Part shown: one piece after another, positions 1 through 64,000 of the stretch
Layout: every line of letters begins with the position of its first letter
Position numbering within the stretch: position 1 is the stretch's first letter
Assembly: GCF_964059145.1 (NCBI RefSeq)
Contig: NZ_OZ060405.1
Coordinates: 310,001-374,000, forward strand
Length of the DNA stretch: 64,000 nucleotides
Direction: 5' to 3'
Source: Buchnera aphidicola (Protaphis terricola)
GTDB lineage: Bacteria; Pseudomonadota; Gammaproteobacteria; Enterobacterales; Enterobacteriaceae
Notes under the pieces: generated by a model
The model's input: only the letters and a program-made list of their open reading frames with translations
Told to the model about the DNA's origin: nothing
Database searches by the model: none
Translations under genes and position numbers: made by a program

Positions 1-295
<295 letters not shown>

Positions 296-338
296 AACTA
301 AAAATATTTATTAATTTAATTTTTTATAATTTATATTA

Positions 339-376
339 AATAAGCAATATTAAGCATTTACTTAATACTGCTTATT
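339..376. terminator. Bidirectional hairpin between gapA and queF
   Basis: The arms are 339-354 and 361-376, pairing over 16 bases with one mismatch around a 6-base loop. It lies between the convergent ends of gapA (plus) and queF (minus), with A/T-rich tails on both sides, so it probably terminates both transcripts. Confidence 0.7.
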
Positions 377-408
377 TATATAAAAAAAATTAATAAATAA
401 TAAAAATT

Positions 409-1200
409 TTACTGTCTTGATAATCTAATCAAATAAGGTTTAAAATTTGTATTACTACGCCATGGATTAATATCAATTCCACCTCTTCTATTATATCTTG
501 CATATACACTAAGTTTTTCCGGTTTACAAAGAGTTTGAATATCATTAAATATTCTTTCAATACATTCTTCATGAAATTCATTATGTGTTCGAAATGAAAC
601 TAAATATTTTAGTAATGCTGAATGATTAATTTTTTGACCGGTATATATAATATTAATTGAAGCCCAATCAGGTTGTTGAGTTATAGGACAATTTGATTTA
701 AATAAATTACTATATAAAGATTCAGTTACTATTTTTCTTTTTTTAGCTGAATTTTTTAAAAATAATTTATTATAAGTGTATGATTTAATAATAACTTTAT
801 TATTATCTATACATATACCATTGAATTTTGATAATCCCATATTTTTAATTTTATTTAAATCAAATAATTTTACAGAAACATTACCTAGCACACATTTTTT
901 TAAATCTGATTCAATTTGTTTAATTAAATTATGACTATTTTTAAATTTTTTTTGATTTAAATTATTTAAATAAATTTTTAAACTTTTAGATTCAATAATT
1001 TTTTTACTGCTAATATCAAATTCAATTATAGCAATAGAAACTTTTGGTAAACCATTTAAATTTAACCAGGATAGTTCATATATAGTCCAAATATCTTGAC
1101 CAATAAATGGAAGATTTTTATAATTTATTTTAATATTTTTACGATGATTTTTTCGAAGTATACCATGTAATAAATTAAACTGATTTATTTTATCAATCAT
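409..1200 (-). CDS. queF: NADPH-dependent 7-cyano-7-deazaguanine reductase
   Basis: Reduces preQ0 to preQ1 in biosynthesis of queuosine, the modified wobble base of GUN-anticodon tRNAs. The protein has 263 residues, close to the long enterobacterial (YqcD) type of about 282. Visible signatures are the family motif ESKSLKIYLNN at 70-80, the nucleophilic cysteine C171 in SNCPITQQPDW with D178, and a conserved HE pair at 210-211 in RTHNEFHEECIERIF. The residue after the catalytic threonine is Q where E. coli has H. It is followed on the same strand by fldA further upstream (80-base gap), possibly co-transcribed. Retention implies that queuosine modification is still useful to this reduced cell. 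Confidence 0.95.
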   Translation of the reverse strand: MIDKINQFNLLHGILRKNHRKNIKINYKNLPFIGQDIWTIYELSWLNLNGLPKVSIAIIEFDISSKKIIESKSLKIYLNNLNQKKFKNSHNLIKQIESDLKKCVLGNVSVKLFDLNKIKNMGLSKFNGICIDNNKVIIKSYTYNKLFLKNSAKKRKIVTESLYSNLFKSNCPITQQPDWASINIIYTGQKINHSALLKYLVSFRTHNEFHEECIERIFNDIQTLCKPEKLSVYARYNRRGGIDINPWRSNTNFKPYLIRLSRQ

Positions 1201-1279
1201 ATTTTTCTTTTTTTATTTATATTATGATACTTTTTATTTTTTAAAATATATTTATTTTTTAAATATATACATTTTTTAT

Positions 1280-1789
1280 TTAACTAAATTTTAAAATGAT
1301 ATCATTAATCCATATTTTTATTCGATTTTTTGTTTGATTGGATTGACGATCTTCATCTAAAGCTAACCCCATAAAATAATTTTTATTTAATAAGGATTTT
1401 GAGCAATCGAAATGATATCCTTTAGTTGACCATTCACCAATTATATTTGCTTTATTTTTTTTTATAATTTTATATATTACACTTAATGCATCACAAAAAT
1501 ATTCACTATAATCTTCTTGGTCACCACAACCAAATAATGCAATAGTCTTATTAGAAAAATCTATTTGTTTTAAAATAGGCAAAAACTCATCCCAATCGCA
1601 CTGAACTTCACCATAATACCAAGTGGGAATACCAAATATTAAATTATCAAAACTTTCTATATCCTTTTTAGAACTATTACTAATATCGTATAAAAAAGAA
1701 TTATTTTTACCAATTTTTTTATGAATAATTCCTGCTACTTTTTCTGTATTTCCAGTATCACTACCAAAAAAAATACCTACTTTTTTCAT
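1280..1789 (-). CDS. fldA: Flavodoxin I
   Basis: Small FMN electron carrier that feeds reductive enzymes such as the Fe-S isoprenoid and radical-SAM enzymes. The start was set at 1789 because [16 protein letters not shown] aligns with the start of E. coli FldA, and an AGGA ribosome-binding site sits a few bases upstream; a longer reading frame starting at 1837 would add 16 unrelated residues. The protein has 169 residues (E. coli 176). The FMN phosphate loop GSDTGNTE and the two isoalloxazine-stacking loops TWYYGE and [12 protein letters not shown] are intact. Its reductase partner is not in the window. Confidence 0.95.
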
Positions 1790-1928
1790 ATTATCCTGCC
1801 TATTATCTATGAAATAAATATTTTTATTACTAATCATAAATTTATTTAATAAAATAACTAAAAAATTTTTTTAATGGAAACTATAATATGTTATTTTTAA
1901 GAAATATAAAAATTTTAAAATAATCAAT

Positions 1929-3356
1929 ATGAGTAAAAATTTAGTATGGTTTCGAAATGATATTCGAATATATGATAATAAAGCTTTATATAATGCATGC
2001 TTATCTGATACAGACGAAGTAATAGGTTTATTTATTTTTACTAAAAAACAATGGAACGATCATTTTATGTCGATGAAAAAATTGTCTTTTCTTTATCAAA
2101 ATGTAATTTTTTTGCAAAATGAGTTATTAAAATTAAATATTGTCTTATATCATTATGAATGTGCTGATTTTTTTCAGTCAATAGAATATTTATTATATTT
2201 TTGTAAGATACATAAAATAAATAATTTATTTTATAATTACCAATATGAGATAAATGAAAAAAATAGAGATATTTTAATCACACAAAAATTATCTTTACAA
2301 GGAACTTTTATAAAAGCATTTCATAGTAATATTTTAGTTTCACCAGATAAAATAAAAAATAAAAATAAAATGTCTTATAGAAAATTTTATTTTTTTAAAA
2401 AAAAAATAATAAACTATTTATCTAATAAAATTCCAACATGTTATCCTATTCCTAAAAAACGAATCTTTATACGTAATACATGTAAAATAGATTATATTCA
2501 ATCTTATTTAATACAATTTGATCAAAATTTATTTCCTATTGGAGAAATTAATGCAAAAAATCAATTAAAATATTTTTGCACTTATAAATTAAAAGACTAT
2601 TTATTAAAGAAAAATTTTCCATTTTATACGAATACTAGCATGCTTTCTCCTTATTTATCTTTAGGAATTATTTCTCCAAAATATTGTTTAGAAGTACTTT
2701 TAAAAGAATATAAAACAGTAACATTAAATATAATACTTAATTCTCCTTGGTTAAATGAAATAATATGGAGGGAATTTTATTATCATTTACTTATTGGTTT
2801 TCCTATAATTAGTAAATCTCAATCATTATTTTCATGGGAAAAAAAAATAACTTGGGAAGATAATATAAATTATTTTAATGCTTGGAAAAATGGTAAAACT
2901 GGTTTTCCTATAATAGATGCTGGAATGAGACAATTAAATAAAACAGGTTGGATAAATAATAGATTAAGAATGATTACATCAAGTTTTTTAGTCAAAAGTC
3001 TTTTAATTAACTGGAGAGAGGGAGAAAAATATTTTATGTCTCATTTAATTGATGGAGATTATGCTTTAAATAATGGAGGATGGCAATGGTCTGCATCGAT
3101 TGGTAGTGATTCTAATCCATATATACGCATCTTTAATCCACTGCGTCAATCTAAATTTTTTGATAAATTAGGAAATTTTATAAGAAAATATCTTCCTGAA
3201 TTAAAAAATATACCAAATCCATATATTCATAATCCATATGAATGGATAATTAAACAAAATTATAAAATAAACTATCCAAAACCAATTATAAATTTTCAAA
3301 ATAATCGAGAAAAATTTTTATTAATGTATCACATGGCTAAATCACCTATAAATTAA
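1929..3356 (+). CDS. phrB: Deoxyribodipyrimidine photolyase
   Basis: Light-driven repair of cyclobutane pyrimidine dimers using FADH- and an antenna folate. The 475 residues equal the family length. The N-terminal alpha/beta antenna domain starts LVWFRNDIRIYDNKAL. The C-terminal FAD domain contains WLNEIIWREFYYHLL, the FAD/DNA-contacting stretches around RQLNKTGWINNRLRMI and SFLVKSLLINWREGE, and the conserved NNGGWQWSASIGSD. All parts needed for activity look intact, including an in-frame A10 tract at 2397-2406. It lies 22 bases upstream of ybgI, the same pairing as in E. coli. It is odd in a symbiont living inside insect cells. Confidence 0.97.
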   Translation: MSKNLVWFRNDIRIYDNKALYNACLSDTDEVIGLFIFTKKQWNDHFMSMKKLSFLYQNVIFLQNELLKLNIVLYHYECADFFQSIEYLLYFCKIHKINNLFYNYQYEINEKNRDILITQKLSLQGTFIKAFHSNILVSPDKIKNKNKMSYRKFYFFKKKIINYLSNKIPTCYPIPKKRIFIRNTCKIDYIQSYLIQFDQNLFPIGEINAKNQLKYFCTYKLKDYLLKKNFPFYTNTSMLSPYLSLGIISPKYCLEVLLKEYKTVTLNIILNSPWLNEIIWREFYYHLLIGFPIISKSQSLFSWEKKITWEDNINYFNAWKNGKTGFPIIDAGMRQLNKTGWINNRLRMITSSFLVKSLLINWREGEKYFMSHLIDGDYALNNGGWQWSASIGSDSNPYIRIFNPLRQSKFFDKLGNFIRKYLPELKNIPNPYIHNPYEWIIKQNYKINYPKPIINFQNNREKFLLMYHMAKSPIN

Positions 3357-3378
3357 ATATTAAATAGGAAATTTTAAT

Positions 3379-4122
3379 ATGGAAAATTTTTTTTTAGAAA
3401 AAATAATTAATAAAAAATTACTTAGCAATCAATATAATGATATTGTTCCTAATGGTTTACAAATAGAAGGTGAAAAAACAATTAAAAAAATTATTACAGG
3501 AGTTAGTGCATGTCAAGAATTAATAGATATAGCTATATCTCAACAAGCAAATGCTATTATTGTACATCATGGATACTTTTGGGATAAAGAATCAAAATAT
3601 ATTCATAATTTTAAAAGAAAGCGCTTAAAAACTATCTTATCTAATAATATTAATTTATATAGTTGGCATCTTCCATTAGATATTCATTCAAAATTCAGTA
3701 ATAACGTACAAATTGCTAAAAGATTAAATATTTCTATTAAAGGTAAGATTTTACCATATGTATTATGGGGTAATTTACATCATGAAGTAAGTAGTACTGA
3801 ATTTTATCAAAAAATAGAAAAAGTTTTTAAAAAAAAACCTATACATTTTTCTCAAAATGCTCCAAAAAAGATTAAATATATTGCATGGTGCAGTGGTAAA
3901 GGACAGGATTTTATTAAACAAGCATATAAGTTTAAAATTGATGCTTTTTTAACAGGTGAAGTGTCTGAAGAAACCATATACATTTCTAGAGAATTAGGTA
4001 TTCATTTTTTTGCACTAGGACATTATTGTAGTGAAAGAGATGGAATTAAATCATTAGGTGAATGGTTGAATAAAAAATATAGTTTAGATGTAACTTTTAT
4101 TGATATTTATAATCCATCATAA
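3379..4122 (+). CDS. ybgI: NIF3-like dinuclear metal protein YbgI
   Basis: Member of the widespread NIF3/YbgI family, toroidal hexamers with a dinuclear metal site; the biochemical role is not settled, and a GTP-cyclohydrolase-like or metal-dependent function has been suggested. The protein has 247 residues, the same length as E. coli YbgI. Metal-ligand regions are visible: VHHGYFWDKE near residues 62-71, a WHLPLD segment near 96, and the C-terminal GHYCSERDGIKSLGEWL. It follows phrB by 22 bases and is probably translated from the same message. Confidence 0.93.
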   Translation: MENFFLEKIINKKLLSNQYNDIVPNGLQIEGEKTIKKIITGVSACQELIDIAISQQANAIIVHHGYFWDKESKYIHNFKRKRLKTILSNNINLYSWHLPLDIHSKFSNNVQIAKRLNISIKGKILPYVLWGNLHHEVSSTEFYQKIEKVFKKKPIHFSQNAPKKIKYIAWCSGKGQDFIKQAYKFKIDAFLTGEVSEETIYISRELGIHFFALGHYCSERDGIKSLGEWLNKKYSLDVTFIDIYNPS

Positions 4123-4197
4123 TTTATAAAAAAATATTTTTTAATATAAAATATTAAAATAAATTTAATTATTAATCTATTGAAAATTTAAATAAAA

Positions 4198-6978
4198 ATG
4201 AATGAAAATATACTAAAAAAATGGTCTAATTCTTCTTGGTTATCTGCTGAAAATCAACAATATCTAGATGATATATATAAAAAATTTTTAATAAATCCGT
4301 CATTTATTAATGATGAATGGCAAAAAGTATTTTTTAATTTATCTTTAGAAAATAAAAATTTTTTAAAAAATAAAACTTCATTTAATAAGAATTTAAATAA
4401 TAAAATAAATAAGGATATTAAAACATTAAATCAAGAAAATAATAAAATATTATATAATAAAATCTATAAAATGATTAGTTTTTTTCAAAAAAGAGGTTAT
4501 AAAAAATCTTTAATTGATCCTCTTCAATTACATAAACAAAAAAAATATCCATATTTAGAACTTTCATATTATGAATTTAATCAATATGAATTAAATCAAA
4601 TAGTAAAAATTAATTTTCAAAAAAATTCTCATTTTAAAATTAAAATAATAGATTTGTATAATAAATTATATAACAAATATTGCAATTCTGTTGGTTTTGA
4701 ATATATGTACATTGATAATATACATATAAAAAAATGGATAACAGAATACATAGAACTATATTTTAAAGAAAACTATATTTTAAAAGAAAATAAAATACAA
4801 TATTTAAAAGAAATTATTTATGCAGAAACTTTAGAACAATATTTAGGAAAAAAATTTTCTGGTGTAAAACGATTTTCTTTAGAAGGTTCTGAAGCACTTA
4901 TTCCAATGTTACATGAAATAATACGTTATTCAAAAAATAACAATATTTTAGATATTATTATAGGAATGGCTCATAGAGGTCGATTAAATGTATTAATTAA
5001 TGTATTAAATAAAAATCCTAAGATACTATTTGATGAATTTTCTGGTATTAATATATCTAATAAACAAGGTAGTGGAGATGTAAAATATCACATTGGAGGA
5101 GAGTCATATATAAAGAATAGAGATAAAACGATTAGTTTAAAACTAGCATATAATCCATCTCATTTAGAAATAATTAACCCAGTAGTTCTTGGAATAGCAA
5201 GGTCTTCTATAGACAATTTAAATTGTTCTAGTCAAGAAATTTTGCCTATTAATATTCATGGAGATGCATCAATTATTGGACAAGGTGTAGTACAAGAAAC
5301 ATTGAATATGTCTCAAACTAATGGTTATAAAATAGGTGGAACTATTCACATTATAATTAATAACCAAATTGGTTTTACTACTTCAAACCCTAATGATCTT
5401 CGTTCCAGTAAATATTGCACTGATATTGCTAAATTTATTCAAGCACCTATTTTTCATGTTAATTGTGATGATGTAGAATCTGCAATATTTGTTGTTCAGT
5501 TAGCTTTAGATTTTAAAAAAAAATTTAAAAAAGATGTATTTATTGATTTAGTTTGTTATCGAAGACATGGTCATAACGAAATAGATGATCCTTCTGTTAC
5601 TCAACCAATAATGTATAAAAAAATTCAAAATCACCCTAGTGTTAGTAAAATATACTCTAAATTATTAATTAATCAAAAATGTATTACAATTGATAAAATT
5701 AATAAAATTAAAGAAAAATATTTTAATAAATTAATAATAGGAAAATATATTTTTTGCAAGAATAATATAAATTTTCAAGATAAAAATATAAATTTTTTTA
5801 AAATAAAAAAAAATGTAAATAAATTAGATTTAATTAATATTAAAAAATTATTATATAATATTAATACTATTCCTAAATCTATTAAATTACATCATAGAGT
5901 AAAAAAAATCTATCAAGATAGAATAAAAATGGCTGAAGGAAAAAAATTATTTGACTGGGGGGCTTCTGAGTCTTTAGCGTATGCAACAATACTTAATGAA
6001 GGTATTTCATGTCGTCTTTCCGGTGAAGATATTAGTAGAGGAACTTTTTTTCATAGACATGCCTACATTCATGACCAAAAAAATGGATCTATTTATATAC
6101 CTTTAAACAATATTAAAAAAAATCAAGGACGATTTGAAATTTGGGATTCAGTTCTATCAGAGGAATCAGTATTAGCTTTTGAATATGGATATTCATTATA
6201 TCCTTCAAGAAATTTAATTATTTGGGAAGCTCAATTTGGAGATTTTTCCAATGGCGCTCAAGTAGTAATTGATCAATTTATTACTTCTGGTGAACAAAAA
6301 TGGAATAAAAAATCTAATTTAGTTCTTTTTTTACCTCATGGTTATGAAGGTCAAGGACCAGAACATTCTTCTGCCCGGATTGAAAGATTCCTTCAACTTT
6401 GTGCTCAAGATAATATACAAGTCTGTATTCCTAGTACATCTTCTCAAATGTTTCATTTATTAAGAAAACAAATTTTAATAAATATTTATAAACCTTTAAT
6501 AATTTTCACACCTAAGTCACTTTTACGACACCCATTATCATCTTCTTCATTAGATCAAATTGTTAATGATAATTTTAAAAAAGTAATAAATGAAGCAAAT
6601 AATAATTTAAAAAAAATAAAACGTCTTATTTTTTGTTCTGGTAAAATATATTACGAACTTTTAGAATATAGAAATAAAAATAATATTATTGATATCTCTA
6701 TAATCCGAGTTGAACAATTATATCCATTCCCAATGGATGAGATATTAAATATATTAAAAAAATATTTTTATGTGAAAGATTATATTTGGTGTCAAGAAGA
6801 ACCATATAACCAAGGTGCATGGATATATATACAAAATTATTTTCATAATATTTTACCATTTTCTTCTATATTGAAATATATTGGTCGTTCTTCCTCTGCA
6901 TCTCCAGCAGTAGGTTGTATTTCAACACATAAAAAAGAACAAGAACAATTAATAAAAAATGCATTAAATATAATTTAA
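4198..6978 (+). CDS. sucA: 2-oxoglutarate dehydrogenase E1 component
   Basis: Thiamine-diphosphate-dependent decarboxylase of the 2-oxoglutarate dehydrogenase complex, making succinyl groups for SucB. It has 926 residues against 933 in E. coli. The thiamine/Mg site is seen in [18 protein letters not shown] followed by [12 protein letters not shown]. Substrate-binding histidines lie in [11 protein letters not shown] and [16 protein letters not shown], and the transketolase C-terminal part contains [16 protein letters not shown] and [19 protein letters not shown]. Only the linker around residues 50-90 and 500-570 is AT-driven and loosely conserved. The gene is 14 bases before sucB. Confidence 0.98.
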
Positions 6979-6992
6979 AAAAAGGATAAAAT

Positions 6993-8192
6993 ATGAATAT
7001 AGTTAATATTCTTGTACCAGATTTACCGGATTCTGTAACCAATGCAGTAGTTGCTAAATGGTATAAAAAAATAGGAGAAATAGTTCATCTTGACGAAAAA
7101 ATAGTTGATCTTGAAACAGATAAAGTTATGTTAGAAATATCATCACCATGTGATGGTATAATAAATAATATTTTAAAACAAACTGGATGTATTGTTCAGT
7201 CTAGTGAAATAATAGGTAAAATAAAAAAAATAAATAATATTGAAAAAAAAAAAATAGATTTACATGAAAAAGATCAATCCATTCATCCAGATAATTTTTT
7301 CAATAAAGATAAAATTTTAAATAATAATAAAAATTTAAAAAATTCTTTAACACCATCAGCTAGACGTTTTATTAAAGTTCATAATATTAATACAAATTCA
7401 CTTAATATTAACAAATTAAATACTTTTAGAAAACAAGATATTAATCCAGATTTTCAAAAAACATCTAATTTGAATAATATCAATGCTCTAAAAAATAATA
7501 CATATAGAGTTAAAATGACGCAATTGCGTCAAAAAATAGCTGAAAGATTATTAGAAACAAAAAATAATACAGCTATGTTGACTACTTTTAATGAAGTAAA
7601 TATGACAACAATTATTTCTTTACGTAAGAAATACAATGAGTTATTTCAAGAAAAATATGGTATTCGTCTTGGTTTTATGTCGTTTTTTGTAAAAGCAGTT
7701 GTTAAAGCATTACGAGATTTTCCAAAAATAAATGCAACCATTGATAAAACAGATATTATATTTTATAAAAATTTTGATATTAGTATTGCTGTTTCAACAC
7801 CTAGAGGATTGATTACCCCAGTATTAAGAAACGCTGATCAAAAAACAATGTCGGAAATAGAAAAAAAAATAAAAGATTTTTCTATTAAAAGTATAAATAA
7901 TAAAATTAAAGTAGAAGATTTAATTGGAGGAAATTTTACTATAACAAATGGAGGAATTTTTGGTTCTTTAATGTCAACTCCCATTATTAATCCACCTCAA
8001 ATGGCAATATTAGGCATGCATGCTATTAAAGATCGTCCAATGGCAATAAATGGAATAGTAAAAATTTTACCAATGATGTATTTGGCATTATCTTATGATC
8101 ATCGTTTAATTGATGGAAAAGAGTCAATTAGCTTTTTAAATCAAGTAAAAAATATATTAGAAGATTTTAATCGTATTATAATTGATATTTAA
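6993..8192 (+). CDS. sucB: Dihydrolipoamide succinyltransferase (E2)
   Basis: Core of the 2-oxoglutarate dehydrogenase complex; its lipoyl arm carries the succinyl group from SucA to CoA. It has 399 residues (E. coli 405). Domain order: lipoyl domain at about 1-76 with the lipoylated K44 in ETDKVMLEI, a low-complexity linker, the peripheral-subunit-binding segment [14 protein letters not shown] near 119-132, and the catalytic domain ending [16 protein letters not shown] with the active-site His and Asp. The linker contains an A12 tract (7243-7254), read in frame here and a potential slippage site. The ribosome-binding site is AAAGGA. Confidence 0.98.
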
Positions 8193-8229
8193 AAATAATA
8201 ATTTAAATGCATTAATTTTTTTATATTTT

Positions 8230-8268
8230 AAAAGTACAGTATCACAATAAATAATAAACTGTACTTTT
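8230..8268 (+). terminator. sucAB terminator hairpin
   Basis: Perfect 11-base arms at 8230-8240 and 8258-8268 (AAAAGTACAGT and its complement) enclose a 17-base loop 37 bases after sucB; the right arm ends in a T run. It probably ends the sucA-sucB transcript. Confidence 0.6.
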
Positions 8269-8390
8269 ATTATTAAATATATTATTTGTATTTAGAAAAA
8301 ATTTTTTAAATATTTAAATAATATAGATAAATTTTTTCTTATTATAAAGAAATAATGACATAATAAAAAAATTAATTAAAATATAATATA

Positions 8391-9092
8391 ATGGATAAAA
8401 TTATGAATAAATTAGTTTTAATTAGACATGGTGAAAGTGAATGGAATAAATTAAATAAATTCACTGGTTGGCACGATGTAAAATTAAGTAAAAATGGAAA
8501 AATTGAAGCTAAAAAAACAGGATTATTATTAAAACAAAAAAAATTTTTTTTTGATTGTGCGTATACATCTATGTTACAAAGAGCAATATGTACTTTACAA
8601 TATATTTTAGATCAATTAAACCAAAATTGGATATCAGTTCGAAAATCATGGCATTTAAATGAAAGACATTACGGAGATCTAGAAGGATTCAATAAAGATG
8701 AAATAACTCAAAAATATGGATATAAACAAGTACTTTTATGGAGACGTAGTTTTCATGTTAGCCCACCAAAAATTAACATTAAAGATAAGCGTTTTCCAGG
8801 AAATGATATACGATATTCTAACATTAATATTGATAAAATCCCTTGTGGTGAAAGTTTAGAAGACACTGTTCAAAGAGTAATTCCATATTGGAAAAAAAGC
8901 ATTTACCCTAAATTAAAAAAAAGAAAAAAAATATTAATTGTAGCTCATGGAAATTCTATTCGAGCATTGATTCAATATTTAAATAAAATTGATAATAAAA
9001 AAATTTTAGAATTAGAAATTCCAACTGCAGCACCAATTGTTTTAGAATTCAATGAAAAATATATTCCTACTCAATGGTATTATTTAAAATAA
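8391..9092 (+). CDS. gpmA: 2,3-bisphosphoglycerate-dependent phosphoglycerate mutase
   Basis: Interconverts 3- and 2-phosphoglycerate in glycolysis through a phosphohistidine. The N-terminal motif [12 protein letters not shown] has the catalytic His, FTGWHDV follows, and AHGNSIRAL near the C-terminus has the second active-site His. The start is uncertain: an ATG at 8403 has a GGAT element 6 bases upstream and gives [11 protein letters not shown], while 8391 adds four residues; E. coli lies between the two. With 233 residues it lacks roughly the last 17-20 residues of E. coli GpmA, ending right after the YYL motif, so the flexible tail that closes over the active site is mostly gone. Confidence 0.96.
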
Positions 9093-9339
9093 ATCATTTT
9101 AAACATACATTTTAAGATTTTATAATTAATATATATATGTATTTTTTATTTCTGAATAAATAAAAGATAAATTTTTTTGAATTAAATATATATTATTTTA
9201 AAAAATCATCAAAATTCAAAAATTTTTTTAATATTTTCAATTCTTTATTGATTTAAAATAAAAACTAATATATCACAATATTAAAAATATATTCTTAATA
9301 AAAAATAATTTTTTTATAGTAATTAAAAACGAGATTATT

Positions 9340-10302
9340 ATGATAAAAAGAATTGGAGTATTAACTAGCGGCGGCGATGCTCCTGGAATGAATGCTGCAA
9401 TTAGAGGAGTAGTAAGAACAGCATTAAGTGAAAAATTAGAAGTATTTGGAATTTATGATGGATATTTAGGTTTATATCAAAACCGAATGATTCAATTAGA
9501 TAGATATAGTGTTTCAGATATGATTAATAGAGGCGGTACATTTTTAGGATCAGCAAGATTTTATGATTTTTGTAAAAATGAAATACGAAATGTAGCAATT
9601 AATAATTTAAAAGAAAAAAAAATTGATGGACTTGTTGTTATAGGTGGTGATGGTTCTTATATAGGAGCTCAAAAATTAACAAAAATGGGCATGCCATGTA
9701 TTAGTATTCCTGGAACAATAGACAATGATGTAGCAGGTACAGATTATACAATAGGATATTTTACAGCTTTGGAAACAGTTGTTGAAGCAATTGATAGATT
9801 ACGTGATACATCTTCATCTCATCAACGTATTTCAATTGTAGAAGTAATGGGTCGATATTGTGGTGATTTAACATTAGCAGCTGCAATTGCTGGAGGTTGT
9901 GAGTTTATCGTTCTTCCAGAAATTAAATGTACAAAAAAAGAATTAGTAAAAGAAATAAAAGCTGGTATTAAAAAAGGTAAAAAACATGCAATTGTTGCTA
10001 TTACAGAATATATATGTGATGTTGAAAAATTAGCTAAATATATTGAAAAAAAAACTAATCGTGAAACAAGAGCAACTATATTAGGTCATATTCAAAGAGG
10101 AGGAGCACCTGTAGTATATGATCGTATTTTAGCTTCAAGAATGGGTGCCTACTCTGTGGAATTATTAATTAAAGGATATCAAGGTAAATGTGTAGGTGTT
10201 CAAAATGAAAAAATGGTATTTAATGACATAACAGATGCATTAAAAAATATGAAACGTATGTTTAAAAAAGATTGGTTGATTACTGCTAAAAAACTTTATT
10301 AA
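9340..10302 (+). CDS. pfkA: ATP-dependent 6-phosphofructokinase
   Basis: Committing step of glycolysis: phosphorylation of fructose 6-phosphate. The 320 residues equal E. coli PfkA. Visible are the ATP-binding [18 protein letters not shown] at the N-terminus, the GGDGSY loop, the catalytic Asp in [15 protein letters not shown], the substrate motif [10 protein letters not shown], and the effector-site arginines including [15 protein letters not shown]. Nothing is truncated. It is followed within 10 bases by a GC-rich terminator. The upstream spacer of 247 bases is AT-rich, with no promoter I would defend. Confidence 0.98.
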
Positions 10303-10311
10303 TAATAAATC

Positions 10312-10332
10312 AGTGCCGGTTTTTCCGGCGCT
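10312..10332 (+). terminator. pfkA terminator (GC-rich stem)
   Basis: Eight-base arms AGTGCCGG and CCGGCGCT (one G-T pair) flank a five-T loop, followed by CTAAATTTTTAATTTT. It begins 10 bases after the pfkA stop and has far more G/C than its surroundings, which suggests selection for stem stability. Confidence 0.8.
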
Positions 10333-10406
10333 CTAAATTTTTAATTTTATTATATAACTAGAATTAAAAAATAGTTTATAATAAAATTATATAGGTATTG
10401 AAAATA

Positions 10407-11195
10407 ATGAATCTACGTGGTAAAAACAAAATATTCCAACAATGTATAATTGAGTTTTTAGGGACAGGATTAATAATATTTTTTAGTATAGGATGCTTAG
10501 TAACATCGAAATTAACAAATTTTCACATGAGTCAATATGAAATAGGCATGATTTGGGGTTTTTCAGTTGCTTTATCAATTTATTTTAGTATTTCAATATC
10601 TGGGGCTCATTTAAATCCTGCTATTACTATTTTTCTCTGGTTATTTGATAAATTTAATAAAAAAAAGGTCATACCATACATTATATCTCAAATATTTGGT
10701 GCTTTTTTTTTTACAATACTAATATATTATATGTATTATAATATACTAATATCTTTTGAACATAAATATAATATTATAAGAGGAACAAAAGAAAGTTTTC
10801 AACTTGCTTCAATTTTTTGTGTATATCCTCAAAAAAATTATATTTTTATAGATGATTTTATAAAAGAAGCTATTATTTCGATAATTTTTATAATTATTCT
10901 TATGAGAATTAATGATAAAAAAAATTTTTTTATTATTCAAAAAACAACTAGTCCATTTTTAATAGGGATGTTAGTTGCTATTATTAACATATCTTTAGGA
11001 TCTTTAAATAATGTAACTTTAAATCCTGCACATGATTTAGGTCCTAGAATATTTTTAAGCTTTATAGGGTGGGGTAAATTAGCCTTTACTGGTTTAAATA
11101 ATAGTACTTTCCCATATTTTTTAATACCTACTGTGACACCAATTTTAGGAATAAATTTAGGTGGTTGGATATATAAAAAATTTATAAAAAATTAA
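10407..11195 (+). CDS. glpF: Aquaglyceroporin (glycerol facilitator family) with altered selectivity filter
   Basis: MIP-family channel of six membrane helices and two half-helices. The ATG at 10407 is preferred over a TTG at 10398 because AGGT lies 10 bases upstream of the ATG. The protein has 262 residues (E. coli 281); the loss is in the C-terminal tail. Both NPA boxes are present, GAHLNPA at 67-72 and LNPAHD at 205-210. Aligned without gaps to E. coli GlpF from the second NPA box, the filter residues read W50 (W48 kept), N194 (for G191), V203 (for F200) and H209 (for the near-invariant R206). Glycerol selectivity cannot be assumed. No glpK or glpX neighbour is seen. Its stop overlaps the convergent tpiA stop by 4 bases. 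Confidence 0.93.
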   Translation: MNLRGKNKIFQQCIIEFLGTGLIIFFSIGCLVTSKLTNFHMSQYEIGMIWGFSVALSIYFSISISGAHLNPAITIFLWLFDKFNKKKVIPYIISQIFGAFFFTILIYYMYYNILISFEHKYNIIRGTKESFQLASIFCVYPQKNYIFIDDFIKEAIISIIFIIILMRINDKKNFFIIQKTTSPFLIGMLVAIINISLGSLNNVTLNPAHDLGPRIFLSFIGWGKLAFTGLNNSTFPYFLIPTVTPILGINLGGWIYKKFIKN

Positions 11196-11977
11196 ATATT
11201 ATTTTTTTTAAAAATATCAGAAGATATTTTAATAATTTTTAAAAAATCCTCATATATTAAAGAAGAATTTCCAACTAATAATCCATCAATATCAGGTTGT
11301 TCAAGCAAGTTTTTAGCATTTTTTATATTTACAGAGCCACCATATTGAATTGATAAATTTTTTATATTATTTATATCATTCTGATTTTTATAAATATAAT
11401 TTTTTATAAATTGATGTATTTTTTGTACATATATAGGATCAGCTGATATACCTGTTCCGATAGACCAAATAGGTTCGTATGCAATAATTGAATTTGAAAA
11501 CGCCTGTATTCCAAGATGTTTAATTATATGATTTAATTGATTTTTTAACGCTTCTTTAGTTTGATTCTTATTTTTTTCATCTTGACTTTCTCCTATACAT
11601 AATATTGGAATTAAATTAAATTTTTTAATTAAATCAAATTTCTTATTAATGATTTCATTAGTTTCATTATGAAAAAAACGTCTTTCAGAATGTCCAATAA
11701 TAACATATTTCACACCAATATCTTTTAACATTAAAATCGAAGTTTCACCAGTAAAAGATCCTTTTATATTGACATCTACATTTTGTGCTCCAAGAAATAT
11801 ATTTAAATTTTGTATATTATTATAAACTCTTTCTAAATATATTGTAGAAGGTGAAATAACAATTGTATTATATTTTAAATAAGGTAATACATGTAATTTA
11901 AAATTTATTAAAAAATTTGAAATAGTTTTAGTATTTCCGTTTAATTTCCAATTAGCTACAATAATTTTTTTTTTCAT
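11192..11977 (-). CDS. tpiA: Triosephosphate isomerase
   Basis: Interconverts dihydroxyacetone phosphate and glyceraldehyde 3-phosphate. A 261-residue TIM barrel with all catalytic elements: the Asn/Lys pair in NWKLNGN (residues 9-15), the electrophile His in IIGHSERR, the base Glu in AYEPIWSIGTG with the flexible loop 6, and the phosphate-binding GGSVN and GLLVGNSSL. It is transcribed toward glpF and shares the last 4 bases with it. The stop of ihfB lies about 100 bases upstream on the same strand, with a terminator between. Confidence 0.98.
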   Translation of the reverse strand: MKKKIIVANWKLNGNTKTISNFLINFKLHVLPYLKYNTIVISPSTIYLERVYNNIQNLNIFLGAQNVDVNIKGSFTGETSILMLKDIGVKYVIIGHSERRFFHNETNEIINKKFDLIKKFNLIPILCIGESQDEKNKNQTKEALKNQLNHIIKHLGIQAFSNSIIAYEPIWSIGTGISADPIYVQKIHQFIKNYIYKNQNDINNIKNLSIQYGGSVNIKNAKNLLEQPDIDGLLVGNSSLIYEDFLKIIKISSDIFKKNNI

Positions 11978-12020
11978 TTTTTTTAATATTCCATTTTAAT
12001 AATATTCAAAAAATAACATA

Positions 12021-12056
12021 GAAACTAAGTTTTTTAAAAAGAATCAACTTAGTTTC
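12021..12056 (-). terminator. ihfB/rpsA-side terminator
   Basis: Perfect 11-base arms at 12021-12031 and 12046-12056 (GAAACTAAGTT and its complement) with a 14-base loop. On the minus strand it follows the ihfB stop by 22 bases and is followed by TATGTTATTTTTT, a typical U-rich tail. Confidence 0.75.
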
Positions 12057-12078
12057 TAAAATAAAATGTTAAAAAATT

Positions 12079-12361
12079 TTATTTATATATATTAATGCGA
12101 ATTTTTAATTGTTTTCCTGGTTTAAAATAAGGTACATATTTTGCACTTAATTTAGTTTTTTCTCCAGTTTTAGGGTTACGAACTATACGAGATGATCTAT
12201 AATGTAAAGAAAAACTTCCAAATCCTCGAATTTCAACTCGTTCTCCATTAGCTAATGCAAAAGATATATATTCTAATATTTCTTTTATTGCATATTGTGT
12301 AATTTTATTTTTTATATGTATTTTTTTTTATTAATTTTTTAAATAATTCTGATTTTTTCAT
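12079..12361 (-). pseudogene. ihfB: Integration host factor beta subunit, frameshifted at an A9 tract
   Basis: DNA-bending HU/IHF-family protein. The start MKKSELFKKLI at 12361 matches E. coli IhfB, then an A9 tract (minus strand, bases 12329-12321) puts the frame into an early stop. Removing one A, or adding two, restores an uninterrupted reading to the stop at 12079. It contains the beta-arm hallmark [25 protein letters not shown] and YVPYFKPGK, and would give 93 residues (one A fewer) or 94 (two more, the E. coli length). The rest shows no decay, so the gene may be expressed through polymerase slippage, or the tract may be miscounted. Its position after cmk-rpsA is as in E. coli. Confidence 0.88.
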
Positions 12362-12441
12362 AAATCCTCTAATTTAAGAATATACTATTAAGAATATATT
12401 ATAATTTTACTTTAATAAAATTATATTTTATTTTTAAATAA

Positions 12442-14121
12442 TTATTCATTATTTTGAGCTGCTTTAAAAGCTTCTACCATGACATTTGAAAATATTTCAT
12501 CTTTTTGTTTTTGATTTAATTTATTTTTTGTATCTTTTTTATTATTTTTTATATCTAAAATATGAAAACTTAAATTAATATTTCTACTTTTTCTATCAAA
12601 ATTCAATATTTTTACTTCAATTTTTTTATTAATTTTAAATTTTTTGATAAATTCTTCATATTTAATAGAAGTAGAATCAGAAAATTTTATATTTCCATAA
12701 ATTCCTTCTGATAATTCAATTACAACTTGTTTATCATCAAAAGATATAATTTTTCCATTGATGATCATACCTTTTTTAACATTAGAAACATATGTATTAA
12801 ATGGATCTTCTTCTAATTGTTTAATACCTAAAGAAATACGCTCTCTTTCTGCATCAACTTGTAGAACAACAGCTGAAATTTCATCACCTTTTTTATAATT
12901 TTTAACAGCTTCCTCACCAGGAATTGACCAGGAAATATCAGATAAATGTACTAATCCATCAATACCTCCTTTTAAACCAATAAAAATACCAAAATCTGTA
13001 ATTGATTTAATTTTACCAACAACATGTACTCCTTTTTTATGTGTTTCTGAAAATTCTTTCCATGGATTAATTTTGCATTGTTTTAATCCAAGTGAAATTC
13101 GACGACGTTCCTCATCAATATCTAAAACAACAACATCTACTATATCATTTACAGCAACTACTTTAGATGGATGGATATTTTTATTTGTCCAATCCATTTC
13201 AGAAACATGTACTAGTCCTTCTACACCTGCTTCAATTTCTACAAAACAACCGTAATCTGTAAGATTTGTTACACGTCCATTTAATTTAATTCCTTCAGGA
13301 TATCGTTTTGAAATATCTATCCATGGATCTTCACCTAATTGTTTTAATCCTAAAGATACGCGTATTTTTTCTTTATCAAATTTTAAAATTTTAACACTAA
13401 TTTCGTCACCTATACTAACAATTTCACTAGGATGTTTAACTCTTTTCCATGCCATATCTGTAATATGAAGCAAACCATCAACACCACCTAAATCTACAAA
13501 AGCTCCATAATCTGTTAGATTTTTTACAATTCCTTTAATTTTAATACCTTCTTGTAAATTTTCGAGTAATTGATTTCTTTCAGCACTATTTTCAGATTCA
13601 ATAACAGCTCTTCTAGATACTACTACATTATTTCTTTTTTGATCTAATTTTATTACTTTGAACTCTAATTCTTTTCCTTCAAGATGTATTGTATCTCGAA
13701 CAGGTCGAACATCAACTAGCGATCCTGGTAAAAATGCACGTATATCATTTAATTCAACAGTAAAACCACCTTTTACTTTACCATTAATAACACCCATAAC
13801 TATTTTTGATTGTTCATGCGCTTGTTCTAAAACAAGCCATGATTCATGTCTTTTTGCTTTTTCACGAGATAAAAGTGTTTCTCCAAAACCATCTTCAATA
13901 GCATCCAAAGCTACATCAACATAATCCCCTACTTTAACATCAAGTACACCTTGAGAATTTTTAAATTGTTCTAGTGGAATAGAAGATTCAGATTTAAGAC
14001 CAGCATCAACTAAAATAGTATCTTTTTCTATAGATATAATAACTCCACGAATAATAGAACCAGGGCGTGTTTTAATTTCTTTTAGTGATTCTTCAAATAA
14101 TTGAGCAAAAGATTCATTCAT
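12442..14121 (-). CDS. rpsA: 30S ribosomal protein S1
   Basis: Binds mRNA and delivers it to the 30S subunit. It has 559 residues (E. coli 557) starting [16 protein letters not shown]. Six S1 RNA-binding repeats are visible; repeats 3-6 carry the signature [20 protein letters not shown], or close variants such as [21 protein letters not shown] (about residue 277 onward) and [20 protein letters not shown]. The first two repeats, which dock on the ribosome, are also intact. The gene is richer in G and C than its neighbours, as expected for strong expression, and is one of the better conserved genes here. It lies between cmk and ihfB. Confidence 0.98.
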
Positions 14122-14241
14122 ATTAATAATATAAAAAAATTTTCATTAATGTTCATTTTTCACTTCATGTTAAAATGAGCTTATTGTATATGTTTTATAA
14201 TTATCCATATTATAAAGTTTATTTTTTAGATATCTTATCAA

Positions 14242-14910
14242 TTATATAATTATTTTTTTTTTAATTTCTTTCATTAAACATTTAATGATATCAGAAAGTG
14301 TCATATTCGTAGAATCTAGTATTATAGCATCTTTTGATGGGTATAAAGGAGAAATTGTTCGGTTTTGGTCGCGTTGATCTCGAATTTTTAATTGTTCTAA
14401 TAATTCTATATAATTAATAGATATCCCTATTTTTTTAAATTGTTTTATTCTTCTAAAAACACGAGTTTTTAAATCAGCATTTAAAAAAAACTTTATAATA
14501 GCATCAGGAAATACTACTGTCCCCATATCTCTTCCTTCTGCTATCAAGCCAGGAAATTTACGAAAACATCTTTGTTTATTTAGTAATATTTTTCTAATTT
14601 TAGTAAAAGTTGCTAATTTAGAAGCTGTTTCTCCAACTTTTTGAAGATAAATTGTTTGAGATATTAAACTTTTTTTTTGCATATTAATTTTAAAAAAAGA
14701 ACAATCTAAATTATTTAAAACAGAAACTATATTTTTCTCAATAATAGGAATATTATTTTTTAGTATTATTGATGCTAACAATCTATATATCATCCCAGAT
14801 TCTAAAATAGACCAATTTAATTTATTAGCTATTATACCACATAATGTACTTTTTCCAACGCCACTAGGTCCATCAATTGTAATTACAGGAATATTATTAT
14901 ATTTTTTCAT
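14242..14910 (-). CDS. cmk: Cytidylate kinase
   Basis: Phosphorylates CMP and dCMP. The 222 residues are close to E. coli (227). The P-loop is GPSGVGKST (residues about 14-22; E. coli GAGKGT). LESGMIYRLLA and the substrate-site AEGRDMGTVVFPDA are conserved, as is KIRDQRDQNRTISPLYPSKDA near residue 180, which holds the lid and CMP contacts. It is upstream of rpsA with a 120-base spacer, where the rpsA promoter would lie. Confidence 0.97.
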   Translation of the reverse strand: MKKYNNIPVITIDGPSGVGKSTLCGIIANKLNWSILESGMIYRLLASIILKNNIPIIEKNIVSVLNNLDCSFFKINMQKKSLISQTIYLQKVGETASKLATFTKIRKILLNKQRCFRKFPGLIAEGRDMGTVVFPDAIIKFFLNADLKTRVFRRIKQFKKIGISINYIELLEQLKIRDQRDQNRTISPLYPSKDAIILDSTNMTLSDIIKCLMKEIKKKIII

Positions 14911-14980
14911 ATATAAAATTACTTAGATAAAAATATATGATTTATTAAAAATTCTTACATAAATGTTTAATTATATTTAA

Positions 14981-16264
14981 TTAAAACTTACAAATATGTA
15001 AAAAATCTTTGAAATACTCTGGATAAGTTTTAACTACGCAATTAGGATTAGATATTTCTACGCCAACACTAGATAAACATAATAATGAAAAACACATAGC
15101 AATACGATGATCATTATATGTATTAATTTGTGCAAATTTTATAAATTTAGGAGGTGTAATAGAGATAAAATCTGTGCCTGTTTTAATATTTGCTCCAACT
15201 TTTTTTAATTCATTTGACATAGCAGATAATCGATCTGTTTCTTTAACTCTCCAATTATATATATTTCTAATAGTTGTTGTACCTTTTGCAAATAAAGCTA
15301 AAACTGCAATAGTCATTGCTGCATCTGGAATATCATTCATATCTAAATCTATTGCATTTAATTCACCTTTCCGAGATATAATAAAATCATCACCCCATTG
15401 AATAATAACTCCCATTTTTTCAAGAATATTAGCAAATTTAACATCACCTTGAATACTTTTTTTATCGATTCCTATAACTTTTACTGATTCACCTTTAATT
15501 GCAGGAGCTGCTAAAAAATAAGATGCTGAAGATGCATCTCCTTCAATTGAATACTTACCTGGTGTTTTATATTTTTGATTACTTTTAATATAAAAAATTG
15601 AATAAGAATCATGTGTAATCTCAATCCCAAAATTTTTCATTAAATTTAATGTAATATCTATATAAGGTTTAGAAACTAAATTTCCTTTTATTAATATAGT
15701 TGTATCTTTTGAAGATAATGGAGAAATTATTAATAAAGATGTTAAAAATTGACTAGAAATACTACCATTTAATATAATAACTCCTCCTTTAAAACCACCT
15801 TTAGTACAAATTGGAGGGTATCCTGAATTGTTTTTATATTGAATTATTGCACCTCCTTGTCGTAATGCATCAACAAGATCTTTAATAGGTCTTTCATTCA
15901 TTCTATTATTTCCAGTTAATATTACTTCATTTTTATATAATGAAAAAATAGAAAGAAGTGGTCTAATAGCTGTTCCTGCATTTCCTAAAAATAATGAAAT
16001 AGGATTTTTAACTTTAAAAGATTGAATATTTCCTTTAATACAACATACTTTGTTATTATTTGATAAAGAATAATAAATTCCAATTTTTTTTAAAGCATGC
16101 AACATATATTGAGTATCTTCACTATCTAATAAATTATTTATATAAGTTGTACCACAGCTAATTGATGCTAATAATAATACTCTATTTGAAATACTTTTAG
16201 AACCAGGTAAAAAAATAGTACCATTTACATAAGATACAGGATTTAATTTTAAAATTTTTTGCAT
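14981..16264 (-). CDS. aroA: 3-phosphoshikimate 1-carboxyvinyltransferase (EPSP synthase)
   Basis: Sixth shikimate-pathway step, needed to make aromatic amino acids, a known nutritional output of aphid symbionts. It has 427 residues, as in E. coli. Signatures: [15 protein letters not shown] near residue 21 with the active-site Lys, [13 protein letters not shown] with the PEP-binding loop, [19 protein letters not shown], and the C-terminal [11 protein letters not shown] with the catalytic Asp, followed by [15 protein letters not shown]. It is 29 bases downstream of serC, the classic serC-aroA pair. Confidence 0.98.
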
Positions 16265-16293
16265 TATATACTCTTTATTTTTTTAAAAATATT

Positions 16294-17379
16294 TTATCCA
16301 TATTTTTTTTCGAAGAATAACATAAATTTAACTAATTTTTTAACTCCATCTAAAGGCATTGCATTATATATTGAAGCTCGCATTCCACCTACTTTAGAAT
16401 GTCCTTTTAAAGCATACAGACCAAAATTTTTAGCTTCTTTTAAAAATTTTGTATTTAGTTTTGGATCAAATAAATCAAATACAACATTCATTTTAGATCT
16501 ATTAGATTGATCTATATTATTAATGTAAAACATACTATTATCTATAGTTTTATATAGTAAATCTGATTTTTTTTTATTTAATTCTTCAATTTTTTTTATT
16601 CCACCTTTTTTTTTAATCCATTTAAATACTAAACCTGATAAATACCATGCAAAAGTAGGTGGAGTATTAAACATAGAATTATATTTAGAAATAATATTAT
16701 AATCTAGAATAGATGGACATATTTTTAATGTATTTTTTAGTAAATCTTTTCTAATAATAATAATTGTAATTCCTGCAGGTCCAATATTTTTTTGAGCACC
16801 AGCATAAATAAGTCCATATTTATTAATATTAATTGAACGAGATAAAATAAATGATGAAAAATCACCGACAATAATTTTATTATCAAAAAATGGTTCTTCA
16901 TAGATTGATAATCCATCTATTGTTTCATTAGGGCAATAATGGATATAATCAGAAATATCGCTGATATCCCATTTTTTATATTTTAAAAGGGATATTTTAT
17001 TATTTTTTATTTTTTTTATTAATATATTTCTAGAAAAACAATATTTTTTAGATTCTATAAATGCAGAATGAGACCAATAACCACTATTTATATAATCAGC
17101 TTTTGAATATTTTCCTAATAAATTCATTGGAATTGCTGAAAATTGGCCTCTAGCTCCGCCTTGACAAAATAATATTTTATAATTATTAGAAATATTTAAT
17201 AAATATCTTAAATTTTGTTCTGCTTCTATAGCAACTGTATTAAATTCTTTAGTTCGATGACTGATTTCCATAACAGAGCATCCTAAATTTTTCCAATTTA
17301 TTAATTCTTTCTGTGCTTGATAAATAACATCTTTAGGAATTGTAGCTGGTCCAGCGCTAAAATTATAAATTAAACTCAT
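16294..17379 (-). CDS. serC: Phosphoserine aminotransferase
   Basis: PLP enzyme giving phosphoserine, and also the aminotransferase for pyridoxal phosphate synthesis. It has 361 residues (E. coli 362). It starts MSLIYNFSAGPATIP; the cofactor pocket shows GGARGQFSAIPMN; the Schiff-base lysine is in YAGAQKNIGPAG (about K198); and GGMRASIYNAMPLDGVKKL closes the protein. It precedes aroA by 29 bases and follows serS by 26, so serS-serC-aroA may form one transcript. Confidence 0.98.
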   Translation of the reverse strand: MSLIYNFSAGPATIPKDVIYQAQKELINWKNLGCSVMEISHRTKEFNTVAIEAEQNLRYLLNISNNYKILFCQGGARGQFSAIPMNLLGKYSKADYINSGYWSHSAFIESKKYCFSRNILIKKIKNNKISLLKYKKWDISDISDYIHYCPNETIDGLSIYEEPFFDNKIIVGDFSSFILSRSININKYGLIYAGAQKNIGPAGITIIIIRKDLLKNTLKICPSILDYNIISKYNSMFNTPPTFAWYLSGLVFKWIKKKGGIKKIEELNKKKSDLLYKTIDNSMFYINNIDQSNRSKMNVVFDLFDPKLNTKFLKEAKNFGLYALKGHSKVGGMRASIYNAMPLDGVKKLVKFMLFFEKKYG

Positions 17380-17405
17380 TATTTTTTACCAATAATTGTT
17401 AATAA

Positions 17406-18689
17406 CTAACTTAAAAAATTCATACCTTTCATATATTTATTTTTTAATATACTTGGAATTTTAACTCTACCATCTTTTTGTTGATAATTTTCTAATATTG
17501 CTGCTAATGTTCTACCAATTGCCAAACCTGAACCATTTAATGTATGTACAAAATTTTTACTTTTTTTATATTTATTTTGATATCGTGTTTTCATTCTACG
17601 TGCTTGAAAATCACCCATATTAGAACAAGAAGATACTTCTCGATATTGATTTTGTGAAGGAAACCATACTTCTAAATCATATGTTTTAACAGCAGAAAAA
17701 CTCATTTCTCCACCACATAATAAAACTTTTCGATATGGTAGTTCTAACAATTGTAAAACTTTTTCTGCATGATTAGTAAGTTTTTCTAATATTTTCATAG
17801 ATAATTCTGGTTGAACAATTTGTATAAGTTCTACTTTATCAAATTGATGCAACCGAATTAAACCTTGACTATCACGTCCATAAGAAGAGGCTTCTGATCT
17901 AAAACATGGTGTATGAGCAGTAAGTTTAATAGGAAGATAGTTATCATCTAATATTTGATTTCTAAATAAATTAGTTAAAGGAACTTCTGAAGTTGGTATT
18001 AATATATATTTTTTTTTATTAATATTATTTACATAAAATAAATCATCATTAAATTTAGGTAGTTGACCTGTACCATATAAACTATCTTGATTTACTAAAT
18101 AAGGTACATATGTTTCGACATAACCATGTTCATTAGTATGAAGATCTAACATAAATTGACCTAAAGCGCGATGTAAAAGTGCAATATTTCCTTTTAAAAC
18201 AACAAATTTTGAACTTGATATTTTTGCTGCAGACTTCCAATCTATTTGATTTAATTGATTACCTAATTCTATATGATTTAAAATTTTGAAATTATATATT
18301 TTTTTTGTACCCCAATATTTAATTTCTTTATTATTATTTGAACCTATTCCCTCTGGAACATCTGATGATGGTATATTTGGTATAGACATAGAAATATTAT
18401 AAATTTTTTCTTTTATAATATTTAATTCATTTTTTAAAATATTTAGTTTTTGATTAGATTTAATAATTTTATTTTTTAAATGCTCATCATTTTTTTTTAA
18501 CAATTTTGATTTTCTAAATAAATCTGATAATAATTTATGATTATGTTGTAAATTTTCAGTTTTTATCTGTAATTTTTTTCTTTTATTTTCAATTTCAGAT
18601 ATTAATGAAATATTTAGTTTAAATTGTTTTTTTAACAATTTTTTTGCAACTTCGGATAGTTCTTTACGTAATAAATAAGGATTTAACAT
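17406..18689 (-). CDS. serS: Seryl-tRNA synthetase
   Basis: Class II synthetase charging tRNA-Ser. It has 427 residues (E. coli 430). A lysine-rich N-terminal coiled-coil arm (about residues 27-100) contacts the long variable arm of tRNA-Ser. The catalytic core has motif 2 FRSEASSYGRDSQGLIRLHQF and motif 3 GSGLAIGRTLAAILENYQ. The tRNA-Ser(UGA) substrate is encoded at 34316-34400. The 164-base divergent spacer to trxB should hold promoters for both genes. Confidence 0.98.
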   Translation of the reverse strand: MLNPYLLRKELSEVAKKLLKKQFKLNISLISEIENKRKKLQIKTENLQHNHKLLSDLFRKSKLLKKNDEHLKNKIIKSNQKLNILKNELNIIKEKIYNISMSIPNIPSSDVPEGIGSNNNKEIKYWGTKKIYNFKILNHIELGNQLNQIDWKSAAKISSSKFVVLKGNIALLHRALGQFMLDLHTNEHGYVETYVPYLVNQDSLYGTGQLPKFNDDLFYVNNINKKKYILIPTSEVPLTNLFRNQILDDNYLPIKLTAHTPCFRSEASSYGRDSQGLIRLHQFDKVELIQIVQPELSMKILEKLTNHAEKVLQLLELPYRKVLLCGGEMSFSAVKTYDLEVWFPSQNQYREVSSCSNMGDFQARRMKTRYQNKYKKSKNFVHTLNGSGLAIGRTLAAILENYQQKDGRVKIPSILKNKYMKGMNFLS

Positions 18690-18853
18690 AATTTTAATTT
18701 CTTTTTATAAAATAAAAAATTTTTTTATTATAAAATAGTTATATTAATGTAATTATTAAAATATTAAATTACTTAAAAAATATTATTTTTTAAATATATT
18801 TTAGAATATTAAATATTAAACTTTAAATATTAAAAAAGTACAAGGAAAATAGC

Positions 18854-19807
18854 ATGAAAAAACATAGTAAAATAATTATTATAGGATCTGGACCAGCAGG
18901 ATATACATCAGCTATTTATACTGCACGAGCAAATTTATCTCCTATTTTAATCACTGGATATAATAAAGGTGGGCAATTAATGAATACTAATGAAATTGAA
19001 AATTGGCCTGGAGATATAAATCAAATAACTGGTCCAAATTTAATGGATAGAATGTATAAGCATGCAATAAAATATAAAACAGAAATTATATTCGATACAA
19101 TTATTTCTGTAAATTTTAATAAAAAACCATTTTTTTTATTAGGTGAAAAATATGAGTATACAGCTGATGCAGTGATTATTGCTACTGGTTCATCTCCTCG
19201 TTATTTAGGAATAAATTCAGAAGAAAAATTTAAAGGAAAAGGTGTTTCTACTTGTGCTATATGCGATGGTTTTTTTTATAAAAATAAAGAAGTAGCAGTT
19301 GTAGGAGGAGGAAATACAGCTATAGAAGAAACATTATATTTATCAAATTTTGTAAATAAAGTACATTTAATACATCGTAAAAATAATTTTAAAGCAGAAA
19401 AAATATTAATTAATCGATTATTTAAACTAGTAAAAACAAAAAAAGTCATTTTATATTTAAATTATATTATTCAAGAAATAATAGGAGATAAATTCGGAAT
19501 TACACATTTAATTATAAATAGTGTTAATTCAATTGAAAAAAAACAAAAAAAAATTATTACATCTGGATTATTTGTTGCTATCGGTCATATTCCAAATACA
19601 AATATATTTATTAACAAATTAGAAATGGAAAATGGATATATTAAAATTAAAAAAGAAAAACATGGAAATTATACTCAAACAAGTATTCCAGGTGTATTTG
19701 CTGCAGGTGATGTTACAGATCATATTTATAGACAAGCAATTACATCTTCATCTAGTGGTTGTATGGCAGCAATAGATAGTGAACGTTATTTAAATTCATT
19801 AAATTAA
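18854..19807 (+). CDS. trxB: Thioredoxin reductase
   Basis: NADPH-dependent flavoenzyme that reduces thioredoxin. It has 317 residues (E. coli 321). FAD-binding [18 protein letters not shown] is at the N-terminus, the redox disulphide is in CAICDGFF (about residues 136-143), the NADPH fold starts [11 protein letters not shown], and the second FAD contact is [20 protein letters not shown]. The start is preceded by AAGGAAA. No truncation. Confidence 0.98.
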
Positions 19808-19838
19808 ATAATTTAATGAATTTACTCCTGTTAAAAAC

Positions 19839-19861
19839 ATACTAGTCAAACTGACTAGTAT
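19839..19861. repeat. Perfect hairpin between trxB and infA
   Basis: Ten-base arms ATACTAGTCA and TGACTAGTAT with a 3-base loop (AAC). It lies 31 bases after trxB and 41 bases before infA. There is no T tract downstream on the plus strand; a T run lies on the minus-strand side (GTTTTTAAC). It could be a trxB 3'-end structure or a leader hairpin of infA. Confidence 0.5.
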
Positions 19862-19902
19862 CAGATATAATTAGTTAATAAAAAACTATTTTAGAGAATA
19901 AA

Positions 19903-20121
19903 ATGCCTAAAGAAGATAATATAGAAATGCAAGGAGTTGTAATTGATACGTTGCCTAATACCATGTTTCGTGTAGAATTAGAAAATAAACATATTGTTAC
20001 AGCTCATATATCAGGTAAAATGAGAAAAAATTATATTCGAATACTTACAGGAGATAGAGTAACTATTGAATTAACACCTTATGATTTAACGAAAGGAAGA
20101 ATTATTTTTAGAAGTCGTTAA
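19903..20121 (+). CDS. infA: Translation initiation factor IF-1
   Basis: Small S1-like OB-fold protein that occupies the A site of the 30S subunit during initiation. The 72 residues (E. coli 72) begin [20 protein letters not shown] and continue with [20 protein letters not shown] and the C-terminal GRIIFRSR; conservation is nearly complete except for AT-biased swaps. The start has GAGA upstream. Confidence 0.98.
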
Positions 20122-20181
20122 TTTTTATATAGTTAATTTTAAAAATATTTTATTCATTTTTAAATTAAAAAATTTTAAAAA

Positions 20182-20212
20182 TTATATATTATCAAATATT
20201 CATAATATATAA
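20182..20212 (+). terminator. Possible infA terminator, A/T-only stem
   Basis: Eleven-base arms at 20182-20192 and 20202-20212 with a 9-base loop, 60 bases after infA. The stem contains no G or C, so in this sequence it could be chance. Confidence 0.25.
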
Positions 20213-20328
20213 AAATTTCTAATTTAATTTTTTAAGTTATTTTTCTTAAGAAATCTATTTTTTAAAAATGAAAATATTACATTATTTTAATTAAGAATTA
20301 TCAAAAAAATTGATTTCACAGAGAATTT

Positions 20329-22089
20329 ATGCGTACTAAATATTGTGGAAATATTGGACTTATTGATTTAAATAAATCTATAATTTTATCTGGATGGGTA
20401 AATAAAATAAGAAATTTTGGTCAATTTATTTTTATAGATTTAAGAGATTATACAGGTACTATACAAATAATTTTTGAATTAAATAATTCTGAAATTTTTC
20501 AAAAAGCATTAAAATTAAAAAATGAATCATGTATTCAAGTCACTGGAATTGTAAAAAAAAGAAATATTAAAAATATAAATTCAAAAATGAATACTGGTAA
20601 AATAGAAATATTAGCAAAAAAAATAAATATATTTAATATTTCAGAACCGCTTCCAATAGATTATTCAAATAATAATAGTGATGATATACGATTAAAATAT
20701 CGTTATCTAGACCTTCGTCAATCAATCTTATTTAAAAATTTAAAAATTAGAAATGAAGTTACTTATTTAATTAGAAATTTTATGACAAAAAAAAAATTTT
20801 TAGATATTGAAACACCATTATTGACTAAATCTACTCCAGAAGGTGCAAGAGACTATTTAGTTCCAAGCAGGAATCATATAGGAAAATTTTATGCTTTACC
20901 ACAATCCCCGCAATTATTTAAACAATTATTAATGATTTCTGGAATTGATAGATATTATCAAATAGTTAAATGTTTTCGTGATGAAGATTTAAGATCAGAT
21001 CGTCAACCGGAATTTACACAAATTGATATTGAAGCATCATTTTTAAATGCTAAAAAAATTCGAAATATAGTAGAACAATTAATTAAAAAAATTTGGCTTA
21101 AAATATTAAATATACATTTAAAAAAATTTCCTGTAATTACTTATAATGAAGCAATTAAAAGGTATGGATCAGATAAACCTGATTTACGAAATCCTATGGA
21201 AATAATTGATATATCTGATATTATTAATAAAATAAAATTTTTTGATTTTTTTAAAATAAATACATTAAAAAATAAAACAATAGCTTTATTATGTTTTTCT
21301 CAAGGTTTTAAACTTAGTCGTAAAAAAATTAATGAATACTTAAGTAGCATTAATAAATTTGGTATAAATAAATCATTTTATATAAAAATTTTAAAAGACG
21401 ATAATAATCAAAATAATATCATTAGTTCAATAAAAAATATTTTAGATAAGAAAACATTAAATAAAATTTTAACTAAATCTAATGCTAAAATTGGAGATGT
21501 TTTATTTATAGTCGCCGGTGAGGAAAATATTGTACATAAATCTTTAGGGAAATTGCGTATTAAATTAGGTAATGATTTTTTAATTTTTAAAAAAAATATT
21601 TGGGCTCCATTATGGATTATTAATTTTCCTATGTTTAAAAAAAATAAATTAGGAGTATTTTCTTCTATTCATCATCCATTTACAGCATTTAAAAAAAATC
21701 ATGAAAATAAATTTTCTAGAAATTTAGATTATGCTATGTCAGATAGTTATGATTTGGTAATTAATGGATATGAAATTGGTGGTGGATCAGTTCGAATTCA
21801 TAATCTTGAAATACAAAAAAAAGTTTTTAATATTATTGGTATCAATGAAAAAGATCAAAAAGAAAAATTTGGATTCTTACTTGAAGCATTAAAATATGGT
21901 GCTCCACCACATGCAGGTATAGCTCTTGGTTTAGATAGAATAATTATGCTTTTAAGAAATACAGATAATATTAGAGATGTTATTGCTTTTCCTAAAACAA
22001 CATCAGCTTCATGCCCACTGACTAACGCGCCAAGTATAATAGAAAATAAAAATTTAAATGAATTAAATATTAATATTAATAAAAAATAA
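20329..22089 (+). CDS. aspS: Aspartyl-tRNA synthetase
   Basis: Class II synthetase, 586 residues (E. coli 590). N-terminal OB fold for the anticodon (LSGWVNKIRNFGQFIFIDLRD near residues 20-40), the bacterial insertion domain in the middle, then the catalytic core with EGARDYLVPSR, motif 2 FRDEDLRSDRQPEFTQIDIE and motif 3 APPHAGIALGLDRIIMLL. The insertion domain (about 290-420) is the most diverged and lysine/asparagine-rich part. The stop is only 4 bases from the convergent znuB stop, with no terminator space between. Confidence 0.98.
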   Translation: MRTKYCGNIGLIDLNKSIILSGWVNKIRNFGQFIFIDLRDYTGTIQIIFELNNSEIFQKALKLKNESCIQVTGIVKKRNIKNINSKMNTGKIEILAKKINIFNISEPLPIDYSNNNSDDIRLKYRYLDLRQSILFKNLKIRNEVTYLIRNFMTKKKFLDIETPLLTKSTPEGARDYLVPSRNHIGKFYALPQSPQLFKQLLMISGIDRYYQIVKCFRDEDLRSDRQPEFTQIDIEASFLNAKKIRNIVEQLIKKIWLKILNIHLKKFPVITYNEAIKRYGSDKPDLRNPMEIIDISDIINKIKFFDFFKINTLKNKTIALLCFSQGFKLSRKKINEYLSSINKFGINKSFYIKILKDDNNQNNIISSIKNILDKKTLNKILTKSNAKIGDVLFIVAGEENIVHKSLGKLRIKLGNDFLIFKKNIWAPLWIINFPMFKKNKLGVFSSIHHPFTAFKKNHENKFSRNLDYAMSDSYDLVINGYEIGGGSVRIHNLEIQKKVFNIIGINEKDQKEKFGFLLEALKYGAPPHAGIALGLDRIIMLLRNTDNIRDVIAFPKTTSASCPLTNAPSIIENKNLNELNININKK

Positions 22090-22093
22090 TTTT

Positions 22094-22888
22094 TTATATT
22101 TTAAAAAAAATTTTTTTTATACTACTTAACAAATAAAGAAAAGAAGAAAATAAAACAATAGAAGGGCTTGTTGGAGTATTTAAAAAAACAGATAAAAATA
22201 CTCCACCTGTAATAGATAACATACTTAGTAAAATCGAAATAAATACCATTTTTTCTGGAGATTTTGAAAAATATTTTGCAGTTGCAGGTGGGATAACCAA
22301 TAAAGAAGTTATTAATAAAGCGCCTACAAATTTAATTGAAATAGAAATTGTTAAAGCAGTAGTTAACATTAAAGTTAGACGCGTAAAAAATATGTTAACA
22401 CCATCAATTTGAGCTAATTCTGGATTAATTGTAACCAATAAAATCTTTTCCCAAAAAATAAGTAAAATACTTAAAACAATTATACTTCCAAAAAAAATTA
22501 TTATTACATCGTTTTGATTTATAGAAAGTAGATCACCAAATAAATAATGATCAAAATTTATTTTTTTTGGAGTTGATATTAAACTAATTAATATTATACC
22601 TAAAGACATTGAACTATGTGATATTATAGTTAATATTGTTTCTAACGCAATAGGTAAAATTTTTTCTAACCATACCAAAATAACTGCAAGTAAACTTATA
22701 AAAATAAAGATAATATAAAAAGAATTACTTTGAAATGCTAAAGATATAGCTAATCCTAATAAGGATGAATGAGATAAAGTGTCACCAAACGATGACATTC
22801 GACGCCAAATGATAAAAGTACCTAGAAAACCTGTAGCAAAAGATAAAAATATTCCAGATAACCATCCTGGAAAGATTAATTTGAACAT
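22094..22888 (-). CDS. znuB: Zinc ABC transporter permease
   Basis: Inner-membrane component of the high-affinity zinc importer ZnuABC. A 264-residue hydrophobic protein of the ABC-3 family with about eight membrane segments; family features include GFLGTFIIWRRMSSFGDTLSHSSLLG (first loop) and the later GALLITSLLVIPPATAKY. It is downstream of znuC with 36 bases between. The solute-binding protein gene znuA, divergent from znuC in E. coli, is not adjacent here. Confidence 0.93.
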   Translation of the reverse strand: MFKLIFPGWLSGIFLSFATGFLGTFIIWRRMSSFGDTLSHSSLLGLAISLAFQSNSFYIIFIFISLLAVILVWLEKILPIALETILTIISHSSMSLGIILISLISTPKKINFDHYLFGDLLSINQNDVIIIFFGSIIVLSILLIFWEKILLVTINPELAQIDGVNIFFTRLTLMLTTALTISISIKFVGALLITSLLVIPPATAKYFSKSPEKMVFISILLSMLSITGGVFLSVFLNTPTSPSIVLFSSFLYLLSSIKKIFFKI

Positions 22889-22924
22889 AATAAATAAATA
22901 CTCTTGTTAATATCTTGTATGTTA

Positions 22925-23644
22925 TTAGTATTGATGAATATGATCATGATTATGATGATAAATTGCTATTTCTTTAATACGCTTTAAACCGAACATTGAA
23001 ATAAATTCTAAACTATTAAATACTTTTTTTGGATGCCCGGAACAACAAATATGTTTATTTAAACAAATAACATAATCAGTTTTAGACATAACAAAATTTA
23101 AATCATGTGATACTATTAAAATAGTACAATTAAGTTCTCTACGAATAGAATAAATTAAATTATATAAATCTAATTGACCAATAATATCTACTCCTTGTGA
23201 TGGTTCATCTAAAACAAGCAAATTTGGATTATTTAAAAGAGATCTAGCTAAAAGTATACGTTGTATTTCTCCACTAGATAATCTTTTTAATGGAAAATAT
23301 TGTAATGATTCAGCCTTGACACGTTTTAAGATTTTTAAAATATTATTAGTATTTTTTTTATATTGAGATAATCTTAAAAATCGATCAACTGTCATTGGTA
23401 ATAAATCATTAAGATATAATTTTTGAGGTACATATCCAATAGAGATATTGGAAGAACGAAAAACTTTACCAGTTGTAGGATGAATTAAACCTAAAATAAC
23501 ACGTATTAAAGTAGATTTTCCAGCACCATTTGGACCTATTATTGTAAAAATACGATTTTCAGTTAAAGATAATGATATATTTTGAAGAATAGAATGATTA
23601 GAAAAATTTACATATATATTTTTTAAACTAATAAGATTTAACAT
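22925..23644 (-). CDS. znuC: Zinc ABC transporter ATP-binding protein
   Basis: ATPase subunit powering ZnuB. It has 239 residues (E. coli 251). Walker A is GPNGAGKSTL (near residue 37), the signature is LSSGEIQRILLAR, Walker B is LLVLDEPSQG, and the switch His is in IVSHDLN. The C-terminus is histidine-rich (HHNHDHIH), which could bind metal, a feature also known in enterobacterial ZnuC. It forms an operon with znuB. Confidence 0.94.
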   Translation of the reverse strand: MLNLISLKNIYVNFSNHSILQNISLSLTENRIFTIIGPNGAGKSTLIRVILGLIHPTTGKVFRSSNISIGYVPQKLYLNDLLPMTVDRFLRLSQYKKNTNNILKILKRVKAESLQYFPLKRLSSGEIQRILLARSLLNNPNLLVLDEPSQGVDIIGQLDLYNLIYSIRRELNCTILIVSHDLNFVMSKTDYVICLNKHICCSGHPKKVFNSLEFISMFGLKRIKEIAIYHHNHDHIHQY

Positions 23645-23987
23645 AATTAAATAAACTTATTTTTTTATCCTATAATGGGATATTATAGAATACTTTTTAA
23701 GAAATAAATATAGATTTATATTAAATGATATTAAATAGAATAAAAATATTTTTTATAATATATAATTTTATTATTAAAAATATTTATATCAAAATAAAAT
23801 TTTATTTAAATAAAAAAATAAAATAAAAAAGAACTTTTAGATTTATTTAATATACTTTAATAATTAACTAAAGCAATTATATCAATAAGTTTATCAATAT
23901 TATTTTGATAAATTAAAAATATTTAAATAATTTAAAAATATTATAATGTATTTAAATTAAAATATACTTAGATAATTAAATAATTTA
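23645..23987. other. Intergenic region between pykA 3' end and znuC start
   Basis: 343 bases, almost entirely A and T. It holds the leader of znuC (palindrome at 23670-23688) and a small hairpin, TTTATCAA/TTGATAAA, at 23890-23912 that may mark the end of the pykA transcript. Six-frame reading gives only short stop-broken stretches. This is where E. coli has znuA next to znuC, but I recognise no znuA remnant. Confidence 0.5.
23670..23688 (-). promoter_or_regulatory. Candidate znuC promoter/operator palindrome
   Basis: CTATAAT and ATTATAG arms around a 5-base centre, 26 bases upstream of the znuC start. On the minus strand it gives a TATAAT hexamer, so it could serve as a -10 element. Its symmetry resembles a metalloregulator site, but similarity to the enterobacterial Zur box is weak. 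Confidence 0.25.
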
Positions 23988-25433
23988 TTAATAAAATACT
24001 TTTAAAATTCTACTAGTATTAGTTTTTCCTATTTTTCCCATAATATCACCTTGAGTAACAATCACTAGATCACCATTGAATAAATAACCTTTTTTACAAA
24101 GTAACATTATAGCTTCATTAGCTGCTTTTACTCCATCATTTTTACTATTAAAATAAACAGGAATTACACCTCTATATAAAGTTGACAAATTTAAAGTTTT
24201 GATATGTTTTGATAAAGCAAAAATTGGTAGTCCAGATGTTATTCTAGAAGTCATTAATGCAGTTTTACCTGATTCGGTCATTGTGATTATTGCAGTAATA
24301 CCATTTAAATGATTAGCTGCATACATAGATGACATAGCAATTGCTTCTTCTATATCATTAAACTTCATATTAATACGATGTTTAGAAACATTAATACTTG
24401 GTATTTTTTCTGCACCAATACATACTTTAGACATATTTTCAACAGTTTCAGATGGATATTTTCCAGAAGCAGTTTCAGCGGATAACATCACTGCATCACT
24501 ACCATCTAAAACAGCGTTAGCAACATCCATAACCTCAGCACGAGTAGGTAAAGGGTTTAAAATCATAGATTCCATCATTTGTGTTGCAGTAATAACTACT
24601 TTGTTTAATTTTCTAGCACTTCTAATTAAATGTTTTTGAATACCTACAAGTTCTGCATCACCAATTTCTACTCCTAAATCACCTCTAGCAATCATAATTG
24701 CATCTGAAGATAATATTATTTCTTCTATAATTCTTTGATCAAAAACAGCTTCTGCACGTTCTATTTTTGCAATAATTTTTGCTTGACTACCAGCTTGATT
24801 TAATAAATATCTAGCTTTTTTTAAATCTTCTCCACAACGAGGAAAAGAAATTGCTAAGTAATCAACATCTATCTGAGAAGCAAGTATTATATCATTTCGA
24901 TCTTTTTCTGTTAACGCATGTGCTGATAATCCACCGCCTAATTTATTAATACCTTTATTATTTGATAAAACACCCCCTATAATAACTTTAGTAAATATTT
25001 TAGAATTAGTAACTTTAAATACTTCTAACTGTATTTTCCCATCATCTAATAATAATATATCATTAATATTTAAATCATATGGTAATTTTTTATAATCAAT
25101 TCCAATTTTTTCTTCATCACCATCATTTTCTCCTAAATTTGCATCTAATATAAAGATTTTATTTTTACAAAGAAAAATATTATTTTTTTTAAATTTAGAA
25201 ATTCGAATTTTAGGTCCTTGTAAATCTCCTAATAAAGCAATATTAGTATTTAAACTACGCATAATTTCTCTTGCTTTTATAGCTCTTTTTTTATGTTCCT
25301 GAGAAGTTCCATGAGAAAAATTTAAACGAAGAACATTAGCTCCAGATTGAATAATTTTTCTAAGGTTATCATCTTGATCTGTAGAAGGACCCAAAGTAGC
25401 TACAATTTTAGTTCTTCTTAAACGAGTTAACAT
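23988..25433 (-). CDS. pykA: Pyruvate kinase II
   Basis: Last glycolytic step, transferring phosphate from PEP to ADP. It has 481 residues (E. coli PykA 480) and follows PykA rather than PykF throughout, e.g. [37 protein letters not shown] and [14 protein letters not shown]. The catalytic Lys is in KIERAEA, metal/substrate loop [19 protein letters not shown], and the ADP-side [13 protein letters not shown]. It is divergent from zwf over 266 bases; in E. coli hexR lies between these two genes and is missing here. Confidence 0.98.
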
Positions 25434-25699
25434 ACTACCTCTATAAAAATATAATAATTAAAAAATTAAATATATTATTTTATTTAATTTAATTTCATGA
25501 AGAAAAATAATTGAAAATAAAATATTCATTTATATTTAGTTATTTATTTAGTAACATTGATAAAAATAATTATATTTAATAATACCCTATATTAAATAAA
25601 AAATCTTAAACAATATTTATTCTAACAAATAATTTTATTTAAATTTATTTATATTTTTAAAATATTAAAAAATTTTATATTATAAAAAAGAGAAATTTT

Positions 25700-27178
25700 A
25701 TGTTTAAAGAAACTACTCAATCTTGCGATTTAGTTATTTTTGGAACAAAAGGTGACTTATCTAGAAGAAAATTACTACCTGCATTATATAAACTAGAAAA
25801 ATTTAAAAAAATACATCCTAATACGCGTATAATTGGAGCTGCTAGAGCTAATTGGAATAAAGAAGAATATAAAAAAATAGTAAAAAAATCTATTAAAGAA
25901 TTTTTAAATGAAAATTTTAATGAAAATATTTGGAAACAATTAAGTGTTCGTTTACATTTTATCAATATAGATGTAAATGAAGAATTATGCTTTATTGAAT
26001 TAAAAAAAATTCTAGATCAAACAAAAAATATAAATATTTACTATTGTGCTGTACCTCCTAATAATTTTAATGCTATTTTCAAAGGATTAGGAAAAATAAA
26101 TTTAAATATATTACCATCAAGAATAATAATAGAAAAACCAATAGGTACATGTTTTTATACATGTGAAAAAATTAATAATCAAATGTCTAAATATTTTTTA
26201 GAATCACAAATTTTTAGAATTGATCATTATTTAGGAAAAGAATCAATATTAAATATATTATCATTGCGTTTTTCAAATTCATTATTTTTTCATAATTGGA
26301 ATTACAAAATTATTGATCATGTTCAAATTACTGTATCTGAAGAAGTAGGTATTGAAGGTAGATGGAATTATTTCAATCAAATAGGACAAACAAGGGATAT
26401 GGTACAAAACCATCTGTTACAAATATTAACAATTATTGCTATGGATCCTCCAAAAAATATTCAACCAAAAAGTATTCAAAATGAAAAAATTAAAATATTA
26501 AAAAATCTTAAAACTATTGACATAAATAATATAAATACTAAAACTGTTCGAGGACAATATACATCTGGAAATATTAATGGTAGAAAAATTCCTTCGTATT
26601 TAGAGGAAAACAATACAAATAAAACAAGCGAAACTGAAACATTTGTATCTATTAAAGTAGAAATTGAAAATAAAAAATGGCATGGTGTTCCTTTTTATTT
26701 AAGAACAGGAAAAAGATTAGCACATAAATATTCAGAAATAGTAATTTTTTTTAAAAAAACACCTGTAAATTTATTTTCAAAATATAATAAAAACTTACCT
26801 TTGAATAAATTAATTTTACAATTAGAACCAAATGAAAATATAAAAATAGATTTATTAAAAAAATTACCAGGATTATATGAAATATATCAATTAGAAGATA
26901 ATAGAATTAAATCAAATTATTTTAATAAAAATAATGAAAATAAAATTGATGCTTATGAAAGGCTTTTATTAGAAAGTATGAAAGGAGTGCAATCTTTATT
27001 TGTATCTCGTGAAGAAATAGAAACAGCATGGAAATGGATAGATCCAATTATTAATGCTTGGAAAATAACAAAAAAAAATACACTTCAATTATATAAACCA
27101 GGGACATCAGGACCAAAAATATCAGATCAAATGCTTATTCAAGACGGAAGATATTGGAATAAATTTGATTTAAACTAA
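25700..27178 (+). CDS. zwf: Glucose-6-phosphate 1-dehydrogenase
   Basis: Entry to the oxidative pentose phosphate pathway and a major NADPH source. It has 492 residues (E. coli 491). The dinucleotide fold begins FGTKGDLSRRKLLPALYKL, the active-site motif FRIDHYLGKES contains the catalytic His region near residue 178-186, and the substrate-binding FYLRTGKRL and C-terminal AYERLLLESMKG are conserved. The ribosome-binding site is AGAGA. It is divergent from pykA. Confidence 0.98.
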   Translation: MFKETTQSCDLVIFGTKGDLSRRKLLPALYKLEKFKKIHPNTRIIGAARANWNKEEYKKIVKKSIKEFLNENFNENIWKQLSVRLHFINIDVNEELCFIELKKILDQTKNINIYYCAVPPNNFNAIFKGLGKINLNILPSRIIIEKPIGTCFYTCEKINNQMSKYFLESQIFRIDHYLGKESILNILSLRFSNSLFFHNWNYKIIDHVQITVSEEVGIEGRWNYFNQIGQTRDMVQNHLLQILTIIAMDPPKNIQPKSIQNEKIKILKNLKTIDINNINTKTVRGQYTSGNINGRKIPSYLEENNTNKTSETETFVSIKVEIENKKWHGVPFYLRTGKRLAHKYSEIVIFFKKTPVNLFSKYNKNLPLNKLILQLEPNENIKIDLLKKLPGLYEIYQLEDNRIKSNYFNKNNENKIDAYERLLLESMKGVQSLFVSREEIETAWKWIDPIINAWKITKKNTLQLYKPGTSGPKISDQMLIQDGRYWNKFDLN

Positions 27179-27308
27179 TTATAAATACTTGATCTGTATT
27201 GACTTCATAAAGATAATCATGTTAAGTTAAAATAATTTTCATCTAAAATTAATACTTTTATTTATATTATTTAATATATTATTTTTTCATTGAGGAAGAT
27301 AATATCTT

Positions 27309-28187
27309 ATGATACGTATCATTCTTTTCTTATTAACTAATTTAGCAGTTACATCAACATTTGCTTTAATTTTAACATTAACAGGAATTAATTCGGATAG
27401 TATTTATGGTATTTTAATTATTTCTAGTTTATTTGGCTTTAGTGGATCTCTTGTTTCACTGCTTATATCAAAATGGATTGCATTACGTTCTGTTAATGGT
27501 AGGATTATTAATTTCCCTAATAATGATATAGAAAATTGGTTAATATCAACTATTAAACAACAAGCTTTTAAAAAAGGTATAAAAACACCTCAAATTGCCA
27601 TATATGATTCTGCTGATATTAATGCTTTTGCAACAGGTTGCAGGCGTAATTCAGCATTAGTTGCAGTATCTACAGGATTATTAGAGAATATGACTAAAGA
27701 TGAAGCAGAAGCAGTTTTGGCTCATGAAATTAGTCATATTTCTAATGGTGATATGATTACAATGAGTTTAATACAAGGTGTTGTAAATACATTTGTTATA
27801 TTTATATCTCGTATTGTTTCACAAATATTAAATAATCTTTTATTAAATAATCGAGAAGAAAATAATGAAAATGAAAAAAATTCATTTACTTATTTTATAA
27901 TTTCTACATTTTTAGAAATAATTTTTGGAGTTCTGGCAAGTATTATAACTATGTGGTTTTCTAGACATCGAGAATTTTATGCTGATGCTAGTTCTGCAAA
28001 ATTAGTAGGTAATAAAAAAATGATTGCTGCGTTAAATCGATTAAAATTAAGCTCTAAACCACAAGAACCTGATAGTATTATGACATTTTGCATTCATGGA
28101 AGATCTAATAAAATTATCGAATTATTTGCATCTCATCCCTCTTTAGATAAAAGAATACAAGCTTTAAATAATAAAAAATATATGTAA
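27309..28187 (+). CDS. htpX: Membrane zinc metalloprotease HtpX
   Basis: Inner-membrane M48 endopeptidase in quality control of membrane proteins. It has 292 residues (E. coli 293). Two membrane helices at about 4-26 and 33-54, the zinc site HEISH at 139-143 in [16 protein letters not shown], two more hydrophobic segments (about 155-172 and 195-215), and the third-ligand Glu in [22 protein letters not shown] precedes the start. Its retention hints at ongoing envelope-protein stress. Confidence 0.97.
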
Positions 28188-28522
28188 AAATTAAAAATAA
28201 TATAAAAATTTCTCTTAGTAGAAAAAATATCTATTAAGAGAAAAAATAAAAAATATATTTATATATTTTAAAAGTTACAGAAAATTTTTTATTTAAAAAA
28301 TAAAAAATATTAAAAAATTTAAATTAAATTCTAATATTTTTAATATATTAAATATAAATAAATTCTTTTAATCTATTCATTCGAATATATATCTAGATTA
28401 TTTTTAATCTTCTTAAAAAAAATAAAACAAGATTTTTAAATAAAATATATAATATTAATTATACTATATTGTAGATAAATTAAATACTACGCTGTCCTAT
28501 TTTTTTTTACGGAGTTTTTCTG
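28188..28522. other. Intergenic region between htpX and yoaE
   Basis: 335 bases. It contains the htpX hairpin (28209-28243), then AT-rich sequence with no reading frame I recognise, and ends with a T9 run followed by the ACGGAG ribosome-binding site of yoaE. The yoaE promoter must lie here, but the AT-richness makes any hexamer call unreliable. Confidence 0.5.
28209..28243. terminator. htpX terminator hairpin
   Basis: Thirteen-base arms at 28209-28221 and 28231-28243 (TTTCTCTTAGTAG and complement with one G-T pair) and a 9-base A-rich loop, 21 bases after the htpX stop. The tail is A-rich with T tracts further on. Confidence 0.6.
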
Positions 28523-30091
28523 ATGGATTTTTTTTTAGAACCGTCAATTTGGGCCGGCTTATTAACACTTGTAGTTTTAGAAGTAGTGCTAGGGATTGAT
28601 AATTTAATATTTGTAGCAATTTTATCAGAAAAATTACCTCCTGAACAAAGAGATAAAGCACGTATAATTGGTTTAAGTTTAGCATTAATTATGCGATTAG
28701 CATTATTATCATTAATTTCCTGGGTTGTAACTTTAACTACTCCAATTTTTAGTAGTAAATTTTTTGATTTATCAATTCGTGATTTAATTTTATTAATTGG
28801 CGGTTTATTTTTATTATTTAAAGCTACAATTGAACTACATGAAAGATTAGAAAATGATGAAGATCATGAAAATACAGAAAACAAAAACTATGCTAGTTTT
28901 TGGGCAGTAGTTATCCAGATTGTTATATTAGATGCAGTTTTTTCATTAGATGCAATTATTACAGCTGTAGGTATGGTGAATCAACTGTTAATTATGATGA
29001 TTGCAGTAATATTAGCTGCAATAATTATGTTATTAGCATCAAAAGCATTAACCAATTTTATTAATTTACATCAAACTGTTGTAGTTTTATGCCTAAGTTT
29101 TTTATTAATGATAGGTTTTAATTTAGTTGCAGAATCATTAAAATTTTATATTCCAAAAGGATATTTATATGCTGCAATAGGTTTTTCTATTTTAATTGAG
29201 ATCTTTAATCAAATAGCTCGTCATAATTTTATGAAAAATCAATCTCGAAAACCTATGCGACAGAGAGCTGCAGAAGCAATTTTGCGTTTAATGATAAGAG
29301 AAAAAAATAAAAATATTAATATAAAAAAAACTAAAATAAATAATACTCAAAAGGTATCAATTGTACCATCAGTAGAAACAGAAATGTTTAAAGATGAAGA
29401 AAAATATATGATTAATGGAGTTTTAACATTGGCAGGTCGATCAATTAAAAGTATTATGACTCCTAGAAGTAATATATCTTGGGTTAATACAGAAAATAAT
29501 ATCAATGAAATTAGAAAACAATTATTAGATACACCGCATAGTTTATTTCCAGTTTGTAAAGGTGAACTAGATGAAATTATTGGTATTGTAAGAGCTAAAG
29601 AACTTTTAGTTGCTATCGAAAAAAATCAAGATGTATATCAATTTTCTTCTCAAATACCACCTATTATTATACCAGATACTCTTGATCCTATTAATTTATT
29701 AGGTGTTCTCCGTCGAGCCCAAGGTAGTTTTGTAATTGTAAGTAATGAATTTGGTGTTGTTCAAGGTTTAATCACGCCATTAGATGTTTTAGAAGCTATA
29801 GCTGGGGAATTTCCTGATGCAGATGAAACACCTAATATCATTAAAGAACAAAATAGTTGGTTAGTTAAAGGTGAAACAGATTTACATTCATTACAACAAT
29901 TACTTAATACAAAGGAATTAATTAAAGAAGATGATTGTGCTTCTTTAGGAGGATTATTAATAGCACAAAATGGTCAATTACCTACTCAAGGTGAAACAAT
30001 TAATATTAATTCTTTTTCATTTTATATAGTAAAAGCAACAGAATATCGTATTGATTTAGTTAGAATTATTAAGAATTCAAATATAAATTAA
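28523..30091 (+). CDS. yoaE: TerC-family membrane protein with CBS and CorC domains
   Basis: Inner-membrane protein of unknown exact role; TerC-family proteins are linked to metal-ion (manganese) handling. It has 522 residues (E. coli YoaE 518). Residues about 1-230 form the TerC domain with around seven membrane helices and the conserved acidic motifs [11 protein letters not shown] and [20 protein letters not shown] pair spans about 305-425 ([42 protein letters not shown]). The C-terminal CorC/HlyC domain runs from about 440 to the end. A strong SD (CGGAG) precedes the ATG. It is followed after 66 bases by tsaB. Confidence 0.94.
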
Positions 30092-30157
30092 AAATATATT
30101 TTTCTAAAAATATATTTATTATAAAAATAAATTTAATTTAAATATTGAGAAAAAATT

Positions 30158-30821
30158 ATGTCTAATATAATTTTAGCAATTGATGCTTCAATAAATTATT
30201 GTTCAATTGCTATATATAAAAATAAAAAAATATATTCATTACTAAATAAATCTAAAGAAAAACATACTATTAAAATATTACCAATGATTAAGAAAATATT
30301 AATTTTATCTAATACAAAATTAAAAGAAATTGAATATGTAACTTTTTCAAAAGGACCTGGTTATTTTACTGGATTAAGAATTGCTACAGGAATTGCTCAA
30401 AGTTTATCTTTAACTTTAAAAATTCCTATTTTAGGAATTTCAACTTTTTCTATTATAGCACAAAAAGTATGGAGAAAATATAAAAAAAAAAATACTAATT
30501 ATAATTTATGCTGGTTTAAATAAAGTATATTGGGCTGAATATATTAAAAATAATAAATTATTATGGTCTGGGGAAAAAACAGAATCTTTAATAAATATAA
30601 ATGAAATTAATAAAAAAATACACCTTTTTAAAGAAGATTGGATTATAGTTAATAGTGAATGGAATAAAAAAAAATCTTTAAATTTTTTAAAAACAAAAAA
30701 AGCAAAAACTATATTTCCTAATGCAAAAGATATAATTCCATTGGCTTTATTTAATATCAAACATAATAACTTTTTATATGCAACACAAGTTAATTCTGAG
30801 TATTTAAATGATATATTTTAA
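30158..30821 (+). pseudogene. tsaB: tRNA threonylcarbamoyladenosine protein TsaB, frameshifted at an A11 tract
   Basis: TsaB partners TsaD in making t6A37 of ANN-decoding tRNAs, a process essential in E. coli. The first part matches YeaZ/TsaB well: ILAIDAS, HTIKILPMIKKIL, SKGPGYFTGLRIATGIAQ. At an A11 tract (30482-30492) the frame runs into a stop at 30521-30523 after 121 residues. One A fewer, or two more, restores a reading with YAGLNKVYWAEY (E. coli DARMGEVYWAEY) through to the stop at 30819-30821, about 220 residues in all (E. coli 231). With two extra As the spacing equals that of E. coli. Expression by transcriptional slippage, or a miscounted homopolymer, are both plausible; true decay is less so. 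Confidence 0.88.
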
Positions 30822-30834
30822 ATATTAAAAAATG

Positions 30835-30869
30835 TCAATACTGAAATACTAAAAATACTTCAGTATTGA
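30835..30869. terminator. Bidirectional terminator between tsaB and minE
   Basis: Perfect 11-base arms at 30835-30845 and 30859-30869 (TCAATACTGAA and complement) with a 13-base loop. It lies between convergent tsaB and minE. On the minus strand it is followed by CATTTTTTAATATT, a good U tail for the min operon; on the plus strand by TGATATTATTTTAT. Confidence 0.75.
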
Positions 30870-30936
30870 TGATATTATTTTATATAAATTAAATTTAATT
30901 AATGATTTTTCATTTCTATATAATTATTTATAATAG

Positions 30937-31188
30937 TTAATCTGGTAAAACAATATTTAGTTCTAATATGGAAATTTCTTCATTTTTTTGCTCTAGTTGT
31001 ATTGTAACCATATTAGGATCAATATTTACATATTTACAAATTACAGAAAGTATTTCACGTTGTAATTGTGGAAAATAATCTGGTGCATTTTTAAACTTTC
31101 TTTGTTCTGCAACAATAATTTGTAATCTTTTTTTAGCTACATTAGCAGTATTTTTGTTCCGGGATAAAAAAAAATCTAATAAAGCCAT
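30937..31188 (-). CDS. minE: Cell division topological specificity factor MinE
   Basis: Stimulates MinD ATPase and drives pole-to-pole oscillation, placing the division septum at mid-cell. It has 83 residues (E. coli 88). The amphipathic membrane-targeting start [23 protein letters not shown] and the anti-MinCD helix [10 protein letters not shown] are intact, as is the C-terminal dimerisation domain. It starts 2 bases after minD. Confidence 0.97.
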
Positions 31189-31190
31189 GT

Positions 31191-32003
31191 CTATCTCCCG
31201 AATAAACGTCGTAAAAATCCCTTTTTTTCTTCTTCAATAAAACGAAATTTATGATTTTCACCTAATAATCTATTTACTGTATCAAAATAAGCATGTCCTG
31301 CATTGGATGTGTTATCTAAAATTACAGATTCCCCTTGATTCGATGCGCGTAATACAGAAGTATCTTCAGGAATTACACCAATAATTGGAATACGAAGTAT
31401 ATCTAAAACATCATTCATGCTTAACATTTCACCATATTTAACACGTGTTGGATTATAACGTGTTAATAAAAGATATTCTTTTATAGGTGTATTATTCTGT
31501 TCCGATCTTTTTGATTTTGATGATATAATTCCTAATATTCGATCAGAATCTCGGACTGAAGAAACTTCTGGATTTGTAGTAATAATTGCTTCATCTGCAA
31601 AATATATAGATAAAATAGCTCCTTTTTCAATTCCAGCGGGTGAATCACAAATAATAAAATCAAAACTCATTTTTATTAGTTCATTTAAAACTTTTTCTAC
31701 ACCTGAATATGTAAGAGCATCTTTATCTCGAGTTTGAGATGCTGGTAAAATAAACAAATTTTTTGTTTGTTTATCTTTAATTAAAGCTTGATTAATTTTA
31801 GCTTCACCTTGAATAACATTAACAAAATCATATACTACTCTGCGTTCACAGCCCATAATTAAATCTAAATTTCTTAAGCCTATATCAAAATCTATAACAA
31901 CAGTTTTTTTTCCTTTTCTTGCTAAACCAGTTGCAATAGCAGCGCTTGAAGTAGTTTTACCTACCCCCCCCTTCCCTGAAGTAACTACAATAATCCGTGT
32001 CAT
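31191..32003 (-). CDS. minD: Septum-site determining ATPase MinD
   Basis: Membrane-associated ParA-family ATPase that recruits MinC. It has 270 residues, as in E. coli. The deviant Walker A is [14 protein letters not shown] (residues 10-23), switch I/II regions are [14 protein letters not shown] and [12 protein letters not shown], and the C-terminal amphipathic membrane anchor [10 protein letters not shown] is present. It sits between minC (23-base gap) and minE. Confidence 0.98.
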
Positions 32004-32026
32004 ATAAAAAGTTCCTAAAAATACAC

Positions 32027-32767
32027 TTAATTAAGAGAATTTATAGTTAAAACTTTATTATTTAAATAAATTTGAGCTGATTTTCCAATAAATTCTAATG
32101 GTATTTGATCTGATAACCAATATTTACCAGATATTGATAATAATTCAGCAAATAAAGCTGTACAAAATATATTACTTTTAATATCACCGTTAGCACCTGC
32201 AAGTACTCGACCACGTAAAGATCCATAAATATGAATATTCCCATCAGCAACTAATTCTGCTCCAGCACTTACATTATTTATTACTATTAAATCAGAATAT
32301 TTAGCATATATTTTTTGACCTGAGCGAACAGGTTTATTAATAATATGAGTTTTTTCTATTTTTTTTATTTTTTTATTAACTTTAATATTTTTAAAATTAT
32401 GTACTTTATAAAAAGTACTAATATTTTCATTTATATCTTTTTTAAGATTTTCTATTTTTTTTCCTTCTAGTAAAATAGGTAAACCAGAATTAATAACTAT
32501 TTTTTTAATATATTCATCTTTACAACCAGTTACTCCAACAATAAAAAAACCATGTGAAATTACAACATCTTTTATTTTACTCCAATTCATTTGATCTAAT
32601 AATAAATTTGACACATTAAGAATAATAGGTGCATTTTTAAAAAATTGAGGATATTCTTTAATTTTTTTATATAATGACTTATTAATTAAATCTATATTAT
32701 TATCTTTTAGGTATAATACTAATAATGTAAAATTACTACCTTTTATTTCAATAGGCTTTTTTTGCAT
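32027..32767 (-). CDS. minC: Septum-site determining protein MinC
   Basis: Inhibitor of FtsZ polymerisation near the poles. It has 246 residues (E. coli 231). The N-terminal FtsZ-binding domain (about 1-110) is followed by a lysine-rich linker longer than usual, then the C-terminal beta-helix that binds MinD and the division site (VRSGQKIYAKYSDLIVINNV, then SAGAELVADGNIHIYGSLRGR). First gene of minCDE on the minus strand. The 205-base divergent spacer to rsmC should carry the promoter. Confidence 0.95.
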   Translation of the reverse strand: MQKKPIEIKGSNFTLLVLYLKDNNIDLINKSLYKKIKEYPQFFKNAPIILNVSNLLLDQMNWSKIKDVVISHGFFIVGVTGCKDEYIKKIVINSGLPILLEGKKIENLKKDINENISTFYKVHNFKNIKVNKKIKKIEKTHIINKPVRSGQKIYAKYSDLIVINNVSAGAELVADGNIHIYGSLRGRVLAGANGDIKSNIFCTALFAELLSISGKYWLSDQIPLEFIGKSAQIYLNNKVLTINSLN

Positions 32768-32972
32768 ATATATAGCTCAATAATATGTTTATATGCATTT
32801 TAAGTGTACATATTGTGTTTTATTTAAAATTAAACATTAAATTTAATTAAAATTATAATATAAATATTATTTTATAACAATTTCTATTTTTTATAATATT
32901 CAAAACCTTGATATTTAAATATATAAAATTATTATATATTTTTTTATATTAATTATAAGGAAAATTAAAATT

Positions 32973-33989
32973 TTGTTGTTTTCTCAAAATAGTCAATTAA
33001 TACTACGTTATAAAAAAATTTTTAAATATAAAAAAATTTTTTTTTCAGGAAATATACAAGATCATTTGCCAGTATACTTACCAAGTATAAAAACAGGAAT
33101 TCATATTACTGTAAAAAATATTTTTTTTCATGAAGTCATAAAAAACTATAAAAAAATTTACTTATATGAAAATTTAATCGTTTCTAAAAAAAATATTAAA
33201 AATTACAATGCTCTTATATATTATTGGCCTAAAAATAAATTAGAAGCTAAATTTCAATTATATAACTTATTATCTTGTTTTTCTATTAATGATGAAATTT
33301 TTATTGTTGGAAACAATTCTAGTGGAGTAAAAAACGCAATAAAAATATTAAAAAAATGGGTTATATTAAAAAAACTAGAAAATGCAAAACATTCTATTTT
33401 ATTTTCAGGAATCATTAAAAATAATACAACATTTGTATTAAAAAATTATTTTAAAACACATACTTGGGAAAATTTATTTATTAAAACTTTACCTGGTGTT
33501 TTTGGTTATAAAAAAATAGATACAGGAAGTAAATTACTTGCTTGTAGTATTAATAAGCAAGTTAATGGAGAAATACTTGATATTGGTTGTGGTTCAGGAT
33601 TTTTATCTGCGTGTATATTAAATAAGTCTCCAAATTCTTTTCTAACTATGATAGATAATAAAATATCTGCAATAATATCTAGTCAATCAACTTTAAGTAC
33701 TAATAATTTTAAGGGAAAAATTTTATTTAGTAATACCTATTCTAATATAAATAATAAATTTGATTTAATTATATCTAATCCGCCTTTTCATAATGATTTA
33801 AAAATTGATTTTTATGTTATTAAAGATATTATAACAAATTCTATAAAATATTTAAAGATAGGAGGGGAGCTAAGATTTGTTGTGAATAATTTTTTTAATT
33901 GTAAATTTATCTTAAAAAATACTTTTAATAAATATAATATCATCGAAAAAACAAATTTCTATACAGTATATCAATCTTTTTTACGATAA
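32973..33989 (+). CDS. rsmC: 16S rRNA m2G1207 methyltransferase
   Basis: Methylates G1207 of 16S rRNA using S-adenosylmethionine. It has 338 residues (E. coli 343). The start appears to be TTG at 32973, with AAGG 12 bases upstream and no in-frame ATG fitting the family start. The degenerate N-terminal domain contains IYYWPKNKLEAKFQLYNLL; the C-terminal catalytic domain has SAM motif ILDIGCGSGFLSA (about residues 196-208) and the catalytic SNPPFHND. It ends just before the convergent tRNA-Leu gene. Confidence 0.93.
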   Translation: MLFSQNSQLILRYKKIFKYKKIFFSGNIQDHLPVYLPSIKTGIHITVKNIFFHEVIKNYKKIYLYENLIVSKKNIKNYNALIYYWPKNKLEAKFQLYNLLSCFSINDEIFIVGNNSSGVKNAIKILKKWVILKKLENAKHSILFSGIIKNNTTFVLKNYFKTHTWENLFIKTLPGVFGYKKIDTGSKLLACSINKQVNGEILDIGCGSGFLSACILNKSPNSFLTMIDNKISAIISSQSTLSTNNFKGKILFSNTYSNINNKFDLIISNPPFHNDLKIDFYVIKDIITNSIKYLKIGGELRFVVNNFFNCKFILKNTFNKYNIIEKTNFYTVYQSFLR

Positions 33990-34000
33990 GTATTTTTTTA

Positions 34001-34085
34001 TACCCGGAGCGGGACTTGAACCCGCAAAGCTTTTAAAGCCGAGGGATTTTAAGTCCCTTGTGTCTACCAATTTCACCATCCGGGC
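34001..34085 (-). tRNA. leuZ: tRNA-Leu (anticodon UAA)
   Basis: Cloverleaf with a 7-bp acceptor stem GCCCGGA/TCCGGGT, D arm, anticodon stem GGGAC with loop carrying TAA, a long leucine-type variable arm, and GGTTCAAGTCC in the T arm. It closely matches E. coli tRNA-Leu(UAA). The 3' CCA is not encoded, so it must be added by tRNA nucleotidyltransferase. Confidence 0.97.
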
Positions 34086-34092
34086 ATTTTAC

Positions 34093-34163
34093 AGGCGTGT
34101 CCCGGAATCGAACCGGGTTATACGGATTTGCAGTCCGCTACATATCCAATCTGTCAACACGCC
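34093..34163 (-). tRNA. cysT: tRNA-Cys (anticodon GCA)
   Basis: Acceptor stem GGCGTGT/ACACGCC with discriminator U, anticodon loop CTGCAAA, T loop GGTTCGATTCC; 71 bases, the E. coli length without CCA. It lies 7 bases upstream of tRNA-Leu on the same strand, the E. coli cysT-leuZ order. CCA is not encoded. Confidence 0.97.
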
Positions 34164-34262
34164 TTTAAATTCTATTATAAAAAAAAAAAACAAAAATTAC
34201 AAATAAAATTTAATTAATAAACTATATTTAAACTTAAAAATTTAAATAAATAAAAAATTATC

Positions 34263-34292
34263 TTTACATTCAATGATAGAATGTTTTACTAT
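34263..34292 (+). promoter_or_regulatory. Possible sigma-70 promoter of tRNA-Ser
   Basis: TTTACA (34263-34268) and TACTAT (34287-34292) with an 18-base spacer would start transcription some 15-20 bases before the mature tRNA-Ser. A TATAAT at 34305-34310 is an alternative but lies very close to the gene. Weak evidence in AT-rich sequence. Confidence 0.3.
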
Positions 34293-34315
34293 GATAAATG
34301 TTTATATAATCTAAT

Positions 34316-34400
34316 GGAGAGGTGGCCGAGTGGTTTAAGGCAGCGGTCTTGAAAACCGCCGATGAGAAATCATCCGAGAGTTCGAATCTCTCTCTCTCCG
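34316..34400 (+). tRNA. serT: tRNA-Ser (anticodon UGA)
   Basis: Acceptor stem GGAGAGG/TCTCTCC (last pair G-T) with discriminator G, D arm TGGCCGAGTGG, anticodon loop CTTGAAA, a long variable arm and GTTCGAATC in the T arm. CCA is not encoded. It stands divergently from the Leu/Cys pair and next to ompA. Confidence 0.97.
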
Positions 34401-34455
34401 AAAATAACAATATAAATTAAATTTTTTTAAATATTTATTAAAATAATCTAAAATT

Positions 34456-35499
34456 TTATTGATCAGCAGTTACTTCGATTTCAACACGACGATCAGGTGC
34501 TAAACAACTAATTAATAATGATCTACTCTCTATACCCTTGCATATTTGATCAGTTAAGGGATATTGATTACCCATTCCTTGTATTGTAATTTTATCTTCA
34601 GAAATTCCGTGAGAAGTAAAATAATTTTTAATACTATATGCACGATCTTCAGATAATTTTTGATTATATTCTTTATTCCCTATTCTATCTGTATGGCCTG
34701 AAAGTGTAATATAAATATTTTTTGATTTAATATTATTGATTTCAGTATCGATTTTTTTTAATTTATCATAAAATATAGGTCTTAATTCTGTGCTATTAAA
34801 AGGAAAATTAATATTTTCGTTTAGTGCAACATATTGTTTATTAGATGTTTCTGGAGAATATGATGAAAAAACATCATTATCAAAATTTCCAAATTTCCAT
34901 CCAAAAGATAAAACTGCATCACCTAAATTTGGTTTAGATAAATTCATAATTTCTTCAACAGTACTTTTTAATGTATAGTCAAACCTTGTAATAAATTGAT
35001 TATTTAAGATATATTCTGCACCTAGTGAAATACTTGGAAATATTAAACTATTTTTAGTAAAAACATTTTTTAAATCATCTTTAGAAGTTAAATTCTCCCA
35101 AAACATCATACCTCCTAATCGGGTGTATATTCGAAAATCATCTGTGATAGGATATGATAATTTTGTCGAAATTTGAATATTATTAGCTTGTGTATTTTCG
35201 TTTAATTTTTGAAACATTAAATGCGGATAAAATCCAGTTGTATCATTTTCAATTTCTAAGCCAAAATATGAATTAAAATCATATCCTAAAAATAAACCTA
35301 AAACAGGTGCATCAGCACTTTTAGAATCTTTGGTTTCATTATTTTTTGATTTTAATGATAGTGTTTTTTTATGTTCTAAAAGATTAAAATGAGACCATCC
35401 CATTTTAGCACCTAAATACCATCCCTCGTAATTTTTTGCTTGAACACTACTTGCTAGGCTTAATATAACAAATAGAATAGCAGAAACTCGTTTTTTCAT
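34456..35499 (-). CDS. ompA: Outer membrane protein A
   Basis: Major outer membrane protein linking the outer membrane to peptidoglycan. It has 347 residues (E. coli 346). A clear signal peptide ends at SSVQA (residue about 21). The N-terminal 8-stranded barrel begins [12 protein letters not shown] and ends near residue 200. A short hinge leads to the OmpA C-terminal domain, where [20 protein letters not shown] and the following R in [11 protein letters not shown] bind diaminopimelate. The long 5' leader of 160 bases on the murJ side may hold a regulated leader, as in E. coli, but I cannot show it. Confidence 0.96.
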
Positions 35500-35661
35500 T
35501 TTAAAACTCCATGTAATTTATGTTGAATAAATTAAAAAAATTCACGTCTTAAATATAATATACCTTACTATTATAATAAATAATATAAATATAATTATGT
35601 AAATGATTTTGTACAAATTTTAATTTAATTAGATTAGTACTCAACTACTGATTTAATTATT

Positions 35662-37212
35662 TCAATTTTTTTTACTATTTTTAATACTATAAATATCATT
35701 TATAAATGATATTTTTAAAAAATACAAACTAATTAAATAAACTATCCCAATAGTAAATAAAATTGTAAATAAAGACACTATTTTAGTAAAAAAAGAATTA
35801 ATATTATGTAAAGGTATAAAATATAACATAAAAATTAAGGTTAATGTCATACAAGATAAAGCAATGAATAAACGAAAAATAAAAATAAATATATTAAAAT
35901 TTAAACTAATCATTTTTTTTTGGTGTAGTATCCAAAAGATAAGAAATAAATTTATCCATCCAGATATACTAAAAGATAATGCTAAACCTGCATGCTGATA
36001 ATAAAAAATTAAACATGGATTTAATATTTGTAATATTAATAAAGTAAAAAGTGAAATTTTCATTGGAATATTTACTTTTTGAGATGCATAAAAAGCTGAA
36101 GATAAAATTTTAATTAAAATAAAAGAAACTAATCCAATAGAATATAATTCTAATGCTTTTTGCGTCATTAACACATCAAAATTTGTAAATTTTCCATATT
36201 TAAATAAAATTTCAATTAATGGTTTAGAAAGAATAAATAAAATTACCGAAATAGGTAAAGATATAATTAATCCAATTTTAAAACCTAAATTAATTAATTT
36301 ATTAAATTCTATCATATTATTTTTAGAATAACTTTTTGATAATGATGTAAATAAAATTGTACTTAAAGAAACTCCTAATATACCAATCGGAAACTCAACT
36401 AATCTATCAGCATAATACATCCAAGATATAGAACCTGTATTCAATAATGAACTAAATATACTATTTAAAATTAAAGATATTTGATTTGCAGTAGATCCTA
36501 AAAGAGATGGACCTATTTTTTTTATAACTTTTATAAGACCAGAATTTTTTAAATTAATACGAGGAAAAACTAACATATTTATTTTTAATAAATATGGAAA
36601 CTGATATATTAATTGAAGTAAACCACTTATAATAACTGCCCAAGCTAATATAATAATTGAAGGTTGAAAATAATCATTAAAACAAATGGAAAAAAAAATT
36701 ATAGTACAATTTAAAATACTTGAAGAAAATGCAGGAATAGAAAAATAGTTCCAACTATTTAAAATAGAAGAATATAATGAAGATAAAGAAACTAATAAAA
36801 GATAAGGAAACATGATTTTTAATAAAATACAAGACAATTCAAATTGATCAGATATTTTAATAAAACCCGGAGCGCTAATTTTAATTAAATAATCTGAAAA
36901 TATTATACCTAATATTATTAAAATAAATAATATAATAAAAATTAAACCTGATATAGACGAAATAAAATCTTGTATTTTTTTTGTTTTTTTATTTGATTTA
37001 TAATATATTAAAATAGGAATAAAAGCTTGATAAAAAGCTCCTTCAAAAAACAATCGACGCAATAAATTTGGTATTTTAAAAGCTATAAAAAAAGCATCGG
37101 TATAAATAGATACTCCAAAAATATGAGCAATTGTTAAATCTCTTAAAAAACCTAATATGCGTGATATTAATGTTGTAAAACTTAAAGAAAAAAAAGTTTT
37201 TAAAAAATTCAT
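35662..37212 (-). CDS. murJ: Lipid II flippase MurJ
   Basis: Flips the peptidoglycan precursor lipid II across the inner membrane. It has 516 residues (E. coli 511) and about 14 membrane helices. It follows E. coli MviN/MurJ closely: SRILGFLRDLTIAHIFG, TDAFFIAFKIPNLLRR with functional arginines, APGF, and later SWMYYADRLVEFPIGILG. The gene lies next to pyrC as in E. coli, although divergent. Its presence, with minCDE, indicates that a peptidoglycan wall is still built. Confidence 0.96.
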   Translation of the reverse strand: MNFLKTFFSLSFTTLISRILGFLRDLTIAHIFGVSIYTDAFFIAFKIPNLLRRLFFEGAFYQAFIPILIYYKSNKKTKKIQDFISSISGLIFIILFILIILGIIFSDYLIKISAPGFIKISDQFELSCILLKIMFPYLLLVSLSSLYSSILNSWNYFSIPAFSSSILNCTIIFFSICFNDYFQPSIIILAWAVIISGLLQLIYQFPYLLKINMLVFPRINLKNSGLIKVIKKIGPSLLGSTANQISLILNSIFSSLLNTGSISWMYYADRLVEFPIGILGVSLSTILFTSLSKSYSKNNMIEFNKLINLGFKIGLIISLPISVILFILSKPLIEILFKYGKFTNFDVLMTQKALELYSIGLVSFILIKILSSAFYASQKVNIPMKISLFTLLILQILNPCLIFYYQHAGLALSFSISGWINLFLIFWILHQKKMISLNFNIFIFIFRLFIALSCMTLTLIFMLYFIPLHNINSFFTKIVSLFTILFTIGIVYLISLYFLKISFINDIYSIKNSKKN

Positions 37213-37325
37213 CTTAAATTAACTTAAAAAAATTAAATATTAAAAATTTTTTTGCTTGCAAAATATTTAATATGCTATAAATTATTATAAAATATTTATT
37301 AAATTTATAAAAATAAAATATATAA

Positions 37326-38372
37326 ATGATGTCAAATTTTAAAAAAATAAAAATTATTAAACCTGATGATTGGCATGTTCATATAAGAGAAAATAAGATT
37401 TTAAAAAAAGTTTTACCATATACTGAAATGTTTTATCAACGTGCTATAATTATGCCTAACCTAAAAGAACCTATTATAGATTGTAAAAAAGCACTCTCTT
37501 ATAGATCAAAAATTATACAATCATGCAAATTAAATAAAAAATTTCAGCCATTAATGATTTGTTATTTGACAAAAGAGACTTCTTTAAAAGAACTAAAATA
37601 TGGTTTTTTAAAAAAAATATTTATAGGGTCAAAATTATATTTAAATAATTCAACAACTAATGCAAATACTGGTATTAATAAAATTAATGATATTTTTCAT
37701 ATATTAGAATTTATGCAAAAAATAAAAATGCCGTTATTAATTCATGGAGAAGAAAATAATCCCAATATTGATATTTATGATAGAGAATCTAAATTTATTG
37801 ATAATATATTAGAACCATTACGTAAAAAATTTCCAGAATTAAAAATAATACTAGAACACATTACCACAAAAGAATCAGTATCTTATATTGAAGAAAACAA
37901 TTCACCATATTTAGCAGGAACTATTACTCCTCATCATTTAATGTTAAATCGAAATAATATGTTTTTTGGTGGTATTCATCCAAATTTATATTGTTTACCA
38001 ATTTTAAAAAGAAATACGCATCAAATTGCTTTAAGAAAAGCTATATCTAATGGAAATAAAAATTTTTTTTTAGGAAGTGATAGCGCCCCTCATTTTTATA
38101 AAAATAAAATTAATTCAATTGGATGTGCTGGAATATTTAATGCACCATCATCTTTATTATGTTATGTTTCTGTTTTTGAAGAAATGAATGCATTAAAATA
38201 TTTCGAAGATTTTTGTTCGAAAAATGGGCCAAATTTTTATAATTTACCAATTAATAAAGAAATTATAACATTAGTAAAAAAACCTTTTAAAGTTCCATCA
38301 AAAATCACTATTGGTAAAAATTTTATTATTCCATTTTTATCTAATAAAGTATTACAGTGGTCTATTTTATAA
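37326..38372 (+). CDS. pyrC: Dihydroorotase
   Basis: Cyclises carbamoyl aspartate to dihydroorotate in pyrimidine synthesis. It has 348 residues (E. coli 348). Zn ligands are in DDWHVHIRE, the carbamylated lysine in FIGSKLYLNNSTTN (about residue 103), further His in LIHGEE and EHITTKE, and the catalytic Asp in GSDSAPH. The next pathway enzyme, pyrD, begins at the right edge of the window. Its stop is 18 bases from the convergent flgN stop, and its probable terminator lies inside flgN. Confidence 0.98.
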   Translation: MMSNFKKIKIIKPDDWHVHIRENKILKKVLPYTEMFYQRAIIMPNLKEPIIDCKKALSYRSKIIQSCKLNKKFQPLMICYLTKETSLKELKYGFLKKIFIGSKLYLNNSTTNANTGINKINDIFHILEFMQKIKMPLLIHGEENNPNIDIYDRESKFIDNILEPLRKKFPELKIILEHITTKESVSYIEENNSPYLAGTITPHHLMLNRNNMFFGGIHPNLYCLPILKRNTHQIALRKAISNGNKNFFLGSDSAPHFYKNKINSIGCAGIFNAPSSLLCYVSVFEEMNALKYFEDFCSKNGPNFYNLPINKEIITLVKKPFKVPSKITIGKNFIIPFLSNKVLQWSIL

Positions 38373-38390
38373 ATTTTAGTTATTTAAAAA

Positions 38391-38780
38391 TTATTTAACA
38401 TTGTAAATGTTATCTTTTTTATAATATTTGTAAAGATTTAAAAATTTTTGATTTAAATAAAATTTATTCTTTGTAATTTTTTTATTTTTTAGATTTTTCT
38501 GGTTTAAAATAATACATTTTTTTAATATTTTATTATGATAAGAATTTAAATGAAAAAACTTTAAATAAGGTTGATAAATATTATATTTATTTTCAAAACA
38601 TATTTTCTTTTCTTTTAAATAAGCTAATTTATTCAATAATTTTTTTTTCTGTTTTGTAATTAAAAGAAGTTGTTTTATATTTTTTTCTTTTAATAAATTC
38701 AAATATTCTTCATCAATTATTTTTTCTAATAAAACTAATATATCATTTATCTCTATTAAAACATTAATTAATTCTTTCAT
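38391..38780 (-). CDS. flgN: Flagellar export chaperone FlgN
   Basis: Cytoplasmic chaperone for the hook-filament junction proteins FlgK and FlgL. It has 129 residues (E. coli 138), almost wholly helical and very lysine/asparagine-rich, so identity is low; LLLITKQKKKLLNKLAYLKEKK aligns with E. coli WITEQKSSLLATLDYLEQLR. Identification rests on that, the length, and its position downstream of flgA as in E. coli, where flgM lies between the two; flgM is absent here. Its client FlgK is encoded in the window. Confidence 0.8.
   Translation of the reverse strand: MKELINVLIEINDILVLLEKIIDEEYLNLLKEKNIKQLLLITKQKKKLLNKLAYLKEKKICFENKYNIYQPYLKFFHLNSYHNKILKKCIILNQKNLKNKKITKNKFYLNQKFLNLYKYYKKDNIYNVK
38396..38420 (+). 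terminator. pyrC terminator inside the flgN coding end
   Basis: TAACATT, GTA loop, AATGTTA (38396-38412), then TCTTTTTT. A textbook hairpin plus T tract in the pyrC direction, located within the last codons of flgN on the opposite strand. Confidence 0.65.
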
Positions 38781-38859
38781 TTTTTTTATTACCTTAAAAT
38801 ATCATTAAATTTGTTTTAAAAATTTAATATTAAATAATATTAAGTTTAAATAATAGATG

Positions 38860-39516
38860 TTACCTTTCCATAATTACTTCTCTATTTTTATTAATTTTTC
38901 CAGTAATAATTTTTCCACTTTTAATTTGAACACGTATATTTTCTTGAGCACCTCCATTACTTAAAGCTTTTCCAAAAGTAATAATTTCAAAATTTTTTCC
39001 TTTAATTTTCACTGTAACTTGATCATTGGCTTTAACTAACCAAAAAACATGTGTCATAAAAGAAGTAATTGGTTGAAAAGGTAAAATATCACGTATATTT
39101 ACTTTATTTATAACATCTTTTTTATGTAAATAAGTACCATTTGGTAAATTATCTAACCGACCTGTAATAACTTTTAAATCTGAATCACTAATTTTTGTAC
39201 CTCTAGGAATTTTTTTACATGCTACAATATATTCCCCTTTCATTTGTAACTCTACTTTTAAATGTTGATGTTGTTCTCCGCAAATGTATAAAATATCAAA
39301 TAAACCAAAATGATTAAAATTTCCTGGTAATAAAAAATTTGGATTTTTACAAGTTTTATTTTTTATTAATGGAGTTCTAAGTATTATTTCAAAATTATTT
39401 ATATTAAGAGTATATTCTTCTTTAAATAACTTATTTAAACGATTAATTAAATCATCAGCATAAATATTAAAAGAAAAAAATAATAATGAAATAAAAAATA
39501 TTTTTATTAACTTCAT
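38860..39516 (-). CDS. flgA: P-ring assembly chaperone FlgA
   Basis: Periplasmic protein assisting polymerisation of FlgI into the P ring. It has 218 residues (E. coli 219). Signal peptide MKLIKIFFISLLFFSFNIYA, then a variable N-terminal part and the C-terminal SAF-type domain with KKIPRGTKISDSDLKVITGRL and GNGGAQ-like NGGAQENIRVQIKSGKIITGKI. It is divergent from the flgB operon across 278 AT-rich bases that must hold both promoters. Confidence 0.94.
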   Translation of the reverse strand: MKLIKIFFISLLFFSFNIYADDLINRLNKLFKEEYTLNINNFEIILRTPLIKNKTCKNPNFLLPGNFNHFGLFDILYICGEQHQHLKVELQMKGEYIVACKKIPRGTKISDSDLKVITGRLDNLPNGTYLHKKDVINKVNIRDILPFQPITSFMTHVFWLVKANDQVTVKIKGKNFEIITFGKALSNGGAQENIRVQIKSGKIITGKINKNREVIMER

Positions 39517-39794
39517 TTTTTTCCTTAAATTAAAAAAATAATAATAAATTAAAAAATTTTTTCATATCAATAAAATATAATATATAATTTTAAATAATAT
39601 TTTAAATATATTTAATTTTTAATTATTTCAAAACTATTAAATATTTAATCTGAAAATACTTTATAATGAATTTTTTGAATAACATTTATCTTTTTAATAA
39701 TATAAAAAATAATTTTTTAAAATTAAAAACTTTTCTATAATTAAAAAAAATTAAAATACATCAAGATTGATTTTTATAATAAAAGGATATATAT

Positions 39795-40205
39795 ATGTTT
39801 AATAAAATAAATAAAATGTTTAATTTACATCAAAATTTATTAAATTTATACTCCAAGAGACAAGAAGTTTTATCTTCTAATATAGCTAATTCTGAAACAC
39901 CTAAATATAAAGCTATGGATATTAAATTTAAAGATATATTTAAAAAAATATTAAAAAAAAATAATTCTCATTTTTCTAAAATTTTTTTACAAAAAACTTC
40001 AAAAAATCATTTAACACCAAAGGAAAAAAATTTTTTTCAATTGAAAGTAAAACCTGTTAACACCAATATTATTAAAGAAAATGGAAATACAGTAGATATG
40101 AATCGTGAACGAATAGAATTTTTAAAAAATACTTTAAAATATGAAGAAAACTTAGTCTTCATAAAAAATGAAATTAAAAATATAATACGTGTAATTAAAG
40201 GATAA
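39795..40205 (+). CDS. flgB: Flagellar proximal rod protein FlgB
   Basis: Rod protein of the basal body. It has 136 residues (E. coli 138). The N-terminal axial motif [21 protein letters not shown] is intact; the C-terminal helix ends [19 protein letters not shown]. The middle is lysine-rich and diverged. First gene of flgBCDEFGHIJK; 4 bases separate it from flgC. AAAGGA ribosome-binding site. Confidence 0.96.
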
Positions 40206-40209
40206 AATT

Positions 40210-40620
40210 ATGTCATTATTTAATATAATTGATATTTCTGGTTCAGCTATGAGCGCACAGGCAGAAAAAATAAATATTATTGCTACAAATTTAGCTAATT
40301 CAGAAAGTATAATATATAAAAATGGAAAATATTATCCATATATCGCAAAAAGAGTAATTTTAAAATCATGTAATTCAAATAAAACAGGAATAGGAGGTGT
40401 AAAAGTTGCTTTCATAAGTAATGATAAAACTCCAATGCAAATGGTATTTGAACCTAATAATCCTTTATCTAATTCAAGCGGATATATTTTAAAATCAAAT
40501 GTAAATCCAATTACAGAAACAATAAATCATATTTCTGCATCAAGAGCTTATCAGGCTAATATAGAAGTATTAAAAACTGCCAAAAATATGATTATTAAAA
40601 CATTATCAATTGGAGAATAA
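40210..40620 (+). CDS. flgC: Flagellar proximal rod protein FlgC
   Basis: Rod protein. It has 136 residues (E. coli 134). It starts MSLFNIIDISGSAMSAQAEK and keeps the axial motif ATNLANSES; GIGGVKVAFI and the C-terminal ASRAYQANIEVLKTAKNMI align well with E. coli FlgC. It follows flgB by 4 bases and precedes flgD by 8, so they are translated from one message. Confidence 0.97.
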   Translation: MSLFNIIDISGSAMSAQAEKINIIATNLANSESIIYKNGKYYPYIAKRVILKSCNSNKTGIGGVKVAFISNDKTPMQMVFEPNNPLSNSSGYILKSNVNPITETINHISASRAYQANIEVLKTAKNMIIKTLSIGE

Positions 40621-40628
40621 AATATAAA

Positions 40629-41309
40629 ATGAGTAATATTGATATTAATTCTTCTATAAATAATAATATTATTAATCAGAATATCAGTAATTTAAATAAT
40701 GTTGAAAATCCATTAGATTTACAAAATAATTTTTTAAGTCTTTTAATAGCACAAATTAAAAACCAAGATCCTACTGATCCGATCAAGAATACTGAATTAA
40801 CATCACAATTAGCTCAAATTAATACAGCAACTGGAATTGAAAAATTAAATAATACAGTAGGAAATTTTTCAAATAAAATTAATCAAAATCAAAGTATACA
40901 AATATCTTCATTAATTGGGCATCGAGTTATGATACCTAGTTCACAAATTGTACATACTAAAGATACAAAAACAGAATTTGGTATAGATTTAATCAGTCAC
41001 GCAACATCAGTTGAAATTAAAATATTAGACGAAAATGATAGAGTTATATATGTAAAAAATATGAAAAACTCAAAACCTGGAGTATATAGTTTTGTATGGA
41101 ATGGTTTAGATTTAGATGAAAATAAAGTTTTAACTGGAAAATATAATGTTAGTGTAACAGCTAAAAATAAAGATATGAATGTTCCTGTTCAAGTTTTATG
41201 CACAGCAAAAGTACATAGTATTATTACATCTTATAGTAGAGATCCTATAATAGATCTAGGCGCTATGGGGACTACAACATTATCAAAAATTCGTAAAATT
41301 TTAAAATAA
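40629..41309 (+). CDS. flgD: Hook cap/assembly protein FlgD
   Basis: Scaffold that caps the growing hook. It has 226 residues (E. coli 231). The conserved N-terminal export/cap region reads QNNFLSLLIAQIKNQDPTDPIKN followed by ELTSQLAQINTATGIEKLN; the C-terminal part shows the FlgD Ig/tudor-like domains with GVYSFVWNGLDLDENKVLTGKY. Presence of the hook cap together with flgE argues that hooks are really assembled. Confidence 0.96.
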   Translation: MSNIDINSSINNNIINQNISNLNNVENPLDLQNNFLSLLIAQIKNQDPTDPIKNTELTSQLAQINTATGIEKLNNTVGNFSNKINQNQSIQISSLIGHRVMIPSSQIVHTKDTKTEFGIDLISHATSVEIKILDENDRVIYVKNMKNSKPGVYSFVWNGLDLDENKVLTGKYNVSVTAKNKDMNVPVQVLCTAKVHSIITSYSRDPIIDLGAMGTTTLSKIRKILK

Positions 41310-41366
41310 AAAAATTTATTTATAAAAAATAATTTTAAGATATTTTACTACTAAGGAATAAAAAAT

Positions 41367-42569
41367 ATGTCAACAGTGGAAGCAATCAATGGATTAATGT
41401 CCAATAGTCATAATATAGATGTTGTATCTAATAATATAGCAAATGCTTCTACTATTGGATTTAAATCTAGTAGTGTTTTATTTTTTGATATAATATCAAG
41501 TTCACTATATTCTAATCAACTGATTAGATCAGGTGTTGGTGTTTCTAATACAAGACAAAATTTTAACAATGGAGTTTTAATACAAACTGGGAGAGATTTA
41601 GATTTAGGAATTGTACAAGATGGTTTTTTTAGAATATTAAATCCAAAAGGACAAGTTTACTACACAAGAAATGGGCAATTTATTTTAGATAAAGATAAAA
41701 ATATTATTAATATGGAAGGCATGTATTTAACTGGTCAAAATCAATTTGATTTAAAAAATAATTTAAATAATATATCTAAATTAGAACCAATTAACTTAAA
41801 AAAAGCTGAAATTCTTCAACCTAAATCAACAAATGTGATAAAATTAAATGCAGATATATTTGAAAATTCTGAATCTACCAATAGTATAACAGATTCTGAT
41901 GATGAAATACCAAATGAAGAAAATAATCATATTCTTATTTATGATAAATATGGAAAACCTAAAAATATAAGTTTTTCCATCAATCAAAATAAAAATGATT
42001 GGGAATTAAATATTAAATCAAGAAACCCTAATAATGAAGATATAAATGAAAAAATTCCACTAAAGTTTAATAAAGAAGGTATGTTGATCTCGAACTCAAA
42101 TATAAAATTAACATCAAAAGATCTGAAAAATATTACTTTAAATATAGAATGTGTTCTTAAAAAAGCAAAAAATAATATCAATTCAATACATCTTTCTCAA
42201 GATGGATATGAAAAAGGTCTTTTAAAATCTTTTGAAATTTCTAATAATGGTGAAATTATTGGTCAATATACAAATCAACAAGTAGAGAAAATTGGACAGA
42301 TATTTTTATCTAAATTTATTAATCCAGAAAAATTAAAACCAGAAAGTGGAAATGTTTGGTCAGCTACTCAGGAATCTGGAAATGAAAATATTGGAATTGC
42401 AGGAGACAAAGGATTTGGCGTATTAATTTCAAAAACTTTAGAATCTTCAAATGTCGATTTAAATAAAGAATTAATTAATATGATTGTAGCACAGAGAAAC
42501 TATCAATCTAATGCGCAAGCTTTAAAAACTGAAGATAAAATTATTAATACATTAGTTAATTTAAAATAA
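41367..42569 (+). CDS. flgE: Flagellar hook protein FlgE
   Basis: Subunit of the hook. It has 400 residues (E. coli 402). The N-terminal D0 motif [17 protein letters not shown] and the C-terminal [32 protein letters not shown] are canonical axial-protein ends, whereas the surface domains in the middle (about 150-280) are strongly diverged and Asn/Lys-rich. SD AAGGA. Located between flgD and flgF. Confidence 0.97.
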
Positions 42570-42595
42570 CTTAAAATATTACTTTAGGTATTGTA

Positions 42596-43333
42596 ATGGA
42601 AAATTCCATATATCAATCAATGCAAGCTGCAATTCAGCTATTAGAAAATCAAAATGTAATTGCAAATAATTTATCAAATATATCCACAACTGGTTTTAAA
42701 GAAACATTTAATCTTATAATTAAAGATAAAAATTTAAAAAAAGTTAAAATAAAACAATATTATAATTTTGAACCAGGACTTCTAATTAATACACAAAGAA
42801 AATTAGATTTTATTATAAAAAATGATGGTTGGCTAGCAATATATGATCATAATGGAGATGAAGCATATACAAAAAATGGACATCTAAAAATTAACGAAAA
42901 AGGCGAACTTACTGTTCAAAATTATAAGATTATAAGTAATCAAAGTGATATTAAAGTATCTAATAAAGATAATATAAAAATATCACCAAACGGTGTTATT
43001 AAAGTAATAAAAAATCAATCAAATAAAATTTCTGAAGTAGAAATAGGGTCGATAAAATTAGTACGTTTTCCAAAAAAAGATTTTATAAAAAAAAATGGAT
43101 TATTTTATTTAAAAAATAATAAAAAATTTTTAAAAAACAAAATAATACAAACATATAAAAATGACGTTTGTATCGAACCAGAAATGCTAGAAATAAGTAA
43201 TGTAAATGCATCTAAAAATATGGTTGATATGATATCAAATGCAAGACAATTTGAAATGAATATGAAAATGATATCTATAGAAGATCAGAATATTGAACGT
43301 GCAAATCAGTTATTTAATATTAATAATAATTAA
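42596..43333 (+). CDS. flgF: Flagellar proximal rod protein FlgF
   Basis: Rod protein. It has 245 residues (E. coli 251). The axial motif is VIANNLSNISTTGFKETFN at about 22-40; the mid-region YTKNGHLKINEKGELT aligns with the FlgE/F/G core, and the C-terminal VDMISNARQFEMNMKMISIEDQN is typical. Overall it is more diverged than FlgG. Thirteen bases precede flgG. Confidence 0.95.
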   Translation: MENSIYQSMQAAIQLLENQNVIANNLSNISTTGFKETFNLIIKDKNLKKVKIKQYYNFEPGLLINTQRKLDFIIKNDGWLAIYDHNGDEAYTKNGHLKINEKGELTVQNYKIISNQSDIKVSNKDNIKISPNGVIKVIKNQSNKISEVEIGSIKLVRFPKKDFIKKNGLFYLKNNKKFLKNKIIQTYKNDVCIEPEMLEISNVNASKNMVDMISNARQFEMNMKMISIEDQNIERANQLFNINNN

Positions 43334-43345
43334 AGGAGCAAAAAT

Positions 43346-44128
43346 ATGATTCCTTCTTTATGGATTTCTAAAACAGGTCTAGATGCTCAACAAATTAATA
43401 TGAATGTGATTTCTAATAATTTAGCTAACGTGAGCACAAATGGTTTTAAACGATCTAAAGCAGTTTTTGAAGATTTAATGTATCAAACAATACGAGATGC
43501 TGGGACAAATTCATCTGCTGATACAATTCTTCCATCAGGATTACAAATAGGAACAGGAGTTCGACCAGTAACAACAGAAAGAATTCATAGTCAGGGAAAT
43601 TTATCTAAAACTGATTCTTCAAAAGATGTAGCTATAAATGGATCAGGTTTTTTTCAAGTTAAATTACCTAATGGAAAATCAGTATATACAAGAGATGGAT
43701 CATTCCAATTAGATCAAAATGGACAACTAGTAACAAATAGTGGATATATAGTCATGCCTGAAATAAATATTCCACCTAATTCAACTAACATTAATATAGC
43801 ACGAGATGGCGTTATAAGTGTTATTATACAAGGTCAAACACAACCAATTTCTATAGGACAATTGAATTTAACAGGATTTATTAATGAGTCTGGATTAGCA
43901 AGTTTAGGTGAAAATTTATATGAAGAAACTCAATCCTCTGGTATTCCTATAGAAACTACACCTGGTTTAAATGGTACAGGATTATTATATCAAGGATATG
44001 TAGAAACATCGAATGTTAATGTAGCTGAGGAATTAGTAAATATGATTCAAACACAACGAGCTTATGAAATTAATAGTAAATCTATAAATACCTCAGATCA
44101 AATGTTACAAAAATTATCTCAACTATAA
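43346..44128 (+). CDS. flgG: Flagellar distal rod protein FlgG
   Basis: Distal rod protein to which the hook attaches. The 260 residues equal E. coli FlgG, and it is the best conserved flagellar protein here: [19 protein letters not shown], the axial motif [38 protein letters not shown], and the C-terminal [29 protein letters not shown]. Confidence 0.98.
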
Positions 44129-44200
44129 AAATTTATCTTTATATGAAAAAATAAATTTAAAATTTACATACTAAAGTTTTTTATTAAGGATTATTTTTCC

Positions 44201-44920
44201 GTGGTAAAGTTATTTAGTTATAAAATTAAATATTATTTAACTATTCTTGCTTTATTAACTATTCAAAGTTGTGCATCTATTGAAAATCATCCACCTTTAA
44301 TCAATGGAATAACAACAGCTATAGCACCAGATGTTTCCCCAAAAATTATAAATGGTTCTTTATTCCAAGAAAATATACCTATCAACTATGGATATCAACC
44401 ATTGTTTGAAGATCATCGATCTCATAATATTGGAGATATAATAACTATTGTATTACAAGAAAACATAAGCGCAAGTAATAGTTCTTTTTCTAATATGAGT
44501 CGAAACAGTATATCTAGTTTAGGTATGTCAATAACGCCAGGTCAATTAAATCCTATATTAGGATTTAATGTTAATGATAGCAAAACAGGATTCGATAGTT
44601 TAGGAAAAAATGATTTCTACGGAAAAGGAAGTAATTCAGCTAAAAATACATTTACTGGATTAATGACTGTTACTGTTAAAAAAGTACTACCAAATGGTAA
44701 TTTACAAGTAGTTGGTGAAAAACAAGTTGCTATTAATGAAGGGGTAGAATTTATTCGTTTTTCAGGAGTAGTAAATCCTCATAATATTAATAAAAATAAT
44801 TTAATTGCATCAACTCAAATTGCAGATACACGCATTGAATATATTAGTAATAATCGTATTAATGAAACTCATAAAATTGGTTGGTTACAAAGATTATTAC
44901 TAAAAATTTCCCCTATTTAA
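44201..44920 (+). CDS. flgH: Flagellar L-ring protein FlgH (lipoprotein)
   Basis: Forms the outer-membrane bushing around the rod. It has 239 residues (E. coli 232). The GTG start at 44201 has AAGGA about 10 bases upstream. A lipoprotein signal ends at C24 (IQSC). Strong family segments: [58 protein letters not shown] and the terminal [13 protein letters not shown]. With flgI it shows that the complete ring set spanning the envelope is retained. Confidence 0.97.
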
Positions 44921-44959
44921 TATTAATAATTAAAATTTTAATTCTAAATATCATTTAAA

Positions 44960-44992
44960 CTCATAAGGGATTCAAGAAAAAACCCTTATGAG
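44960..44992. repeat. Hairpin between flgH and flgI
   Basis: Perfect 10-base arms CTCATAAGGG and CCCTTATGAG with a 13-base loop, in the 191-base gap that splits the flagellar operon. No T tract follows on the plus strand. It may be a partial terminator or an mRNA processing/stability structure between flgBCDEFGH and flgIJK. Confidence 0.55.
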
Positions 44993-45111
44993 ACAAATTG
45001 AATATAAAAATTAAAACTTATTAACTTAAAAAGATTAATTAATAAAATATTATATATTTTTTATATAATATATTAAAATAAAATTAATAAAATAAATATA
45101 TAAGGTATTTT

Positions 45112-46221
45112 ATGTCAAAGATAATATCATTATTAAAATTTATTATTTATATTTTAATGAGTTTTTGTTCTTTTGCATATGCAGAAAAAATACGTGACTT
45201 AACTAGTATTGAAGGTATCAGAGATAATCAATTAATTGGTTATGGTTTGATAGTGGGTTTAGATGGAACTGGTGATCAATCTGCTCAAGCTCCATTTACA
45301 AATCAATCATTACATAATATGTTATCTCAATTAGGTGTAACTATGTTGCCAAATACTAATATGCATCTAAAAAATGTAGCAGCAGTAATAGTTACCGCAA
45401 AACTACCTCCATTTAGTCATGCAGGAGAGCAAATAGATGTAGTAGTTTCATCTATGGGCAATGCTAAAAGTTTAAAAGGAGGTACATTATTAATGACTCC
45501 TTTAAAAGGAACTGATAATCAAATTTATGCAATTGCTCAAGGAAATGTATTAATATCTGAAAGAAACAATTTTGGAAAAACAAGCAATTTTTTTAAAATT
45601 AATCAAACTAATTCAGGTCGGATTAATCATGGTGCAACAATTGAAAAAGAAATAAATACTAATTTTGGAAAGCAAAAAATAATTAATCTTCAACTAAATG
45701 AAGAAAATTTTAGCACTGCACAAAAAATTAGTGATATGATTAATATGAGATATCCAGATACAGCTACAGCAATAAACTCTAAAACAGTACAATTAAATAC
45801 TTATCCTGATAATACTATACAAGTTCATATGCTTTCTAATATTCAAGATATAGATATTTCTATACCCTCTCAAGAAGCAAAAGTAGTAGTTAATCCTCGA
45901 ACTGGTTCTATTGTTATTAATAAAGAAGTAAAATTAGGAACATGTATAATTGCTCATCGTAACTTATCTATTATAATACATAAAATAATAGATCAAAAAA
46001 ATTATTTAAATATTTTAGATCCGAATTTAAATAATCAAAAAAATTTATTAAAGGATATTCATAATAAAAATTATATTAATAGTGAAACACTTAATAATAA
46101 AAATTTAAATAATATTGTACAAACATTAAATGTTTTAGGAACACAACCTGATGAATTGATCTCTATTCTTCAATCAATGAAAAATGCAGGTTGCTTACAT
46201 GCTAAATTGGAGATTATTTAA
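45112..46221 (+). CDS. flgI: Flagellar P-ring protein FlgI
   Basis: Periplasmic ring protein around the rod. It has 369 residues (E. coli 365). The signal peptide ends at FAYA (about residue 24), then EKIRDLTSIEGIRDNQLIGYGLIVGLDGTGDQ, a block nearly identical in all FlgI proteins; KNVAAVIVTAKLPPFSHAGEQIDV and GGTLLMTPLKGTDNQIYAIAQG follow. The stretch about 290-345 is Asn/Lys-rich and diverged. SD AAGG. Its stop overlaps the flgJ start by one base. Confidence 0.98.
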   Translation: MSKIISLLKFIIYILMSFCSFAYAEKIRDLTSIEGIRDNQLIGYGLIVGLDGTGDQSAQAPFTNQSLHNMLSQLGVTMLPNTNMHLKNVAAVIVTAKLPPFSHAGEQIDVVVSSMGNAKSLKGGTLLMTPLKGTDNQIYAIAQGNVLISERNNFGKTSNFFKINQTNSGRINHGATIEKEINTNFGKQKIINLQLNEENFSTAQKISDMINMRYPDTATAINSKTVQLNTYPDNTIQVHMLSNIQDIDISIPSQEAKVVVNPRTGSIVINKEVKLGTCIIAHRNLSIIIHKIIDQKNYLNILDPNLNNQKNLLKDIHNKNYINSETLNNKNLNNIVQTLNVLGTQPDELISILQSMKNAGCLHAKLEII

Positions 46222-46538
46222 TGCAATATAAGTTATATTTAAAAGATATACAAAACTATAATGTAAAATTTATTAATGAATTAAAATACCAAGTAAAAAA
46301 TAATTCTAGAAAATATGCACTAGAAACAGCTAAAGCATTTGAAAGTATTTTTATTCACATATTATTAAAAAGTATGAGAAAATCATTAAATAATGATAGT
46401 TTATTAGATAATAATCAAAGTCATTTATATACCGAAGTATATGATGAACAAATTTCACAAGAATTATCTAAAAAAGGGTTTGGTTTATCAAATATTATTT
46501 TGCAACAAATTGATCAAAATAATAAAATATATAAATAA
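46221..46538 (+). CDS. flgJ: Rod-cap domain of FlgJ, lacking the muramidase domain
   Basis: E. coli FlgJ has 313 residues: an N-terminal rod-cap domain and a C-terminal peptidoglycan hydrolase. Here only 105 residues are present, with the rod-scaffold motif ETAKAFESIFIHILLKSMR and the end LSKKGFGLSNIILQQI; the hydrolase domain is gone and the next gene follows after 25 bases, so this is a clean domain loss rather than a frameshift. Another enzyme must open the wall for the rod. The start ATG overlaps the flgI stop (TAATG). Confidence 0.93.
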   Translation: MQYKLYLKDIQNYNVKFINELKYQVKNNSRKYALETAKAFESIFIHILLKSMRKSLNNDSLLDNNQSHLYTEVYDEQISQELSKKGFGLSNIILQQIDQNNKIYK

Positions 46539-46563
46539 TAATTTTCTACATAAGGAAATCTAT

Positions 46564-48195
46564 ATGAGTTCTATATTAACTTCTACTATTGCTAATATTG
46601 ATGCGATTAAAATATTAATTGATAATCGAACAAAAAAAATTCTACATCCAAAATATAAAGATCTATCAGAACGTATCGCAATTGAGAACAATGTAGATCA
46701 GTCTAATGCTAATCCAGGAGTAAAAGTAGAAAGTATATATGATGAATATAATAATTTTATTCAAGAAGAAAAAAGAAAAACTAATGAACGAATACAAGAA
46801 GATGAAACTCGAATTGAAGAATATTCAAAATTAGAAAAGTTATTTGTTGAAAAAGTACATGTTTTTAATGATATAATAAATGAATTATATTCTTCTATAG
46901 AAGATAGTATTGTTAAAAACAATATACATATATTTGATGCAAAAATTGAAAAAAATTTAAAAAAAGTTATATATGAATTAAAAATGTTTGATGAAAAATT
47001 AAATTTTTTAGAAAATGATATTAAATATAGTATATCAGAAAAAATAAAACAAGCAAATATTTTAATTAATAAAATTTATGATTTAAATATCAATGTTCAA
47101 TTTTTTCCAGTTGCACAAATACCTGATGGTATATATAAATACATTGATGAAAGAGATAGATTAGTTGATGAACTAAATAATATTCTAGGTGTTACAGTAG
47201 AAAAAGATAGTAATAATTTTAAAGTATATTTGAAAAATGGAATATACCTAATAAATAATAATAGAAAAATAAATTTAATTGCTTTAACATCAAAAACAAA
47301 TGATAAATACATAAGTATTGGATATTGGAATGATGACGAAAAAATAATAAAAAAAATAGAACACATGGTTCCTAGTGCATCTCTAGGAGCACTTTTTCAT
47401 TTTCTAAAAAAAGATTTAAAAGATGCAAAAAATAAACTTGGCCAACTTACTATAAATTTTGCTGATAGCATTAATGAAAATCATACTTTAGGGTATGATA
47501 TATTAGGTGGTGTTGGAAAAAAAATATTTTATATTAGTCAACCTAAAATTATATCTAGTTCAAAAAATACATCACATCCATATACATCTGTTAAATGGGT
47601 ATCTACTTCTGATGCACAAGATACTAACTATATAATATCTATGAAGGACAACCATTGGATTGTTAAAAGATTACGTGATCAAACAATAGTTGATCCAGAT
47701 ATATACCAAAAAGACAATAATACATATCTTACTTTTGATGGGATAGAATTTAAAATTGAAGGCAATGAGAATGAAAATAATGTTTATATGATTCAACCAT
47801 ATGCTGATATATTCAATGAATTAAAATTATTAATTATAGAACATGTTCCATTTGCGATGTCTTCAACAAATGATAAAGATCAAAAAAATAAAAACAATGC
47901 AATTATTATATATAATTTAAATAAAGATAAATTAGTAAATAAAAAAGATACATTAAGTCAAGCTTATTTAAAATTTTTAAAATCTATATCCTATAAATGT
48001 AATGATCTTGAAGAAAGGCTGCCTTTTAAACGTAATATGATTAGAATATTAGAAAATAAAAAATTATCAATATCTGATGATATAAATGAAGATTATAAAA
48101 ATTTAAGTTATGAACAAAAATGTTATATTGCAAATGTAAAAGTCTTAAAAATGGCTGAAAAAATTTTTGATGATATTGTAGATTGTTATAGTTAA
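46564..48195 (+). CDS. flgK: Hook-filament junction protein FlgK (divergent N-terminus)
   Basis: First hook-associated protein. The start is at 46564 (AAGGAAAT upstream); the longer open frame from 46441 overlaps flgJ and adds unrelated sequence. It has 543 residues (E. coli 547). Aligned parts: DERDRLVDELNNILGVTVEKD, SLGALFHFLKKDLKDAKNKL, NTLGYDI-type NHTLGYDILG, SSKNTSHPYTSVKWVSTSDA and the C-terminal YKNLSYEQKCYIANVKVLKMAEKIFDD. The N-terminal MSSILTSTIANIDAIKILI aligns, but the axial NNIS motif and GYTRQ are replaced by charged, Lys-rich residues (20-36). flgL, next in E. coli, is absent. Confidence 0.92.
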   Translation: MSSILTSTIANIDAIKILIDNRTKKILHPKYKDLSERIAIENNVDQSNANPGVKVESIYDEYNNFIQEEKRKTNERIQEDETRIEEYSKLEKLFVEKVHVFNDIINELYSSIEDSIVKNNIHIFDAKIEKNLKKVIYELKMFDEKLNFLENDIKYSISEKIKQANILINKIYDLNINVQFFPVAQIPDGIYKYIDERDRLVDELNNILGVTVEKDSNNFKVYLKNGIYLINNNRKINLIALTSKTNDKYISIGYWNDDEKIIKKIEHMVPSASLGALFHFLKKDLKDAKNKLGQLTINFADSINENHTLGYDILGGVGKKIFYISQPKIISSSKNTSHPYTSVKWVSTSDAQDTNYIISMKDNHWIVKRLRDQTIVDPDIYQKDNNTYLTFDGIEFKIEGNENENNVYMIQPYADIFNELKLLIIEHVPFAMSSTNDKDQKNKNNAIIIYNLNKDKLVNKKDTLSQAYLKFLKSISYKCNDLEERLPFKRNMIRILENKKLSISDDINEDYKNLSYEQKCYIANVKVLKMAEKIFDDIVDCYS

Positions 48196-48222
48196 TTTAA
48201 AATTAATATATTAATATTTTCT

Positions 48223-48259
48223 AAAATAAAAACTTACTTAATAAGTAAGTTTTTATTTT
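48223..48259. terminator. Bidirectional terminator between flgK and rne
   Basis: Self-complementary arms of up to 18 bases (48223-48240 and 48242-48259; realistic 15-bp stem with a 7-base loop), including AAAACTTAC/GTAAGTTTT, with T-rich tails both ways. It separates the convergent flgK and rne. Confidence 0.75.
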
Positions 48260-48331
48260 TTCTATAATATCTTAATATAAAAAAATTAAAAATGTTTTTA
48301 GATAACATGAAATATATAATTCATAATTTTT

Positions 48332-51022
48332 TTAAAATTCTTTAATTTTAGTAACTGGTGAAGAAGAATAATTTTTTGCAGAATGCGCTCCAGCAGAAAC
48401 TTTTTTTGTATTTGGTTGAATTGTAAAAATAGTTTTTTTTACTTTTTTTTTGTATTTATTAGGAAAATTCTTAGAATAAATTTTTGTAATTGGTTCAAAA
48501 ATTTGGTTTTGTTTTTCTTTTTTTAAATTATTTAAAAGTTTATTTTGATTACATTGTAAGATATAACAATTTTTAAAAATTAATTTATTTTTTTTTCTTT
48601 CTTCAATAATATTTTTATGTTTAATTTTTTTTTTCACTTGATTAACAAAAATTTTTATATTTTTTTTAATGATATTAGTTTTATTATATTTTGATGCATT
48701 ATTTTTAATAATTATATTATTTTTATTAGGATAAAAATTACTTATTTTATTCTTTCTATACAAATAATGATATTTTTTTAAAACATTAATTTTTTTTAAA
48801 GAATTTTGAAAATTAAATTTTTTAAATTCTATTTTTTTTAAGTAAATCATATGATTTATCATTAATTTGCAAAATTGAATGTGTTTTAATTTATAAATAT
48901 TAAATATTTTATTAAAGATAAAAAAAGAATCTTTATTTTTACTTGATTTAATATTTTTATTTCTCTTTTTAAAAATATAATTTTTACTTAAAATAATATT
49001 TTTGTAAGGTATTTTTTTTTTTAAAAAAAATTTATTTCTTAGATTATATATATCTAACTGAAAAAATTTCAAAAATTCAATATAATAAATAACATTCATT
49101 ATCTCCAAATAATTAAATAAAATAACTTTTTTTTTATTAAATAAATTAAATTTATTATTTGAATTGTATCTATTTATTATATTATTTTTTTCTTGAATTT
49201 GAATTGATGATATTGGTATATTATTTTGATTAATATTATTCTGATATTTTTTTTGATTAAATTTATTTCTATTAAAAAAAAATTTTTTTTTCTTAAAAAA
49301 AGTATTTTTTAAAAAAAATATTCTTTTTATCCAAGATATTAGTTTAATAAAAAAATTATTATAAAGATTTTTTTTAAAAATAGTTTTTTGACGTATATTA
49401 TTAATATTAATATAATTATTAAATAATTTTTTATTTTTTAAAAATGGTTTATAATGAACTTTCTTTTCTTTAATATCTTGTTTAATATTTTTTATATTTT
49501 TATTTTTCTTAATACTATAAAAATAATCATTTATAGATGGTATTTCTTCACCTTTTCTGATTCTAGAAACAAAATAATGTGGAGTTTTCATATTTTTATT
49601 AGGTACTATTATCGTTTTTCCACCTGCTTGTCGTTTTTCAATCGCGTATACTGCATCTCTCTTCTCATTTAATAAATAACAAGCAATTTCTATAGGTACA
49701 ATGGCGTGTACTTCATATGTATTTTCTTTTAATGCTTCTTCTTCGATTAAACGTAAAATTGATAAAGATAAAGATTCATTATCTCTAATGGTACCTGTTC
49801 CAGTACACCGAGGACAAATATGATGACTAGAATCACCTAAAGAAGTACTAACTCTTTGCCTTGACATTTCTAATAAACCAAACCTAGAAATATTGCCAAT
49901 TTGAACTCGAGCTCTATCTTTACGTACAATTTCACGTAATTTATTTTCAACAGCTTTTTGATGACTTAGAGGTGTCATATCTATAAAATCTATTACTATT
50001 AATCCACCTAAATCTCGAAGTCTTAATTGTCTTGAAATTTCTTCTACCGCTTCTAAATTTGTATTAAAAGCTGTAGATTCAATATCTATACCTTGGGTAG
50101 AACGAGCTGAATTAATATCAATAGCTGTTAGTGCTTCAGTACTATCTACCATAATTGAACCACCTGATGGTAATTGTACCTTTCTTTGAAAAGCAGAATT
50201 AATTTGAGATTCGATTTGGTAATAACTAAATAATGGAATATTTCCAGTATAAAGTTTTATTTTATTAATAAAATCTGGACGTCCTAAAGCTGAAATATGC
50301 TCAAGAGCTATATTAAATATTCTAGGATTATCAATTAAAATTTCACCAATATCTTGCCGTAAATAATCTCTAAATGCACGAAAAATTACATTACTTTCCT
50401 GATGAATTAAAAATGGAGCAGATTTTTTTAATGCAGCTTTTTGAATAGCATCCCAATGCTTTAATCTCAGATATAAATCCCATTGTAATGATTTTATAGA
50501 TTTTCCAAAACCTGCAGTTCTAATAATTAAACCCATATTTTTAGGAAATTTTAAAGATAAAAATAGCATTTTTAATTCGCTTCTATCATGTCCTTCAATT
50601 CTTCTAGATACACCAGTAATATTAGGACTATTTGGCATTAATACTAAATAACTTCCTGCCAAACTAATAAAAGTTGTTAAAGCTGCACCTTTTTTTCCTC
50701 TTTCTTCTTTATTTATTTGAACAATAAGTTCTTGCCCTTCTTTCAAAACATCTTTAATTTCTGAATTCAAATTATCATATTTTTTAAGAAAGTATTTTTT
50801 AGAAATTTCCTTGAAAGGTAAAAAACCATGTTTTTCCATACCATAATCTACAAAAACAGCATTTAAACTTGGTTCTATTCGAGTAATTCTTCCTTTGTAT
50901 ATATTCGATTTTTTTTGTTCCGATCCAGTATTTTCTATATCAAGATCATATAAACGTTGACCATCAACAAGAGCTACACGCAACTCTTCCTGTTGAGTTG
51001 CATTAATTAACATTCTTTTCAT
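48332..51022 (-). CDS. rne: Ribonuclease E
   Basis: Endonuclease initiating mRNA decay and processing rRNA and tRNA. The start is set at 51022 ([19 protein letters not shown], as in E. coli); an open frame from 51067 adds 15 residues. It has 896 residues (E. coli 1061). The catalytic half is strongly conserved: S1 domain ([20 protein letters not shown]), DNase I-like site with [13 protein letters not shown] and LIVIDFIDM, and Zn-link CPRCTGTG. From about residue 510 on, the sequence is low-complexity Lys/Asn/Phe with no recognisable helicase or enolase sites, but the last 20 residues ([14 protein letters not shown]...) resemble the PNPase-binding tip of E. coli. Convergent with flgK. Confidence 0.96.
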
Positions 51023-51318
51023 TATAACTTTTTCTCTCTTATTTTTACAAATAAGTAAATACATCAACAGGAAATATATATTTTTAAAAAAATTAATATT
51101 TTATTAATTCATTATGAGTTTTATTTAAAATATATATAAAATAAATTATTTTAAAATACTAATGAAATAATTTAAAAATTAATTAATAATATTATTTACT
51201 TTTTATAATTTAAAAATTATAAAAAAATTTAATTATTGATAGTAATATATTTATATATTTAATTATATTATAATTAATAAAAATTAAAAAAATTACTTTA
51301 TTAATAGAGATTTTTTTA

Positions 51319-52281
51319 ATGACATATAAACAATTATCTACATCTATTATATATATTAATGAAAATATGATAAATCAACGTATTGATAATTTTTTGAAAA
51401 AAAAATTTAATAATATACCTAAAAGTATGATTTATCGTATTATTAGAATAGGTCAAGTTCGAATAAATAAAAAAAGAATTAAACCAAATTATAAACTTAA
51501 AATCGGAGATTATATAAAAATTCCACCAATTAAAATCGCATTTAAAGAAAAAAAAAATTTTCATATTAAAAATAATCAAAAAAAAAAATTAAATAACATA
51601 CTTTATGAAGATAATTATTTATTAATAATAAATAAACCTTCTGGCCTTGCAGTTCATGGTGGAAGTGGTTTAAATTTTGGGATTATAGAATATTTTCGAA
51701 AAATTCGACCATTAGAAAAATGTCTTGATCTTGTTCATCGTATTGATCGAGATACATCCGGAATATTAATTTTAGCAAAAAAACGTTCTTCTCTTATTTC
51801 AATGCATGAACAAATAAGAAATAATAAAATAAAAAAAGAATATATTGCATTAGTACATGGACTTTGGCCATATACTTTAAAAAAAGTATCAAAACCTCTA
51901 TTACAAATTAATTTAAAAAATAAACAAAAAAAAATGTTTATTCATAAAACTGGAAAACCTTCATTAACTTATTTTAAAATAAAAAAACAATATACTACTA
52001 CAACATTACTTTCAATTTTTCCTAAGACAGGAAGAACACATCAAATTCGAGCCCATACTTGTTATTCAGGTCATCCAATATTATTTGATAAACTTTATGG
52101 AGATACAAATTTAGATAAAATAGTAAAAAATAAAATAAATTTTAATAGACTTTTTTTACATGCTAATTCAATAAAATTTATACATCCTAAATATGGTAAT
52201 ATATTACATATAAAAGCACCGTTAGATTTAAAAATTAAAAATTTTTTAAATATACTTGATAAAAAATATAAATCAAATTAA
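51319..52281 (+). CDS. rluC: 23S rRNA pseudouridine synthase RluC
   Basis: Makes pseudouridines 955, 2504 and 2580 of 23S rRNA. It has 320 residues (E. coli 319). An N-terminal S4 RNA-binding domain (about 18-80) is followed by the catalytic domain with NKPSGLAVHGGSG and the active-site Asp D143 in VHRIDRDTSGILILAKK; GRTHQIRAHTCYSGHPILFD is conserved. In-frame A10 and A11 tracts (51548-51557, 51578-51588) lie between the two domains. It precedes rpmF, as in E. coli apart from the loss of yceF and yceD. Confidence 0.97.
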   Translation: MTYKQLSTSIIYINENMINQRIDNFLKKKFNNIPKSMIYRIIRIGQVRINKKRIKPNYKLKIGDYIKIPPIKIAFKEKKNFHIKNNQKKKLNNILYEDNYLLIINKPSGLAVHGGSGLNFGIIEYFRKIRPLEKCLDLVHRIDRDTSGILILAKKRSSLISMHEQIRNNKIKKEYIALVHGLWPYTLKKVSKPLLQINLKNKQKKMFIHKTGKPSLTYFKIKKQYTTTTLLSIFPKTGRTHQIRAHTCYSGHPILFDKLYGDTNLDKIVKNKINFNRLFLHANSIKFIHPKYGNILHIKAPLDLKIKNFLNILDKKYKSN

Positions 52282-52341
52282 TTTTAGTTTAAATAAAATA
52301 AATCTTTATTAATATAAAAATATCTTAAGAGAAAAATTATT

Positions 52342-52506
52342 ATGGCTGTACAAAAAAACAAACCAACTCGATCTAAAAGAGGAATGCGACGTTTACATGA
52401 TATATTAAAACAAGAAACACTATCTACAGATAAATGCTCTAAAGAAATACATATTCGGCATCATATAACACCAGATGGTTTTTATAAAGGTAAAAAAGTT
52501 ATTTAA
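52342..52506 (+). CDS. rpmF: 50S ribosomal protein L32
   Basis: A 54-residue ribosomal protein (E. coli 57). It reads [20 protein letters not shown] at the start, and [19 protein letters not shown] at the end, both near-identical to E. coli. AAGAGAAAAATT upstream is a weak SD. In E. coli plsX and fabH follow; here the next gene is fabD. It is closed by its own hairpin terminator. Confidence 0.98.
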
Positions 52507-52510
52507 ATAT

Positions 52511-52543
52511 ATAAAACGGTATTATAAAAAAGTACCGTTTTAT
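52511..52543 (+). terminator. rpmF terminator
   Basis: Perfect 11-base arms ATAAAACGGTA and TACCGTTTTAT with an 11-base loop, starting 5 bases after the rpmF stop. The right arm ends in a T run. Confidence 0.7.
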
Positions 52544-52629
52544 ACTAAAAATGAATCTTAATTTTTAATATTAACAAAAAATCAATTCATTATTTTTTTA
52601 AATATATTATATTTAAAAAGGTTATTCTA

Positions 52630-53571
52630 ATGTGCTTATTTTCTATGCTATTTCCAGGCCAAGGAATTCAATATAATAATATGTTATCCTCTTTTTTAAA
52701 TCGAGAAAATATTTTTAAAAATACTTTTCAAGAAGCATCAGAATATATAAATTTTAATTTACTAAATTTAATGAAAAACGATTCAATAGAAAAAATTAAT
52801 AACGAATATATACAAACTTTAATATTAACTTCATCAATTGCAATTTATAGACTTTGGAAAAAATATAATGGAAAAAATCCAGCATTTATGTCAGGTCATA
52901 GTTTAGGAGAATATTCTGCATTAGTTTGTTCTAATGCAATGAATTTTAAAGATGCATTGAAAGTTGTTTATTTACGCGGTCAATTTATGCAAAAAATAAT
53001 TTTAAATAGATCTTTTTTAGTACAAGCTATAATTGGTTTAGATAAAAAAATTATTAAAAAAATTTTAAAAAAATACGTAAATAAAACAGTATCAATTGCA
53101 AGTATAAACTCTAAAAACCAAATAATTATTTCTGGAGAGACATTAGACGTACATCAAGTAAGTTTAGATTGTAGAAAAAAGGGAGCAAAATTTATATTGA
53201 ATCTTAATATTAATATTCCAGTACACAATTATTTAATGAAACCAGTTGCTAAAAAAATTAAGTATATATTAAATAATATTAAAATTAAAAAACCTATAAT
53301 ACCAGTAATTAATAATGTTAATGTAAAATGTGAAAATCATAGTAAAAATATTAAAACAGCTTTAATTAAACAAGTATATAAAACTGTAAGATGGAAAGAA
53401 ATAATAGACTTTATAAAATCAAAAAAAATTTTTACTATGCTTGAAATTGGTCCTAATAATATCTTAACTAATTTAAATAAAAAAAATAAAAATCTAGTCT
53501 CTCTTAGTACTAATAATAAAAAAAATTTTTTATATGCTTTTAAAAAAATTAATAAAAATTATGAAAAATAA
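52630..53571 (+). CDS. fabD: Malonyl-CoA:ACP transacylase
   Basis: Loads malonate onto acyl carrier protein for fatty-acid elongation. It has 313 residues (E. coli 309). FPGQGIQ opens the protein; the nucleophile Ser lies in GHSLGEYSALV (about S95); the catalytic His is in IPVHNYLMKP (about residue 200). AAAGG precedes the start. It overlaps fabG by 11 bases. Confidence 0.97.
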   Translation: MCLFSMLFPGQGIQYNNMLSSFLNRENIFKNTFQEASEYINFNLLNLMKNDSIEKINNEYIQTLILTSSIAIYRLWKKYNGKNPAFMSGHSLGEYSALVCSNAMNFKDALKVVYLRGQFMQKIILNRSFLVQAIIGLDKKIIKKILKKYVNKTVSIASINSKNQIIISGETLDVHQVSLDCRKKGAKFILNLNINIPVHNYLMKPVAKKIKYILNNIKIKKPIIPVINNVNVKCENHSKNIKTALIKQVYKTVRWKEIIDFIKSKKIFTMLEIGPNNILTNLNKKNKNLVSLSTNNKKNFLYAFKKINKNYEK

Positions 53572-54295
53572 AAAAAAAACTGCTTTAATAACAGGTGCAA
53601 GTCAAGGTATTGGAAAAGCAATAGCTTTAAAGTTTTTAAATAAAGGAATAAGAGTTATTGGTACATCAACTACTCAAAATGGTGTAAATAAAATTAATAA
53701 ATATTTAAAAAATAATGGATTTGGTTTAATTTTAGATTTAAAAAATACTAATTCTATTTCAGAAAAAATTAAAGAAATTTATAAAAAAGTATATTTTATC
53801 GATATATTAATAAACAATGCTGGAATAAAATCAGATAAATTACTTATTTATATGAATAATAAAGAATGGGAAGATATTATTAAAGTTAATTTAACATCAA
53901 TATTTTATATTTCAAAAGAAATTATTCGTTCAATGATTAAAAAAAAAGAAGGACGTATTATCACAATCAGTTCCATGATTGGTTATACAGGAAATAAAGG
54001 ACAAGTTAATTATAGTACTTCAAAAGCAGGTCTTATAGGATTTCATAAATCATTAGCATTAGAATTAGCTTCAAAAAATATTACTGTTAATATAGTTGCT
54101 CCAGGATTAATTAAAACTAATTTTATTAAAGATTTAAATATATTTCAATATAAAAAATACTTATCTAATATTCCAATGAAAAGATTAGGAACAGCTGAAG
54201 AAATTGCAAATGTTGTGATGTTTTTATCTTCTGAAAAGTCATCTTATATTACTGGTCAAACATTACATGTTAATGGTGGTATGTATATGTCTTAA
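53561..54295 (+). CDS. fabG: 3-oxoacyl-ACP reductase
   Basis: NADPH-dependent ketoreductase of fatty-acid synthesis. The start is set at 53561 (MKNKKKTALITGASQGIGKA), which overlaps fabD by 11 bases; a longer open frame from 53534 is unlikely. It has 244 residues, as in E. coli. Cofactor motif TGASQGIG (about 12-19), NNAG, catalytic Ser in TISSMIGYTG, and the YxxxK pair in NYSTSKAGLIGF. An A10 tract (53570-53579) lies just after the start codon, in frame here. Confidence 0.97.
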   Translation: MKNKKKTALITGASQGIGKAIALKFLNKGIRVIGTSTTQNGVNKINKYLKNNGFGLILDLKNTNSISEKIKEIYKKVYFIDILINNAGIKSDKLLIYMNNKEWEDIIKVNLTSIFYISKEIIRSMIKKKEGRIITISSMIGYTGNKGQVNYSTSKAGLIGFHKSLALELASKNITVNIVAPGLIKTNFIKDLNIFQYKKYLSNIPMKRLGTAEEIANVVMFLSSEKSSYITGQTLHVNGGMYMS

Positions 54296-54390
54296 AAATA
54301 AAATTAAAATTTAATAATATATTATAATAATATCATAAATATAAAAGTTTAATTTAATAAAAATTTAACATAAAAAATGAGAAAATTAAA

Positions 54391-54630
54391 ATGAAAAATA
54401 TTGAAAATAAAATAAAAAATATTATCTCAAAAAAATTAGAAATACAAATAGATAAAATTAAAAATACATCTTTATTTTTAGAAGATCTTGGAGCTGATTC
54501 ATTAGATATTATTGAATTGATTATGAGTTTAGAAGAAAATTTCAATATAGAAATTTCTGATGAAGAAGTAGAAAAAATTAAAACAGTACAAAATGCTATC
54601 GATTTTATTTATAGTAAAATTAAAATTTAA
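54391..54630 (+). CDS. acpP: Acyl carrier protein
   Basis: Carries growing acyl chains on a phosphopantetheine arm. It has 79 residues (E. coli 78). The attachment serine is in LGADSLDIIELIMSLEE (about S37), followed by the acidic helix FNIEISDEEVEKIKTV. More lysine-rich at the N-terminus than E. coli. fabF, next in E. coli, is missing, so tmk follows. Confidence 0.98.
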   Translation: MKNIENKIKNIISKKLEIQIDKIKNTSLFLEDLGADSLDIIELIMSLEENFNIEISDEEVEKIKTVQNAIDFIYSKIKI

Positions 54631-54680
54631 ATAATTAAATTTTATCTTAAAATTAAAATATTATATATATTAAAAAAATA

Positions 54681-55316
54681 ATGATAAAAAGTAAATTTAT
54701 TGTAATTGAAGGACTAGAAGGTTCTGGAAAAACTAGTGCATGTATTTATATAAAAAAAATTTTAGAAGAATATAATATTAAAAATATTATATTAGTTAGA
54801 CAGCCAGGGAGCACACCAATTGCAGAAAAAATCAGAAAAATAATTAAAACATTTCATACTGAAGATATTATAAAAGAAACAGAATTGTTATTAATATATG
54901 CAGCAAGAATGCAATTAGTTGAAAAAATTATTAAACCAGCATTAAAACGAGGAGATTGGGTAATTTCGGATCGTCATTATTTATCTTCTTTAGCTTATCA
55001 AGGTGGTGGATTAGGTATAAATAAAAATATTATTAATCAAATTCAACATTTATTATTAGGAGATTTTTTTCCAGACTTAACTTTATATTTAGATGTTAAA
55101 CCTGAAATTGGTTTAAAAAGAATATTAAAAAGAGGTGCTTTAGATCGTATTGAAAATAGATCATTATTATTTTTTAATAAAACAAGAAATATGTATTTAA
55201 AAAATATAAAATTTAATAAAAAAATTATTAAAATTAATGCTAATCTTAATATTCGAAATGTGACTATAAATATTAAACAACAACTATTAAGGTGGCTTAA
55301 AAAACAATTTATATGA
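54681..55316 (+). CDS. tmk: Thymidylate kinase
   Basis: Phosphorylates dTMP to dTDP. It has 211 residues (E. coli 213). The P-loop is EGLEGSGKTSA (residues about 9-19), the catalytic DRH lies in VISDRHYLSSLAYQGGG, and LDRIE lies in the LID. The usual REPGGT reads RQPGST here, a small deviation in a conserved loop. It overlaps holB by 4 bases (ATGA), so translation is coupled. Confidence 0.96.
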   Translation: MIKSKFIVIEGLEGSGKTSACIYIKKILEEYNIKNIILVRQPGSTPIAEKIRKIIKTFHTEDIIKETELLLIYAARMQLVEKIIKPALKRGDWVISDRHYLSSLAYQGGGLGINKNIINQIQHLLLGDFFPDLTLYLDVKPEIGLKRILKRGALDRIENRSLLFFNKTRNMYLKNIKFNKKIIKINANLNIRNVTINIKQQLLRWLKKQFI

Positions 55317-56296
55317 AATGTTATCCTTGGCTTATTAATACATATAAAGAAATTATTAAACAACATCAAAATAAAAAAGCACATCATACAATATTAATAA
55401 AAACAACTAAAGGATTAGGAGTATTACAATTAATTAAAAATATTAGTCAGTGGATTTTATGTGATAATAAAAATGAAATAAAATATTGTAATACATGTCA
55501 TAATTGTAAATTAATTATATCAAAAAATCACCCAGATTTTTATTATTATAAAGATAATAATAATAAAATTATAACTATTAATTATATTCGAATGATACGT
55601 GAAAAAATATTTCAATACCCAAAACAAGGAAAAAATAAAATTATACTTTTATCAAATATTGAAAAATTAACAGAATCCGCAATTAATTCATTATTAAAAA
55701 TTTTAGAAGAACCACCTAAAAATACTTGGTTTTTTTTAGTAGATTATAACAACTTAAAAATATATTCTACATTACACAGTCGTTGTTTAATATATACATT
55801 ATTTCCCCCACGAGAAAAACATAGTTTACATTGGTTAAAAAATAAAAATTTAAAAAATAAAATATTTAATGTAATTTCATTACGAATTAACCAAGGTTCA
55901 CCAATACTTGCTAAAGAATTTATTAATAATGGACTTTGGGAGGAAAGAAAAAAATTATGTATATATTTTTTAAATTCTATTAAAAAGAAAAATCTTATCA
56001 AGATATTTCCAATATTATCTATAAATAACACTATATTAAAAATTGATTGGATATGTTTATTATTATTTGATTCTATTCAAATCCATTTTAATCAAAAAAA
56101 AAAATTAACTAATTTTGATGAATTTCAAATAATTCAATTTTTTTCTCGTAATTATAATTATTTTACTCTAAAAAAAAGTATTACTACTTGGATAAAATGC
56201 AGGTATAGATTGTTAAATATATCTGGTATTAATAATGAATTATTAATATTAGAACAATTATTACGATGGGAAAATATTTTAAAGTTCACTAATTAA
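55313..56296 (+). CDS. holB: DNA polymerase III delta' subunit
   Basis: Clamp-loader subunit. It has 327 residues (E. coli 334). The zinc-binding cysteines are in CDNKNEIKYCNTCHNCKLI (about 50-66), the sensor/arginine-finger region in LTESAINSLLKILEEPPKNTWFFLV and STLHSRC. The C-terminal third is diverged and holds an in-frame A11 tract (56094-56104). It keeps the E. coli order tmk-holB-ycfH-ptsG. Confidence 0.95.
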   Translation: MKCYPWLINTYKEIIKQHQNKKAHHTILIKTTKGLGVLQLIKNISQWILCDNKNEIKYCNTCHNCKLIISKNHPDFYYYKDNNNKIITINYIRMIREKIFQYPKQGKNKIILLSNIEKLTESAINSLLKILEEPPKNTWFFLVDYNNLKIYSTLHSRCLIYTLFPPREKHSLHWLKNKNLKNKIFNVISLRINQGSPILAKEFINNGLWEERKKLCIYFLNSIKKKNLIKIFPILSINNTILKIDWICLLLFDSIQIHFNQKKKLTNFDEFQIIQFFSRNYNYFTLKKSITTWIKCRYRLLNISGINNELLILEQLLRWENILKFTN

Positions 56297-56338
56297 TTAT
56301 AATTTATATATTATTTTTTAAATGAAAGAGATAAAATT

Positions 56339-57112
56339 ATGCTTTTAATTGACTCTCATTGCCACCTCGACCGATTAAATTATCATTCATTACATAATAA
56401 TATCGAAGATATGTTAAAAAAATCATATAAAAATTATGTGAAAAAATTTTTAACAGTATCTACTTCTATTAGTAATTTTAATAATATAAAAAGATTATTT
56501 AATCAATATAATTATATTTTCTACTCTTGTGGTATACATCCTTTACATTGTCAAAAAGAAAAACAAAATCTCGATAAACTAGAAACTTTATCAAAACATC
56601 AAAATGTTATTGCTCTAGGAGAAACAGGTTTAGATTATTATTATTCATCTGAAACAAAAAAAATACAACAAAATTTTTTTAGAGAACATATACGAGTTGC
56701 AATAAAATTAAAAAAACCAATTATAGTACATACAAGAAATTCTATAAAAGATACAATAAAAATTTTAAAAGAAGAAAATGCAGAAAAATGCGGAGGGATT
56801 TTACATTCATTTACTGAAAATTATGATATTGCATTTAAATTAATAGATTTAGGGTTTTATATTTCTTTTTCAGGTATAGTAACTTTTAAAAATGCAATTC
56901 AATTACAAAATACACTAAAAAAAATACCATTAAGTAGTTTACTTATAGAAACAGATTCTCCATATTTATCACCAACTCCGAATAGAGGAAAAGAAAATCA
57001 ACCAGCATATTTACTTGATATAGCAAAACATATTTGTCTAATAAAAAAAATATATTTAGAAGAATTTGCTGATATTATAAAAAATAATTTTTATACATTA
57101 TTTAAATTATAA
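56339..57112 (+). CDS. ycfH: TatD-family metal-dependent deoxyribonuclease YcfH
   Basis: TIM-barrel hydrolase of the TatD family; enzymes of this family are 3'-5' nucleases, and the YcfH role in vivo is not well defined. It has 257 residues (E. coli 265). Metal ligands are in DSHCHLDRL (H7, H9), the Glu in [11 protein letters not shown], His in IVHTRNS and LHSFTEN, and the Asp in [15 protein letters not shown]. It lies between holB and ptsG as in E. coli. Confidence 0.95.
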
Positions 57113-57167
57113 AAAAGATATATTTTTTTATAAATTATATGTTTTATATATATTTAGGAGTTTTAAT

Positions 57168-58601
57168 ATGTTTAAAAATGTATTTGCAAGTCTTCAAAAA
57201 GTTGGAAAATCACTGATGTTACCTGTATCAGTATTACCAATTGCAGGTATATTATTAGGTATTGGTTCTGCTCATTTTAATATAATACCAAATACTATAT
57301 CTGAAATTATGGCACAAACAGGAGGCTCAGTTTTTTCAAATATGCCGTTAATTTTTGCTATTGGAGTAGCTTTAGGATTTAGCAATAATGATGGCGTAGC
57401 AGCATTAGCAGCAGTTGTAGCATATAGTATTTTAATTAAAACATTGTATGTTGTTGAACCAGGAATATTAAACACTAATATTAATTTAATAAAAAATAAA
57501 AATATTGCTGATATAGGAATATTAGGAGGAATTATAGCAGGAGGGATTGCAGCATATATGTTTAATAAATTTTACAAAATCCAACTGCCTGAATATTTAG
57601 GGTTTTTTGCAGGAAAAAGATTTGTTCCAATTATTTCAGGCTTATGTGCAATATTTATAGGTTTAATATTATCCTTTATTTGGCCTTCGATAGCATCAAA
57701 AATTCAAATATTTTCACAATGGGCAGCTTATCAAAATCCTATTTTTGCTTTTTCTTTATATGGAATTGTAGAAAGAGCATTAATACCGTTTGGATTGCAT
57801 CATATATGGAATGTTCCATTTCAAATGCAAATTGGAGAATATACTAATTCTGTTGGTCAAGTTTTTCATGGAGATATTGCAAGATATATAGCTGGAGATA
57901 TAACTGCTGGAAATTTATCAGGTGGTTTTATTTTTAAAATGTATGGATTACCAGGTGCTGCATTAGCAATTTGGCATACATCAAAAAAGGAAAATAAGAA
58001 TAAAATTGGAAGTATTATGATTTCTGCAGCGTTAACAGCATTTCTAACTGGAATTACAGAACCAATCGAATTTTCATTTATTTTAGTTGCTCCAATATTA
58101 TATATTATTCATGCAATATTAGCAGGTTTGTCATTTCCATTATGTATTTTTTTAAATATGCGTGCTGGAACAAGTTTTTCACATGGTTTTATAGATTTTA
58201 TAGTATTAAGTGGACATAGCAATCAATTGTTTCTTTTTCCAATTGTTGGGATTTTATATGGTATTTTATATTATATAATATTTTATTTTTTAATAATTAC
58301 ATTTAATTTACAAACACCAGGAAGAGAAAACAATAAAAATAATACTATTATAAAAAATAATAATGAAATAGCAGTTTGTATTGTTAAAGCTTTAGGTGGA
58401 AAAAACAATATCAAACATTTAGATGCATGTATTACTAGACTACGTATTACAGTATTAAAAATTTCAGAAGTTAATCAGTATGATTTAAAAAATTTAGGAG
58501 CAGCAGGTATATTTATATCAGGAGCAGGTATACAAGCTGTATTTGGTACTAAATCTGAAAATATTAAAATTGCTATAGATGAATATATAAAAAATACATA
58601 A
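57168..58601 (+). CDS. ptsG: Glucose-specific PTS enzyme IIBC
   Basis: Imports and phosphorylates glucose. It has 477 residues, as in E. coli. The IIC membrane domain (about 1-380) starts [22 protein letters not shown] and contains the sugar-binding [10 protein letters not shown]. The IIB domain follows, with the phosphorylated cysteine in [11 protein letters not shown] (about residue 421). A GGAG ribosome-binding site precedes the ATG. The IIA protein Crr is encoded elsewhere. It shows that host sugar is taken up directly by PTS. Confidence 0.97.
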
Positions 58602-58607
58602 AAAATA

Positions 58608-58632
58608 GGGTGAGTAAAAAAAGCACTCGCCC
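58608..58632. terminator. ptsG terminator hairpin
   Basis: GGGTGAGT and ACTCGCCC arms (one G-T pair) around a 9-base A-rich loop, 6 bases after the ptsG stop. G/C-rich for this sequence. The following tail AGTGATTAAAAATATTTTT has T tracts only further on. Confidence 0.65.
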
Positions 58633-58675
58633 AGTGATTAAAAATATTTTTCTATCAAAATAAGAGTAAATTATT

Positions 58676-59020
58676 ATGAATAATTATTCAATTTTTCAAA
58701 AAATTATAAAAAAAGAAATATCAGCTAATATTTTATATCAAGATAAAATTGTAACTGTTTTTGATGATATTAAACCAAAAGCCCCTATACATATATTAAT
58801 CATACCAAATAATTTAATTAAAACAGCCAATGATATTAATAAAAAAAATAAAGATATTATTGCTCATATGTTTTATATTGCGGTTCAAACTGCAAAAGAA
58901 AAAAAAATTAGTCAAGATGGATATAAAATAATTATTAATTGTAATAAACATGGAGGACAAGAAATAAATTATTTACATATGCATTTATTAGGTGGTGCTA
59001 AATTAAAAACGTTATATTAA
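58676..59020 (+). CDS. hinT: HIT-family purine nucleoside phosphoramidase HinT, altered motif
   Basis: HinT hydrolyses AMP-N bonds and aminoacyl adenylates. It has 114 residues (E. coli 119), matching from [18 protein letters not shown] through [10 protein letters not shown] to the C-terminal HIT motif. The motif reads [10 protein letters not shown] where E. coli has YHIHMHLLGG, so the first of three histidines is Tyr; the nucleophile and the third His are kept. The C-terminal tail is shorter and diverged. It is next to ptsG as in E. coli (ycfF). Activity is likely but may be reduced. Confidence 0.95.
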
Positions 59021-59450
59021 ATATATTTTTTATTTTATTATATAAAAAATTAATTAATAAATAATAAATTCAACATATTGTAGAAATAATTACTAAAAAA
59101 ATAAAAATAATATTTTTTAAATATAAATAAAATAATAATGAATTATAAACAACCATAAAATAAAAAATTAATGTAATACTATTTTAAATAAGAAAAAATA
59201 AATTTTTTTATTACTATATACAAATAATATCTTTATAAATAAAAAAATTTTATCATATAATAAATATTTATATAAAATGATTATCAATTCATTAAATAGA
59301 GCAGATCTTTCTATGAAACTTTCATATTTATTAATATATATTTAAAAGTTATTAATATATTTTATAAATATAAATCATTAGAAAGATCTTACCCTTAATA
59401 TTCAATATTTTTTTAAAAAATTAATTAAAAAAATAATTTACTTTAAAAAA
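59021..59450. other. Longest intergenic region, between hinT and the porin gene
   Basis: 430 bases between the convergent ends of hinT and the porin gene. Almost only A and T up to 59300, then a more complex stretch with the long-range hairpin at 59303-59389. I see no reading frame with family resemblance, no tRNA and no tandem repeat. It probably represents the remains of genes lost between these loci. Confidence 0.5.
59303..59389. repeat. Inverted repeat downstream of the porin gene
   Basis: Perfect 11-base arms at 59303-59313 and 59379-59389 (AGATCTTTCTA and complement) enclosing 65 bases that themselves contain near-repeats of TATTAATATAT. It lies 62-148 bases after the porin stop on its strand and may be its 3'-end structure. 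Confidence 0.5.
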
Positions 59451-60560
59451 TTAAAATTGATAAACTAATCCAGCGTCAATAATATTATCTGTAGAAATTT
59501 TATTTGTTTTGATAAAATTATTTTCTTTTAACAAATTAATTTTATAATTCATATAAGTTGAAATATTTTTATTAAATTCATAACGACTAGAAATATTAAT
59601 TTGTTTTGCTAAACCTAGTTCATCTTTTACAGTTCCATTTATATTATATCCCTTTGAATCTATATAACTTAAAGCAGGACGAAAACCAGATTTAAATTTA
59701 TATTCTGCAATTGCTTCAATATTATGTGTTTCATTAATATAGCTATTACTACGAAGATCATATGGAGTTAAATTTCTTGCAGCTCCATAAAAAGCAGCAA
59801 TATATACATCATTAGTATCATATTTAAAACCCAGTCCATATGCATTTACAGATTCGTTATTTAAACTTTTATTAACTTTAGATTCAGATAATCTTTTAGA
59901 TGTAAAACAAGAACCAATTGCTGTTAATCCTGAACCGGTTTCATATTTTACAGATGCACCCCAACCTGCATGATTTTTTTGACGTGGATGTCTATTTTTA
60001 GTTTCATCTTGATATTGTAATGCAAAACTAAGTCCATTGACTAAACCAAAAGTATTATTATTTCTATAAGTTAATAAACTGCTATTTCTACCTAACATAT
60101 AATTATCACTATATCCAAATACACTATTATTAGTAATATAAGGAATATGATTTGTTAAAGATTCAACATCATTAATTACACCATAATTACGACCATAATC
60201 TATAGACCCTAAGTTTCCATATTTTAAACCAGCATATCCTAGACGAACAGAATTAGATTGTTGTTGATCTATTAAATCTTCCGGTATAAAAAAATTAGTC
60301 TTATATTCAATTTTTGCATAACTAGAAAGCTTATTAGTAATATTAATTTTTCCTGAAAGCCCTAAAATAGCATTGGTATGATCATCTTTAGAAGTGATTT
60401 TTGTTGATAAAAAACCATTATAAAAATCATGATGAGGGTTAATACTACCATATAATTCTAATTTACTACCATGTTTATTAAAAATTTCTGTTGCTGTTAC
60501 TGTACTACTAGTAGCAAATAATATTGGTATTAAAATTGATAAAGATTTTTTTCTACTCAT
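59451..60560 (-). CDS. ompF: General diffusion porin, OmpF/OmpC type
   Basis: Trimeric 16-strand outer membrane pore. It has 369 residues (E. coli OmpF 362). The signal peptide ends near SSTVTA (residue 23), then KHGSKLELYGSINPHHDF, the typical porin start. YAGLKYGNLGSIDYGRNYG forms the strand before loop 3, and GNLGSIDYGR matches GDVGSFDYGR of enterobacteria. The C-terminal residue is Phe (DAGLVYQF), the BAM recognition end. Its position next to asnS and pncB is the E. coli ompF position, which supports ompF as symbol over ompC. External loops are diverged and Asn-rich. Confidence 0.93.
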   Translation of the reverse strand: MSRKKSLSILIPILFATSSTVTATEIFNKHGSKLELYGSINPHHDFYNGFLSTKITSKDDHTNAILGLSGKINITNKLSSYAKIEYKTNFFIPEDLIDQQQSNSVRLGYAGLKYGNLGSIDYGRNYGVINDVESLTNHIPYITNNSVFGYSDNYMLGRNSSLLTYRNNNTFGLVNGLSFALQYQDETKNRHPRQKNHAGWGASVKYETGSGLTAIGSCFTSKRLSESKVNKSLNNESVNAYGLGFKYDTNDVYIAAFYGAARNLTPYDLRSNSYINETHNIEAIAEYKFKSGFRPALSYIDSKGYNINGTVKDELGLAKQINISSRYEFNKNISTYMNYKINLLKENNFIKTNKISTDNIIDAGLVYQF

Positions 60561-60631
60561 AATTTTAAATTACCTTTAATTAATAAATATAATATAAATT
60601 AAACAATTATAAATAATTTTACAACATGCAA

Positions 60632-62032
60632 TTAAAAATGAGAATTTCTTACAGTACGAGGAAAAGGTATAACATCTCTTATATTTGACATTCCAGTAAT
60701 ATAAGAAATCAACCTTTCAAAACCCATACCAAAACCTGAATGATGCACGGTACCATAACGTCTAAGATCTCGATACCACCAATATTTTTCTTTTTTCAAA
60801 CCAAATTCAGATAAACGTAAATCTAAAATTTCAATACGTTCTTCACGTTGTGATCCACCGATTAATTCACCAATATTTGGAACGATAATATCCATAGCTG
60901 CAACAGTTTTTTTATCGTCATTCAATCTCATATAAAATGCTTTTAATTCTTTAGGATAATCAGTGATAATTACAGGTTTTTTAAAATATTCTTCAACAAG
61001 AAAACGCTCATGTTCAGAATTTAAATCAACACCTGGAAAAATAATTTTATCAAATTTATTTTGATAATTTATTAAAATATTTATAGCATCAATATATTTT
61101 ATACGTATAAAATCTAATAAAATAAAATTTTCAAGACGATTAATTATATCACTATCAATATAATTTTTAAGAAATTTAATATCTGTAATAAAGTTTTTTA
61201 AAAGATCTTTGAAAATATATTTTAACATTTCTTCAGCAAATTTAGATATTTGATCTAAATTTAAAAAAGACGCTTCAACTTCTAACATCCAAAATTCTGC
61301 TAAATGACGGGTTGTATTTGAATTTTCAGCTCTAAAAGTTGGCCCAAAGGTATAAACTTTTGATAAAGCACAAGCATATGTTTCTAAATTAAGTTGTCCC
61401 GAAACAGTTAAGAAAGATTCTTTTCCAAAAAAATCTTTTTTAAAATCAACGGAATTATTATCCTTTTTAGGAATATTTTTCATATTTAATGTAGAAACAT
61501 GAAACATTTCACCAGCACCTTCAGCGTTAAGTCCAGTAATAATAGGTGTAGGTATCCAATAATAGCCTTTTTTATGTAAAAATCTATGTAATAATTGAAA
61601 AACGTAATTTCGTATTCTTACGATTACTCCAACTAAATTTGTTCTACTTCTTAAATGTGCTACTTCTCTTAAATATTCTAAACTATGTTTTTTTGCAGAA
61701 ATAGGATAATTCTGAGGATTTTCAACCCACCCTAAAATTTTAACTTTTTTAGCTTGTATTTCATATTTTTGTTTTGAACCTAATGATAAAATTAGATTAC
61801 CCTGAATTAATACAGAACATCCTATAGTTAATCGAAGTATTTCTTTATAATAATTAGATAAATTATTATTAGCAATAACTTGTATAGTATGAAAACATGA
61901 TCCATCATATACTGTAATAAAAGAAAAACCAGATTTTGAATTACGACAACTTCGAACCCATCCGTATATAGTGACAAAATTTTTTATAATAGTATCATTT
62001 TTATATATTTCTGATATTGATATTATATTCAT
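60632..62032 (-). CDS. asnS: Asparaginyl-tRNA synthetase
   Basis: Class II synthetase, 466 residues, the E. coli length. N-terminal OB fold [19 protein letters not shown] (about 20-40). The catalytic domain has [31 protein letters not shown], motif 2 [20 protein letters not shown] and motif 3 [18 protein letters not shown]. It lies between the porin gene and pncB, as in E. coli. Confidence 0.98.
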
Positions 62033-62092
62033 ATTATTTTTATACTTTTTTATTTTTAAAATAGCATAAAGACATGCTTTTACTAAAATTAA

Positions 62093-63301
62093 TTATTTTA
62101 GATTTTTATTTCTTAAAGGCAAATCAAATGCTTTGTATAAAGATTTAATAAAATCTTTATCTAAACAAAATGTTTTTCCAGGACTATCAGATAATTTAGC
62201 AACTGGTTTTCCATTACATTTAACTAATTTAATAACAATATTTAATGGTTTTACATTTGGAATATCACAAGTTAACTTAGTTCCAATACCAAATATCACA
62301 TTAATTTTATGATTAAATTTTTTATATAAATTTATAATTTTAGAAAAATTTAAATTATCTGAAAATAATAATGTTTTTGTAGAAGGATCAATACCTAATT
62401 TTTGATAATGTTTTAAAGCTTTTTCTGCCCATTTTATAGGATCACCTGAATCATGTCTAATACCTTGGTAGGATTGAGATAAAGATAAATTAAAATCACG
62501 CAAAAATGCATCCATTGTAATACAATCTGTTAAAGCAATATTTAAATATTTTTTATATTGACATAACCATATTTTTAAAGCTAAAGATTGACTATATTTT
62601 AAATTAGAACTAATTTGTTGATGAGCTTGAAACCATTCATGAGCCTGAGTACCTATTGGAGGCATTTTTAAAAGACGAGAAATATGATAATTACTTGATC
62701 CTACTAAAAAAGGAAATTTTTCTTTTAATCTTTTAATAATTGAATATTGAACATCATATGAAAATCTTCTTCTTGTTCCAAAATCGACAATTTTTAATCG
62801 AGATAAATCTAAATTTTGAGTATATTGAAAAAATTTTTTTAATTTTAAATTTAAATAATTTACTGCTATATTAGGGGTAATATTAGGATAGTGACTTTTA
62901 TGAAAAATTTCACTAATTAATGATAAAATAGGAACTTCCCATAAAATAACCTCTTTCCATAACCCAGTAATACGAATATGTAACTCTCCATGATAATTAT
63001 TAACATTTACTTGCGTAATATTATAACGAAAACTTTTCAACCAATGTAAATATTCTTTTTTAAAAAATGGAAAAGAATTCATATAAATATATTCTTCATT
63101 ACTAAGACATAGTGATTGCATCATATTAATTTGATCTAACAAAATATTAGAATAAGTTCCTAAAAAATTTGATCCTCTACAAATAAATTCTGAAACAACA
63201 CGAACATTTTTATAACAAAAAAATACAGCTTGTTGCATATGTAATTTGTATGCATCAGTATCAAGTAATGTTTTTACTATTGGATAATTATATTTTTTCA
63301 T
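62093..63301 (-). CDS. pncB: Nicotinate phosphoribosyltransferase
   Basis: Makes nicotinate mononucleotide from nicotinate in NAD salvage. It has 402 residues (E. coli 400). It opens [19 protein letters not shown]; other signatures are [17 protein letters not shown], the phosphorylated His in [13 protein letters not shown] (about residue 219), and [15 protein letters not shown]. Retention suggests that NAD is obtained from host nicotinate. pepN, which follows in E. coli, is absent; pyrD is next, divergently. Confidence 0.97.
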
Positions 63302-63556
63302 ATTATTTTTATAATAATATTCCTTATTATGATAATTAATATATAATTTTATATATAAAATTATGCATAAATTTTATATAAAAAATATAATATAATAAAA
63401 AATTTATCAATTTTAAAAAAATTTAATAATTATTATAACTTAATAATAGTATTAAATTTTTTAATTTTTATTAAAATTTTAAAATAAATGCATTATAAAA
63501 TATATAAAAAAATTTTTTTAAATTATATATTTTATTTAACATAAGAGAAAATTATA

Positions 63557-64000
63557 ATGTTATATTATTTAATTCGTAAAATTTTATTTTTAATAGATCC
63601 TGAAAAAGCACATAAATTAGTATTAAAGAATATGAATACTAAAATTATTCAACAATTAATGAAATTATTTTTTCAACCTATTATATCCAAACCGGTAAAA
63701 TGTATGGGATTAATTTTTCCTAATAAAATTGGTTTAGCTGCTGGAATAGATAAAAATGGAGAATATATAGATATTTTTTCCAAAATAGGTTTTGGGTTTA
63801 TTGAATTAGGAACTGTTACATTATTACCGCAAAAAGGAAATCCAAAACCAAGAATATTTCGAATACCTAAATTAGAAGCTATTATTAATAGAATGGGGTT
63901 TAATAACCTTGGTATAGATAATTTAATTAATAATCTTAAACAATCTAAATTTGAAGGAATTATTGGAGTAAATATAGGTAAAAATAAATGTACTTCTATT
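63557..64000 (+). CDS. pyrD: Dihydroorotate dehydrogenase, N-terminal part (3' end outside window)
   Basis: Membrane-associated class 2 enzyme oxidising dihydroorotate with quinone. 148 residues are visible and the frame is open to the window edge. [21 protein letters not shown] is the N-terminal helical membrane segment typical of class 2. The FMN-binding start follows as [18 protein letters not shown], then [21 protein letters not shown] and [19 protein letters not shown] precedes the ATG. It complements pyrC in the pathway. Confidence 0.96.

Follow-up and report, generated by a model that had tools for sequence, protein, structure and literature searches.

The window analysed here comprises 64,000 nucleotides (positions 310001-374000 of contig C1) of a Buchnera aphidicola genome, which has three contigs totalling 618,180 bases and is labelled G000 among the 36 genomes of the genus used in this study. 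The G+C content across the window is 22%. The 7.8-kb contig of this assembly resembles Buchnera leucine plasmids, with its best four matches originating from symbionts of Aphis at 83-85% identity. Within the window, the gene tsaB changes its reading frame at a long tract of adenines and a second gene, ihfB, is also broken. The features concerned are:

30158..30523, plus strand: tsaB open reading frame in frame 0, 121 codons, consisting of the TsaB N-lobe in front of the A11 tract and 11 subsequent out-of-frame codons
30482..30492, plus strand: A11 tract, the site of the frame change, as read from the sequence
30492..30821, plus strand: rear part of the gene, encoding the C-lobe and read in the +1 frame; 109 codons and a stop codon (30819-30821)
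12085..12330, minus strand: open part of ihfB, 82 codons, with the frame change read from a three-frame translation; the TIGR00988 match (12-93) of the gene contains an internal stop

The original prediction had placed a split of tsaB at the A11 tract, and this assignment is borne out by the relationship of both halves to the TsaB model TIGR03725. The front half (codons 1-110) covers positions 1-105 of the model with an E-value of 2.1e-29 and scores over its cut-off, the rear half covers positions 110-211 (E 1.2e-9) with 38.4 bits on its own at a cut-off of 69.3, and together both halves match the model along its whole length. With both halves open and homologous, the lesion corresponds to one indel in a long A run of an otherwise open gene. 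In the alignment at the tract, the gene of the window is two bases shorter than its intact counterpart in the relative G018, which in turn aligns at this position without gap to the TsaB chain of 4wq4, which we take to be the E. coli protein. The claim that two more adenines would give the spacing of E. coli TsaB thus holds. Based on our reading of the published description of the protein (PMC9654439), the break follows the AWRK segment and is located between the two lobes. Separate translation of the rear half was ruled out since the frame following the tract contains neither ATG nor GTG and as sole start-type codon a TTG at codon 84 of 109. In a multi-frame scan of the window with the genes of the relatives G015 and G018, tsaB was the sole window gene that was flagged, with the broken ihfB being overlooked by this procedure. 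In their own 64-kb regions, G015 and G018 contain one multi-frame gene each, which are homologues of window positions 14242-14910 and 46441-48195, respectively, and which differ from that of the window.

We have examined the whole tsaB gene in all 36 genomes of the genus, including that of the window, and found it to be present in each of them. The frame is broken in ten, at either of two A-tracts with a length of 10-12 bases:

Broken at codon ~109: G000 (A11), G007 (A12), G013 (A11), G014 (A10), G017 (A11), G020 (A11)
Broken at codon ~21: G028 (A11), G033 (A10), G024 (A12), G023 (A10)

None of the ten genomes contains a stop after the break, and in each of them the sequence can be read without interruption to the usual end of the gene, in the frame it has behind the break. 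G000 and G007 each had one stop counted within the match to the rear frame, but this stop comes from a match end extending to before the tract, with none located after the RKY codons, and the run lengths A5 (G013) and A8 (G023) obtained in the same search were clipped by its limits, with longer tracts being displayed in the alignment. At the two tract positions, runs of at least ten adenines are broken in 10 of 18 cases and shorter runs in none of 54 (Fisher p 8e-8, with phylogeny ignored). The breaks divide equally between the two possible phases, one found in G007, G013, G033, G024 and G023 and the other in G000, G014, G017, G020 and G028. In a tree constructed from the upstream gene and the TsaB parts, G014, G017 and G020 form a clade with 100% support, and since these three genomes have one phase in common, their break is most simply regarded as inherited. 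The phase of the window genome is not found in its nearest relatives, with G013 being broken at the same tract in the other phase. By parsimony, we count about 7-8 origins of the break, which include four at the first tract and, at the second, one in G007, one in the clade and one or two in G000 and G013 as their phases differ. A lesion of another kind is found in G001 (L023), where the final ~25 residues of tsaB are located in another frame, with a switch near a short T run and no long A run. This genome was counted among the 26 others in the comparisons described below; with its inclusion, frame lesions of tsaB amount to 11 of 36.

The frequency of breaks was compared to that of neighbouring genes in a multi-frame scan of 20 kb around tsaB in all 36 genomes, using four query sets taken from G018, G026, G010 and G012. 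The G018 set comprised 18 query genes, of which 14 turned up in every one of the 36 genomes. Eleven of these 14 genes were flagged nowhere, leaving tsaB (flagged in 9), a gene of 338 amino acids beyond minC (9) and a gene of 134 amino acids (3). The remaining four query genes were found in 23, 21, 33 and 34 genomes, and two of them were flagged twice each. This set caught nine of the ten broken tsaB genes and overlooked G013, and tsaB was flagged in 10 genomes by each of the sets from G026, G010 and G012. The same three sets flagged the 134-residue gene in 3, 1 and 3 genomes, and a gene of 80 amino acids was flagged in 4 genomes by the G026 set only. The 338-residue gene, which is presumably rsmC, was flagged in 6 and 8 genomes by the other full-length sets, mostly near A10-A11 runs, and in none by the G012 set, which contained just a 124-codon piece of it. 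Unlike tsaB, this gene also carries internal stops in G012, G020 and G021. Among the generally kept genes of the 20-kb region, tsaB is one of the two that are most often broken. In the window, the 338-residue gene is open (32973-33989, plus strand), and according to the three full-length sets it is frame-broken in 6 to 9 of the 36 genomes.

We then turn to the constraint acting on the gene. Pairwise dN/dS was set aside as main test, as its estimates were widely scattered and high also for unbroken pairs. For the rear part, we obtained a value of 0.64 (0.40-1.29) for G017-G020, which decides nothing, and of 0.90 for the unbroken pair G018-G015. For that reason, we used tip lengths on a fixed tree, estimated for the gene upstream (U) and for the front (B) and rear (C) parts of tsaB, where the rate tree was built with both tsaB parts included and the tips also span time before the break. 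Pooled C/U ratios amount to 2.82 in the six genomes broken at codon ~109, to 3.43 in the four broken at codon ~21 and to 2.99 in the 26 others. As these values are reached by randomly drawn sets of equal size in 66% (six), 45% (four) and 53% (all ten) of draws, the rear part is not detectably relaxed in the broken lineages. The equivalent B/U ratios are 1.83, 2.65 and 1.50, with random sets reaching the observed values in 38% (six), 7.5% (four) and 13% (all ten) of draws, and the front part of the four genes broken early evolves somewhat fast. The gene of the window keeps all 11 columns of the rear part and all 16 columns of the front part that are invariant in the 26 other genomes, and all 11 rear-part columns are kept in nine of the ten broken genomes. 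The rates of G000 itself are high in both halves (B/U 3.59 and C/U 5.43, compared to pooled values of 1.50 and 2.99 in the others), which may reflect a weaker constraint. In simulations of neutral evolution with 0.10-0.15 change per lineage, 0.2-3% of runs ended with the rear half still open. Among G014, G017 and G020, third-position distances are 0.24-0.29 per pair.

The consequences of a loss of TsaB depend on the state of the t6A pathway. It had been argued that such loss would be unlikely in view of the essential role of t6A, and the integrity of tsaC, tsaD and tsaE had been proposed as a check. In the window genome, TsaC and TsaD are both intact, with open frames of 197 and 340 codons. 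As for TsaE, neither of two models exceeds its cut-off in a single one of the 36 genomes, with PF02367 yielding weak partial-model matches in 31 genomes, in frames of 178-442 codons, and TIGR00150 six weak matches. In sampled genomes of the family, PF02367 is over cut-off in 79 of 99, some being small symbionts, and TsaB is matched in all 149, with 147 over cut-off. Since TsaE does not exceed the cut-off in any genome of the genus, the requirement for t6A described for E. coli does not carry over as a whole, and the argument from essentiality holds in part and is weaker than initially put. In a review, TsaD-TsaB of E. coli and B. subtilis was described as lacking activity when TsaE is missing, and its T. 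maritima counterpart as having basal activity (PMC9654439), and a symbiont without tsaE that retains tsaB, tsaC and tsaD was noted in a paper on Serratia symbiotica (PMC5013485).

In light of these data, we consider it probable that a single indel of the replication-slippage type in a long poly(A) has put tsaB out of frame, that the gene is still used and that transcriptional slippage supplies in-frame mRNA. This interpretation provides the best account because there is no further decay, the rear half is conserved in all ten broken genomes and there is published precedent, and it is in line, as a reading of the sequences, with the initial proposal that slippage would supply the functional mRNA, which is thereby partly supported. 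RNA polymerase would slip on A11 and produce mRNAs of mixed A-length, of which those in frame would encode full-length TsaB as the partner of TsaD in t6A synthesis, and the remaining ones a 121-residue N-lobe protein. Given the lack of further decay and the similar breaks in relatives, the cell probably still makes some full-length TsaB through slips at A11. By precedent, transcriptional slippage at this tract is most likely, and ribosomal shifting less likely. In endosymbionts, a review places the fraction of corrected transcripts at 12-50% (PMC5009743). In Buchnera, insertions during transcription were reported to climb exponentially with run length up to 11 and about 80% of them to concern one base, and this transcript survey states that it detected no frame-restoring error (PMC5574713). 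A reporter study cited by this survey and by PMC6260861 found deletions by the E. coli polymerase to be absent on the poly(A) runs tested there, although PMC6260861 also mentions that deletions by this polymerase predominate on an A11 in vitro.

Of the alternative explanations, the one that survives best, albeit as an improbable one, assumes an early pseudogene, where tsaB was lately inactivated in this lineage, t6A is reduced or dispensable and decay is still invisible. It would account for a G000 break that is confined to a single lineage and for the fast evolution of both halves in this genome, it fits a genus in which TsaE is already undetected, and many such breaks were taken for recent inactivations by the authors of a published paper (PMC3164680). 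However, tsaB is retained in every genome of the genus, not one broken copy has acquired a stop behind the break, and in the clade of G014, G017 and G020 the break looks inherited, a situation where the neutral simulation rarely leaves the rear half open.

Sequencing of A11 tracts is prone to error, and there is a small chance that the tract length is wrong in the assembly or that the cell's many copies of the genome vary in their number of adenines, with some being in frame. Single-base indel polymorphism within Buchnera samples was indeed described (PMC3164680). However, 12 of the 13 A/T runs of at least ten bases inside open reading frames of at least 110 amino acids in the window are read through in frame, which argues against a general assembly fault, and the three sister genomes agree in phase.

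We regard it as very unlikely that the 121-residue product suffices because the N-lobe contains the TsaD-binding face and the C-lobe is dispensable. The break between the lobes would suit this possibility, as would the GPGxxTGxR motif region in the N-lobe, which has been assigned to the bundle of helices between TsaD and TsaB (PMC9654439), but the six genomes broken at codon ~109 show no relaxation of the rear part, and the four genomes broken at codon ~21 make no N-lobe. As the latter breaks result in a peptide of just 29-42 residues, the N-lobe alone cannot explain the conservation in these genomes. Finally, ribosomal frameshifting at the tract is the least credible way to restore the frame, since the slippery nature of A-tracts for ribosomes and a GGAG a few bases upstream are opposed by an unremarkable fold in the 88 nt downstream (z -0.13), by the same GGAG in the unbroken G018 and by the two phases among relatives (5 and 5 of 10), which call for different shifts and thus for a direction that is not conserved.

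Within the interpretation of rescue by transcriptional slippage, it is conceivable but doubtful that the recurrent breaks of tsaB at poly(A) persist uncorrected because they serve as dose control, where the slippage frequency would set a low level of TsaB suited to a t6A pathway deprived of TsaE in this genus. If true, the amount of a core tRNA modification would be determined by a stochastic error of transcription.

Rescue by slippage at poly(A) tracts has already been described for Buchnera and Blochmannia, and tsaB would be a further case of this known kind. In the examples reported by Tamas et al. 2008 and Wernegreen et al. 2010, a single A-tract indel equally leaves an endosymbiont gene otherwise intact, with a conserved downstream part and a break that is sometimes common to several species, but these concern other genes, and for tsaB slippage is proposed from genome sequence. 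In Blochmannia vafer, eight such genes were listed, including the essential information-transfer genes dnaG, dnaX and pth with their breaks at poly(A)/poly(T), and four genes broken only there were reported to exhibit no unusual rate increase (PMC3017870); the difference lies in the genus and the genes, and in tsaB being one gene that is broken in 10 of 36 species. In a published table, Buchnera genomes contain between 1 and 18 homopolymer frameshifts, and murF was independently broken on four occasions in several lineages (PMC3164680), which resembles the pattern of tsaB except that murF is an envelope gene, that tsaB serves tRNA modification and that one of its breaks looks inherited. The gene tssM1 of Citrobacter rodentium is also interrupted at an A11, with slippage of ~20-25% determined by experiment, but this organism is not a reduced symbiont, needs both products and reaches the frame by a gain of one base (PMC4256274). 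In the literature covered by our search, we found no paper on repeated breaks of tsaB (yeaZ) in Buchnera, although Table S3 of PMC3164680, which covers repeatedly inactivated genes, may list it. What appears to be new is tsaB as a repeated case, with a break that is apparently inherited and seems not to be followed by relaxation. A translation-fidelity gene would thus join the endosymbiont genes that are apparently kept alive by polymerase slippage, and the ten broken and 26 other species, with two tracts and both phases, offer a natural series for testing rescue.

The second broken gene of the window, ihfB, had been likened to tsaB. Its frame is indeed broken, with the start of the gene located in another frame, but the two parts are joined at an A tract of 9 bases (12321-12329) and not at an A11. 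The identical correction phase of both genes, initially considered notable, was ruled out as an argument because only two phases exist, which makes agreement between two genes a one-in-two coincidence, and the broken tsaB genes of relatives include both. Across the genus, a stop inside the ihfB match is found in G000, G013 and G031, and the match in G032 is in two pieces. At 31964-31971, near the start of a gene that we assume to be minD-like, eight consecutive C (G in the coding sense) are found in a window with a G+C content of 22%.
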